Below are positions 1 to 38,141 of a stretch of DNA of 38,141 nucleotides, piece by piece; the stretch's first letter is position 1, and each line of letters opens with the position of its first letter. The position numbers and the translations under genes were made by a program. The stretch is from the NCBI GenBank assembly GCA_017547755.1, contig JAFYOX010000105.1, positions 1 through 38,141 on the forward strand, written 5' to 3'. The notes below the pieces were generated by a model. That model ran no database searches. It was given only the letters and a program-made list of their open reading frames with translations, and was not told the DNA's origin. This stretch comes from Clostridia bacterium (lineage in GTDB: Bacteria > Bacillota > Clostridia > Oscillospirales > CAG-272).

Positions 1-807
1 GGTCGGAATGTGAACGATACGGATCGCGGAGTCGGTCTTGTTGATGTGCTGACCGCCGGCACCGCTGGAACGGTGCGCCGTGATTTCGAGTTCTTCTTCC
101 TTCAGTTCGATGGTGTTGTCGTCTTCGAATTCCGGCATAACTTCAACGGACGCAAAGGAGGTGTGACGGCGTCCGGAAGAGTCGAACGGGGAGACGCGGA
201 CGAGACGGTGTACGCCGTTTTCGCTCTTGAGATAACCGTAAGCGTTGACGCCTTCCACCATGATGGTCGCGGACTTCAGACCCGCTTCTTCACCGTCCAG
301 CCAGTCGAGGAGCTTAACGTTGAAGCCGTGGCGTTCGCCCCATCTGGTGTACATACGGTAGAGCATCAGAGCCCAGTCCTGCGCTTCGGTACCGCCGGCA
401 CCCGGGTGGAAGCTGATGATCGCATTGTTTGCGTCGTATTCGCCGGAGAGAAGAATTTCGATTCTCATGCGTTCTTCTTCTTCTTCGATTCCCTTGATTT
501 CGGATTCGACTTCGGGAACCATGGTTTCGTCGCTCGCTTCGATGGCAAGTTCCGTGAGAGCGATGGTGTCTTCCAGACGGTTTTCGAGGTCGTGATATTC
601 CGCGATCTTGTCCTTCATCTGCTTGATCTGACGGAGAATCTTACTGGAGTTTTCCTGGTCGTTCCAGAAGTTTTCCGCAGTGGTGGTTTCTTCAAGGGCC
701 GCAACCTTGGCGGTCAGTTCGTCAATGCGGAGTGCGTTGCCGAGTTCTTCGATGTTTGCTCTGAAATTTTCCAGTCTGTATTTTGCTTCTTCAAGTGCGA
801 TTATCAA
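1..807 (-). CDS. prfB: Peptide chain release factor 2 (RF2), 3' end cut by window edge
   Basis: Class I release factor that reads UGA and UAA stop codons and triggers peptide release in the ribosomal A site. The 269 visible codons hold the RF2 stop-recognition tripeptide SPF followed by the peptidyl-hydrolysis motif GAGGQ, with GGQ at residues 251-253, almost where E. coli RF2 has it. The last roughly 100 residues lie outside the window. No ATG fits. A TTG at 805-807 sits 8 nt after a GGAGG ribosome binding site, and the same frame is closed by a TAA about 36 nt upstream. The CUUUGA programmed +1 frameshift site used by many prfB genes is absent, so this copy seems to lack that autoregulation. 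It lies 77 bp downstream of the small Cys-rich gene on the same strand and may be co-transcribed. Identity is certain; the start is likely. Confidence 0.96.
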   Translation of the reverse strand, partial: MIIALEEAKYRLENFRANIEELGNALRIDELTAKVAALEETTTAENFWNDQENSSKILRQIKQMKDKIAEYHDLENRLEDTIALTELAIEASDETMVPEVESEIKGIEEEEERMRIEILLSGEYDANNAIISFHPGAGGTEAQDWALMLYRMYTRWGERHGFNVKLLDWLDGEEAGLKSATIMVEGVNAYGYLKSENGVHRLVRVSPFDSSGRRHTSFASVEVMPEFEDDNTIELKEEELEITAHRSSGAGGQHINKTDSAIRIVHIPT

Positions 808-884
808 GTGTGTATCCTCCAATATTTTTATTTAACTAACGATTTAACAAGGGATCATAAAGAAATCACAGTATCATATGCCCG

Positions 885-1088
885 TCAGATCTCGATGTAT
901 TCAAGATTCAGCTCGCGTACGGAACGGTTCGGCGTACGCTTGAGCGGATCGTACCGGAAACGTCGGCAGCTGTGACCTGCCGGAACCACACCGTGCCGTC
1001 CGCACAGCATCGTGTCCGGATCGGACAGCGTTTTTGCGCGCTCACAGTATTTGCAGAATTTTTCTTCGCAGTGTTCCGATTTTTTCAC
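885..1088 (-). CDS. Small five-cysteine protein, 67 aa, unknown function
   Basis: Starts at GTG (1086-1088), placed 6 nt after a GGAGGAG ribosome binding site. It encodes a 67-residue basic protein with cysteines at 7, 12, 15, 29 and 41, including a CKYC pair, and a conserved-looking core with MLCG, CRRF and DPLKR. The layout C-x4-C-x2-C-x13-C-x11-C suggests a small zinc- or metal-binding domain. I recognise the pattern as a short hypothetical protein found in Clostridia, but I know no assigned function. There is no signal peptide or membrane segment, so it is probably cytoplasmic. A consensus promoter and a 19-bp palindrome lie about 60-110 bp upstream, so it is probably separately regulated from ylbJ; prfB follows on the same strand. 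The same frame stays open far upstream through ylbJ, but that reading is not coding. Confidence 0.82.
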   Translation of the reverse strand: MKKSEHCEEKFCKYCERAKTLSDPDTMLCGRHGVVPAGHSCRRFRYDPLKRTPNRSVRELNLEYIEI

Positions 1089-1150
1089 AATTCCGCTCCT
1101 CCGTTCATTTCCGGTCTGACCGGCACCGGTCCGCCGGGATACGTATTCGC

Positions 1151-1169
1151 ATAGTATTACGTATACTAT
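1151..1169. promoter_or_regulatory. Candidate operator palindrome
   Basis: A perfect 7-bp inverted repeat, ATAGTAT and ATACTAT, is separated by 5 nt and overlaps the last bases of the -10 box and the predicted transcription start of the small Cys-rich gene. Position and symmetry fit a repressor site. The cognate regulator is not known. Confidence 0.45.
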
Positions 1170-1196
1170 TATATAAAAAATCCGGCAAAAAATCAA
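1168..1196 (-). promoter_or_regulatory. Promoter for the small Cys-rich gene (and perhaps prfB)
   Basis: TTGATT (1191-1196) and a perfect TATAAT (1168-1173) are separated by 17 nt on the minus strand, directly upstream of the gene at 885-1088. Confidence 0.75.
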
Positions 1197-1210
1197 GACA
1201 AAATTGCAAA

Positions 1211-2260
1211 CTAAATCACATGGTTTGATATCTTGTATACTTTTGACAGAAGAAGCAGGACGGACAGCAGTACAATCCCCGCATTCAACGAAAAAGTTTC
1301 CGCGAAAACCGCCGAAGAGCCGCCGGGATCGAGCGGAAACCACCGGAAGAACACCGCCGACGCCGCTCCGCAGAGAAATCCCTGCAGAATTTTCGTCCCC
1401 CATAGAAGCTTTGTCGGAATGCCGTGCCGCCCGAGATAATTGTAATTCTGCATCATCACGCACAGCCCCGCCGAGCCGACCGCGAATCCGGTAAGGAAAA
1501 TTCCCGCATATCCGCCGAGGGATGCACCGTCCGCGCATCCGGTCGAAAATTCGAAAATCACGCCGAACACCGGAGCCAGCCCGGGACAGAACAGGGAACA
1601 GATCGCCGCAAGGACCCGGAAAAAGACGATGTACGCGCAGACGGTCAGACAGGCGGACGCGCTTTCGGAAATCCCGCGGCACAGTTCCGCGGAAAACGAT
1701 CCGCATCCGCCGGAAGTTTCTTTGGCGTCCGCGTTCACCGTATAAACGGTATCCGCCGGAACCCGGCGTGCGGCAAGGAATGCAATGATCAGCGCGGACA
1801 GCGTCTGTACGGCAAACAGAAAAACGCCGTACGCACGCGAATCCCACAGTGCGGCAGCCGTTCCGAGAACAAACGCCGGCCCGGTGTTCGACGACAGCGC
1901 CGCCAGACGTCCGGCATCCCGGCGGCCGATCCCGCCGTTTTCGTACAGCGTGCAGGTTCCCGCCGCACCGACAGGAAAGCCGCACAGCAGTCCCGTCAGA
2001 AGAACGGATGCCGCCCGGTCGGGCAGACAAAACAGCCGTGCCGGATTTCTCCGCCGGGTGAGCGGCGCCAGCAGATCCATCGAGACGATCATCCGCGACA
2101 GCACCATGTACGGAAAGAGAGGCGGAAGTACCCGCGAAACAAACAGCGCGAGTGCGGAGCGGACAGCTTCCGCGGCATACGGGCCGCAGAACAGCAGAAG
2201 TACCGTCAGAACGCAGACGGCAAGGGTCGAGACGGCATAGGCGATTTTTTGGCGGATCAC
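1211..2260 (-). CDS. ylbJ: Sporulation integral membrane protein, YlbJ/SpoVV family
   Basis: 349-residue polytopic membrane protein of the YlbJ family (nucleoside-recognition/gate fold). In Bacillus subtilis the family member, renamed SpoVV, acts in the mother cell and is needed to move dipicolinic acid across the outer forespore membrane. Recognisable segments are LSRMIVSMDL, CGFPVGAAG and SNTGPAFVLG in the N-terminal half, a hydrophilic middle, and a second hydrophobic half ending near the stop. I chose the GTG at 2258-2260 because a GGGAGG ribosome binding site lies just before it; an ATG 57 nt further upstream has none. It is divergent from yqfC across about 80 bp. Together with yqfC, yqfD and spoIVB it marks the organism as a spore former. 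The family assignment is strong; the DPA role is by homology. Confidence 0.88.
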   Translation of the reverse strand: MIRQKIAYAVSTLAVCVLTVLLLFCGPYAAEAVRSALALFVSRVLPPLFPYMVLSRMIVSMDLLAPLTRRRNPARLFCLPDRAASVLLTGLLCGFPVGAAGTCTLYENGGIGRRDAGRLAALSSNTGPAFVLGTAAALWDSRAYGVFLFAVQTLSALIIAFLAARRVPADTVYTVNADAKETSGGCGSFSAELCRGISESASACLTVCAYIVFFRVLAAICSLFCPGLAPVFGVIFEFSTGCADGASLGGYAGIFLTGFAVGSAGLCVMMQNYNYLGRHGIPTKLLWGTKILQGFLCGAASAVFFRWFPLDPGGSSAVFAETFSLNAGIVLLSVLLLLSKVYKISNHVI

Positions 2261-2342
2261 AGCTTCCTCCCGGTCGGTATGCCGCGGAAACGGACGGCAT
2301 AGAATAGCATCAGTCAATTTCTATGCGGCGGAGGTGTAAGCC

Positions 2343-2648
2343 TTGCACAAAAAGAACGAACGTCCGAAAAAACTTTACGAGATCCTTGCGGCATTCTGCG
2401 AGATCCCGCAGGATGTCCTTGCCGCTATCCCCGTTTTCACGATCCGCGGACAGCACGAGATTGAAATTTCCGGCTGTACGGGGATTTTGACCTACGACAG
2501 CCGCTGTATCGTCCTTGCGGTCGGAAAAGAGAATTTCTGTATCCGCGGCGAGTCACTTCTTCTGTCCGACTTCCGGGAAGGAGTCCTCTATGTCCGGGGA
2601 AATATCCACTCCGCATCGTTCGGAACGGGAGGCGAAGAGCATGATTGA
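2343..2648 (+). CDS. yqfC: Sporulation protein YqfC
   Basis: 101-residue protein of the YabP/YqfC family, made in the mother cell of sporulating Firmicutes; the precise biochemical role is unknown. The middle, with ISGCTGILTYDS followed by an IVLAVGKENFCIRG-type strand pattern, is typical of the family, and the length matches. There is no ATG at the right place: a TTG at 2343-2345 lies 8 nt after GGAGG. The end overlaps the yqfD start by 8 bp, implying translational coupling. It is the first gene of a six-gene operon through recO. Confidence 0.85.
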   Translation: MHKKNERPKKLYEILAAFCEIPQDVLAAIPVFTIRGQHEIEISGCTGILTYDSRCIVLAVGKENFCIRGESLLLSDFREGVLYVRGNIHSASFGTGGEEHD

Positions 2649-3876
2649 ACGTCTTTCAGATTTTCTCTGCGGCTGGCGTACGCTGTCCGTTCCGCCGGAG
2701 GAACGGACCCGCACGTTTGATCTGATGTACAGAGCCGGGATCCCGTTTACAAAGGAGCATCCCATGCCCGACGGAACGATCACCGTCCGTCTCCGCGGAA
2801 AGAACGGCGCACGCTTCCGGGCGTATGCCGAACGTGAAGAGATCCGGTACACCCTCGGAAAGGAGCAGGGACTTCCGGTCATAATTTCCTTTCTGCTGCA
2901 CCGTCCGGCGATCCCGCTCGGTATCCTGCTTGCCGCCGGATGGCTGTTCTGGTCGACCCGCATCATCTGGGATGTCCGTATTGAAGGCGCCGGAAAGACC
3001 GATCCGGCGGAGATCATCGCCCTGCTCGACGAACTCGGCTGCGGGATCGGGGATTATTTCCCGGCGATCGACTTCAACGACCTGCACGCAAAGTATGCCG
3101 CCGCACAGCAGGACATCGCGTGGCTGTCGGTCTACATGAACGGGACCGTCGCGGAGGTGCAGGTGCGCGAACTGTGGCGGGACGAACGGTTCCTGCCGCC
3201 GGAAAATATGTATGCCAACGTCCTTGCGGACGCGGACGGGATCGTGGAGGAAGTCAACGTCCGGGAAGGGCAGGCGTGCGTGAAGCCGGGGGATCTTGTG
3301 AGAAAAGGGCAGGTGCTGATCTCCGGCGTCATCGTCCAGAAGGACGGCAGCATCCGGTGCGAATACGCCGACGGCGAGGTAATCTGCCGGACCGCACAGC
3401 CGATCCGGGTGGAAATCCGGACGGAACGGGAGGAAAATGTTCCCACCGGACGGGAAATCCGAAGAAAAAGAATAAAATTTTTCAAAAAAACAATAAATCT
3501 TTTCATAAACGGTGGAACTTTACACACAAATTATGATAAAATATATACGATGGAGCAGATATGCCCGTTCGGACTGTGTGAAGTCCCGGTATGGTGGGAA
3601 ACGATCACATACCGCGAATACGAAACCGTGATGCGGAAGATCTCCGCCGAAGAGGCGGCAGAGGAAGCCATGACCGTTCTTGCGGAACGGATCCGTACGG
3701 CAGTGCAGAATGCCGAGCTGCTGTCCCGACGCATCGACACCGGTTTTTCGGACGGCGTCTGCAGCATCGACTGTCTGCTGTATCTGCGCCGCGATGTCGG
3801 CAGAACGGAAGAATTTCCGGAATCGGATGCCTGTGTCCCCGGTACCGGAGAGACGCCGCAGACAGATCCCCGATGA
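2641..3876 (+). CDS. yqfD: Sporulation protein YqfD
   Basis: 411-residue membrane protein of the YqfD family, close to the usual length of about 400. An N-terminal cytoplasmic part of about 85 residues is followed by one strong membrane helix at about 88-108 and a long extracytoplasmic part with the family's strand-rich repeats (for example VRIEGAGKT and the WLSVYMNGT/VQVRE region). In B. subtilis it is part of the sigma-E regulon and contributes to sporulation; its molecular function is unknown. The ATG at 2641 has GGAGG 7 nt upstream and overlaps the yqfC stop. The reading frame extends further upstream only as an overlap with yqfC. phoH follows after 33 nt. Confidence 0.87.
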   Translation: MIERLSDFLCGWRTLSVPPEERTRTFDLMYRAGIPFTKEHPMPDGTITVRLRGKNGARFRAYAEREEIRYTLGKEQGLPVIISFLLHRPAIPLGILLAAGWLFWSTRIIWDVRIEGAGKTDPAEIIALLDELGCGIGDYFPAIDFNDLHAKYAAAQQDIAWLSVYMNGTVAEVQVRELWRDERFLPPENMYANVLADADGIVEEVNVREGQACVKPGDLVRKGQVLISGVIVQKDGSIRCEYADGEVICRTAQPIRVEIRTEREENVPTGREIRRKRIKFFKKTINLFINGGTLHTNYDKIYTMEQICPFGLCEVPVWWETITYREYETVMRKISAEEAAEEAMTVLAERIRTAVQNAELLSRRIDTGFSDGVCSIDCLLYLRRDVGRTEEFPESDACVPGTGETPQTDPR

Positions 3877-3909
3877 ATCACAGAATCACAACGGAGAAAA
3901 ACAGAATTT

Positions 3910-4962
3910 ATGTTTCAGAAGAAAATCACGACATCCTCATCGGATGTAACTTCCCGCATCTTCGGGAGCTACGATAAAAATACTGCGCGTCTCGAGACGG
4001 AATTCTCGGTCCGCATCTACAATATTCAGAATCAGACGGACGACGGCGATACCATCGTGACCGAAGGCGAATCTGCGGAAAACGTCACCATGGCGTCCGA
4101 CGTCCTGAGCTATCTCAAGCGCATCGTTTCCTTCGGGGAAGAACCGACCGACCAGAGCGTCGACTACGTCATCGGCATGGTCAGAGAAGGACGCCTCGCG
4201 GAACTTGCCGAATTCGACGACAGCAGCTTCTTCGTTACGGCGAAGGGAAAGCCGATCAAGTCGAAGACCGTCGGTCAGAAGAAGTACATCGAAGCGATCC
4301 AGAAAAACACCGTCATCCTCGGCGTCGGTCCTGCCGGTACGGGGAAGACCTACCTCGCCGTCGCATCCGCCGTCAAGGCACTGCGCGCACACGAAGTCAG
4401 CCGCATCATCCTGACCCGACCCGCAGTCGAAGCGGGCGAACGTCTCGGCTTCCTGCCGGGCGACCTTCAGAGCAAGATCGACCCCTACCTCCGTCCGCTG
4501 TACGACGCGCTGTACGAAATGCTCGGCCCCGAATCCTGCGCCCGTATGATCGAAAAGATGACCATCGAGATCGCGCCGCTCGCCTATATGCGCGGCCGTA
4601 CGCTTGACGACTCCTTCATCATCCTCGACGAAGCGCAGAACACCACGCCGGAGCAGATGAAGATGTTCCTCACCCGTCTCGGCAACGGCTCCAAGGCAGT
4701 CGTCACCGGCGACCCGACGCAGACCGACCTGCCGTACGGCAAGAAGAGCGGTCTGTCCGTCGCCATGCAGATCCTGAAGGGCATCGACGGCATCGCAGTC
4801 CACGAATTCACCGACCGCGACGTTGTCCGTCACCGCCTCGTACAGAAGATCATTCTTGCCTACGATAAATACGACAGAGAAAGAAAAGTAAAGGATGCGG
4901 AACGCCGCGACAGGGAACGCTACCGTCCCGCGAACAGAGACAGAAAAAATGAAAATAATTAA
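3910..4962 (+). CDS. phoH: PhoH-like ATPase
   Basis: 350-residue P-loop NTPase of the PhoH family. Walker A is GPAGTGKT (residues 140-147) and Walker B is FIILDEAQN (residues 236-244), followed by a GDPTQTDLP segment typical of helicase-like PhoH proteins. The N-terminal region of about 120 residues is the variable part, and the C-terminal tail is rich in Lys and Arg. PhoH commonly sits beside ybeY, and an RNA-processing role is inferred from that pairing and the helicase-like fold. The start at 3910 has only a distant GGAG, so translation may depend on the preceding gene. The last 14 bp overlap ybeY. Confidence 0.95.
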   Translation: MFQKKITTSSSDVTSRIFGSYDKNTARLETEFSVRIYNIQNQTDDGDTIVTEGESAENVTMASDVLSYLKRIVSFGEEPTDQSVDYVIGMVREGRLAELAEFDDSSFFVTAKGKPIKSKTVGQKKYIEAIQKNTVILGVGPAGTGKTYLAVASAVKALRAHEVSRIILTRPAVEAGERLGFLPGDLQSKIDPYLRPLYDALYEMLGPESCARMIEKMTIEIAPLAYMRGRTLDDSFIILDEAQNTTPEQMKMFLTRLGNGSKAVVTGDPTQTDLPYGKKSGLSVAMQILKGIDGIAVHEFTDRDVVRHRLVQKIILAYDKYDRERKVKDAERRDRERYRPANRDRKNENN

Positions 4963-5455
4963 ACTGAAAATCACCCGCCGTCCGCGCGTGAAAATCTACT
5001 GGGCAGACGAGCAGGACAAATACAATGCGGGCAGAAAAATGAAAGCCCTGATCGAAAAAGCGATCCGCGGAACGCTCGAATGCGAAAAATTCGAACGCGA
5101 CGTCGTTGTATCCGTGACCTTCACGGACAACGAAGGCATCCGCGAAAAGAACCGCGAATTCCGCGACATCGACCGTGCAACGGACGTCCTGTCCTTCCCG
5201 ATGTACGACATGGCAAACGGCGATATGCCCGAAGAAGGCATGGACTGCGAACTCGGGGACATTGTCCTGTCGCTTGAACGTGCGGCGGAACAGGCGGAGG
5301 AATTCGGCCACAGCTACGAGAGGGAATGTGCGTTCCTTACCGTGCACTCCATGCTGCACCTGCTCGGCTACGACCACGTGAATTCCGAAGAGGAAGACGA
5401 AGAAATGCGTGCGCATCAGCGCGTCATCATGACCCATATCGGACTTGAAAGATAA
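4949..5455 (+). CDS. ybeY: Endoribonuclease YbeY (16S rRNA maturation)
   Basis: 168-residue UPF0054 metalloprotein. The zinc motif is present as HSMLHLLGYDH with His133, His137 and His143, and the other family signature, RATDVLSFP, is at residues 76-84. The family acts in 16S rRNA 3' processing, ribosome quality control and RNA decay, usually with Era, whose gene follows 25 bp downstream. The ATG at 4949 lies inside the phoH tail. An upstream ATG at 4895 in the same frame would add 18 residues that lack family similarity. Confidence 0.95.
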   Translation: MKIIKLKITRRPRVKIYWADEQDKYNAGRKMKALIEKAIRGTLECEKFERDVVVSVTFTDNEGIREKNREFRDIDRATDVLSFPMYDMANGDMPEEGMDCELGDIVLSLERAAEQAEEFGHSYERECAFLTVHSMLHLLGYDHVNSEEEDEEMRAHQRVIMTHIGLER

Positions 5456-5480
5456 AGAAAAAGAAACGGAGAATAAAATC

Positions 5481-6374
5481 ATGACCAGAACCGCTTTTAT
5501 CGCCATTGTAGGCAGACCGAACGTCGGCAAAAGCACTTTAATGAATCATCTTCTCGGCGAAAAGGTAGCGATCGTTTCCTCCAAGCCGCAGACCACCCGC
5601 AACCGCATCGCCGGCATCCTCACGAAGGACGAAGACCAGTACGTCTTCCTTGATACCCCCGGCGTTCACAAGGCAAAGAACAAGCTCGGCGAATATATGA
5701 TGAAGTCCGTCCGTTCCACCGTCGGTTCCGCCGACGCAGTGATCCTCATCGCGGAAGCCGGACATCCTGCAGGAGACATCGAAAAGAACCTGATCGGTCA
5801 GATCAAGAAGTCCGAACTTCCGTCCATCCTCGTTCTCAACAAGATCGACCTCGTCAACCGCGAAAAGCTCGCGGAAACCATCGCCGGCTATGCCGCACTC
5901 CATGATTTCGACGCCGTTGTCCCGACCTGCGCGGAAACCGGAAAGAACGTCGAAGATGTTCTGGAAGAAGTATCCCAGTTCCTCTACGAAAGCGACTGGA
6001 TGTTCGAAGAAGACAGCCTGACCGACCAGCCGGAACGTCAGATCGCTGCGGAGATCATCCGTGAAAAGATCCTCCGTACCCTCTCCGACGAAATCCCGCA
6101 CGGCACCGCCGTCGTCATCGAAGAATTCACGGAAGACGACCGCATGATCCGCATCCGTGCGGAAATCTACTGTGAAAAGCAGTCCCACAAGGGCATCATC
6201 GTCGGCAAGAACGGTGAAAGCCTCAAGAAGATCGGTTCTTATGCCCGTGAAGATATGGAAAACTTCTTCGGCATGAAGGTATACCTCAATCTGTGGGTCA
6301 AGGTCAAGGAAAAGTGGCGTGACGATACGTTCAGCCTGAACAACTTCGGCTTCAAGCCGGAAGACCTCACCTGA
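5481..6374 (+). CDS. era: GTPase Era
   Basis: 297-residue essential GTPase that binds the 3' end of 16S rRNA and promotes 30S maturation. G1 is GRPNVGKS (11-18), G3 is DTPG (58-61), G4 is NKID (120-123), and a C-terminal KH domain has VGKNG around 241-245. The ATG at 5481 has GGAG 9 nt upstream; a TTG-initiated extension into ybeY is unlikely. Only one base separates its stop from the recO start, so the two are likely coupled. Confidence 0.98.
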   Translation: MTRTAFIAIVGRPNVGKSTLMNHLLGEKVAIVSSKPQTTRNRIAGILTKDEDQYVFLDTPGVHKAKNKLGEYMMKSVRSTVGSADAVILIAEAGHPAGDIEKNLIGQIKKSELPSILVLNKIDLVNREKLAETIAGYAALHDFDAVVPTCAETGKNVEDVLEEVSQFLYESDWMFEEDSLTDQPERQIAAEIIREKILRTLSDEIPHGTAVVIEEFTEDDRMIRIRAEIYCEKQSHKGIIVGKNGESLKKIGSYAREDMENFFGMKVYLNLWVKVKEKWRDDTFSLNNFGFKPEDLT

Positions 6375-6375
6375 T

Positions 6376-7170
6376 ATGGCGCAGACCGAAGATCTCGAAG
6401 TCGACGGTCTGGTGATCCGTGAGGTCACGACCGGCGAATCGGACAAGGTGATCACCCTGCTGACCGCGAAATACGGCCGCATCACCATCACCGGAAAGGG
6501 TGTCGGCAGCATGAAGAACCGCCACGCGGCGTCCGCACAGCTGTTTTCCTACAGTACCTTCCAGCTTCATAAGAGAGGGAACTTCTGGTACATCCGCGAC
6601 ACGTTCTTCATCGAATGCTTCATGAACATCCGCTACGACGTGGAGAAGCTTGCCCTTGCCAATTACGTCTGCGACGTGGCAAGCGATTTTGCCCTCGAAA
6701 ACGTCGAGGATCCGGAACTCCTCTCGCTGACGCTCAATACGCTGTACGCCATCGCCAATCTTGATAAGATCCCGCTGGAGCAGATCCGCGGAGCATTCGA
6801 GTTCCGCGCGGCGGTGCAGGGCGGCTTCATGCCCGACCTGTACGGCTGTGCCGTCTGCGGATGCGAAGAGGAAGCGGAGTACAGCCTCGACGTCATGAAC
6901 GGCCGCATCCTCTGCAGAAAATGCCGTACGCTGGTGGAAAACGATCCTTCGTTTATCGAAGACCCGTCCGCGAAGATTTTCATCCGCATCACCCAGCCGG
7001 TCCTTCAGGCACTCCGCTATATCGAAGCCGCCGGAACGAAAAAATTCCTTTCGTTCACGCTCGATAAAGTGGAACTGTCCCTGTTCTCCGTGATCTGCGA
7101 GCGGTACCTGCTCAATCACCTGGAACACGGGTTCACGTCCCTGGAATATTATAAAAAGATCAAAATATAA
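6376..7170 (+). CDS. recO: DNA repair protein RecO
   Basis: 264-residue RecFOR-pathway protein that loads RecA onto SSB-coated single-stranded DNA and anneals strands. It has an N-terminal OB fold (about 1-80), a helical middle, and a zinc-binding cluster with Cys158, Cys161, Cys163, Cys180 and Cys183. The ATG directly follows the era TGA, and the ribosome binding site lies within the era 3' end. The length is normal. It is the last gene of the operon; a hairpin terminator overlaps its stop codon. Confidence 0.95.
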   Translation: MAQTEDLEVDGLVIREVTTGESDKVITLLTAKYGRITITGKGVGSMKNRHAASAQLFSYSTFQLHKRGNFWYIRDTFFIECFMNIRYDVEKLALANYVCDVASDFALENVEDPELLSLTLNTLYAIANLDKIPLEQIRGAFEFRAAVQGGFMPDLYGCAVCGCEEEAEYSLDVMNGRILCRKCRTLVENDPSFIEDPSAKIFIRITQPVLQALRYIEAAGTKKFLSFTLDKVELSLFSVICERYLLNHLEHGFTSLEYYKKIKI

Positions 7171-7195
7171 AAGACCCGCCGGACGGCAGGTCTTT
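7170..7195. terminator. Bidirectional terminator hairpin between convergent recO and the XRE gene
   Basis: AAAGACC pairs with GGTCTTT, then one C-A mismatch, then GCC/GGC around a GGAC loop. A T-rich stretch follows on the minus strand and a short one on the plus strand. The position between convergent genes supports the call. Confidence 0.7.
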
Positions 7196-7209
7196 GAAAA
7201 AATATTGCG

Positions 7210-8343
7210 TTACGGTGTCCAGTACCGGTAATCGATCTCCCGTATCCGTTCGAGACAGGATTTGAACCGCTTGTCTTCCCTGTACGGGTCGAACCATGCC
7301 CACTGCTCGTCGCTTCCGTCAAGGGCAGAGCATATGTTGATATAGTCGCTGTCCTGATGTGCCGGTGAGCGTTCCTCATTCGGACAGAACCAGTTCATCC
7401 GGCAGGCGGAAATGCAGTCGAGCAGAGGACTATGACAGGTCAGTTCCATGTCCGGCGGAAGTTGGATGATAATTTCGTATAATGCCGCGGATTTTTCCAG
7501 CGCGTCAAACGCTTCGTCCGCCTTGCCGAGACGGAAATACCCTTTGGCGAGATAAAGATACGTCCACGCGCGTTTCTGAATCCACAGATCAACCTCCTCC
7601 GCAGGATCGCGGAACAGATCGAACAGCCGGAGCGTGAAGTGACAGCCGTCCACGATGGAACGCGCGGTGTCCTCTTCGTTTCCGAACGTCCGGTGCGCAC
7701 CGAGAGGGAACCGCCGGTTCAGGCTTTCGAACAGATTCGCCTGCTTCTGATAATCCATGCGCACGGTGTTCCCGGTTTCACTGTACCGGAATTCCAGCAG
7801 TTCCGCACGGCTCCATTCCGGCAGATATTTCTGCCAGTCGGAAAGACGTTCCTCGTCCTCATAGCCGTACATCCAGCGGAGCGCGACGGTGCGTCCGAAC
7901 GCATAGGTGTCCTGATTCAGCAGAAGGGTACACAGTTCTCTGGCGATCGGAAGTCCCTCATCACGCGGTTTTGCATCACTGGTGAGCTCCCGCAGTGCGT
8001 CGACGGCAAACCGGTAATCGTCCGGAAATTCCCGGAACGCGCGGAGAGCAAGATCGCATTTTTTCGCCGGATCATTTTCACTCCAAATGGAATTGTAATA
8101 TTCGCTGCGTTTCCGTTCCCGTTCTTCTTTCAGAACGCTTTCGCCCTTCTCGACGAGCAGTTCGTCCGTTGTCACGCCGAAATACGCGGCGATTTTCGGA
8201 ATCAGTTCAATGTCCGGATAGGTCTGCCCGTTTTCCCAGCGGCTGACCGACTGGAACGATACGCGGAGCGCGGAGGCAAGTTCGTCCTGCGTGATCCCGC
8301 GTTCTTTGCGGAGCGTGCGGATTTTTTCGGCAATCGGAAGCAT
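7210..8343 (-). CDS. XRE-family regulator with helical-repeat C-terminal region, 377 aa
   Basis: Residues about 7-61 form an XRE/Cro-type helix-turn-helix (TQDELASAL, QSVSRWENGQTYPD). The remaining roughly 310 residues are helix-rich with TPR-like pairs (for example AKGYFRLGKADEAFDALEKSA) and many aromatic residues, suggesting a sensor or dimerisation region. No ligand is known. The ATG at 8341-8343 has AAGGAG 6 nt upstream. A consensus promoter with an inverted repeat across its -10 suggests autoregulation. It is convergent with recO and divergent from mutS2 across a 433-bp spacer. The architecture resembles peptide-responsive RRNPP regulators, but I see no pheromone gene beside it, so that remains speculation. 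Confidence 0.85.
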   Translation of the reverse strand: MLPIAEKIRTLRKERGITQDELASALRVSFQSVSRWENGQTYPDIELIPKIAAYFGVTTDELLVEKGESVLKEERERKRSEYYNSIWSENDPAKKCDLALRAFREFPDDYRFAVDALRELTSDAKPRDEGLPIARELCTLLLNQDTYAFGRTVALRWMYGYEDEERLSDWQKYLPEWSRAELLEFRYSETGNTVRMDYQKQANLFESLNRRFPLGAHRTFGNEEDTARSIVDGCHFTLRLFDLFRDPAEEVDLWIQKRAWTYLYLAKGYFRLGKADEAFDALEKSAALYEIIIQLPPDMELTCHSPLLDCISACRMNWFCPNEERSPAHQDSDYINICSALDGSDEQWAWFDPYREDKRFKSCLERIREIDYRYWTP

Positions 8344-8382
8344 AATATTCTCCTTGTTCTATGGTGAAATTCAGTCGGAAAA

Positions 8383-8410
8383 GGAATCCTCTTTCTGAAA
8401 TAAGGATACC
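8383..8410. promoter_or_regulatory. Candidate operator for the 377-aa XRE regulator
   Basis: The arms GGAATCCT and AGGATACC match at 7 of 8 positions as an inverted repeat. Their centres are 20 bp apart (two helical turns), and one arm covers the -10 box of the promoter. Confidence 0.4.
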
Positions 8411-8431
8411 ATGTGCCGCCGGAAATGTCAA
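8403..8431 (-). promoter_or_regulatory. Promoter of the 377-aa XRE regulator
   Basis: On the minus strand a perfect TTGACA (8426-8431) is 17 nt from TATCCT (8403-8408), about 60 bp upstream of the start codon. Confidence 0.75.
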
Positions 8432-8542
8432 TCAGCCGCTCCGGGAACAGCGATTCTCACCCTGCGTGAATTTTCGTTATTTCATACAAATCATAATAGA
8501 TGAGTTCGATGACTTTGTACAGAGAGAATTTTGTCGTACAAC

Positions 8543-8676
8543 TGTAGCGGCGATTCACGAATCGCCCGTCAACAAATATGGACAAAACTCTGTTTTATCA
8601 GCCGTGAAGAACGATTTACTGACAAAATTTCGTCGGTTCAAATCGTTCGTCGGGCGATTCATGAATAACCTCTACA
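8543..8676. repeat. Palindromic MITE/REP-like element in the mutS2 upstream spacer
   Basis: This is the main content of the 433-bp gene-free stretch 8344-8776. A 26-bp end at 8543-8568 recurs inverted at 8651-8676 with 22 of 26 positions matching. The left end itself folds into a perfect 7-bp hairpin (8549-8566, GGCGATT/AATCGCC). Inside lies a third inverted repeat, GAACGATTT (8609-8617) with AAATCGTTC (8640-8648). No open reading frame is credible. The GGCGATTC-(A/C)-GAATCGCC core resembles dispersed intergenic repeats I associate with Clostridia, but copy number in this genome cannot be seen here. The rest of the spacer holds the XRE promoter on its left; nothing else was recognised. Confidence 0.6.
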
Positions 8677-8776
8677 AAAATCGAGTCAATTTTTGTTCAT
8701 CCTGATTTATTGTGCGTTAGGTTATCGAACAGGTCTAAGAATTCCAACCGTAATATCGTATATACAGAGGTTCAAC

Positions 8777-11149
8777 ATGAACAGCAAAGCATTATATACC
8801 CTCGAATTCAATAAAATCCTCGAGCAGCTTGCCGGTCTTGCCGAAACCGAAGGCGCGGCGGAGATGGCGCTCCGTCTCACGCCGTCCTCGGACATCGAAA
8901 AAGTCCGCAAGATGCAGCAGAGAACCACCGACGCAAAAACGCTCATCGGCATGAAGGGCACGCCGTCCTTCGGCCGCGTCAAGGATATCCGTCCGACGAT
9001 CGAGCGCGCGGAAAAGGACGCGATCCTCTCTCTGCGCGAACTTCTTGACTGTGCCGCCGTTCTTCGTACCGCGCGCGGTCTCGTTGACTACGTCAAGGGC
9101 GAACGGACTCCCGAGACCACCCTCGCCGAAATTTTCGACCGTCTTCAGCCGAACCGCCTTCTCGAAGAAAAGATCAGCCGCTCCATTCTCGCGGAAGATT
9201 TTGTCGCGGACGAAGCAAGCCCCGAACTCGGCGAGATCCGCCGCAAGATCCGCCAGACCAACAGCCGCATCAAGGACATGCTCCAGAAATACGTTTCCGG
9301 ACAGTCCAAGTATCTGCAGGAAAACATCGTCACCACCCGCGGCGGACGTTTCGTTATCCCGGTCAAGGCGGAATACCGCAGCGAAGTCAAGGGTCTGATC
9401 CACGATACTTCCCAGTCCGGCGCGACGCTCTTCATCGAACCGATGAACGTCGTCGAAGCGAACAACGAACTGCGTGAACTTGAAAGCAAGGAGACCCACG
9501 AAATCGAACGCATCCTGCGCGACCTTTCCGCCGGCGTTGCCGTTTCGGGTACCGCAATTGTCCTCAATTATCTGAATATCACCGAACTCGCGTTCATTTT
9601 TACCTGCGCGTCGCTGTCCTATAAGATGGATGCGGCTCCCGCGAATATCTCCGAAAAAAAGAAGATCGAACTCTACCGTGCGCGCCATCCTCTGCTGGAT
9701 CCGAAAACGGTCGTACCGATTTCCGTCACCCTCGGACGTGACTATAAGATGCTCGTCATCACCGGTCCGAATACCGGCGGTAAGACGGTCACACTGAAAA
9801 CGCTCGGTCTTCTGACGCTCATGACGCAGGCAGGGCTTCACATTCCCGCGGAAGACACCTCTTCCGTCGGCGTATTCGATGAAGTCTTCTCCGATATCGG
9901 TGACGAACAGAGCATCGAACAGTCCCTGTCCACGTTCTCGTCCCACATGAAGGGCATCGTCTCGATCATCGACAACATGACCGAAAATTCTCTCGTTCTG
10001 TTTGACGAACTCGGCTCCGGTACCGACCCGGTCGAAGGTGCCGCGATCGCCATGGCGATCCTCGAGGAGACCCGGATCAACGGCACTCTCTGCGCGGCGA
10101 CCACGCACTATGCGGAACTCAAGGCATACGCGCTCGAAACCGAAAATGTCACCAACGCTTCCTGCGAATTCGACGTTGCAACGCTTCGTCCGACCTACCG
10201 TCTGATCGTCGGTACACCCGGGAAGTCGAACGCATTCGCCATCGCGGAAAAGCTCGGTCTGTCTCCGGTGATCGTCAAGCGCGCCGGACAGTTTGTGGAC
10301 ACCGGCTCCAGAAACTTCGAAGCCGTTCTCGAAAAACTCGAAAAGACGCGCAGCGAACTCGAAGCGGAAAAAGCCGCCGCCGAAAAGTCTTCCCGCGAAT
10401 TCGAGGATTACCGCAAGAAAGCGGAAGCCGACCTGGCAAAGAAACTCGCCGGTGCGGAAAAAGAAGCGGAAACCATGCGCAAGAAGGCGGAAGAACTCCT
10501 TTCCGGTGCCCGTGCGACCAGCGAATATGTCTTCTCCCAGCTGGAAGAAGTCAAGAAGCAGCGTGAATCCGAACGGCTCGGCGAAAAACTCGCGGAAGCG
10601 AAGAGATCCGTCCGCCAGAAGGTGCGCGATTACGAAAATACCAGCAGTCCCGTGACAAGTGCGCCGGTGGACGATGACTATGTCCTGCCGCGTGATCTCG
10701 TCAAGGGCGACCGTGTCGCCCATCGTACGCTCGGCACGCAGGGAACACTTCTCGACAATCCCGACAGAAGCGGCAACGTCAACGTCAGCATGGGCGCGAT
10801 CAAGATGCGCGTATCGGTCAAGGATCTCAAACTGATCCAGGGTGCGGAAAGCGAAGCAAAGGCTGCCGCAAGACGTCAGTCCAATATCCGTACCGCCGTC
10901 ACCAGAAATTTCAAGCCGGAATGCGACGTGCGCGGCATGATCGGGGACGAAGCATGGTTTGTGGTCGACCGTTATCTTGACGATGCGGTGGTTGCCGGTA
11001 TCAAGGTCGTGACCATCATCCACGGGAAGGGAACCGGCGCACTCCGCAATGCGCTGTGGAACAAATTCAAGACCGACAGCCGCGTGAAATCGTACCGTCC
11101 CGGTCAGTACGGGGAAGGCGATTACGGCGTTACGGTCATCGAAATGTAA
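8777..11149 (+). CDS. mutS2: MutS2 (RqcU-type ATPase with Smr domain)
   Basis: 790-residue MutS2. It has a core and clamp region (1-300), a P-loop ATPase with GPNTGGKT at 330-337 and LVLFDELGSGTD at 406-417, a long charged coiled coil (about 515-630), a KOW-like linker, and a C-terminal Smr domain with DVRG (717-720) and HGKG (749-752). In Firmicutes it acts on collided ribosomes and suppresses recombination rather than mediating mismatch repair. The ATG at 8777 has AGAGG upstream; the open frame before it has no ribosome binding site. It stands alone, with a repeat-rich spacer upstream and a new promoter downstream. The length is normal for the family. Confidence 0.97.
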   Translation: MNSKALYTLEFNKILEQLAGLAETEGAAEMALRLTPSSDIEKVRKMQQRTTDAKTLIGMKGTPSFGRVKDIRPTIERAEKDAILSLRELLDCAAVLRTARGLVDYVKGERTPETTLAEIFDRLQPNRLLEEKISRSILAEDFVADEASPELGEIRRKIRQTNSRIKDMLQKYVSGQSKYLQENIVTTRGGRFVIPVKAEYRSEVKGLIHDTSQSGATLFIEPMNVVEANNELRELESKETHEIERILRDLSAGVAVSGTAIVLNYLNITELAFIFTCASLSYKMDAAPANISEKKKIELYRARHPLLDPKTVVPISVTLGRDYKMLVITGPNTGGKTVTLKTLGLLTLMTQAGLHIPAEDTSSVGVFDEVFSDIGDEQSIEQSLSTFSSHMKGIVSIIDNMTENSLVLFDELGSGTDPVEGAAIAMAILEETRINGTLCAATTHYAELKAYALETENVTNASCEFDVATLRPTYRLIVGTPGKSNAFAIAEKLGLSPVIVKRAGQFVDTGSRNFEAVLEKLEKTRSELEAEKAAAEKSSREFEDYRKKAEADLAKKLAGAEKEAETMRKKAEELLSGARATSEYVFSQLEEVKKQRESERLGEKLAEAKRSVRQKVRDYENTSSPVTSAPVDDDYVLPRDLVKGDRVAHRTLGTQGTLLDNPDRSGNVNVSMGAIKMRVSVKDLKLIQGAESEAKAAARRQSNIRTAVTRNFKPECDVRGMIGDEAWFVVDRYLDDAVVAGIKVVTIIHGKGTGALRNALWNKFKTDSRVKSYRPGQYGEGDYGVTVIEM

Positions 11150-11241
11150 GACGCTTTCCGGAAACCCGCAAAAAAGTACGCTTTTTGATAAATTTTGTTT
11201 GTGAAATTTTTTAAAAGCTGAGAAAATTCATCGGTACTCCA

Positions 11242-11270
11242 TTGAAAAAAGTGCCGGGAAATGCTATAAT
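11242..11270 (+). promoter_or_regulatory. Promoter of the epimerase/rha block
   Basis: TTGAAA (11242-11247) and a perfect TATAAT (11265-11270) are separated by 17 nt, 50 bp before the start codon at 11320. Confidence 0.75.
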
Positions 11271-11319
11271 ACTACAGAAAATATTTTTAATCCGTGAAAC
11301 CAAACCATTGGAGGCAGCT

Positions 11320-12177
11320 ATGGTAAAATACAGATTCAGCGCATTTGCCGACGAGTATTCTTCGGTATTCGACGAACAGATCGAAGGACTGATCGCCAAC
11401 AAAGTGAGAATGATCGAACCCCGCAACATTGACGGCATCAATGTTTCCGATCTCACCCCGATTCAGGCGGCGGACGTTCACAAGAAGCTCGAATCGGCGG
11501 GTATCTCCGTATCCGCGATCGGTTCTCCGCTCGGCAAGATCAAGATCACCGATTCCATGGAAGAACACATCGAAAAGGTCAAGAATACCTGTGAAGTTGC
11601 AGGAATCCTCCAGACCCAGAAGATCCGTATGTTCTCCTTCTACATTCCGGACGGAAAGTACGATGAATACCGCAATGAAGTCATCGACCGCATCGGTGCC
11701 ATGCTCGACATCGCGGACGAATACGGCGTCAAGATGTGCCACGAAAACGAACGCGGCATCTACGGCGACAACGCAGACCGCTGTCTCGAACTCCTGAAGG
11801 AATTCGACGGACGTCTCGGCTGTGTGTTCGACCCGGCAAACTTCATCATCTGCGGCGTGGAACCGTTCCCGTACGCATATGAACTTCTCAAGACCCATAT
11901 CACCTATATGCACATCAAGGACGCTCTCCGCAACGGTACGATCGTTCCCGCAGGTCAGGGCATCGGCGGCTTCCCGGAACTCCTTGCTGTTATCAATAAG
12001 GTACACACCGGCGACTTCATCCTCACTGTGGAACCGCATCTCCGCGTCTTCGCAGGTCTTGACAAGCTCGGCAATGACACCAATGTCGCAAACACCTACG
12101 CAACTGCCGCAGAAGCATTCGCAGCAGCGATCACCAACCTCCGTTACTGCATCCCGAGAACCGCAGAACAGGGCTGA
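11320..12177 (+). CDS. Sugar phosphate isomerase/epimerase-like TIM-barrel protein
   Basis: 285-residue protein of the xylose-isomerase-like TIM barrel (AP endonuclease 2) superfamily. Likely metal ligands in the usual order are the Glu in MCHENE, the Asp in FDPAN, the His in MHIKD and the Glu in VEPHL. The substrate cannot be assigned; such proteins isomerise or epimerise keto-sugars or act on inositol derivatives. The ATG at 11320 has GGAGG 5 nt upstream. It follows a consensus promoter and leads a co-directional block with a methyltransferase, rhaB and rhaA, so a role in deoxysugar or sugar-acid catabolism is plausible but inferred from context only. Confidence 0.85.
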   Translation: MVKYRFSAFADEYSSVFDEQIEGLIANKVRMIEPRNIDGINVSDLTPIQAADVHKKLESAGISVSAIGSPLGKIKITDSMEEHIEKVKNTCEVAGILQTQKIRMFSFYIPDGKYDEYRNEVIDRIGAMLDIADEYGVKMCHENERGIYGDNADRCLELLKEFDGRLGCVFDPANFIICGVEPFPYAYELLKTHITYMHIKDALRNGTIVPAGQGIGGFPELLAVINKVHTGDFILTVEPHLRVFAGLDKLGNDTNVANTYATAAEAFAAAITNLRYCIPRTAEQG

Positions 12178-12187
12178 TTTATAAATT

Positions 12188-12820
12188 ATGGATCTGAAAA
12201 AACGCAGCCTGTCCATGCAGACGTTCTTCAACGAACGTGTGGACGGTTATGACAATGCACACGCAGGACTCATGGAAAGCAAGGAACGTATCACAGCGGC
12301 TCTTCCGGACAATACCCGTTCCGTGCTCGATCTAGGCGCCGGAACAGGGCTTGAACTGACCGCACTGTTCGAACGCTTTCCGGATGCGCGGGTCACTGCA
12401 GTCGACATCAGCGAGAAGATGCTGGAGCAGATTCAGACGCGTCCGTTCGGCGACCGTGTGACCTGCATTGCGGGGGACTTTTTTGAAGTTCCGTTCGGGG
12501 AAGGATACGACGCGGTGATCTCTACCTCCGCTCTGCATCATTTCACCAGAGAAGACAAAACGGTCCTGTATGCGAAGATCTTGGCGTCCCTGCGTCCGGG
12601 CGGACTTTTCATCAATTCCGACTGGGTGGCGCAGACGCAGGAAGAAGAAGACGAACGCTTCGTCGAACTGGAAGAAAATCCGCAGGGACGTTCGCACATC
12701 GATACGCCGCTGACGATCGAAAATGAAAGAATCGCGCTGACGGACGCCGGTTTTGCGGACATCGAGTTCCGTGAAAACGTTCCGGAAAGCTACACTCTTT
12801 CGGTTGCACGCAAAAAATAA
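12188..12820 (+). CDS. Class I SAM-dependent methyltransferase
   Basis: 210-residue Rossmann-fold methyltransferase. Motif I is VLDLGAGTG (46-54), the acidic residue ending strand 2 is Asp73 in AVDIS, and the post-I/motif IV region contains SALHHF (114-119), followed by LRPGGLF. The substrate is unknown. It starts 10 bp after the epimerase-like gene, so the two are probably co-transcribed. The pairing with rhamnose genes is unexplained. Confidence 0.85.
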   Translation: MDLKKRSLSMQTFFNERVDGYDNAHAGLMESKERITAALPDNTRSVLDLGAGTGLELTALFERFPDARVTAVDISEKMLEQIQTRPFGDRVTCIAGDFFEVPFGEGYDAVISTSALHHFTREDKTVLYAKILASLRPGGLFINSDWVAQTQEEEDERFVELEENPQGRSHIDTPLTIENERIALTDAGFADIEFRENVPESYTLSVARKK

Positions 12821-12878
12821 AAATCAATAAGCAAATAAGAATAAAAAGACAGCAAACTCAGGAAAGGACTTGATTCTT

Positions 12879-14360
12879 ATGGCAAACAAGAAAATGCTTG
12901 CCATCGACCTCGGTGCATCCAGCGGACGCGGGATCATCGGTAAGTTCGACGGCGAAAAGATCACTCTGGAAGAAATCCATCGTTTCTCCAACGATCCGGT
13001 CATGCTTCCCACCGGTTTCTACTGGGATACTCTCCGTATCCTCTTTGAAATCAAGACCGCAATTCTGAACGCATCGCACGCAGGCGGCGTGGATACGATC
13101 GGGATCGACACATGGGGCGTTGACTACGGTTATCTTGACAAGAACGGCGCGCTTCTTTCCAATCCTTACAACTACCGTGACGTCCGTACCGAAGGCATTC
13201 AGGAATATGTCTTCGACAAGTACGCTCCTCTCAGCAAAATCTACGGCGTGACCGGTATCCAGTCCCTCAACCTCAACTCCATTTACCAGATCGCGGCAGA
13301 CCTCCGCGACCATCCGTGGGTTGTTGAAAATGCGGAAACCATGCTCTTCATGCCCGACCTTCTCGGCTATATGCTGACCGGCGAAAAGAAGACCGAATAT
13401 ACCATCGCATCCACCGGTGCGATCCTCGACGCCGAAAAGAGAGATTACGCAAAGGATCTCCTCGCAAAGTTCAGCTTCCCGGAAAAGCTCCTCTGCGAAA
13501 TCGTCGAACCCGGCACCGAACTCGGCGCACTTCTTCCGAACATTGAAGAAGAAACCGGCAATACCGGCGCAAAGGTCATCAAGGTTGCTTCCCACGACAC
13601 CGCAAGCGCAGTTCTCGCCGTTCCCGCGGAAAGCGAAGACTTCCTTTATATTTCCAGCGGTACATGGTCTCTGATGGGTATCGAATCCAAGACTCCTGTC
13701 ATCAACGAACTCTCCGCAAAGTACAACTTCACCAACGAAGGCGGCGTATTCGGCACCATCCGCATCCTCAAGAACATCATGGGTCTGTGGATCGAACAGG
13801 AATCCCGCCGTCAGTGGACCCGCGAAGGCACCAAGTACAGCTTCGACGAACTGTCCGCAATGGCACTCGCATCCAAGCCGTTCCAGTGCTTCATCGACCC
13901 GGACGACCAGATCTTCGCAACCGCCGGCAATATGCCCAGACGTATCCGCGAATACTGTGAAAAGACCGGCCAGCACGTTCCCGAAAACGTCGGCGAAATC
14001 GTACGCTGCATCTTCGAATCTCTTGCTCTCCGCTACCGCTGGACCGCAGAAAAGCTCGAAGAACTCACCGGCAGAACCTATCCCGTCATCAACATCGTCG
14101 GCGGCGGCACCAAGGAAGAAATGCTTTCCCAGTTCACCGCAGACGCATCCCACCGCAAGGTATCCGCAGGTCCCGTTGAAGCAACCGCTCTCGGCAACAT
14201 TGCAATGCAGTGCATCGCTTCCGGCGAAATCAAGGATATGTGGGAAGCACGCCGTGTTATCCGCAACTCCACCGACATCAAGGAATACGAACCCGATATG
14301 GAAAACGCAGCCGCATGGGACGAAGCGTACGCACGCTTCCTGAAGATCATCGGCGAATAA
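12879..14360 (+). CDS. rhaB: Rhamnulokinase
   Basis: 493-residue FGGY-family kinase that phosphorylates L-rhamnulose to rhamnulose 1-phosphate. The N-terminal phosphate-binding loop is AIDLGASSGR, followed by WDTLRI and IDTWGVDYGYLD, which are diagnostic of rhamnulokinases; the second actin-like domain has ISSGTWSLMG and the C-terminal VGGGTKEEMLSQ adenosine motif. The ATG at 12879 follows an AGGAAAGGA ribosome binding site by about 10 nt; a TTG 9 nt earlier would sit too close to it. The rhamnose isomerase gene follows after 27 bp. No rhaD aldolase, transporter or AraC-type regulator lies in the window. Confidence 0.93.
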   Translation: MANKKMLAIDLGASSGRGIIGKFDGEKITLEEIHRFSNDPVMLPTGFYWDTLRILFEIKTAILNASHAGGVDTIGIDTWGVDYGYLDKNGALLSNPYNYRDVRTEGIQEYVFDKYAPLSKIYGVTGIQSLNLNSIYQIAADLRDHPWVVENAETMLFMPDLLGYMLTGEKKTEYTIASTGAILDAEKRDYAKDLLAKFSFPEKLLCEIVEPGTELGALLPNIEEETGNTGAKVIKVASHDTASAVLAVPAESEDFLYISSGTWSLMGIESKTPVINELSAKYNFTNEGGVFGTIRILKNIMGLWIEQESRRQWTREGTKYSFDELSAMALASKPFQCFIDPDDQIFATAGNMPRRIREYCEKTGQHVPENVGEIVRCIFESLALRYRWTAEKLEELTGRTYPVINIVGGGTKEEMLSQFTADASHRKVSAGPVEATALGNIAMQCIASGEIKDMWEARRVIRNSTDIKEYEPDMENAAAWDEAYARFLKIIGE

Positions 14361-14387
14361 TTCTATACATCAAAGGAGAACAGAACT

Positions 14388-15641
14388 ATGAGCACTCAGA
14401 AGGCACTCGACTGTGCAAGAGAAATTTACGCGAAGTATGGCGTAGACGTAGACGCTGCAATGAAGGCAGCGGCAGAAACTCCCGTATCCATCCACTGCTG
14501 GCAGGGTGACGACGTTGCCGGCTTCGAAAATCCGGACGGCGACCTCACCGGCGGTATCCAGTCCACCGGTAACTACCCGGGCAAGGCCCGTACCCTTGAT
14601 GAACTCCGTGCAGACTTTGAATTTGCCGCAAAGTTCATTCCCGGTAAGAAGAAGCTTGCTCTTCACGCAATCTACCTCGATTCCAACGGCAAGAAGGTAG
14701 AAAGAAACGAAATCGGTCCGGAACACTTTACCTCCTGGGTACAGTGGGCAAAGGATAACGGCTTCGGTCTCGACTACAACCCCACCTTCTTCTCTCATCC
14801 GCTCTCCGCTGACGGCTTCACTCTGTCCAACGGCGATGAAGGCATCCGTAAGTACTGGATCGAACACGGTATCAAGTCCCGTTACGTTGCCGAATATTTC
14901 GGCCGCGAACTCGGTCAGACCGCGATGAACAACTTCTGGATTCCGGACGGCTTCAAGGATACTCCCGTAAACCGCGCAAAGACCAGAGCTCTCCTCGCTG
15001 ACTCCTACGACCAGATCTTCGCAGAAAAGCTCAACGAAGAATATACTCAGGAAGCTGTAGAAAGCAAGGTATTCGGTATCGGCGCGGAAAGCTGCACCAT
15101 CGGTTCCCACGAATTCTACATGGGCTGCGCGATGAAGCATGACAAGCTCCTCACCCTCGACACCGGTCACTACCATCCGACCGAACTCGTTTCCGACAAG
15201 ATCTCCGGCGTTCTCACCTACCTCAAGGGCGTAATGCTCCATGTTTCCCGTCCTGTTCGCTGGGACAGTGACCACGTAGTAATCTTCGACGACGAACTCC
15301 GTGCGATCGCATCCGAAATCAAGCGCGGCGGCTTCGAAAAGAGAGTCAACATCGGTCTCGACTTCTTCGACGGTTCCATCAACCGTATCGCATGCTGGGC
15401 GATCGGCTCCAGAAATATGCAGAAGGCTCTCCTCTGGGCAGCCCTCGAACCTGTTGCAATGCTCCAGAAGTTCGAAGCGGAAGGCGATTTCACCTCCCGT
15501 CTTGCATATCTTGAAGAAATCAAGACTCTCCCGTTCGGAGCAGTCTGGAACGCTTACTGCGAAGCACAGAATGTAGCCGTTGGTGACAGCTGGATCGCTG
15601 AAATGAAAAATTACGAAAGAGAAGTATTATCTGCTCGATAA
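14388..15641 (+). CDS. rhaA: L-rhamnose isomerase
   Basis: 417-residue enzyme converting L-rhamnose to L-rhamnulose, the substrate of the kinase encoded upstream. It carries the family hallmarks HCWQGDDVAGFE near the N-terminus, GLDYNPTFFSHP in the first half of the barrel, IGSHEFYMGCA, and the metal-site segment LDTGHYHPTE. The length matches the family (about 415-420). The ATG at 14388 has AAGGAG upstream. The stop is one base from the start of the next gene, a CapA-like lipoprotein, so transcription may continue. Confidence 0.95.
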   Translation: MSTQKALDCAREIYAKYGVDVDAAMKAAAETPVSIHCWQGDDVAGFENPDGDLTGGIQSTGNYPGKARTLDELRADFEFAAKFIPGKKKLALHAIYLDSNGKKVERNEIGPEHFTSWVQWAKDNGFGLDYNPTFFSHPLSADGFTLSNGDEGIRKYWIEHGIKSRYVAEYFGRELGQTAMNNFWIPDGFKDTPVNRAKTRALLADSYDQIFAEKLNEEYTQEAVESKVFGIGAESCTIGSHEFYMGCAMKHDKLLTLDTGHYHPTELVSDKISGVLTYLKGVMLHVSRPVRWDSDHVVIFDDELRAIASEIKRGGFEKRVNIGLDFFDGSINRIACWAIGSRNMQKALLWAALEPVAMLQKFEAEGDFTSRLAYLEEIKTLPFGAVWNAYCEAQNVAVGDSWIAEMKNYEREVLSAR

Positions 15642-15642
15642 G

Positions 15643-16794
15643 ATGAATAACTGTCATCCTTATTTTTCGAAAGCGGCAGCCGCTCTGCTGTGCCTGTCCA
15701 CGCTTTCCCTGGCTTCCTGCGGCTCCATTGAAATGCGGAACGCCGTAACGGAAACGACCCGCGGGGAAGCGGACAGTGCCATGATGCTGGCGCCTGCCGA
15801 ACGTGTCAACGAAATTGAAATCCGAACAGAAACCGTAGAAACAGAACCTGAACTTCCGGAAGAAGCACCGAAGAAGGTGGTTTCCTTTACCGCCGCCGGC
15901 GATGTACGGATCGATGAAAACGTTATTGCCGATGCCGCCAACCGCGCGGCACAGGGCAGCAGCTACAGTTTTCTGAAAATCTATTCCGGAATCTACCGGG
16001 TGATCCATGATGCGGATGTTGCCGTAGGGAATTACTCTGCGGCAGCCGCGCCGTATCACTGCAGTGACCCGGAACAGACCACCCCGATTGAATCCCTTGC
16101 CGCACTTTCCGAACTCGGTTTTGAAGTTCTGGATACTACCGGTGCCGATTTGTCTGCATCCTATGTGCGGGAAATGGCGGAATATGAGATTGTCAATCTT
16201 CATTCCGCAATGACCGGAGTGAATGCGGTACGGATCGTGGAAAAGGATGGCATCACGATTGCTTTCCTTGCGGTGGAAGGAACGGACGTGAATACGGAAA
16301 CCGTCGCATATGCGGATTCGGTCTCCGATCTCGTGGTTGTTTCCGCCAACTGGAAGTCCGGTGCTTCCGATAAACACAGGAAGGCGGCAGCCGGAACGAT
16401 GGCGGAAGCCGGAGCGGATATCATTCTCGGCTCCGGAACAACGCTCGGCGCAGCGGAATGGATCGATACCGGTGACGGTACGCCTGCGCTTGCCGTGTAT
16501 TCCCTCGGAAATCTGGTTGCAAGTGCCGATCAGGCAGAAGACCTTTGCGGCGGCATCCTGTCTCTGGACATCACCCTCTGCGAAGGCGAAATTACCCTTG
16601 AAAACGTATGCATCGATCCGATCATCCTGCACTACGGTGAAGGAAACCGGAATTATCAGATCTTTGAACTGAACAGCTATACCGGTGAAATTTCCGGGAC
16701 GCACGCGGTAAAGGATCTCGATACCGCAGCTCTTACGGAAAAGGTCAGCAGTCTCCTGAATGATGGCTTCTTACCGGCCGATTTCCGGAACTGA
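15643..16794 (+). CDS. CapA-fold lipoprotein with apparently missing metal ligands
   Basis: 383-residue lipoprotein with a signal peptide and lipobox LASC (Cys26). The mature part starts with an acidic, Glu-rich linker (about 30-80). Residues about 86-345 align by eye with the PGA_cap/CapA metallophosphoesterase fold: FTAAGDVR, IAFLAVEG, EAGADIILGSG and VYSLGNLV. Key residues differ from active CapA proteins: the NLE position is GNYSA, the HWG position is NWK, and the GHHPH position is GSGTT. It is therefore probably a non-catalytic surface protein. It begins one base after rhaA with no clear ribosome binding site, so translational coupling is possible. A second lipoprotein, an amidase, follows after 14 bp, which hints at a shared envelope role. 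Confidence 0.75.
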   Translation: MNNCHPYFSKAAAALLCLSTLSLASCGSIEMRNAVTETTRGEADSAMMLAPAERVNEIEIRTETVETEPELPEEAPKKVVSFTAAGDVRIDENVIADAANRAAQGSSYSFLKIYSGIYRVIHDADVAVGNYSAAAAPYHCSDPEQTTPIESLAALSELGFEVLDTTGADLSASYVREMAEYEIVNLHSAMTGVNAVRIVEKDGITIAFLAVEGTDVNTETVAYADSVSDLVVVSANWKSGASDKHRKAAAGTMAEAGADIILGSGTTLGAAEWIDTGDGTPALAVYSLGNLVASADQAEDLCGGILSLDITLCEGEITLENVCIDPIILHYGEGNRNYQIFELNSYTGEISGTHAVKDLDTAALTEKVSSLLNDGFLPADFRN

Positions 16795-16808
16795 CAGGTA
16801 TACAGTAA

Positions 16809-17627
16809 ATGATAAAAAGAAGTAAACGCTTTTCGCGTCTCATGATGCTGGCTCTGGTACCGCTGATGCTGTACCAGACCACATCCTGCGGCGCCAACGA
16901 AACAAACGAAGAAAATACTGCGGACGATCAGACCAAGGAAGCGATCGTGATCACTCCGGCGACGCCGGGGATCGGGATCGGCCGTGTGATGCCGGTCGCC
17001 GAAGAACCGAACGGGATCACCGTCTGCATCGACCCCGGCCACGGTTTCATGGACGGCGGTACGGGCGACGGCGTTCTTCCAGACGGGCTTCTGGAGAAGG
17101 ACATTACGATGGCCATTGCCCGGAAACTCAGCGAAGATCTTACAATGCTCGGCTACACAACGATCATTACGCATGACGGCGTCAATCCGCCGCCGGACGC
17201 TGTGTACGACTCGATTTTCAATGCCTACGAACGGGCGGCGTATGCAAACAGCATCACGATGGACTATTTTGTCTCGATTCACGTGAATTCGAGTCAGAAT
17301 ACGTCGGCGGAAGGCTCACGGATCTATTATTACGACAGTTCCAACAAAACCAAGAAAATCGGTGGTGATGTTGCAGAACAGCTGGTGAAGGCAATTGAAA
17401 AAAATCTGCCCGATGATCCGGATCCGATGCTCTATGACCAGTCGCTCGATCCGTACAACGCATTTATTCTGTGCAATCAGGTAAACTATCCGTCCTCTCT
17501 GGTAGAGGTCGGGTTCTGTACCAATCCGAATGATGCGAAAAAAATGGTCAATGATGCCTGGCAGGAAAAATTTGCACAGTCCCTTGCCGACGGAATTGAC
17601 GCGTACTTTACGGAGTATGCGGAATAG
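16809..17627 (+). CDS. N-acetylmuramoyl-L-alanine amidase lipoprotein (Amidase_3)
   Basis: 272-residue zinc amidase that cleaves the bond between MurNAc and the stem peptide of peptidoglycan. It has an N-terminal signal with lipobox TTSC (Cys27), an acidic spacer, and then the Amidase_3 domain with all expected ligands: His78 in DPGHG, Glu96 in LLEKD, His158 in SIHVNS and the catalytic Glu233 in VEVGF. It is membrane-anchored outside the cell and has no obvious cell-wall binding repeats. The gene sits between the CapA-like lipoprotein and an AEC transporter, all co-directional. The cellular role (cell separation, cortex turnover or remodelling) cannot be read from sequence. Confidence 0.93.
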   Translation: MIKRSKRFSRLMMLALVPLMLYQTTSCGANETNEENTADDQTKEAIVITPATPGIGIGRVMPVAEEPNGITVCIDPGHGFMDGGTGDGVLPDGLLEKDITMAIARKLSEDLTMLGYTTIITHDGVNPPPDAVYDSIFNAYERAAYANSITMDYFVSIHVNSSQNTSAEGSRIYYYDSSNKTKKIGGDVAEQLVKAIEKNLPDDPDPMLYDQSLDPYNAFILCNQVNYPSSLVEVGFCTNPNDAKKMVNDAWQEKFAQSLADGIDAYFTEYAE

Positions 17628-17648
17628 AAAGGAAGCGACCTACATACC

Positions 17649-18608
17649 ATGCTGTCGAATCTGTCCTACAGTATCAACGCGGTTCTGCCGATCTTTCTCC
17701 TTGTAGTGGTCGGCGCCTTTCTGAACAAATGGAACAAGGTGGACGCATCGTTCACCGAAATCGCGGACTGGCTGGTATTCAAAGTCGGCCTGCCGATCAT
17801 GCTGTTTCTGGAAGTTGCCAAAAGCCGGATTTCCGACGGCCTTGATCTGCGGCTGATTGTATATCTTGTGATTTCCGTCACCGGCTGTTTTCTGCTGGTG
17901 TCGGTCCTCACCGCGCTCCTGATGCGCGACCGCACCAAACGCGGCGCGTTTGTCCAGGGGATGTGCCGGTCGAATTTTGCGATTCTCGGCGTACCGCTGG
18001 CGGAAAATATGTTCGGAGCCGAAGGAACGCAGACGATCGCGATCGTCATGCCGTTCGTTATTCTGATGTTCAATACCTATTCGGTGATCCTGCTGTCGGT
18101 CTTTTCGAACAGTTCCGCGCATAAGTTAGACAAAAAAGCGGTGCGCGGCATTCTGAAGAATATTGCAACCAACCCGCTGATTCTCGGCGTTCTGCTCGGG
18201 GTTCCGTTCATGCTTTTCGAGATCTCTCTCGGAACCGCACTGAACAAAACCCTGCAGTACCTTTCGAATCTGACTACTCCGCTGGCACTCATCAGCCTTG
18301 GAGCGAATTTCCGTCTGGAAAGCCTGCGCGGACGTCTCGGCTACGCGGTGACGGCTTCGGCAGGAAAGACCATCCTGCTTCCTCTGCTGACCGTTACGGC
18401 GGCGGCAATGATCGGACTGCGCGGCCCTTCGCTCGGCGTTGTCCTGATCTGTTTCGGTGCACCGACGGCGGTATCCAGTTATATCATGTCGAAAAAAATG
18501 GCGAACGACCATGAACTTTCGGCACAGATTCTGCTTCTGACCACGATGATGTGCATCGTGACCATCTTTATCGGAATCTTTATTCTGAAGACACTTGGTT
18601 TAATTTGA
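17649..18608 (+). CDS. AEC (auxin efflux carrier) family transporter
   Basis: 319-residue polytopic membrane protein with about ten helices, PIFLLVVVGAFLNKW at the start and the family's GLPIMLF, SNFAILGVPLAE and FGAPTAVSSYIM segments. Family members transport organic acids such as malate, or amino acid derivatives; the substrate here is unknown. It starts 21 bp after the amidase gene and ends before a strong hairpin terminator, making it the last gene of this block. Confidence 0.9.
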   Translation: MLSNLSYSINAVLPIFLLVVVGAFLNKWNKVDASFTEIADWLVFKVGLPIMLFLEVAKSRISDGLDLRLIVYLVISVTGCFLLVSVLTALLMRDRTKRGAFVQGMCRSNFAILGVPLAENMFGAEGTQTIAIVMPFVILMFNTYSVILLSVFSNSSAHKLDKKAVRGILKNIATNPLILGVLLGVPFMLFEISLGTALNKTLQYLSNLTTPLALISLGANFRLESLRGRLGYAVTASAGKTILLPLLTVTAAAMIGLRGPSLGVVLICFGAPTAVSSYIMSKKMANDHELSAQILLLTTMMCIVTIFIGIFILKTLGLI

Positions 18609-18647
18609 ACGAAATTTCCCGGGAAAACGATTGAACCGGAAAACAAG

Positions 18648-18677
18648 AAAAACGTGGAGCAATGTCCACGTTTTTTT
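18648..18677. terminator. Bidirectional intrinsic terminator
   Basis: A perfect 11-bp stem, AAAAACGTGGA with TCCACGTTTTT around a GCAATG loop, is followed by more T on the plus strand. It also gives a T-tail on the minus strand. It separates the convergent AEC transporter and P-type ATPase genes. Confidence 0.9.
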
Positions 18678-18679
18678 AT

Positions 18680-21442
18680 TTATCTGCCGGATACATCTGC
18701 AATTCTGCACAGACACTTCCGTATCGTATCCGCCGGAACCACCGTGAACGCAAAGACCGCGCACACCAGAAGCTCATGTCCGTCCAGCGGAACACAGCGG
18801 AATACCCCGCCGCCGAAATAAATAATCAGCAGCTGTACCACAGCGACCACCGGCATGATCAGCATGAACGCGGCATTCTTCCGGATGTTCGCCAGAGGAT
18901 TGATCCGCTCCGTGCGGGTACACAGCGCAATTCCGATCCCCATGAAGATGAACAGGGCAAAGAACCGCGTGAGATGATACTCCATCGATCCGCCGAAGAG
19001 ATGGCGCACCGACGGCGAAACCAGAAAAAATGTCGACAGGACGACAGCATATCCGCCGGTCAGAAGGATCTGCCGGACCATCGCCCGGTTCAGAATGGGT
19101 TCCTCCCGCTTTACGGCAGGACGCTTCATGTATTCTTCCAGTGCGGGTTCTCCGGCGAACGCCAGCGAACCGAGCGTATCCATGATGATGTTGACCCACA
19201 GCATCTGGATCACCGTGACAGGGCTTTCGATCCCGAAGATCGGACCGAGAACGGAAACGCCGACCGCTGACAGATTCATCGTCAGCTGGAAGGTGATGAA
19301 TTTCCGGATGCTTTCGAAAATCGTCCGTCCGAACAGAACCGCCCGGGTGATCGAAACAAAATTATCGTCCGTGATCACGATGTCGCCGGCTTCTCGGGCA
19401 ACATCGGTGCCGCTTCCCATGGCAAATCCGACATCCGCCGCCTTGATCGCCGGCGCATCGTTGATGCCGTCGCCGGTCATGCCGGTCACGTGTCCGGCTG
19501 CCTTGGCGATCCGTACGAGACGGCTTTTGTCGGTCGGCGTTACTCTGGCGATCACACCGATGCAGGGCAGAAGCTCCGTCAGTTCCGCATCCGTCAGCTC
19601 CTTCAGCGACTGCCCGTCGATCACAACGGACGCACGATCACTGACATACCGGGAAATTCCGTAGGATTTATCGAAGATCCGATAATTTTCCGGGAGAATC
19701 CCGCATTCCGCGGCAATTCCGGCGGCAGTACGATCATTGTCCCCGGTCAGCATGACCACTTTGATCCCCGCACTGCGGCATTCCGCCACAGCAGGAAGAA
19801 CTTCTTTCCGTACCTCGTCCCGGATGATGAAAAGCGCGGTGAAGGTCAGCGGAACGGCATGGGAAAAACCGCCTGTGCGGAAACTGTCCCAGAATTCTTC
19901 TTTTCCTTCCGCCTGAAGAAGGATCCGGCAGGACTGCCCGGCATAGTTCCGGATTTTTTCGGCGATCCGGTTTCTCCACTCGTCATCGGCAGGAGAGATC
20001 CTGCCGTCGGAGGAAACCCGGGACGTGCAGTAGGGAAGGATGTATTCCGCCGCACCGCGGATGTATATTTTCCCGTTGTATTTTGCGGCGGCATATTTCC
20101 GGTCGGAATCAAACGGGATCCGGTCGGGATCCGGCAGTTCTGTCCGGCGGCTGTTCAGTCCGAGAAAGGTGTGGATAGCACGTTCCGTCGGATTGAAGAC
20201 TGAAGAACAGGAAAGCGCGCCTTCTCGGAGCCGCCGTACCGTTTCCTGCGGAAGCGAGGCACAGGAAGAAAATCCGCCGTCCCCGGTGACGATTTCCGAA
20301 ACGGTGAGCTTTCCGGTGGTCAGCGTCCCGGTTTTGTCCGTAAAGAGGATATCCACGCTTCCTGCAGTCTCGATCCCCACCAGCCGCCGGACAAGAACGC
20401 CGGATCTCAGCATTTTCTTCATATTGGACGACAGAACGACTGTGATCATCATCGGCAGCCCTTCCGGAACGGCGACCACCACGACGGAGATCGCCATGGT
20501 CAGTGCCTGTACCAGTTCGGCGGCGGCGAACCGGAGATCCCGCAGACGTTCCAGCGCAATGGCAGGACTCTGTCCGGCATCAAACCAGAACGCATCCGCA
20601 AGGTGGACTGCCGCAACGATTCCCGCGGAAATATAGCCGATTTTCGAAATGGTCTGTGCCAATCCGGAAAGCCGGGTTTTCAGCGGACTGATCTCTCCGC
20701 CGTCCGACAGTTCGGTGGCAATGGCACCGTATACGGTATTGTCGCCGACCGCCGTGACCAGCATCACGCCGTTTCCGGCGGAAACATGACTCCCGCGGAA
20801 GACCGCGCAGCCGTTTCCGGTCTTCATGGGGATTTCCGGGATCCCCTGATGGTGGAGAAGCGCAAGGATCCCGTCGTCCGCCCATTTTTTGACTTCGCGG
20901 CTTTCCCCGGTCAGCGGCGATTCGTCACAGGAGATCGTTCCGCGCAGAAGGATCCCATCCGCCGGGATCATATCCCCGGGATACAGCGAAACAATGTCGT
21001 ATTTCACGATCTCCGAGATCCTGCGCTCTTCCTGGATTCCGCCGCGCAGGACGTGACAGACGGTATCCCCGAGCGCGGAATACAGCTTTTCGAATGCCGA
21101 ACCGGAGGAATGTTCCGAAAGCGTCGTCACAAAGGCGGAAATAAAAACCGTGAGAGCGATCCCCGCCGATTCCGCCCAGTTCCGGTCGGAAAACATGAAC
21201 GCCGTATTGATCACCAGCGCGCAGATGAGGATCTTGATGATCGGATCGTTCAGATTCCGCAGAAACTGCCGGAAAAATCCGTCCTGTTTTTTGACCGACA
21301 GAAGATTTTTGCCGTACAGTTTTTGGGATTTTTCCGCTTCCTCTGCGGTCAGACCGCAGGAAGGGGACGGAATTTTCAGGACATTGTCCGTTTTGTCCCT
21401 GCGTGCGTTTCTTCCGGATGCATATTTTATCGTTTCGTTCAT
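18680..21442 (-). CDS. Calcium-type P-type ATPase (P2, PMCA-like)
   Basis: 920-residue cation pump. It has an N-terminal cation-ATPase domain, an actuator loop with TGES (178-181), PEGLP in M4 (326-330), the phosphorylated Asp369 in DKTGTLT, MLTGDN (564-569), and the hinge TGDGINDAP (656-664). The M6 motif NIIMDTLGSLAFA (751-763) matches plasma-membrane-type Ca2+ ATPases, so Ca2+ export is the likely function. I chose the ATG at 21440-21442: the earlier in-frame ATG at 21508 lies inside the pepD terminator hairpin. A TATAAT-like box at 21479-21484 without a convincing -35 may drive it. No metal regulator is adjacent. Confidence 0.92.
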   Translation of the reverse strand: MNETIKYASGRNARRDKTDNVLKIPSPSCGLTAEEAEKSQKLYGKNLLSVKKQDGFFRQFLRNLNDPIIKILICALVINTAFMFSDRNWAESAGIALTVFISAFVTTLSEHSSGSAFEKLYSALGDTVCHVLRGGIQEERRISEIVKYDIVSLYPGDMIPADGILLRGTISCDESPLTGESREVKKWADDGILALLHHQGIPEIPMKTGNGCAVFRGSHVSAGNGVMLVTAVGDNTVYGAIATELSDGGEISPLKTRLSGLAQTISKIGYISAGIVAAVHLADAFWFDAGQSPAIALERLRDLRFAAAELVQALTMAISVVVVAVPEGLPMMITVVLSSNMKKMLRSGVLVRRLVGIETAGSVDILFTDKTGTLTTGKLTVSEIVTGDGGFSSCASLPQETVRRLREGALSCSSVFNPTERAIHTFLGLNSRRTELPDPDRIPFDSDRKYAAAKYNGKIYIRGAAEYILPYCTSRVSSDGRISPADDEWRNRIAEKIRNYAGQSCRILLQAEGKEEFWDSFRTGGFSHAVPLTFTALFIIRDEVRKEVLPAVAECRSAGIKVVMLTGDNDRTAAGIAAECGILPENYRIFDKSYGISRYVSDRASVVIDGQSLKELTDAELTELLPCIGVIARVTPTDKSRLVRIAKAAGHVTGMTGDGINDAPAIKAADVGFAMGSGTDVAREAGDIVITDDNFVSITRAVLFGRTIFESIRKFITFQLTMNLSAVGVSVLGPIFGIESPVTVIQMLWVNIIMDTLGSLAFAGEPALEEYMKRPAVKREEPILNRAMVRQILLTGGYAVVLSTFFLVSPSVRHLFGGSMEYHLTRFFALFIFMGIGIALCTRTERINPLANIRKNAAFMLIMPVVAVVQLLIIYFGGGVFRCVPLDGHELLVCAVFAFTVVPADTIRKCLCRIADVSGR

Positions 21443-21497
21443 TTCTGTCCTACACCTTCCGAATGATAAATCTGCTCCATTATATTCGTCACGGCAT

Positions 21498-21536
21498 AAA
21501 AAAAGCACCCGACCTGCCGATTTCCGGCAAGTCGGG
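21498..21536 (-). terminator. Intrinsic terminator after pepD
   Basis: On the minus strand a stem of CCCGAC and TGCCG paired to their complements (one mismatch, loop of 5) is followed by seven T residues. It lies just after the pepD stop at 21552. Confidence 0.88.
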
Positions 21537-21551
21537 CAGAGAAGGGATCGA

Positions 21552-22988
21552 TCAGGCGTTTTTCAGCATTTCGCAGACAAGCTTCCAGACGCGCGCCATC
21601 GAGGAAACGGACAGGCTTTCGTCGGGGGAATGCAGATCGCGGATATCCGGCGCGATGGAAATCATATCCATGTCCGGTACCTTGTGCTTGAGCAGGCCGC
21701 ATTCCAGACCGGCATGGATCCCGAGGATCCGCGCTTCCTTGCCGTACAGATCACGGTAGGTGTCAAGGAACAGCTTTTGCAGAGGAGAACCGACGGTGAA
21801 ATCCCAGCCCGGGTAGCGGTTGATGTGTTCATACGTACCGCCGACCAGCTTTGCGGCGCATTCCACACGATGCTCCATGTCGTCGATCTTCGATTCCACG
21901 GACGAACGGGAGAGCACGACGATCTCATATGCGTTATCCGCCGGACGGATGACGCCGAGGTTGGAGGACGTTTCGACCAGTCCCGGGATCTGACGGCTCA
22001 TCGCGTGTACGCCGTTGGGAAGGAGGCGCAGAAGTGCCGTGAGTTTTCCGGACGCGTCGGCGGTAAGAAAATCTCCGGAAGACGCCGGTTCCAGCGTTAC
22101 ATGGAAATTCACGTCGTCCGTCGTCAGTTCGGCACGGATCTTCGCTTCTTCCGCACGGACAGCCGCTTCAAATGCCGCAGGATCCGCGATCGCAAGATCG
22201 GCAGAGCATTCCCGCGGAATTGCATTGTCACGGCTGCCGCCGACCACATTAGCAAGACGGACATCGCAGACCTTCTGTGCGGTATACAGCAGACGTGCAA
22301 ACGCCGCAATCGCACCCGTACGTCCGAGATGGATGTCTTCGCCGGAATGACCGCCGAACAGACCGCCGACCGTCAGCGTGCATACGGTGTAATTTTTCGG
22401 TGCCGGAGCGGTTTCGATCGGGAAATAAACGTGGGAACGGACGCCGCCGGCGCAGGAAACGATCGCTTCGCCTTCGGTTGCGGAGTCAAGATTCAGCATC
22501 CGGCGGGCTCTGAGCACGGACGGATCAAATGCACGCATCCCGGTCAGACCGGTTTCTTCATCGGTGGTAAAGAGGCATTCCAGCTCCGGACGGGGAAGTT
22601 CGGGACTGTCGAGAATCGCCAGCATGACGGCAACGGCAACGCCGTCGTCCGCACCGAGCGTGGTTCCGTCCGCATGGAGACGGTCGCCGTCGAGCAGAAG
22701 ACGGATCGGATCGGTCAGAAAATCGTGCTGCGTTGCCCGGTTGGCTTCGCAGACCATATCGAGATGCCCCTGGATCATGATCGGCGCACGGTTTTCATAG
22801 CCGGGAGATGCTTTTGCGCGGACAAAGACGTTGTTCGCTTCGTCCAGATGCGCCTCGTGACCGAGCGCGGTGACGGTGTCGTATACATATTTTGCGACCG
22901 CCGCTTCGTTTCCGGAACCGCGCGGAATGTTGGATATATTTTTGAAATAGGAAAATACCTTTTTGGGTTCAAGCTGATTGTAATCCAT
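21552..22988 (-). CDS. pepD: Aminoacyl-histidine dipeptidase (peptidase D, M20 family)
   Basis: 478-residue zinc dipeptidase that hydrolyses Xaa-His dipeptides such as carnosine. Metal and catalytic residues are visible: GHLDMVCE (His75, Asp77), TTLGADDG (Asp115), and the DEETG segment with Glu144 and Glu145; the C-terminal catalytic domain resumes near HAGLECGLL. The ATG at 22986-22988 has GGAGG 5 nt upstream. It has its own consensus promoter, divergent from ispD, and ends at an intrinsic terminator, so it is a single-gene unit. Confidence 0.94.
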   Translation of the reverse strand: MDYNQLEPKKVFSYFKNISNIPRGSGNEAAVAKYVYDTVTALGHEAHLDEANNVFVRAKASPGYENRAPIMIQGHLDMVCEANRATQHDFLTDPIRLLLDGDRLHADGTTLGADDGVAVAVMLAILDSPELPRPELECLFTTDEETGLTGMRAFDPSVLRARRMLNLDSATEGEAIVSCAGGVRSHVYFPIETAPAPKNYTVCTLTVGGLFGGHSGEDIHLGRTGAIAAFARLLYTAQKVCDVRLANVVGGSRDNAIPRECSADLAIADPAAFEAAVRAEEAKIRAELTTDDVNFHVTLEPASSGDFLTADASGKLTALLRLLPNGVHAMSRQIPGLVETSSNLGVIRPADNAYEIVVLSRSSVESKIDDMEHRVECAAKLVGGTYEHINRYPGWDFTVGSPLQKLFLDTYRDLYGKEARILGIHAGLECGLLKHKVPDMDMISIAPDIRDLHSPDESLSVSSMARVWKLVCEMLKNA

Positions 22989-23010
22989 AAAAACCTCCGT
23001 TTTTTTCTTT

Positions 23011-23039
23011 ATTATAGCATACGGGATCCCGAAAATCAA
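23011..23039 (-). promoter_or_regulatory. Promoter of pepD
   Basis: TTGATT (23034-23039) and TATAAT (23011-23016) are separated by 17 nt on the minus strand. The spacer contains the 10-bp palindrome CGGGATCCCG (23022-23031), which may be chance. Confidence 0.75.
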
Positions 23040-23094
23040 TGCCATGCAAAAGATCAAATTTTTACAATAAATTATATAAAACCGGCGGAATTTG

Positions 23095-23103
23095 TGGTAT
23101 AAT
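23095..23103 (+). promoter_or_regulatory. Extended -10 promoter of ispD-ispF
   Basis: TGG followed by TATAAT is an extended -10 element, 38 bp before the ispD start codon. No good -35 box is visible. Confidence 0.6.
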
Positions 23104-23140
23104 AAAGGACAAAGAGAAACACGTAAAAAATGAGGTACCT

Positions 23141-23899
23141 ATGGGAAAACTGTCTTCACTGATCCGTGCCGCCGGCGGAAAAAAACGCTTCAATTCCGCA
23201 GTCATTCTTGCAGCCGGAAACGGTACACGAATGAACGATGACCGTGCCAAGCAGTTCATCGAAATCCGCGGACTTCCTGTCCTTGTACGGAGCGCGATGG
23301 CGTTTGAACAGTCGCCGGAAATTCACGAAATTGTTGTGGTAACGCGTGCGGCGGACATCGAAGGCTGTACGAAAATTCTCCGCGATCACGGAATTACCAA
23401 GCTCACCAAAGTGATCGCCGGCGGTTCGACCCGCCAGGAATCCGCAAAGCTCGGGTTCGACGCCGTCAATCCGGCGTGTGATTATGTTGCGATCCACGAT
23501 GCCGCGCGCTGTCTTGTGACCCCGGACAACATCGAAGCGGTGATGGAGACCGCGTATGTCAGCGGTTCCGCAGCCTGCGCAGCCCGTGTGGTGGATACCA
23601 TCAAGAAAACCAACGGAGCAAACACCATTACCGAAACGATCGACCGCGAAAATACATGGCTTGTCCAGACGCCGCAGGTGTTCATGGCGGATATGTACCG
23701 TGCCGCCGCGTATATGGCGGTCAAGGATCATGTCATCGCAACCGACGACTGTATGCTCTGCGAACGCCTCGGTTTTCAGGTAAAACTGGTCGATACCGGA
23801 CGATTCAATATCAAAGTTACGTATCCGGAAGATATTACAATGGCGGAAATGATCCTTGCGATCCGCGAAAAAAACACAGAAGGGAAGAATGATCTATGA
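23141..23899 (+). CDS. ispD: 2-C-methyl-D-erythritol 4-phosphate cytidylyltransferase
   Basis: 252-residue enzyme of the MEP isoprenoid pathway that converts MEP and CTP to CDP-ME. The CTP-binding signature LAAGNGTRM with the downstream Lys of AKQF is at residues 23-39, and YVAIHDAARCLV and the VQTPQVF segment are conserved. It is about 17 residues longer at the N-terminus than minimal family members. The ATG at 23141 has GAGGT upstream. It overlaps ispF by 4 bp (ATGA), the expected pathway pairing. Confidence 0.96.
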   Translation: MGKLSSLIRAAGGKKRFNSAVILAAGNGTRMNDDRAKQFIEIRGLPVLVRSAMAFEQSPEIHEIVVVTRAADIEGCTKILRDHGITKLTKVIAGGSTRQESAKLGFDAVNPACDYVAIHDAARCLVTPDNIEAVMETAYVSGSAACAARVVDTIKKTNGANTITETIDRENTWLVQTPQVFMADMYRAAAYMAVKDHVIATDDCMLCERLGFQVKLVDTGRFNIKVTYPEDITMAEMILAIREKNTEGKNDL

Positions 23900-24366
23900 G
23901 AATCGGACACGGTTACGACGCCCACCGCTTCTGTCCGGATAAACCGCTGGTTCTCGGCGGTGTGACGGTAGCATCGGAGGAAGGACTTCTCGCGCATTCC
24001 GACGGCGACGTTCTTCTTCATGCGCTGATGGACGCTCTGCTCGGCGCGGCCGGCGAACGCGATATCGGATATCAGTTCCCGCCGAGCGACAATACTTACA
24101 AGAACATCGACAGCCGCATCCTTCTGCGGGAAGTTGCGGCGATCCTCGAACGGAAGGGGCTGACGGTGGAATATGCCGACATGACCATCGTTGCGCAGAA
24201 ACCGAAGATCTCGCCGTACATCGAAGATATCCGCACATCCGTCGCGGAGGTCCTGGATATCCCGCGCGACCGCGTCAATGTCAAGGCGACGACCGAAGAA
24301 AAAATGGGATTCACCGGCCGCGGCGAAGGCATTTCCGCGCACGCAGTATGCCTCCTTGCCGAATAA
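23896..24366 (+). CDS. ispF: 2-C-methyl-D-erythritol 2,4-cyclodiphosphate synthase
   Basis: 156-residue MEP-pathway enzyme forming the cyclodiphosphate from CDP-ME 2-phosphate. The zinc ligands Asp8, His10 (GHGYDAHRF) and His42 are present, as are LLAHSDGDV and the TTEEKMGFTGRGEG substrate segment. The length is normal. It is translationally coupled to ispD through an ATGA overlap. A structured spacer follows. Confidence 0.97.
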   Translation: MRIGHGYDAHRFCPDKPLVLGGVTVASEEGLLAHSDGDVLLHALMDALLGAAGERDIGYQFPPSDNTYKNIDSRILLREVAAILERKGLTVEYADMTIVAQKPKISPYIEDIRTSVAEVLDIPRDRVNVKATTEEKMGFTGRGEGISAHAVCLLAE

Positions 24367-24408
24367 AACCGGAAAATCCGCACAATCACATACAATTGTC
24401 CGAGGATA

Positions 24409-24588
24409 CGGGGGATTTTTGCAGATCCCCCGTGAATCCCCGTTCTATCAAACGGCCGGAAACCGTTCCGATTTCCGACGTCCTTTCATTAAAACTTCCG
24501 CGGTCAGGTCTCCGGCCGGAACACAGATTCAGACGGGATCCCCGTCACATACAGTGTATGACGCCGGACCGTTTCCGGTGACCGGAAA
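24409..24588 (+). other. Run of hairpins in the ispF-rpe spacer
   Basis: The 264-bp spacer has no credible gene but contains several perfect short inverted repeats: CGGGGGAT/ATCCCCCG (24409-24432, loop of 8), GACGGG/CCCGTC (24532-24546), CATACA/TGTATG (24548-24560) and TTTCCGG/CCGGAAA (24572-24588). None has a U-tract, so ordinary termination is not supported. They could be an mRNA leader structure for rpe, or degenerate intergenic repeats. Confidence 0.45.
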
Positions 24589-24630
24589 TCTGACGCGATC
24601 ATCATTCTGACGAACAGGCAGGTATTTCTT

Positions 24631-25308
24631 ATGAAAATGAAAATTGCTCCTTCGCTTCTGGCTGCCGACTTCCTGCATCTGGAAGACGAACTCCGCCGCG
24701 CCGAACAGTCCGGCGCCGATATGCTCCACTGCGACGTCATGGACGGCGTATATGTTCCCAACATCAGCTTCGGTTTCGATATCATCCGCCAGATCCACGC
24801 CGTTACCGATCTTCCGCTCGACGTACATATGATGACCGTACGTGCCTGCGACTACATCGATACGCTGAAGAAGGCGGGCGCATCGTCCATCACGCTCCAT
24901 TCCGATACGCTGGAACGCGAAGAAATGATCGAAACGCTCAAGTACATCAAGTCCCTCGGCATGAACGCGGCAGTTTCCCTGAAGCCGAAGTATCCGGCGG
25001 AAGATGTTTTCCCGTTTGTGCCCTATATTGACATGGTTCTCGTCATGACGGTCGAACCCGGTTTCGGCGGACAGAAGTTCATGGCGGACATGATGCCGAA
25101 GGTGCGTGAGATCCGCGATTATCTCGATATCCACAAGCCGGAATGCGAAATTCAGGTGGACGGCGGCGTTGCACCCGCGACCATCGCGGAATGCACCAAG
25201 GCCGGTGCGAATGTCTTTGTCGTCGGTACCGCCGCATTCAAGGCGGACGACATGAGCGAAGCTGTCGGCAGTCTCGTACGGATCGCCGAAGAAGCTGCGG
25301 CTGAATAA
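24631..25308 (+). CDS. rpe: Ribulose-phosphate 3-epimerase
   Basis: 225-residue TIM-barrel enzyme that interconverts ribulose 5-phosphate and xylulose 5-phosphate in the pentose phosphate pathway. Catalytic and metal residues are in place: APSLLAADF at the N-terminus, His33 and Asp35 in LHCDVMDG, His66 in DVHMM, the TVEPGFGGQKF loop, and the Asp of VDGGV. The ATG at 24631 has AGGT about 8 nt upstream. mgtE follows after 33 bp. Confidence 0.97.
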   Translation: MKMKIAPSLLAADFLHLEDELRRAEQSGADMLHCDVMDGVYVPNISFGFDIIRQIHAVTDLPLDVHMMTVRACDYIDTLKKAGASSITLHSDTLEREEMIETLKYIKSLGMNAAVSLKPKYPAEDVFPFVPYIDMVLVMTVEPGFGGQKFMADMMPKVREIRDYLDIHKPECEIQVDGGVAPATIAECTKAGANVFVVGTAAFKADDMSEAVGSLVRIAEEAAAE

Positions 25309-25341
25309 TTCCGCGAAATATGAATCAAGGAGGAGCGGCAT

Positions 25342-26703
25342 ATGATAGATGAAGAAATGCAGGAACTATTCGACAAAATCCAGGATCTGCTGGTGCAGAA
25401 AGATTATATAGCGCTCCGAAGTACTCTGATAGAATTGCAGGAGGCGGATATTGCGGGGCTGATCGGCGAACTTCCCGACGAAGATGTTCCGATCGTCTTC
25501 CGACTGCTTCCGAAGGAAACCGCGGCGGAATGCTTTGCCTATCTTGAACCAGATGTTCAGGCAACGCTGATCAATGTCTTCAGCGACCGCGAACTCTGGA
25601 ATGTCATAGCCGGTCTGTATGTGGACGATATGGTCGACATCATTGAGGAAATGCCCGCCAATGTTGTCATGCGCATCATCCGCAACACACCGTACGAAAA
25701 GCGTGAACAGGTCAACATGATCCTGCGCTACCCCAAAAACAGCGCAGGCACCATCATGACGACCGAATTTGTCGAACTCAAGCAGTGGATGACCAGGGAA
25801 CAGGTGTTCCGGAACATCCGCGAATCCGGCGTAGAGAAGGAAACGGTCTACGACTGCTACGTCACCGACCCCAGCCGCCGCCTGATCGGCGTTATTTCCG
25901 TCAAGGACCTCATCATGAGTGAGGACGAAAACGCGACTGTCGACGAACTGATGGAAACCGAAGTGATCTCCGCCAATGTGCTGGAAGACCGGGAATCCGT
26001 CGTCGATCTCATGAAGAAATACGGCTTTGTGGCGCTTCCCGTGACCGACGGTGAAAACCGTCTCGTCGGGATCGTTACCAGTGACGACGCGCTGACCGTT
26101 ATCGAAGACGAAAGCACGGAAGATATCGAGATCATGGCAGCAATCACACCGTCGGAAAAGACGTATTTCCGTACAACGGTATTTGAAACGTGGAAAATGC
26201 GAATTCCGTGGCTTTTGTTCCTCATGATCTCCTCTGTTTTCACAAGCAAGATTCTCCAGTATTTCGAAGGACAGCTCACCGCCAACGGCGCGCTGATCGC
26301 CTTTATGCCCATGCTGATGGGGACAGCCGGGAACGCCGGCGGACAGGTCTCCGTCACGATCATCCGAAGCCTCTCGATCGGCGAAGTCCATATGAGTGAT
26401 ATTCTGAAGATCATATGGAAGGAATTCCGTGTCTCCATCCTCTGCGGTATCACGCTTGCTGTCGTCAACTTCCTGAAAATGCTTGCCGTCGACAACGTGA
26501 CCATCGGCGTGGCACTGACGGTCTCCGTCACGATCAGCCTGACGGTCGTTGTCGCAAAATTCATCGGTGGTATTCTCCCCGTGATCGCCAAGAGGATCGG
26601 ATTTGACCCTGCCGTGATGGCAAGCCCGTTCATCACGACCATCTGCGACGCAGTTTCGCTGCTCCTGTATTTCCGCGTTGCTTCCATGATCCTCGGAATC
26701 TGA
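25342..26703 (+). CDS. mgtE: MgtE family magnesium transporter
   Basis: 453-residue Mg2+ channel. It has an N-terminal acidic helical MgtE_N domain (about 15-125), a CBS pair (about 130-255, with RRLIGVISVKDL and NRLVGIVTSDD), and five C-terminal membrane helices from about 285. The pore segment contains MLMGTAGNAGGQ, the family's ion-path signature. A strong AAGGAGG-type ribosome binding site precedes the ATG at 25342. With only 33 bp after rpe there is no room for a classical M-box riboswitch. Confidence 0.96.
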   Translation: MIDEEMQELFDKIQDLLVQKDYIALRSTLIELQEADIAGLIGELPDEDVPIVFRLLPKETAAECFAYLEPDVQATLINVFSDRELWNVIAGLYVDDMVDIIEEMPANVVMRIIRNTPYEKREQVNMILRYPKNSAGTIMTTEFVELKQWMTREQVFRNIRESGVEKETVYDCYVTDPSRRLIGVISVKDLIMSEDENATVDELMETEVISANVLEDRESVVDLMKKYGFVALPVTDGENRLVGIVTSDDALTVIEDESTEDIEIMAAITPSEKTYFRTTVFETWKMRIPWLLFLMISSVFTSKILQYFEGQLTANGALIAFMPMLMGTAGNAGGQVSVTIIRSLSIGEVHMSDILKIIWKEFRVSILCGITLAVVNFLKMLAVDNVTIGVALTVSVTISLTVVVAKFIGGILPVIAKRIGFDPAVMASPFITTICDAVSLLLYFRVASMILGI

Positions 26704-26713
26704 TGCGGAAAAA

Positions 26714-26758
26714 CCGGAATTTTAAGGGGTATTGTCAAAATTCATATAAAAATTCCGG
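26714..26758 (+). repeat. Inverted repeat downstream of mgtE
   Basis: Perfect 10-bp arms, CCGGAATTTT (26714-26723) and AAAATTCCGG (26749-26758), flank a 25-nt AT-rich loop just after the mgtE stop. There is no U-tract. It may stabilise the mRNA 3' end or be a weak terminator. Confidence 0.5.
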
Positions 26759-26811
26759 GAACTCAATCGGATTTCTATGGATATAGACACGGAAAATTTT
26801 CTTGAAAAATG

Positions 26812-26840
26812 TTCAAAATTCCGTAAATATATGTTATAAT
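26812..26840 (+). promoter_or_regulatory. Promoter of prs-argS
   Basis: TTCAAA (26812-26817), a 17-nt spacer and TATAAT (26835-26840), preceded by TGT, which makes an extended -10. It lies 71 bp upstream of the prs start. Confidence 0.7.
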
Positions 26841-26911
26841 AATAATGAAGTTATGCTGCCGTCCAATCGACAGGCGGAAACAAATATATAATTATAAAAA
26901 AGGGGTATTTT

Positions 26912-28033
26912 ATGAGTGACAGCTTATACGGAGAACTCTCCGTCATCGGTATGCGAGGATGCGAAAAATTCGTTGACCAGGTGGACTACTATCTCCGTGA
27001 ATGGCGCAGCCACGACGAAGACATCACTTTTATCAATATGGCGGATTGCCCGAGATTCGGTTCCGGTGAAGCCAAGGGTCTTCTTCATACTTCCATGAGA
27101 GGCCACGACGTTTATATCATTTCCGACTGTTTCAATCACGGTGTTACCTACCGTATGTATGGTCAGAACGTTCCCATGAGTCCCGACGATCACTTCCAGG
27201 ATCTGAAGAGAACCATCGCGGCGATCGGCGGTAAGGCAAGCCGCATCACCGTAATCATGCCCATGCTGTACGAAGGCAGACAGCATAAGCGTACCACCCG
27301 CGAATCCCTCGACTGCGCACTCGCACTCCAGGAACTCGTGAACATGGGCGTTTCCAACATCATCACCTTCGACGCACACGACCCGCGTATCAGCAATGCG
27401 ATCCCGCTGACCGGTTTTGACAATGTTCGTCCTACATACCAGATGATCAAGGCTCTGGTAAAGAATGTTCCCGATATCTCTCTTTCCCACGACGATATCA
27501 TGATCATTTCTCCTGACGAAGGTGCAATCTCCCGTACAATGTATTATGCGTCCGTTATGGGTATCGAACTCGGTATGTTCTATAAGAGACGTAACTATTC
27601 CGTGATCATTGACGGTAAGAACCCCATCGAAGCACACGAATACCTCGGTAAGGATGTCCGCGGCAAGGACGTGATCGTTGTTGACGACATGATCTCCTCC
27701 GGCGACTCCATCATCGACGTTGCACGCCAGCTCAAGGACAAGGGCGCAAAGCGCATCTTCTTCTTTGTAACCTTCGGTCTGTTCACCAACGGTTTCGAAG
27801 TAATGGACAAGGCATACGAAGAAGGTCTCTTCACCAAGTGCTTCACCACCAACCTGATCTACCAGCCCGAAGGACTTGTTGACAGAGAATGGTACGGCGA
27901 AGTCAATATGTGCAAGTATGTTGCGCTCATGATCGATACTCTCAATCAGGACCGTTCCATCAGCACGCTTCTCAATCCCGTGAAGAAGATCCACAGCATC
28001 CTCGATGCTCACAACGATTCCCAGAAGAAATAA
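26912..28033 (+). CDS. prs: Ribose-phosphate pyrophosphokinase (divergent PRPP synthetase)
   Basis: 373-residue protein of the PRPP synthetase fold that makes PRPP from ribose 5-phosphate and ATP. The PRPP loop is VIVVDDMISSGDS (near 254-266), where classical enzymes have a DDMIDTAGT-type loop; ITFDAHDPRISNAIP replaces the usual DLHAGQIQGFF segment, and FYKRR supplies the flexible-loop basic residues. It is about 55 residues longer than the common 315-residue enzymes. I believe it belongs to a long clade found in Clostridia. The ATG has AAAGGGG upstream. argS follows after 27 bp. Confidence 0.88.
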   Translation: MSDSLYGELSVIGMRGCEKFVDQVDYYLREWRSHDEDITFINMADCPRFGSGEAKGLLHTSMRGHDVYIISDCFNHGVTYRMYGQNVPMSPDDHFQDLKRTIAAIGGKASRITVIMPMLYEGRQHKRTTRESLDCALALQELVNMGVSNIITFDAHDPRISNAIPLTGFDNVRPTYQMIKALVKNVPDISLSHDDIMIISPDEGAISRTMYYASVMGIELGMFYKRRNYSVIIDGKNPIEAHEYLGKDVRGKDVIVVDDMISSGDSIIDVARQLKDKGAKRIFFFVTFGLFTNGFEVMDKAYEEGLFTKCFTTNLIYQPEGLVDREWYGEVNMCKYVALMIDTLNQDRSISTLLNPVKKIHSILDAHNDSQKK

Positions 28034-28060
28034 TTCAATCCCAGAATAATCGGAGCAAAT

Positions 28061-29773
28061 ATGCAGAATTTCAAATATATCACCGCGAAAAAAATCAGTG
28101 AAGCCATCGGCTCGCTCGTTCCGGATGCCGGATTCACCGTGGAAGATATCGTAACCATGCTGGAGTATCCGCCGGATACTTCCATGGGGGATGTCGCGTT
28201 CCCGTGCTTCCGTCTTTCGAAGCTTATGCGTATGGCTCCGCCGAAAATCGCTGCGGCTCTTGCGGAAAAGACGGCAGATTTTGAAGCCGGTACTTCCCAG
28301 GCAGTCGGCGGTTACCTCAATTTCAAGATTTCCGACAATTACCTTGCCGGCCATGTCCTCGGTGAAATCGAAGATAAGGGCGACAAGTACGGCTCCAACA
28401 ACATGGGTGAAGGGAAGACCGTCGTTCTCGACTACTGCTCCCCGAACCTCATGAAGCCGTTCCATATCGGTCACCTCGGCACCACCGTCATCGGTCACTC
28501 TCTCAAGCTGCTCCATCAGTTTGTCGGCTATGACTGCATCGGTATCAACTACCTCGGTGACTGGGGCACCCAGTTCGGCAAGCAGATTGCCGCATACAAG
28601 AAGTGGGGCGACCGCGAAACCATCGAAAAGGGCGGCGTTGACGAACTCGTAAAGCTGTACGTCCGTTACAACAACGAATGTGAAGACAACGACGCGCTCA
28701 AGGATGAAGCAAGAGCGGAATTCCACAAGCTGGAAGAAGGCGATGAAGAAAATCTCGCACTCTGGAAGTGGTTTGTCGACGTTTCCTTCGAAGAATGCAA
28801 GAAGACCTGTGATCTTCTCGGCGTTACCTTCGAATCCTTCAAGGGTGAATCCTTCTATACCGACAAGATGCCCGCACAGGTCGAAAAGCTCCGCGAATCC
28901 GGTCTTCTGAAGCTGGACGAAGGCGCTTCCATCGTCGACCTCTCGGACTACAATATGCCTCCGTGCCTGATCCTCAAGAAGGACGGCTCCACGCTGTATC
29001 CTACCCGTGACATTGCCGCTGCCGTATACCGTAAGAATACTTACAATTTCGACAAGTGCATCTATGTCACCTCTTCCGCACAGAGCCTCCACTTTGCACA
29101 GTGGTTCAAGGTTGTGGAACTGATGGGCTACGACTGGAACGATCAGTTGGTTCACGTTCCGTATGGTACCGTTTCCATCGACGGCGCAAAGCTTGCGACC
29201 CGTACCGGCAACGTTGTTCTTCTCCGCGACCTGTTCCGTCTCTCCATCGACAAGGTCAGCGAAATCATGAAGGAAAAGAGCCCCGATCTCGAAAACCGCG
29301 AAGCAGTCGCAGAAGCGGTAGGTATCGGCGCGATCGTCTTCAATTACCTGTACAACAGCCGTATCAAGGATATCAACTTCACCCTCGAACAGGCACTCAG
29401 CTTTGAAGGAAGCACGGGTCCTTACGCACAGTATACGTACGCGAGAACCTGCAGCATCCTCGAAAAGGCATCCGGTGTGGTCAGCGAAGGAGAAGGCAAG
29501 CTGACGAGCGAAAGCGAAGCGGCTCTCCTGAAGACCCTGTCCCGTTTCCCGGAAATCGTTGCGAACGCCATCGCCGAATACGAACCTTCCAACATTACCC
29601 GTTACGTAATCGATGTATGCACCGCGTTCAACCGTTTCTACCGTGACTGCCCGATCATCACTGCAGAAGACGAAGCGCAGCGTCAGTTCCGTGTCCGCCT
29701 CACCAGAGCGGCAAAGACGGTTCTCGGCACCGCACTCCACCTGATCTGCATGAAGACGCCGGAAAAGATTTAA
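28061..29773 (+). CDS. argS: Arginyl-tRNA synthetase
   Basis: 570-residue class I synthetase that charges tRNA-Arg. It shows an N-terminal additional domain (about 1-100), the catalytic signature SPNLMKPFHIGHLG containing the HIGH motif, INYLGDWGTQFGKQ, and a C-terminal DALR anticodon-binding domain with TGPYAQYTYAR at its border. As in most ArgRS enzymes, the KMSKS loop is not canonical; GAKLATRTGN occupies that region. The ATG at 28061 has CGGAG upstream. It is probably co-transcribed with prs. Confidence 0.97.
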   Translation: MQNFKYITAKKISEAIGSLVPDAGFTVEDIVTMLEYPPDTSMGDVAFPCFRLSKLMRMAPPKIAAALAEKTADFEAGTSQAVGGYLNFKISDNYLAGHVLGEIEDKGDKYGSNNMGEGKTVVLDYCSPNLMKPFHIGHLGTTVIGHSLKLLHQFVGYDCIGINYLGDWGTQFGKQIAAYKKWGDRETIEKGGVDELVKLYVRYNNECEDNDALKDEARAEFHKLEEGDEENLALWKWFVDVSFEECKKTCDLLGVTFESFKGESFYTDKMPAQVEKLRESGLLKLDEGASIVDLSDYNMPPCLILKKDGSTLYPTRDIAAAVYRKNTYNFDKCIYVTSSAQSLHFAQWFKVVELMGYDWNDQLVHVPYGTVSIDGAKLATRTGNVVLLRDLFRLSIDKVSEIMKEKSPDLENREAVAEAVGIGAIVFNYLYNSRIKDINFTLEQALSFEGSTGPYAQYTYARTCSILEKASGVVSEGEGKLTSESEAALLKTLSRFPEIVANAIAEYEPSNITRYVIDVCTAFNRFYRDCPIITAEDEAQRQFRVRLTRAAKTVLGTALHLICMKTPEKI

Positions 29774-29785
29774 GTCAGATAAGAT

Positions 29786-29990
29786 TTTTTGGGAAAACTT
29801 TTAACCAAAAAAGTTTTCCCAAAAACCCCTTTCAAAAAACTTCAAACGAATAAAAAACAAAGAATGTGCAGACTCTTTGTGTGGATCTGCACGGTATTTT
29901 GTTTCATTTATTTGTCTGAAAGTTTTTGAAAAAGGGTGAAGACTTACTGTGTAAGTCTTCCGGGGAAGGAACTTTTTAAAAGGCTCCTTC
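29786..29990 (+). repeat. Nested and tandem hairpins in the argS-yebC spacer
   Basis: Four structures occupy this 264-bp gene-free spacer. First, a perfect 17-bp stem (29786-29802 with 29809-29825, loop AACCAA). Second, a long imperfect inverted repeat whose arms lie at about 29827-29860 and 29897-29936 and enclose a perfect 7-bp stem, GTGCAGA/TCTGCAC (29866-29892). Third, a perfect 10-bp stem with a 3-nt loop, GAAGACTTAC/GTAAGTCTTC (29938-29960). Fourth, GAAGGA/TCCTTC with an inner CTTTT/AAAAG-like extension (29965-29990). Only part could serve as an argS terminator. The arrangement resembles a compound intergenic repeat element. Confidence 0.65.
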
Positions 29991-30037
29991 TTCAATATAT
30001 AAATAAATATCATATTATAATATAAAGAGGTCTGAAA

Positions 30038-30775
30038 ATGTCTGGACACAGCAAATGGAATAATATCAAGAACAAGAAAGCAAAGACCGACGCGGCGAAG
30101 GGTAAGATCTTTACCAGAATCGGTAAGGAAATCGCAATCTGCGTACGTGACGGCGGCGGAGACCCCAGCACCAACGGCAAGCTTCGTGACCTGATCCAGA
30201 AGGCAAAGGCAAACAACGTCCCGAACGACAACATCGAACGCGCTATCAAGAAGGCTCTCGGTGCAGACTCCGTTCAGTACGAAGAAATCCGTTACGAAGG
30301 CTACGGCCCGGCAGGCGTTGCAGTCATCGTTGAAACCGCGACCGACAGCAAGAACCGTACTGCTTCCAACGTACGTCACTACTTCGACAAGTACGGCGGA
30401 AACCTCGGCGCAACCGGCTGCGTGTCCTATATGTTCGAAGACAAGGGTGTCATCATCCTTCTCCGTGAAGACAACGAAAACGCAGACGAAGACGAACTCA
30501 TGGAAGCAGCTCTCGAAGCCGGCGCAGAAGACTTCTCCTCTGACGAAGACAGCTTCGAAATCACCACCGAACCGAGCGACGTATACGCGATCCGCGAAGC
30601 TCTCGAAAAGCTCGGCTACAAGGTTGAATCCGCAGAAGAAGACAAGATCCCGCAGAACTACATTACTCTCGAAGATGAAGATGCGATCAAGAATATGAAC
30701 CTTCTTCTCGAACACCTGGACGACGACGATGACGTTCAGAATGTTTACCATAACTGGGAAAACTGCGAAGAATAA
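30038..30775 (+). CDS. yebC: YebC/TACO1 family protein
   Basis: 245-residue protein with the invariant start MSGHSKWNNIKNKKAKTDA, the family's GKLRDLIQKAKANNVPNDNIERAIKKA segment in the first domain, and an acidic C-terminal domain. Long annotated as a transcriptional regulator, the family is now linked to translation of difficult, proline-rich stretches. The ATG at 30038 has AGAGG upstream. It is flanked by a hairpin-rich spacer and an intrinsic terminator, so it is a single-gene unit. Confidence 0.95.
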   Translation: MSGHSKWNNIKNKKAKTDAAKGKIFTRIGKEIAICVRDGGGDPSTNGKLRDLIQKAKANNVPNDNIERAIKKALGADSVQYEEIRYEGYGPAGVAVIVETATDSKNRTASNVRHYFDKYGGNLGATGCVSYMFEDKGVIILLREDNENADEDELMEAALEAGAEDFSSDEDSFEITTEPSDVYAIREALEKLGYKVESAEEDKIPQNYITLEDEDAIKNMNLLLEHLDDDDDVQNVYHNWENCEE

Positions 30776-30789
30776 TTATATGGATTCTC

Positions 30790-30822
30790 AAACGGCGGTT
30801 CCGGACGGAACTGCCGTTTTTT
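30790..30822 (+). terminator. Intrinsic terminator after yebC
   Basis: AAACGGC and GTTCC pair with GGAAC and GCCGTTT across one mismatch, with a GGAC loop, and TTT follows the stem. Confidence 0.9.
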
Positions 30823-30927
30823 GCTGCCCGCTTTTCAAAATATTGCAACACATAATATTTTCTCAAACGCACAAATTATATAACACACGTCTCTGATATG
30901 AAAATGCAGAAATACGGGAGAAAAAGA

Positions 30928-31953
30928 ATGAGAAAATTATTTGGAAAAGCCGCAGCATTGCTGATTTCGCTGAATCTTGTCCTGACAGCGGTTTCGTGTC
31001 CGGCGGCCGCATCGGGAACCGTTCCCGAAAGCGTATGTGTCGGCGGAATGCCGTTCGGCGTGAAATTCTATTCGCAGGGTATCCTGATCGTCGGGTTTTC
31101 GGAGATCGAAACGGCGGATGGCATCGAGACCCCGGCGCTGGACGCCGGTCTGAAGACGGGGGATATCATCACCCGTGTGAACGGCAGTGAAGTGAAAACG
31201 GCGGGAGAATTCATCGGGATCATCGAAAATGCACAGAATCCTCTTCAGGTGACCTACTTACGCGGAGGAGATGAAAATACCGTGTCGTTTGTTCCTTCCG
31301 TCTCAAAGGAAGACGGAAAACGGAAAACCGGAATGTGGGTCCGCGATACGACCGCCGGGATCGGTACTGTCACGTTTGTTCTGCCCGATACCGGAGAATT
31401 TGCGGGACTGGGACATGGGATCTGCGATGCGGAAACCGGTGAACTGCTGGAAATGAAGCGGGGAACCGTCGTCGATGTCATGATCTCCGGCGTGACCAAA
31501 GGCGTTGCGGGGAGCCCGGGGGAGCTGAAAGGGTACTTCACATCCGATAAATCGGGAGTCCTTCTCGGAAATACGCTGTGCGGCGTGTACGGCGTGATGA
31601 GTAATGTCCCGTGGGAAACGATCCCCGAAACCGCCGAAGTCGCATCCCGTGCGGATATCCGTCCGGGCGAAGCCTATATCTGGTGTACCCTCGACGGAAA
31701 CCGCCCGCAGAAATATTCGATCAATATCACGGAAATCCGCCGTGACGTATCCATGCAGGATAACCGCTGTTTTTCGATCGAGGTAACGGATCCGGTACTT
31801 CTCGAAAAAACCGGCGGGATTGTACAGGGGATGAGCGGCAGTCCGATCATCCAGAACGGCAAACTCATCGGCGCCGTCACGCATGTCCTCATCAACGATC
31901 CCTCGAAGGGATACGGAATTTTTATAGAAAATATGCTGGAAGCCGCGAGGTAA
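30928..31953 (+). CDS. spoIVB: SpoIVB serine peptidase (S55), intact copy
   Basis: 341-residue secreted sporulation protease. In B. subtilis it is made in the forespore and cleaves SpoIVFA in the intermembrane space, triggering pro-sigma-K processing. It has an N-terminal signal/anchor (about 8-28), a PDZ domain (about 50-120, with LDAGLKTGDIITRVNG), and an S55 catalytic domain with His163 in GLGHGI and Ser303 in GMSGSP. I prefer the ATG at 30928 (GGGAG 7 nt upstream) over an ATG at 30898 that has no ribosome binding site. Downstream, instead of a strong terminator, comes a foreign-looking gene and then a second, diverged copy of the spoIVB 3' end. Confidence 0.92.
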   Translation: MRKLFGKAAALLISLNLVLTAVSCPAAASGTVPESVCVGGMPFGVKFYSQGILIVGFSEIETADGIETPALDAGLKTGDIITRVNGSEVKTAGEFIGIIENAQNPLQVTYLRGGDENTVSFVPSVSKEDGKRKTGMWVRDTTAGIGTVTFVLPDTGEFAGLGHGICDAETGELLEMKRGTVVDVMISGVTKGVAGSPGELKGYFTSDKSGVLLGNTLCGVYGVMSNVPWETIPETAEVASRADIRPGEAYIWCTLDGNRPQKYSINITEIRRDVSMQDNRCFSIEVTDPVLLEKTGGIVQGMSGSPIIQNGKLIGAVTHVLINDPSKGYGIFIENMLEAAR

Positions 31954-31963
31954 ATCATTCAGC

Positions 31964-31980
31964 AGGGGCAATTTGCCTCT
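31964..31980 (+). terminator. Weak hairpin after spoIVB
   Basis: A 6-bp stem with one G-T pair lies 10 bp after the stop and is followed only by TTGCATTTT, which also supplies the -35 of the next promoter. It would be a poor terminator. Confidence 0.3.
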
Positions 31981-32008
31981 TGCATTTTGGTATCGGATAT
32001 TATATAAT
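31980..32008 (+). promoter_or_regulatory. Promoter of the zinc-ribbon lipoprotein gene
   Basis: TTGCAT (31980-31985) and TATAAT (32003-32008) are separated by 17 nt. It gives the inserted gene its own vegetative-type promoter, independent of spoIVB. Confidence 0.72.
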
Positions 32009-32069
32009 AAAATTGTAAGTGTGATCAAGATAGTTCGGGAAAACAACCTGATAAAAGAAGGTGATTGCG

Positions 32070-32564
32070 ATGAAAAAGACTATTTTGAAATCTATTCGAA
32101 TCATTCTTGGAGGGATTTTGATGTTATCTTTGTTCGGATGCTCAGTAAACAAATACGAGATTGACTATTGCGGAGCGAAATCCTCCTATCAGGGAGCAAA
32201 GAGTTCCTATGAGCCCGGTGTGGAAGTTAAACTGTATTATAAGAACTTCGCGTCGGATGTGGAGTATTCTTTCTATTTGGATGGAGAATATATTCCGCTG
32301 GAGTTTGACGCCAAGGGAGCGGTTATCCGCTTTGTTATGCCGGAACATGATGTAAAGCTCGAATGCAGAGTAAGAGGATCCATGCTGGCCTTACAACGCG
32401 AATGCCCGAGCTGTCATGCGCTTACTCCGCAGGCATCAAGCACTTGCCTGAGCTGTGGGTTTGAAATAGAAAAGTATGTGGTCTGTCCGGAATGCGGCGC
32501 AGAAGTCGCCGAGAATGCAAAGTTCTGCTATGAGTGCGGCAGAAATCTCAGCGATAACGAATAA
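32070..32564 (+). CDS. Predicted lipoprotein with two C-terminal zinc ribbons
   Basis: 164-residue protein, family not recognised. A short basic start and hydrophobic stretch end in a lipobox, LFGC (Cys24). Next come a tandem GAKSSY-GAKSSY duplication (35-47 region), a beta-rich domain (about 48-105), and two CxxC pairs repeated as zinc ribbons: Cys112/115/126/129 and Cys139/142/153/156. Zinc ribbons are usually cytoplasmic, so a lipid-anchored copy is odd; alternatively the N-terminus is an inner-membrane anchor. The gene is visibly more AT-rich, with different codon choice from its neighbours, suggesting transfer. The ATG at 32070 has AAGGTG upstream; a GTG 9 nt earlier is possible. It lies between spoIVB and a spoIVB 3' remnant. 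Confidence 0.8.
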   Translation: MKKTILKSIRIILGGILMLSLFGCSVNKYEIDYCGAKSSYQGAKSSYEPGVEVKLYYKNFASDVEYSFYLDGEYIPLEFDAKGAVIRFVMPEHDVKLECRVRGSMLALQRECPSCHALTPQASSTCLSCGFEIEKYVVCPECGAEVAENAKFCYECGRNLSDNE

Positions 32565-32641
32565 ATAAGCCAAAGGAGACCAGCTGAAAATGTTGATCTT
32601 CTTTGTTTTTGTAAAACTGTTGTCCCTAATGACAAACACTC

Positions 32642-32764
32642 GTGTCGGGGTCGCCCATCCTCCAGAATGGCCGAATTGTGGGAGCGGTGACGCACGTTCT
32701 CATCAACGATCCCTGCCGCGGGTACGGCATCTTCATCGAAAATATGCTGGATGCCGCAGGATAA
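32642..32764 (+). pseudogene. Remnant of a second spoIVB 3' end
   Basis: 41 codons including the stop read [13 protein letters not shown], then [11 protein letters not shown], then [10 protein letters not shown] to a TAA. They match the last 40 residues of the intact SpoIVB at 31 of 40 positions and, by my count, about 71% of bases. Similarity begins abruptly at the catalytic-Ser motif (residue 302 of SpoIVB), and the sequence before it is unrelated. Most base differences are synonymous or conservative, so this copy diverged under selection before being truncated. There is no start or ribosome binding site for this frame. It lies directly before a good terminator, the position expected for an original spoIVB 3' end. 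Confidence 0.88.
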
Positions 32765-32771
32765 AAGATTC

Positions 32772-32799
32772 GAAAGGAGCAGTCAGCTCCTTTCTTTTT
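32772..32799 (+). terminator. Intrinsic terminator after the spoIVB remnant
   Basis: A perfect 9-bp stem, GAAAGGAGC/GCTCCTTTC with loop AGTCA, is followed by TTTTT. It probably was the original spoIVB terminator. Confidence 0.92.
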
Positions 32800-32810
32800 C
32801 CACAAATCTG

Positions 32811-32819
32811 TGCTATACT
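32811..32819 (+). promoter_or_regulatory. Extended -10 promoter of the reductase gene
   Basis: TGC followed by TATACT is an extended -10 element. A weak TTTCTT -35 lies 17 nt upstream of the hexamer. It is 44 bp before the start at 32863. Confidence 0.5.
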
Positions 32820-32862
32820 AAGAACATCTCAAAAAACAATATTCAAAAATGAGGTGAATGAT

Positions 32863-33432
32863 ATGGTTCTGTTTGTAAACGGCTGTGTCCGTGAAAATTC
32901 GCGTACGCTGGAACTGGCGCAGGCGGTGCTTGAACAAATACCGGATGTTGTGGAAGAAGTGCACCTGTATCCCGACGGCCCGGAAGGTCTGAATGCAGAA
33001 AAACTGCGCCTGAGGGATGAACTGCTGGCGAAGAAGGATTACGACCATCCGATGTTCCGGTTTGCCAAGCAGTTTGCCGCCGCAGATACCATTGTTATGG
33101 CGGCACCTTACTGGGATCTGGCGTTTCCCGCAAAGATGCGTGCCTATCTGGAAGAAATAACGGTTTCGGGGATCACCTTCCGGTACGGTGCGGACGGCAT
33201 TCCCAAGGGACTGTGCCGCGCCAAACGGCTGATCTACGTTACCACCGCCGGAGGCCCTATTATTTTGAACCTCGGTTTCGATTATGTGAAGACTCTTGCA
33301 GGTGCTTTTTACGGAATCCATGATGTCTCCCTGATAAAAGCGGAAGGATTGGACATTCGCGGCGCCGATCCGGCCGCAATTCTGGAACAGGCAAAATGTG
33401 AGATCCCGGCTGTGCTGAATAAGCAGGGCTGA
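32863..33432 (+). CDS. Flavodoxin-like NAD(P)H-dependent oxidoreductase
   Basis: 189-residue protein of the flavodoxin_2/azoreductase fold, which binds FMN and reduces quinones or azo compounds with NAD(P)H. The N-terminal FMN phosphate loop is VNGCVRENSRTLELA, the conserved substrate/FMN loop is AAPYWDLAFPAKMRAYLE, and TTAGGP is near residue 129. The substrate is unknown. The ATG at 32863 has GAGGTG upstream. The open frame continues about 270 bp further upstream through the spoIVB remnant in the wrong phase, so an N-terminal extension is not believed. It is flanked by its own promoter and terminator. Confidence 0.88.
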   Translation: MVLFVNGCVRENSRTLELAQAVLEQIPDVVEEVHLYPDGPEGLNAEKLRLRDELLAKKDYDHPMFRFAKQFAAADTIVMAAPYWDLAFPAKMRAYLEEITVSGITFRYGADGIPKGLCRAKRLIYVTTAGGPIILNLGFDYVKTLAGAFYGIHDVSLIKAEGLDIRGADPAAILEQAKCEIPAVLNKQG

Positions 33433-33448
33433 GCGCAGGATCAGCGTA

Positions 33449-33476
33449 TGACAGGGGAAATACCCCTGTCATTTTT
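33449..33476 (+). terminator. Intrinsic terminator after the reductase gene
   Basis: A perfect 9-bp stem, TGACAGGGG/CCCCTGTCA with loop AAATA, is followed by TTTTT. Confidence 0.93.
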
Positions 33477-33501
33477 CATAATTTCGGATGATTATGCATC
33501 T

Positions 33502-33516
33502 GCAACCTCAGGTTGC
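33502..33516. promoter_or_regulatory. Candidate operator upstream of the 182-aa XRE gene
   Basis: GCAACC-TCA-GGTTGC is a perfect inverted repeat. A second CAGGTTG half-site follows about 20 bp later. A TATAAT -10 at 33561-33566 lies downstream, before the gene. Confidence 0.4.
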
Positions 33517-33560
33517 GGATCTGCAAAAGCAGGTTGGTGGTATTTTTAAGATTTCTGCCT

Positions 33561-33566
33561 TATAAT
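33561..33566 (+). promoter_or_regulatory. -10 box of the 182-aa XRE gene
   Basis: A perfect TATAAT lies 25 bp before the start codon, with no good -35 in range, which fits activator dependence or a weak promoter. Confidence 0.45.
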
Positions 33567-33591
33567 AAAGGCACAAAAAGGAGGGATTCAT

Positions 33592-34140
33592 ATGAGTTTT
33601 TCAGAAAATCTGAAACAGATCCGGAAAGAACGCCATATGTCGCAGGAAGAACTGGCAGAACTTCTGGATGTGAGCCGTCAGGCTGTTTCGAAATGGGAGC
33701 AGGGCATGGGATATCCGGAAACCGAAAAATTACTGCTTCTTTCCAAGAAACTGAACGTTTCTCTGGATGCACTGATGTCCGATGAGAATGACGAGATTAC
33801 TGACAGTTCCGGAACAAAACCGACAGCGGGAACCGGATCGATTGTCATTACTTCTCCCCATGAGAACGCGATCGTCACCTGTTATAAAGTAGTGTCGACC
33901 GCAAAGATGAAGGGCGGAAAAAAAGCTCCCCATTATGCCTTGTTCGGGGTGGACCGGGGCGGCTCCGCTTTTTGGGGCGAACCGACGACATTTCTGGGAT
34001 GGTATGCCAATGAAGAGATGATCTCACGGGAAATCCAGGAAATTCATCAGGCGATATCACTGGGCATTCCGACGTATACGCTGCAGTACAGCGCAAAAAC
34101 GGAACGCCGCTTTGCAAGCGTAAAAATAATCGAAGAATGA
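33592..34140 (+). CDS. XRE-family regulator, 182 aa
   Basis: Residues about 6-60 are an XRE helix-turn-helix (MSQEELAELL, RQAVSKWEQGMGYPE). A Ser/Thr/Gly linker leads to a domain of about 100 residues starting with IVITSPHENAIVTCYKV, rich in beta strands and aromatic residues, which I do not recognise; it may sense a ligand. The ATG at 33592 follows GGAGGGATTCAT. An inverted repeat upstream of its -10 suggests autoregulation. It is the first of three XRE genes in 3.5 kb, convergent with the DUF11 gene. Confidence 0.88.
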   Translation: MSFSENLKQIRKERHMSQEELAELLDVSRQAVSKWEQGMGYPETEKLLLLSKKLNVSLDALMSDENDEITDSSGTKPTAGTGSIVITSPHENAIVTCYKVVSTAKMKGGKKAPHYALFGVDRGGSAFWGEPTTFLGWYANEEMISREIQEIHQAISLGIPTYTLQYSAKTERRFASVKIIEE

Positions 34141-34145
34141 GGAAT

Positions 34146-34178
34146 AAAGACAGGGGCAAAAATCCGCCCCTGTCTTTT
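34146..34178. terminator. Bidirectional intrinsic terminator
   Basis: A perfect 12-bp stem, AAAGACAGGGGC/GCCCCTGTCTTT with an 8-nt loop, has T residues on both strands. It lies between the convergent XRE and DUF11 genes. Confidence 0.9.
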
Positions 34179-34186
34179 GTTTTCAT

Positions 34187-35038
34187 TTATACTGTTCCCG
34201 CAATCGTCAGAACCGACGTGCCGGGAGTGATCGTCCAGGTACCGTCCGCCGCCTGCGTATACGTTGCCGCCGGAACGGTGATCTGTCCCGCCGTCGTGGT
34301 GAACAGTCCCGTCGTACGGTCGTAGGTGTACGCCGTTCCTTCGGTCAGCGTTGTACCGTTGAACGTCACGGTGATGGGATCCAGAATCGGATCAAGCGTA
34401 TCGGTCAGCACGGCGTTGTCTGTTGCGGTCGCCGACGTGTTTCCGTGGTTTTCAATGACAAACGTGTACGTCAGCTGATCGTTTTCCGATACCACGGCAG
34501 GGCATACGGACTTGCTGATGGTCAGATCCGCGCGGTCTTCCGTCTGGATGACCGCCGTCACAGTCACGGGAGTCGATAACCCGGGCGCGGTGATCACCGC
34601 GGTATTGGTGATCGTATCATCAGCCGCCAGCGGAGCATAGGCAGTCACCGCCGCTTCGTAGATAATGATGGCGTTGCCTCCGGCAGGAATGCTGATGCCG
34701 GAGAATACCAGCGGAGGACCCGCCGTCACAACCGGAGCCGCCTGCAGGACGCCGTTGATATACAGCCGGACGGACCCTGCGGTATATTCGAGCGGATACA
34801 CCGTAGTGCCGTTGAACGTATAACCGCCCAGATCGTCCGTGATCGTCACGCCGCTCATCGGCGTGGTACTGCTGTTCAGCAGTGTGATTACATAGGTCGC
34901 ATCGTCATTGGCGGTATAGTCGTCCATGACCGCGATCTTGGTGGAAGACAGCGTATCCAGAATCTCACCGGAGACGGTATTGGAATTGGTCGTGCCGCCG
35001 TTGTAGGACAAGGTGGCGAAATTGTTGAAGATTGCCAT
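34187..35038 (-). CDS. Two-domain DUF11 protein without signal peptide
   Basis: 283-residue, Thr/Asn/Val-rich all-beta protein. Two DUF11 (conserved repeat, Ig-like) domains are seen at about 30-165 (KIAVMDDYTANDDATYVITLLN) and about 171-283 (LTISKS, LTYTFVIENHGN, LTDTLDPI). Such domains usually occur in long secreted adhesins, but here there is no signal peptide, membrane helix, sorting motif or repeat array. The ATG at 35036-35038 has a perfect AAGGAGG 5 nt upstream, so the lack of a signal is not a start error. Similar stand-alone proteins beginning MAxFNN are familiar to me from Clostridia; their role is unknown, and a spore-surface role is only a guess. Confidence 0.82.
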   Translation of the reverse strand: MAIFNNFATLSYNGGTTNSNTVSGEILDTLSSTKIAVMDDYTANDDATYVITLLNSSTTPMSGVTITDDLGGYTFNGTTVYPLEYTAGSVRLYINGVLQAAPVVTAGPPLVFSGISIPAGGNAIIIYEAAVTAYAPLAADDTITNTAVITAPGLSTPVTVTAVIQTEDRADLTISKSVCPAVVSENDQLTYTFVIENHGNTSATATDNAVLTDTLDPILDPITVTFNGTTLTEGTAYTYDRTTGLFTTTAGQITVPAATYTQAADGTWTITPGTSVLTIAGTV

Positions 35039-35059
35039 GAGAACCTCCTTATAATTATG

Positions 35060-35073
35060 GTGGGTTGCCCCAC
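35060..35073 (-). promoter_or_regulatory. GNRA-capped hairpin in the DUF11 gene leader
   Basis: On the minus strand GTGGG-GCAA-CCCAC forms a 5-bp stem with a GCAA tetraloop, about 15 nt upstream of the ribosome binding site. G-rich runs precede it. A TTGACA at about 35106-35111 lacks a matching -10. Confidence 0.35.
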
Positions 35074-35173
35074 TACAGCCTATGCCCCTATCCCCGGATC
35101 GGTGTGCGATTCCTGTCAATTTTGTGAAATTATGCCGGAGGCGGACGGACAGGCTTCCGGACATGAATGCGGT

Positions 35174-36019
35174 TTATTTCCACAGTTTTTCGAATGCGTA
35201 ATCGCTGATCGCGGATGTGTCGCGCATGACGTTGAACACAAAATCCATGGTCATTTTTTCAAACAGTTTGAATGCCGTGAACACAAACACCGCGCGCGAT
35301 TTCAGAAAAGAATACTCGGTTACGTGATCGCCGTTGACGTACGTTTCCAGCAGATTCATTTCCCGCAGTTTCTCGATGGCGTCAAACGCCGTTTCTTCAT
35401 CCAGTCCGCAGTCTCCGGCGGCGGAAGAGACAAGAAACGCTTTGTTGGCTGTCTCTTTGTCCGTGAACGATTCCCGGTACATATAGGCAAGCATCTGCCG
35501 TACCGTCGGGTCGGCCAGCTTTTTCAGAATCGACGCGATTTCCCGCCGGACAAAAATCTCCTCGCTTCCCTCGGTCTTGTAGTCCGTATTGATGTACGAA
35601 AGATCCCCTGACGCAAACACCGCGCCCGCTTCATCGGAGATACAGCCGAGGACACAGTCCGAACTTTCATAGAGTTTTTTCCGGTGATATTCGAGATTCT
35701 CCTCTTCCGATCCCGTAAAAATAAACCGCATCCCGGACTGCCGTACAAAATAATCGATCAGATGATCGTTTGCGGCTTTCGGGAACGCATCCGCTGTGAC
35801 ACGTTCTTCTGCCGGATACGGCTTTTCGATCCCGTACAGTTCCTCTAGCGTGATTCCGAGAACCTCCGCGATCTTCGGCAGAAGCAGGATGTCCGGATGC
35901 GATGCGGCGGACTCCCATTTGGAGACCGCCTGATTGGTAACGCCGAGCCGTTCGCCGAGCTGTTCCTGCGTAAGTCCGCAGAGTTTCCGGTATCCGGCGA
36001 TATTTTCTGCGATTGACAT
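35174..36019 (-). CDS. XRE-family regulator, 281 aa
   Basis: Residues about 6-61 are an XRE helix-turn-helix (TQEQLGERLGVTNQAVSKWESAASHPD). The remainder, about 215 residues, is helical with a conserved-looking central region (HLIDYFVRQSGMRFIF) and a second winged-helix-like segment near 190-245 (GLDEETAFDAIEKLREMNLLETY), so it may bind a partner or a second DNA site. The ligand is unknown. The ATG at 36017-36019 has GGAGG 8 nt upstream. An extended -10 promoter precedes it. It is transcribed toward the DUF11 gene, which begins 135 bp downstream and may be its target or part of the same transcript. Confidence 0.85.
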   Translation of the reverse strand: MSIAENIAGYRKLCGLTQEQLGERLGVTNQAVSKWESAASHPDILLLPKIAEVLGITLEELYGIEKPYPAEERVTADAFPKAANDHLIDYFVRQSGMRFIFTGSEEENLEYHRKKLYESSDCVLGCISDEAGAVFASGDLSYINTDYKTEGSEEIFVRREIASILKKLADPTVRQMLAYMYRESFTDKETANKAFLVSSAAGDCGLDEETAFDAIEKLREMNLLETYVNGDHVTEYSFLKSRAVFVFTAFKLFEKMTMDFVFNVMRDTSAISDYAFEKLWK

Positions 36020-36051
36020 GCTGATATCCTCCCGATTCCTTTGATGCTTCG

Positions 36052-36074
36052 ATTATAACACAGTTCCGCCGGAA
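36052..36074 (-). promoter_or_regulatory. Extended -10 promoter with palindrome, 281-aa XRE gene
   Basis: On the minus strand TGT-TATAAT (hexamer 36052-36057) is preceded by the palindrome TTCCG-G-CGGAA (36064-36074), which lies in the spacer and could be an operator. Confidence 0.5.
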
Positions 36075-36146
36075 AGGGAAGCGACCGTTACGCGATGTAC
36101 GGAAGTACGTCTGCGGAAAATATCGCCAAATAGTTGGAAAAGCGGA

Positions 36147-37070
36147 TCATTCCATTTTCGCCTGGATCCGCTGCATCCAGTTCTCGTTCATCTCCGCTTC
36201 CACATCGTACCCGTTTGCGCGGAGGTTTTCGCTGATCTCCCGACGGATCTCCAGCGCTTTTTCGTACTGCCCGAGCTTTTCGTAACAGAACGATTTGCTG
36301 TACAGCTCATCCCAGAAATACGTCCCCAGTTCACCTGCCTTGTCCCACAGCGCAAACGCTTCGTCATATTTTCCGAGATGTTCGCAGATATCGCCGCCGT
36401 GCATATACAGGATCCATTCTTCCGGAAACCGCACGGACGCTTTCCGGAACCATTCGTATGCCTTTTCATAATCGTGCGCAGAGATGTAGGCCTCGATCAG
36501 AAGCGACCATTCCAGCAGATTGTCCGGATCGTTTTCCGCTTTTTCCGTCTGCGTTTTTATGAATTCCTCACCTCGTCCGAGCGTGAAAAACAGCTCCGCA
36601 CGGCAGGAAGCCGCCCGACGATAGGAATCCGGATCTTCCGCCGGATCGCACGCCAGCGTTTTGTCGTACCATTCCATCGCCGTATCCCGGCAGTATTCGA
36701 GCATGAAATCGTGGATGATCGCAAAGTTCCATTTGTCCGCAAGGGACAGTTCACCTTCCTTCATCAGCTTCCGGTATTCAAGCAGGCACCGCATGAAATC
36801 CTCCGGATCGCGTGTCTTTTCGTACACCGACGCCAGCCGCTGGGCATAATTGTCGTACGCGACCGAGTGCTTCCGGTAAAAATCATCGACCGTGACTTCG
36901 TAAAGCCGGGCGATCTCCGGCAGAAGCATCACATCGGGCAGCGTTGTTCCGCATTCCCAGCGGGAGACTGTCTGCGCGTTGATGTTCAGCGCCTGCGCCG
37001 CCTGTTCCTGCGTGAGATTCTTTGCGGTACGGAATTTTTTCAGATTTTCCGAAAATATGGTAGAGTTCAT
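36147..37070 (-). CDS. XRE-family regulator with TPR repeats, 307 aa
   Basis: Residues about 8-62 are an XRE helix-turn-helix (TQEQAAQALNINAQTVSRWECGTTLPD). Residues about 75-300 are TPR-like helical pairs; clear units include YEKAYEWFRKASVRFPEEW, YDEAFALWDKAGEL and YEKALEIRREISENL. The layout is that of XRE-TPR regulators, some of which (RRNPP) respond to peptides; no peptide gene is visible beside it. The ATG at 37068-37070 has GGGAG 7 nt upstream. A consensus promoter with nested inverted repeats lies 40-70 bp upstream. It is divergent from the GNAT gene. Confidence 0.87.
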   Translation of the reverse strand: MNSTIFSENLKKFRTAKNLTQEQAAQALNINAQTVSRWECGTTLPDVMLLPEIARLYEVTVDDFYRKHSVAYDNYAQRLASVYEKTRDPEDFMRCLLEYRKLMKEGELSLADKWNFAIIHDFMLEYCRDTAMEWYDKTLACDPAEDPDSYRRAASCRAELFFTLGRGEEFIKTQTEKAENDPDNLLEWSLLIEAYISAHDYEKAYEWFRKASVRFPEEWILYMHGGDICEHLGKYDEAFALWDKAGELGTYFWDELYSKSFCYEKLGQYEKALEIRREISENLRANGYDVEAEMNENWMQRIQAKME

Positions 37071-37091
37071 CGTTTTTCTCCCATTCTGTCT

Positions 37092-37124
37092 GTTCTGCAG
37101 CTGCTGATGCTATTATAGCAGAAC
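37092..37124. promoter_or_regulatory. Nested inverted repeats over the XRE-TPR promoter
   Basis: Perfect 7-bp arms, GTTCTGC (37092-37098) and GCAGAAC (37118-37124), enclose TGCTA-TTA-TAGCA (37108-37120), which is centred on the -10 box. This is a good candidate for an autoregulatory operator. Confidence 0.45.
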
Positions 37125-37140
37125 GGATGCGGCAAAACAA
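37112..37140 (-). promoter_or_regulatory. Promoter of the XRE-TPR gene
   Basis: On the minus strand TTGTTT (37135-37140), a 17-nt spacer and TATAAT (37112-37117), with TGC immediately before the -10 (extended -10). Confidence 0.72.
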
Positions 37141-37225
37141 CCTCTCGTTTTATGATGAAACTCGCAGATCCTGTATAGTTCCGCGGGGAAGATGTAACCT
37201 TTCTGTTAAGAATCCGGCGAACCGA

Positions 37226-37254
37226 TTGCACTTTTCCGGCCGATGCGGTATCCT
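37226..37254 (+). promoter_or_regulatory. Promoter of the GNAT gene
   Basis: TTGCAC (37226-37231), a 17-nt spacer and TATCCT (37249-37254); TATAAC immediately downstream is an alternative -10. It lies 35 bp before the start codon. Confidence 0.55.
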
Positions 37255-37289
37255 ATAACAAAATTATCCCCGAAAAAGGAACTGCCGCA

Positions 37290-37820
37290 ATGAAAATTAT
37301 GCTTGAAACCGAACGTCTGATCCTGCGTGAATACACCCCCGAGGATTTTGACGCTATCTACCGCGTGATTTCCGACCCGGAAACCATGGCACACTATCCG
37401 AAACCCTACGACGAAAAAGGCGCTCACCGCTGGCTCGACTGGTCGCTCCAGAATTACCGCGAATACGGTTTCGGCTGGTGGGCGATCATCCGGAAGGAAA
37501 CCGGCGAATTCATCGGCGACTGCGGGATCACTCCCCAGAACATCGACGGCGAGATCCTCCCGGAGATCGGCTACCATATCCACCGCGACTTCTGGCGGAA
37601 GGGCTACGGAAAAGAAGCCGCTGCCGCTGTCCGTGACTGGGCATTCCGCAATACGTCGTACGACTGCCTGTATTCCTATATGACCTCCGGCAATACCGCA
37701 TCCTACGCGACCGCCGCATCCATCGGCATGACGCGTACCAAGGAATTTGCGGACGATGTATACGGAAGTATGTACGTTTATACCATCACCAAGGACGAAT
37801 GGCAGCAGATGGCTCGCTGA
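37290..37820 (+). CDS. GNAT family N-acetyltransferase (RimJ/RimL type)
   Basis: 176-residue acetyl-CoA-dependent acetyltransferase. It has the RimJ/RimL opening LETERLILREYTPEDFDAIYRV, a central GDCGITPQ strand, and the acetyl-CoA motif A, YHIHRDFWRKGYGKEAAAAV (about 92-111). The acceptor is unknown; relatives modify ribosomal proteins, antibiotics or small metabolites. The ATG at 37290 has AAGGA about 9 nt upstream. It is divergent from the XRE-TPR regulator, which may control it. No terminator is visible before the tRNA promoter. Confidence 0.9.
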   Translation: MKIMLETERLILREYTPEDFDAIYRVISDPETMAHYPKPYDEKGAHRWLDWSLQNYREYGFGWWAIIRKETGEFIGDCGITPQNIDGEILPEIGYHIHRDFWRKGYGKEAAAAVRDWAFRNTSYDCLYSYMTSGNTASYATAASIGMTRTKEFADDVYGSMYVYTITKDEWQQMAR

Positions 37821-37855
37821 ACATCATAAAAAATCCGAAAAATTGCAAAAAGATA

Positions 37856-37884
37856 TTGACAAATCAGGATCCCTGTGGTATAAT
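37856..37884 (+). promoter_or_regulatory. Consensus promoter of tRNA-Trp
   Basis: Perfect TTGACA (37856-37861), 17-nt spacer, perfect TATAAT (37879-37884), with TGG before the -10. The tRNA starts 18 bp downstream. Confidence 0.92.
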
Positions 37885-37902
37885 AATATCCGTTGAGGAC
37901 AC

Positions 37903-37975
37903 AGGGGTATAGCTCAGTTGGTAGAGCAGTGGTCTCCAAAACCACGTGTCCTGAGTTCGAGTCTTAGTGCCCCTG
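37903..37975 (+). tRNA. tRNA-Trp (anticodon CCA)
   Basis: 73 nt fold into a full cloverleaf: acceptor AGGGGTA/TGCCCCT with one G-T pair, D stem GCTC/GAGC, anticodon stem GTGGT/ACCAC with loop CTCCAAA (anticodon CCA), variable loop GTGTC, and T stem CTGAG/CTTAG with TTCGAGT. The discriminator is G, as usual for Trp. The 3' CCA is not encoded. The base before the tRNA is C, able to pair with the discriminator. Confidence 0.97.
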
Positions 37976-37984
37976 GAACCAATG

Positions 37985-38015
37985 TGCGGTAGATTATAAA
38001 ATCTGCCGCATTTTT
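37985..38015 (+). terminator. Intrinsic terminator after tRNA-Trp
   Basis: A 10-bp stem, TGCGGTAGAT/ATCTGCCGCA with one G-T pair and loop TATAAA, is followed by TTTTTGTTTTT. Confidence 0.93.
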
Positions 38016-38071
38016 GTTTTTCCGCATTCCGCAATATATAAAAGAAATCGACAAAAAATTGCAGAAAAGTA

Positions 38072-38100
38072 TTGACAAATCCGAGATCCTGTGATATAAT
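38072..38100 (+). promoter_or_regulatory. Consensus promoter of the second tRNA unit
   Basis: Perfect TTGACA (38072-38077), 17-nt spacer, perfect TATAAT (38095-38100). Confidence 0.92.
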
Positions 38101-38118
38101 AATATCCGTTGAGGACAC

Positions 38119-38141
38119 AGGGGTATAGCTCAGTTGGTAGA
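38119..38141 (+). tRNA. Second tRNA, 5' 23 nt only (probably tRNA-Trp)
   Basis: The first 23 nt are identical to tRNA-Trp at 37903, including the acceptor 5' strand and most of the D arm. The anticodon lies beyond the window, so the identity is inferred from the repeat. Confidence 0.7.

Follow-up and report, generated by a model that had tools for sequence, protein, structure and literature searches.

Why is an intact spoIVB gene followed by a second copy of its own 3' end, and how did another gene come to lie between the two? The locus belongs to a stretch of 38,141 nucleotides, here called the window, which is contig JAFYOX010000105.1 of a Clostridia bacterium assembly. A first-pass annotation, made from the letters alone, had offered three origins for the arrangement: an element that integrates in a gene and displaces its 3' end, gene conversion, or the collapse of a tandem spoIVB pair. 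The features concerned are as follows.

30898..31953, plus strand: intact spoIVB, the proposed attachment platform (TIGR02860 above cut-off, PF05580)
31831..31833, plus strand: core codon M312 of the proposed attB, placed directly 5' of the catalytic Ser codon by the mapping of S378; breakpoint common to displaced ends and three split spoIVB genes
31832..31953, plus strand: 3' end of spoIVB on the proximal side, the working one; homologous to the displaced end
31962..31983, plus strand: terminator-like hairpin 3' of intact spoIVB (hairpin scan)
32070..32564, plus strand: cargo gene; product lipoprotein-like, with a double zinc ribbon (PF13240, PF12773)
32618..32641, plus strand: P half-site TGTTGTCCCTAATGACAAACACTC, 24 bases, the right end of the cassette (from the sequence; a similar motif precedes displaced ends elsewhere)
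32642..32764, plus strand: displaced spoIVB 3' end, 41 codons including the stop (79% identity over residues 312-350)
32772..32794, plus strand: terminator-like hairpin 3' of the displaced end (hairpin scan)

The identity of spoIVB is given by profile searches, in which its scores exceed the cut-offs of both TIGR02860 and PF05580; the start is set at the first ATG, 30898, and an alternative internal ATG at about 30929 is possible. Aligned with the last 41 codons of the gene (31831-31953), the displaced end (32642-32764) agrees at 87 of 123 bases and in 32 of 41 codon products, the stop included, while the next best ungapped match of these 123 bases in the window, on either strand, reaches 53. 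A second, diverged spoIVB 3' end downstream of the intact gene, as claimed in the first-pass annotation, is thus borne out. Both ends are SpoIVB sequence, against the alternative that the remnant belongs to some other gene. The same annotation had described an AT-richer gene between the copies and a strong terminator behind the second. Both descriptions hold: the stretch between the two 3' ends has a GC content of 0.428 against 0.534 for the window, with 0.13% of 750 same-length windows equally AT-rich, and terminator-like hairpins follow the displaced end as well as the intact gene. The promoter that had been assigned to the inserted gene was not recovered, since a consensus scan of 31900-32850 gave matches on the minus strand only, in about the number expected by chance.

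The inserted unit is about 0.7 kb long and holds one gene and no recombinase gene. Its product appears lipoprotein-like from a reading of the N-terminus; it has no NCBIfam match and no name beyond the zinc ribbon. Homologues are present in 25 other genomes of the family, and in all 13 that could be compared (those with a known spoIVB contig) they lie on a contig other than that of spoIVB, so that in these 13 the cargo gene was not found beside spoIVB. In the window genome, which is 75% complete, no recombinase triplet was found; there is one PF00239 match and no LSR3 match at 1e-60. Two neighbouring genes on the minus strand may be mentioned. An HTH/TPR regulator gene (36147-37070) may be an older cassette gene, because homologues with 61-63% identity adjoin spoIVB in G007 (L045) and G298 (L122). 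A DUF11-type repeat protein, likely located at the cell surface, is encoded near the insertion at 34187-35164.

Is the breakpoint peculiar to this genome? The half-site TGTTGTCCCTAATGACAAACACTC, overlooked in the first sequence reading, abuts the displaced end directly on its 5' side. A SpoIVB search of 59 related genomes returned short extra 3' ends that start at the same residue as that of the window, and a 43-residue tail query found matches in 311 of 395 family genomes, 55 of them with more than one (counted from the table); a few of these multi-match genomes, such as G377 and G194, have second full-length spoIVB copies. The DNA 5' of each extra end was aligned across the fetched loci, which contain 56 displaced ends at the position of codon M312. 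A motif resembling TTGTTGTCC(C/T)T(A/T)(A/C)TTGACCACACTC stands directly 5' of 45 of these 56 ends and of none of 39 intact genes, and a weakened form, judged by eye, precedes 8 of the 11 others. The 45 motif-bearing ends come from 30 genomes, or 34 genomes when weak forms are counted. Extra ends that do not begin at M312 mostly start at Thr-His-Val. A degenerate 23-base pattern matched 45 times in the species-genome collection, at 40 loci, and every record concerned is titled as a Clostridia or Oscillospiraceae MAG. Nine of the matches are double half-sites; the other 36 lead into the 3' end of spoIVB, 35 as judged by script and one, the frameshifted L159, by eye. The half-site is conserved across many genera. 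The exact P pattern had no match in IMG/VR, and the half-sites of recombinase-bearing variants differ in sequence.

These data bear on the idea that a tandem spoIVB pair collapsed and left a 3' end behind. Such an origin would account for two homologous ends that both appear once to have been functional. However, it would have to yield one and the same start codon in 30-34 fetched genomes, each time behind a conserved motif that is unrelated, and again beside recombinase operons, and no two full spoIVB genes in tandem were found among the fetched loci. The collapse put forward in the first-pass annotation is therefore highly improbable.

Which elements use this junction? In L188-L192 (four IMG/VR contigs and one phage-labelled record), it lies 39-163 bases 3' of three consecutive large serine recombinases, which in L190 carry PF00239, PF07508 and a zinc ribbon. 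The third recombinase has close relatives in 3 of 246 genomes of the family (near E 1e-190) and in 2 of 394 genomes of the order (at 1e-120). These five genomes span three families, and all have a half-site and spoIVB 3' sequence downstream. The triplet is found 5' of the junction in G101, G099, G686 and G656, separated from it by about 1-1.6 kb in G099 and G686; the contig of G150 has the third recombinase only, and the spoIVB 3' end of G101 is truncated at Thr-His-Val. Judging from gene order, the native spoIVB 3' end of G656 is most likely the displaced one, because the gene that comes after it is spo0A, as it is after the unsplit spoIVB of G057 (L026). Searches for LSR3 gave no match at 1e-80 in plasmid records and MT836038.1 alone in phage records.

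Three genomes, G099, G150 and G265, have a split spoIVB. The 5' part of the gene continues without a stop up to the core codon and is followed by a mirror half-site, for example GGGG/ATG/GGGTTGAGGGATATTAGGGACAACA, and the right end in G150 and G265 reads TGTTGTCCCTAATGAACATCAACC/GTG. Taken together, the left and right sequences imply a putative near-palindromic attP, whose length is in the usual range for large serine integrases. The two halves of the split genes lie on different contigs in all three genomes, and matching att half-sites are present at both element ends in G150 and G099 (attL and attR on separate contigs). Recombinases are seen in two of the three; in G265 none is seen, its contig reaching its end 377 bases before the half-site. 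The first of the three origins proposed, an element that integrates in the gene and displaces its 3' end, is well supported by the shared half-site, the triplets at the same junction and the split spoIVB of relatives. The window therefore most likely holds a non-autonomous insertion at the attB that triplet-serine-integrase elements use in spoIVB. No empty site was found in a close relative: the closest, G013 (85% identity over 6.8 kb), ceases to be similar at the stop codon of spoIVB, 0.65 kb before the end of its contig. Contigs of six assemblies (G008, G009, G001, G026, G051 and G013) break off at the 3' end of spoIVB or no more than about 0.7 kb from it, which is what a repeated sequence would lead one to expect.

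Where does the site fall in the protein? SpoIVB structure 9lnf aligns over residues 45-349. The paper on SpoIVB gives the serine as residue 378 and the Thr-His-Val motif as 393-395 (PMC12502668). By its spacing to Thr-His-Val, S378 corresponds to S313 of the window protein, which places core codon M312 immediately before the catalytic Ser codon. A second, distinct insertion site in spoIVB lies at the Thr-His-Val codons, with the ends GTAGGTATCATCAA / TGATACCTAC; the element-side ends have one and the same sequence in G051 and G026, two genomes of different families. The loci with this site are listed below.

L036, 15153-15330
L037, 1-187
L042, 1-178
L043, 1-118
L241, 9183-9260
L265, 1-126

Have the displaced ends been under selection? 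In the window pair, codons that differ by a single base show 13 synonymous and 1 non-synonymous differences (p 4e-8 against chance), in agreement with the earlier claim that both 3' ends were once functional. The wider comparison drew on 39 gapless displaced ends, from which three with a stop were left out. The remaining 36, set against their own intact ends in comparisons that are not independent of one another, differ by single-base codon changes of which 364 are synonymous and 41 non-synonymous, against an expected synonymous share of about 24%. Given this mainly synonymous divergence, displaced ends were working ends for much of their history.

Many displaced ends also resemble the intact end of their own genome. 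Third-position identity between the two ranges from 0.62 to 0.97 in many genomes, and the own intact end is the best match of the displaced end in 19 of 43 rows, of which the five G233 rows are to be disregarded, as each rests on 2-3 codons and the G233 gene was aligned with an internal stop. By contrast, the displaced end is unlike its own intact end in the window (13 of 28 third positions), in G051, G085, G102 and G379, and in most of G031. Between the window and G013, third positions agree at 124 of 231 in the 5' part of the gene, at 13 of 31 in the intact 3' end and at 11 of 28 in the displaced end. Gene conversion, as raised at the outset, may account for displaced ends that resemble their own intact end; as the sole origin of the arrangement it fails, leaving the half-site motif unexplained. 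A foreign origin of the intact 3' end was also considered and rejected: among 57 genes (1,596 pairs), cross-genus synonymous similarity was not above expectation, the largest excess being 0.40 against control windows of up to 0.46.

The similarity of the two ends is central to the main rival reading, in which the cassettes are inserted and shuffled by homologous recombination and not by a recombinase. A circular molecule bearing a spoIVB 3' end and terminator would cross over with the intact 3' end at any point of the shared 110-220 bases, and the half-site would be a relic of an ancestral element. The homology needed is present in every unit. In L134, L116 and others, identity between the intact and the displaced end is 87-97% over 106-217 bases, and in L134 and L116 the duplicated block spans the core through the terminator (213-217 bases). 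The frequent resemblance of a displaced end to its own intact end fits this reading, as do arrays without a recombinase. However, conservation of the half-site across many genera is not needed for a relic, and the cassettes end within tens of bases of it. On balance, homologous recombination through the 3' end seems a somewhat unlikely account. As a separate observation, part of the spoIVB 3' end stands in three tandem copies after the stop in L242 (1771-2000).

What do the insertions carry? The largest array is that of G233, where the intact spoIVB is followed by six displaced ends in about 28 kb, all in one direction. Across the fetched loci, 41 complete units in 28 genomes have a median length of 3,227 bp and a range of 644-10,246 bp; a 42nd unit, of 254 bp in L121, was dropped as a chance pass of a loose motif test, and the stretch of 10,246 bp counted as a single unit in L140 probably holds two or more. 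The units are compact, consisting of a regulator and an operon without recombinases, and for 28 of the 40 units with a gene call the last gene ends no more than 60 bp from the half-site. Domain searches covered 110 of 114 cargo proteins (two small ORFs, one ORF overlapping the gene end and one of 1,992 residues were left out), and the matches include AraC-type regulators (17), HTH_3 (9), glycyl-radical enzymes (7), radical-SAM (6) and Fic (4). Matches to defence models among the 110 comprise candidate PDC-S01 in two proteins (best 2e-114) and SoFic in two (best 3e-87). A GH5 cellulase unit is common to G233 and G139, with 78% identity over 3,066 bp and different left neighbours.

Some cargo recurs between arrays. 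A block of about 0.7 kb is repeated in those of L042, L116, L118, L119, L124, L125, L134 and L139; in L118 it is a Fic/Phd-like toxin-antitoxin pair, with the Phd match just below the Pfam cut-off. A glycyl-radical-enzyme-like unit, named from domains read in related proteins, is found at spoIVB in several genera with 66-78% nucleotide identity (L116 3053-6075, L125 3285-6307, L117, L138 and L140). In G233, L110, L118, L123, L128 and L130, palindromic double half-sites followed by T runs occur after spoIVB 3' ends, as do half-sites joined to an inverted stretch of the spoIVB attB, resembling attL.

The arrays searched hold no recombinase of their own. In 23 genomes, 22 of them with displaced ends, neither PF00589 nor PF00239 was found in an array at E<=1e-5, and the closest match on the contig of an array, about 16 kb off in G081, is to a short resolvase fragment. 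Searches for recombinase remnants by tblastn at 1e-20 gave none in the arrays except one distant match in L040, 8.7 kb from the end. An inverted repeat within the half-site had suggested a tyrosine recombinase, a candidate that was set aside given that no PF00589 occurs in the arrays of these 23 genomes and that serine-recombinase triplets adjoin the junction. The requirement for a resident serine recombinase in each array genome was likewise dropped, 7 of the 23 having no PF00239 match at 1e-5.

Could the units instead be decayed or cis-mobilisable (CIME-like) leftovers of complete triplet-integrase elements, stacked by accretion? Their right end is the same as that of the complete elements, and tandem accretion of integrative elements is known. 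The units are, however, compact, with a regulator and an operon ending near the half-site, and recombinase remnants are missing from the arrays in both of the searches just described, the distant L040 match excepted. We regard such leftovers as an unlikely source of the arrays.

The explanation that we consider probable is a recombinase-less cassette at the attB of triplet-serine-recombinase elements in spoIVB. Elements with three large serine recombinases near their right end would integrate at attB, the codon just 5' of the catalytic Ser, and would split the gene. The window cassette, 0.7 kb long with one lipoprotein/zinc-ribbon gene and ending in a P half-site, would have inserted at the same attB and left one 3' end downstream behind the P half-site; spoIVB would stay intact because a full 3' end and terminator lie at the left of the cassette. 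Repeated insertions in related genomes would give rise to arrays of operon cassettes. The most economical link is that the recombinase triplet moves the cassettes in trans, presumably by way of a circular cassette intermediate. A recombinase-bearing element could afford to split spoIVB because it could be excised, and a recombinase-less cassette would last in a spore-former only if it brought along a working 3' end and terminator. The locus in the window is a minimal example of this system and is probably old.

Several points count against this explanation. A reaction between attB and a cassette junction is not a standard serine-integrase reaction. Recombinase-bearing elements are rare (3 of 246 and 2 of 394 genomes) while arrays are common, the inverted attL-like sites and palindromes of some arrays misfit a simple model, and the intact 3' ends show no sign of foreignness. 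To these are added the triplet not found in the window genome, the split halves on separate contigs and the cargo gene that was not met beside spoIVB elsewhere.

How does the system compare with those already described? The Streptococcus integrative and conjugative elements (ICEs) with a serine integrase triplet have mutT, traG and hsdM as their reported targets (PMC4701971). Both they and the relatives described here have three adjacent large serine recombinases at one end, and both insert inside a protein gene with very small direct repeats, a likeness of arrangement (PMC4701971). Unlike the reported Streptococcus elements, those here target spoIVB, and most insertions are recombinase-less operons that leave it intact. 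The window is not itself a triplet-integrase element, because its unit holds one gene and no recombinase.

In CIMEs and tandem accretion, units are stacked at one attachment gene and have ends in common with autonomous elements. Here, too, several units without a recombinase occupy one attachment gene and share att ends with an autonomous element, but they are mostly single-operon units of 0.6-7 kb, each with a spoIVB 3' end at its left and a half-site at its right. Integrons, with their tyrosine recombinase IntI and attC sites, gather many recombinase-less cassettes at one platform. The arrays resemble them in having tandem recombinase-less cassettes in one direction at one platform with a shared recombination site, and also in their toxin-antitoxin cassettes and lineage-specific recombination sites. 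In contrast to integrons, there is no attC or tyrosine IntI here (PF00589 is absent from the arrays of the 22 genomes with displaced ends); the half-sites are those of serine-recombinase elements, the cassettes are regulated operons and the platform is a sporulation gene. Sporulation genes are split by skin, by SPbeta in spsM, by gin in gerE and by yin in yabG. The recombinase-bearing elements of G150, G099 and G265 likewise interrupt a sporulation gene. They differ from these cases in their target, spoIVB, and their triplet recombinases, and the spoIVB of the window is uninterrupted.

The system may be a variant of known integrative elements, with an integron-like reading as the less likely one. 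It is tempting to see a serine-recombinase counterpart of the integron, in which spoIVB would be the platform, operon cassettes with a 3' end and terminator at the left and a P half-site at the right would be gathered by the triplet in trans, and selection for sporulation would force lasting cassettes to restore the protease gene. This proposal is tentative, and we hold it to be possible rather than probable. No published account of operon collection at one site by serine recombinases in these gut bacteria was found in a literature search.

If mobilisation in trans is true, it would explain why several assemblies break at spoIVB. It would also provide natural att halves for an unstudied recombinase triplet and open the need for three enzymes to experiment. 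With the recombinase-bearing forms, spoIVB joins the sporulation genes that mobile elements split. Above all, a large group of mostly uncultured gut bacteria would be collecting regulated operons at one site by means of serine recombinases, among them operons for glycyl-radical enzymes, glycoside hydrolases and toxin-antitoxin pairs.
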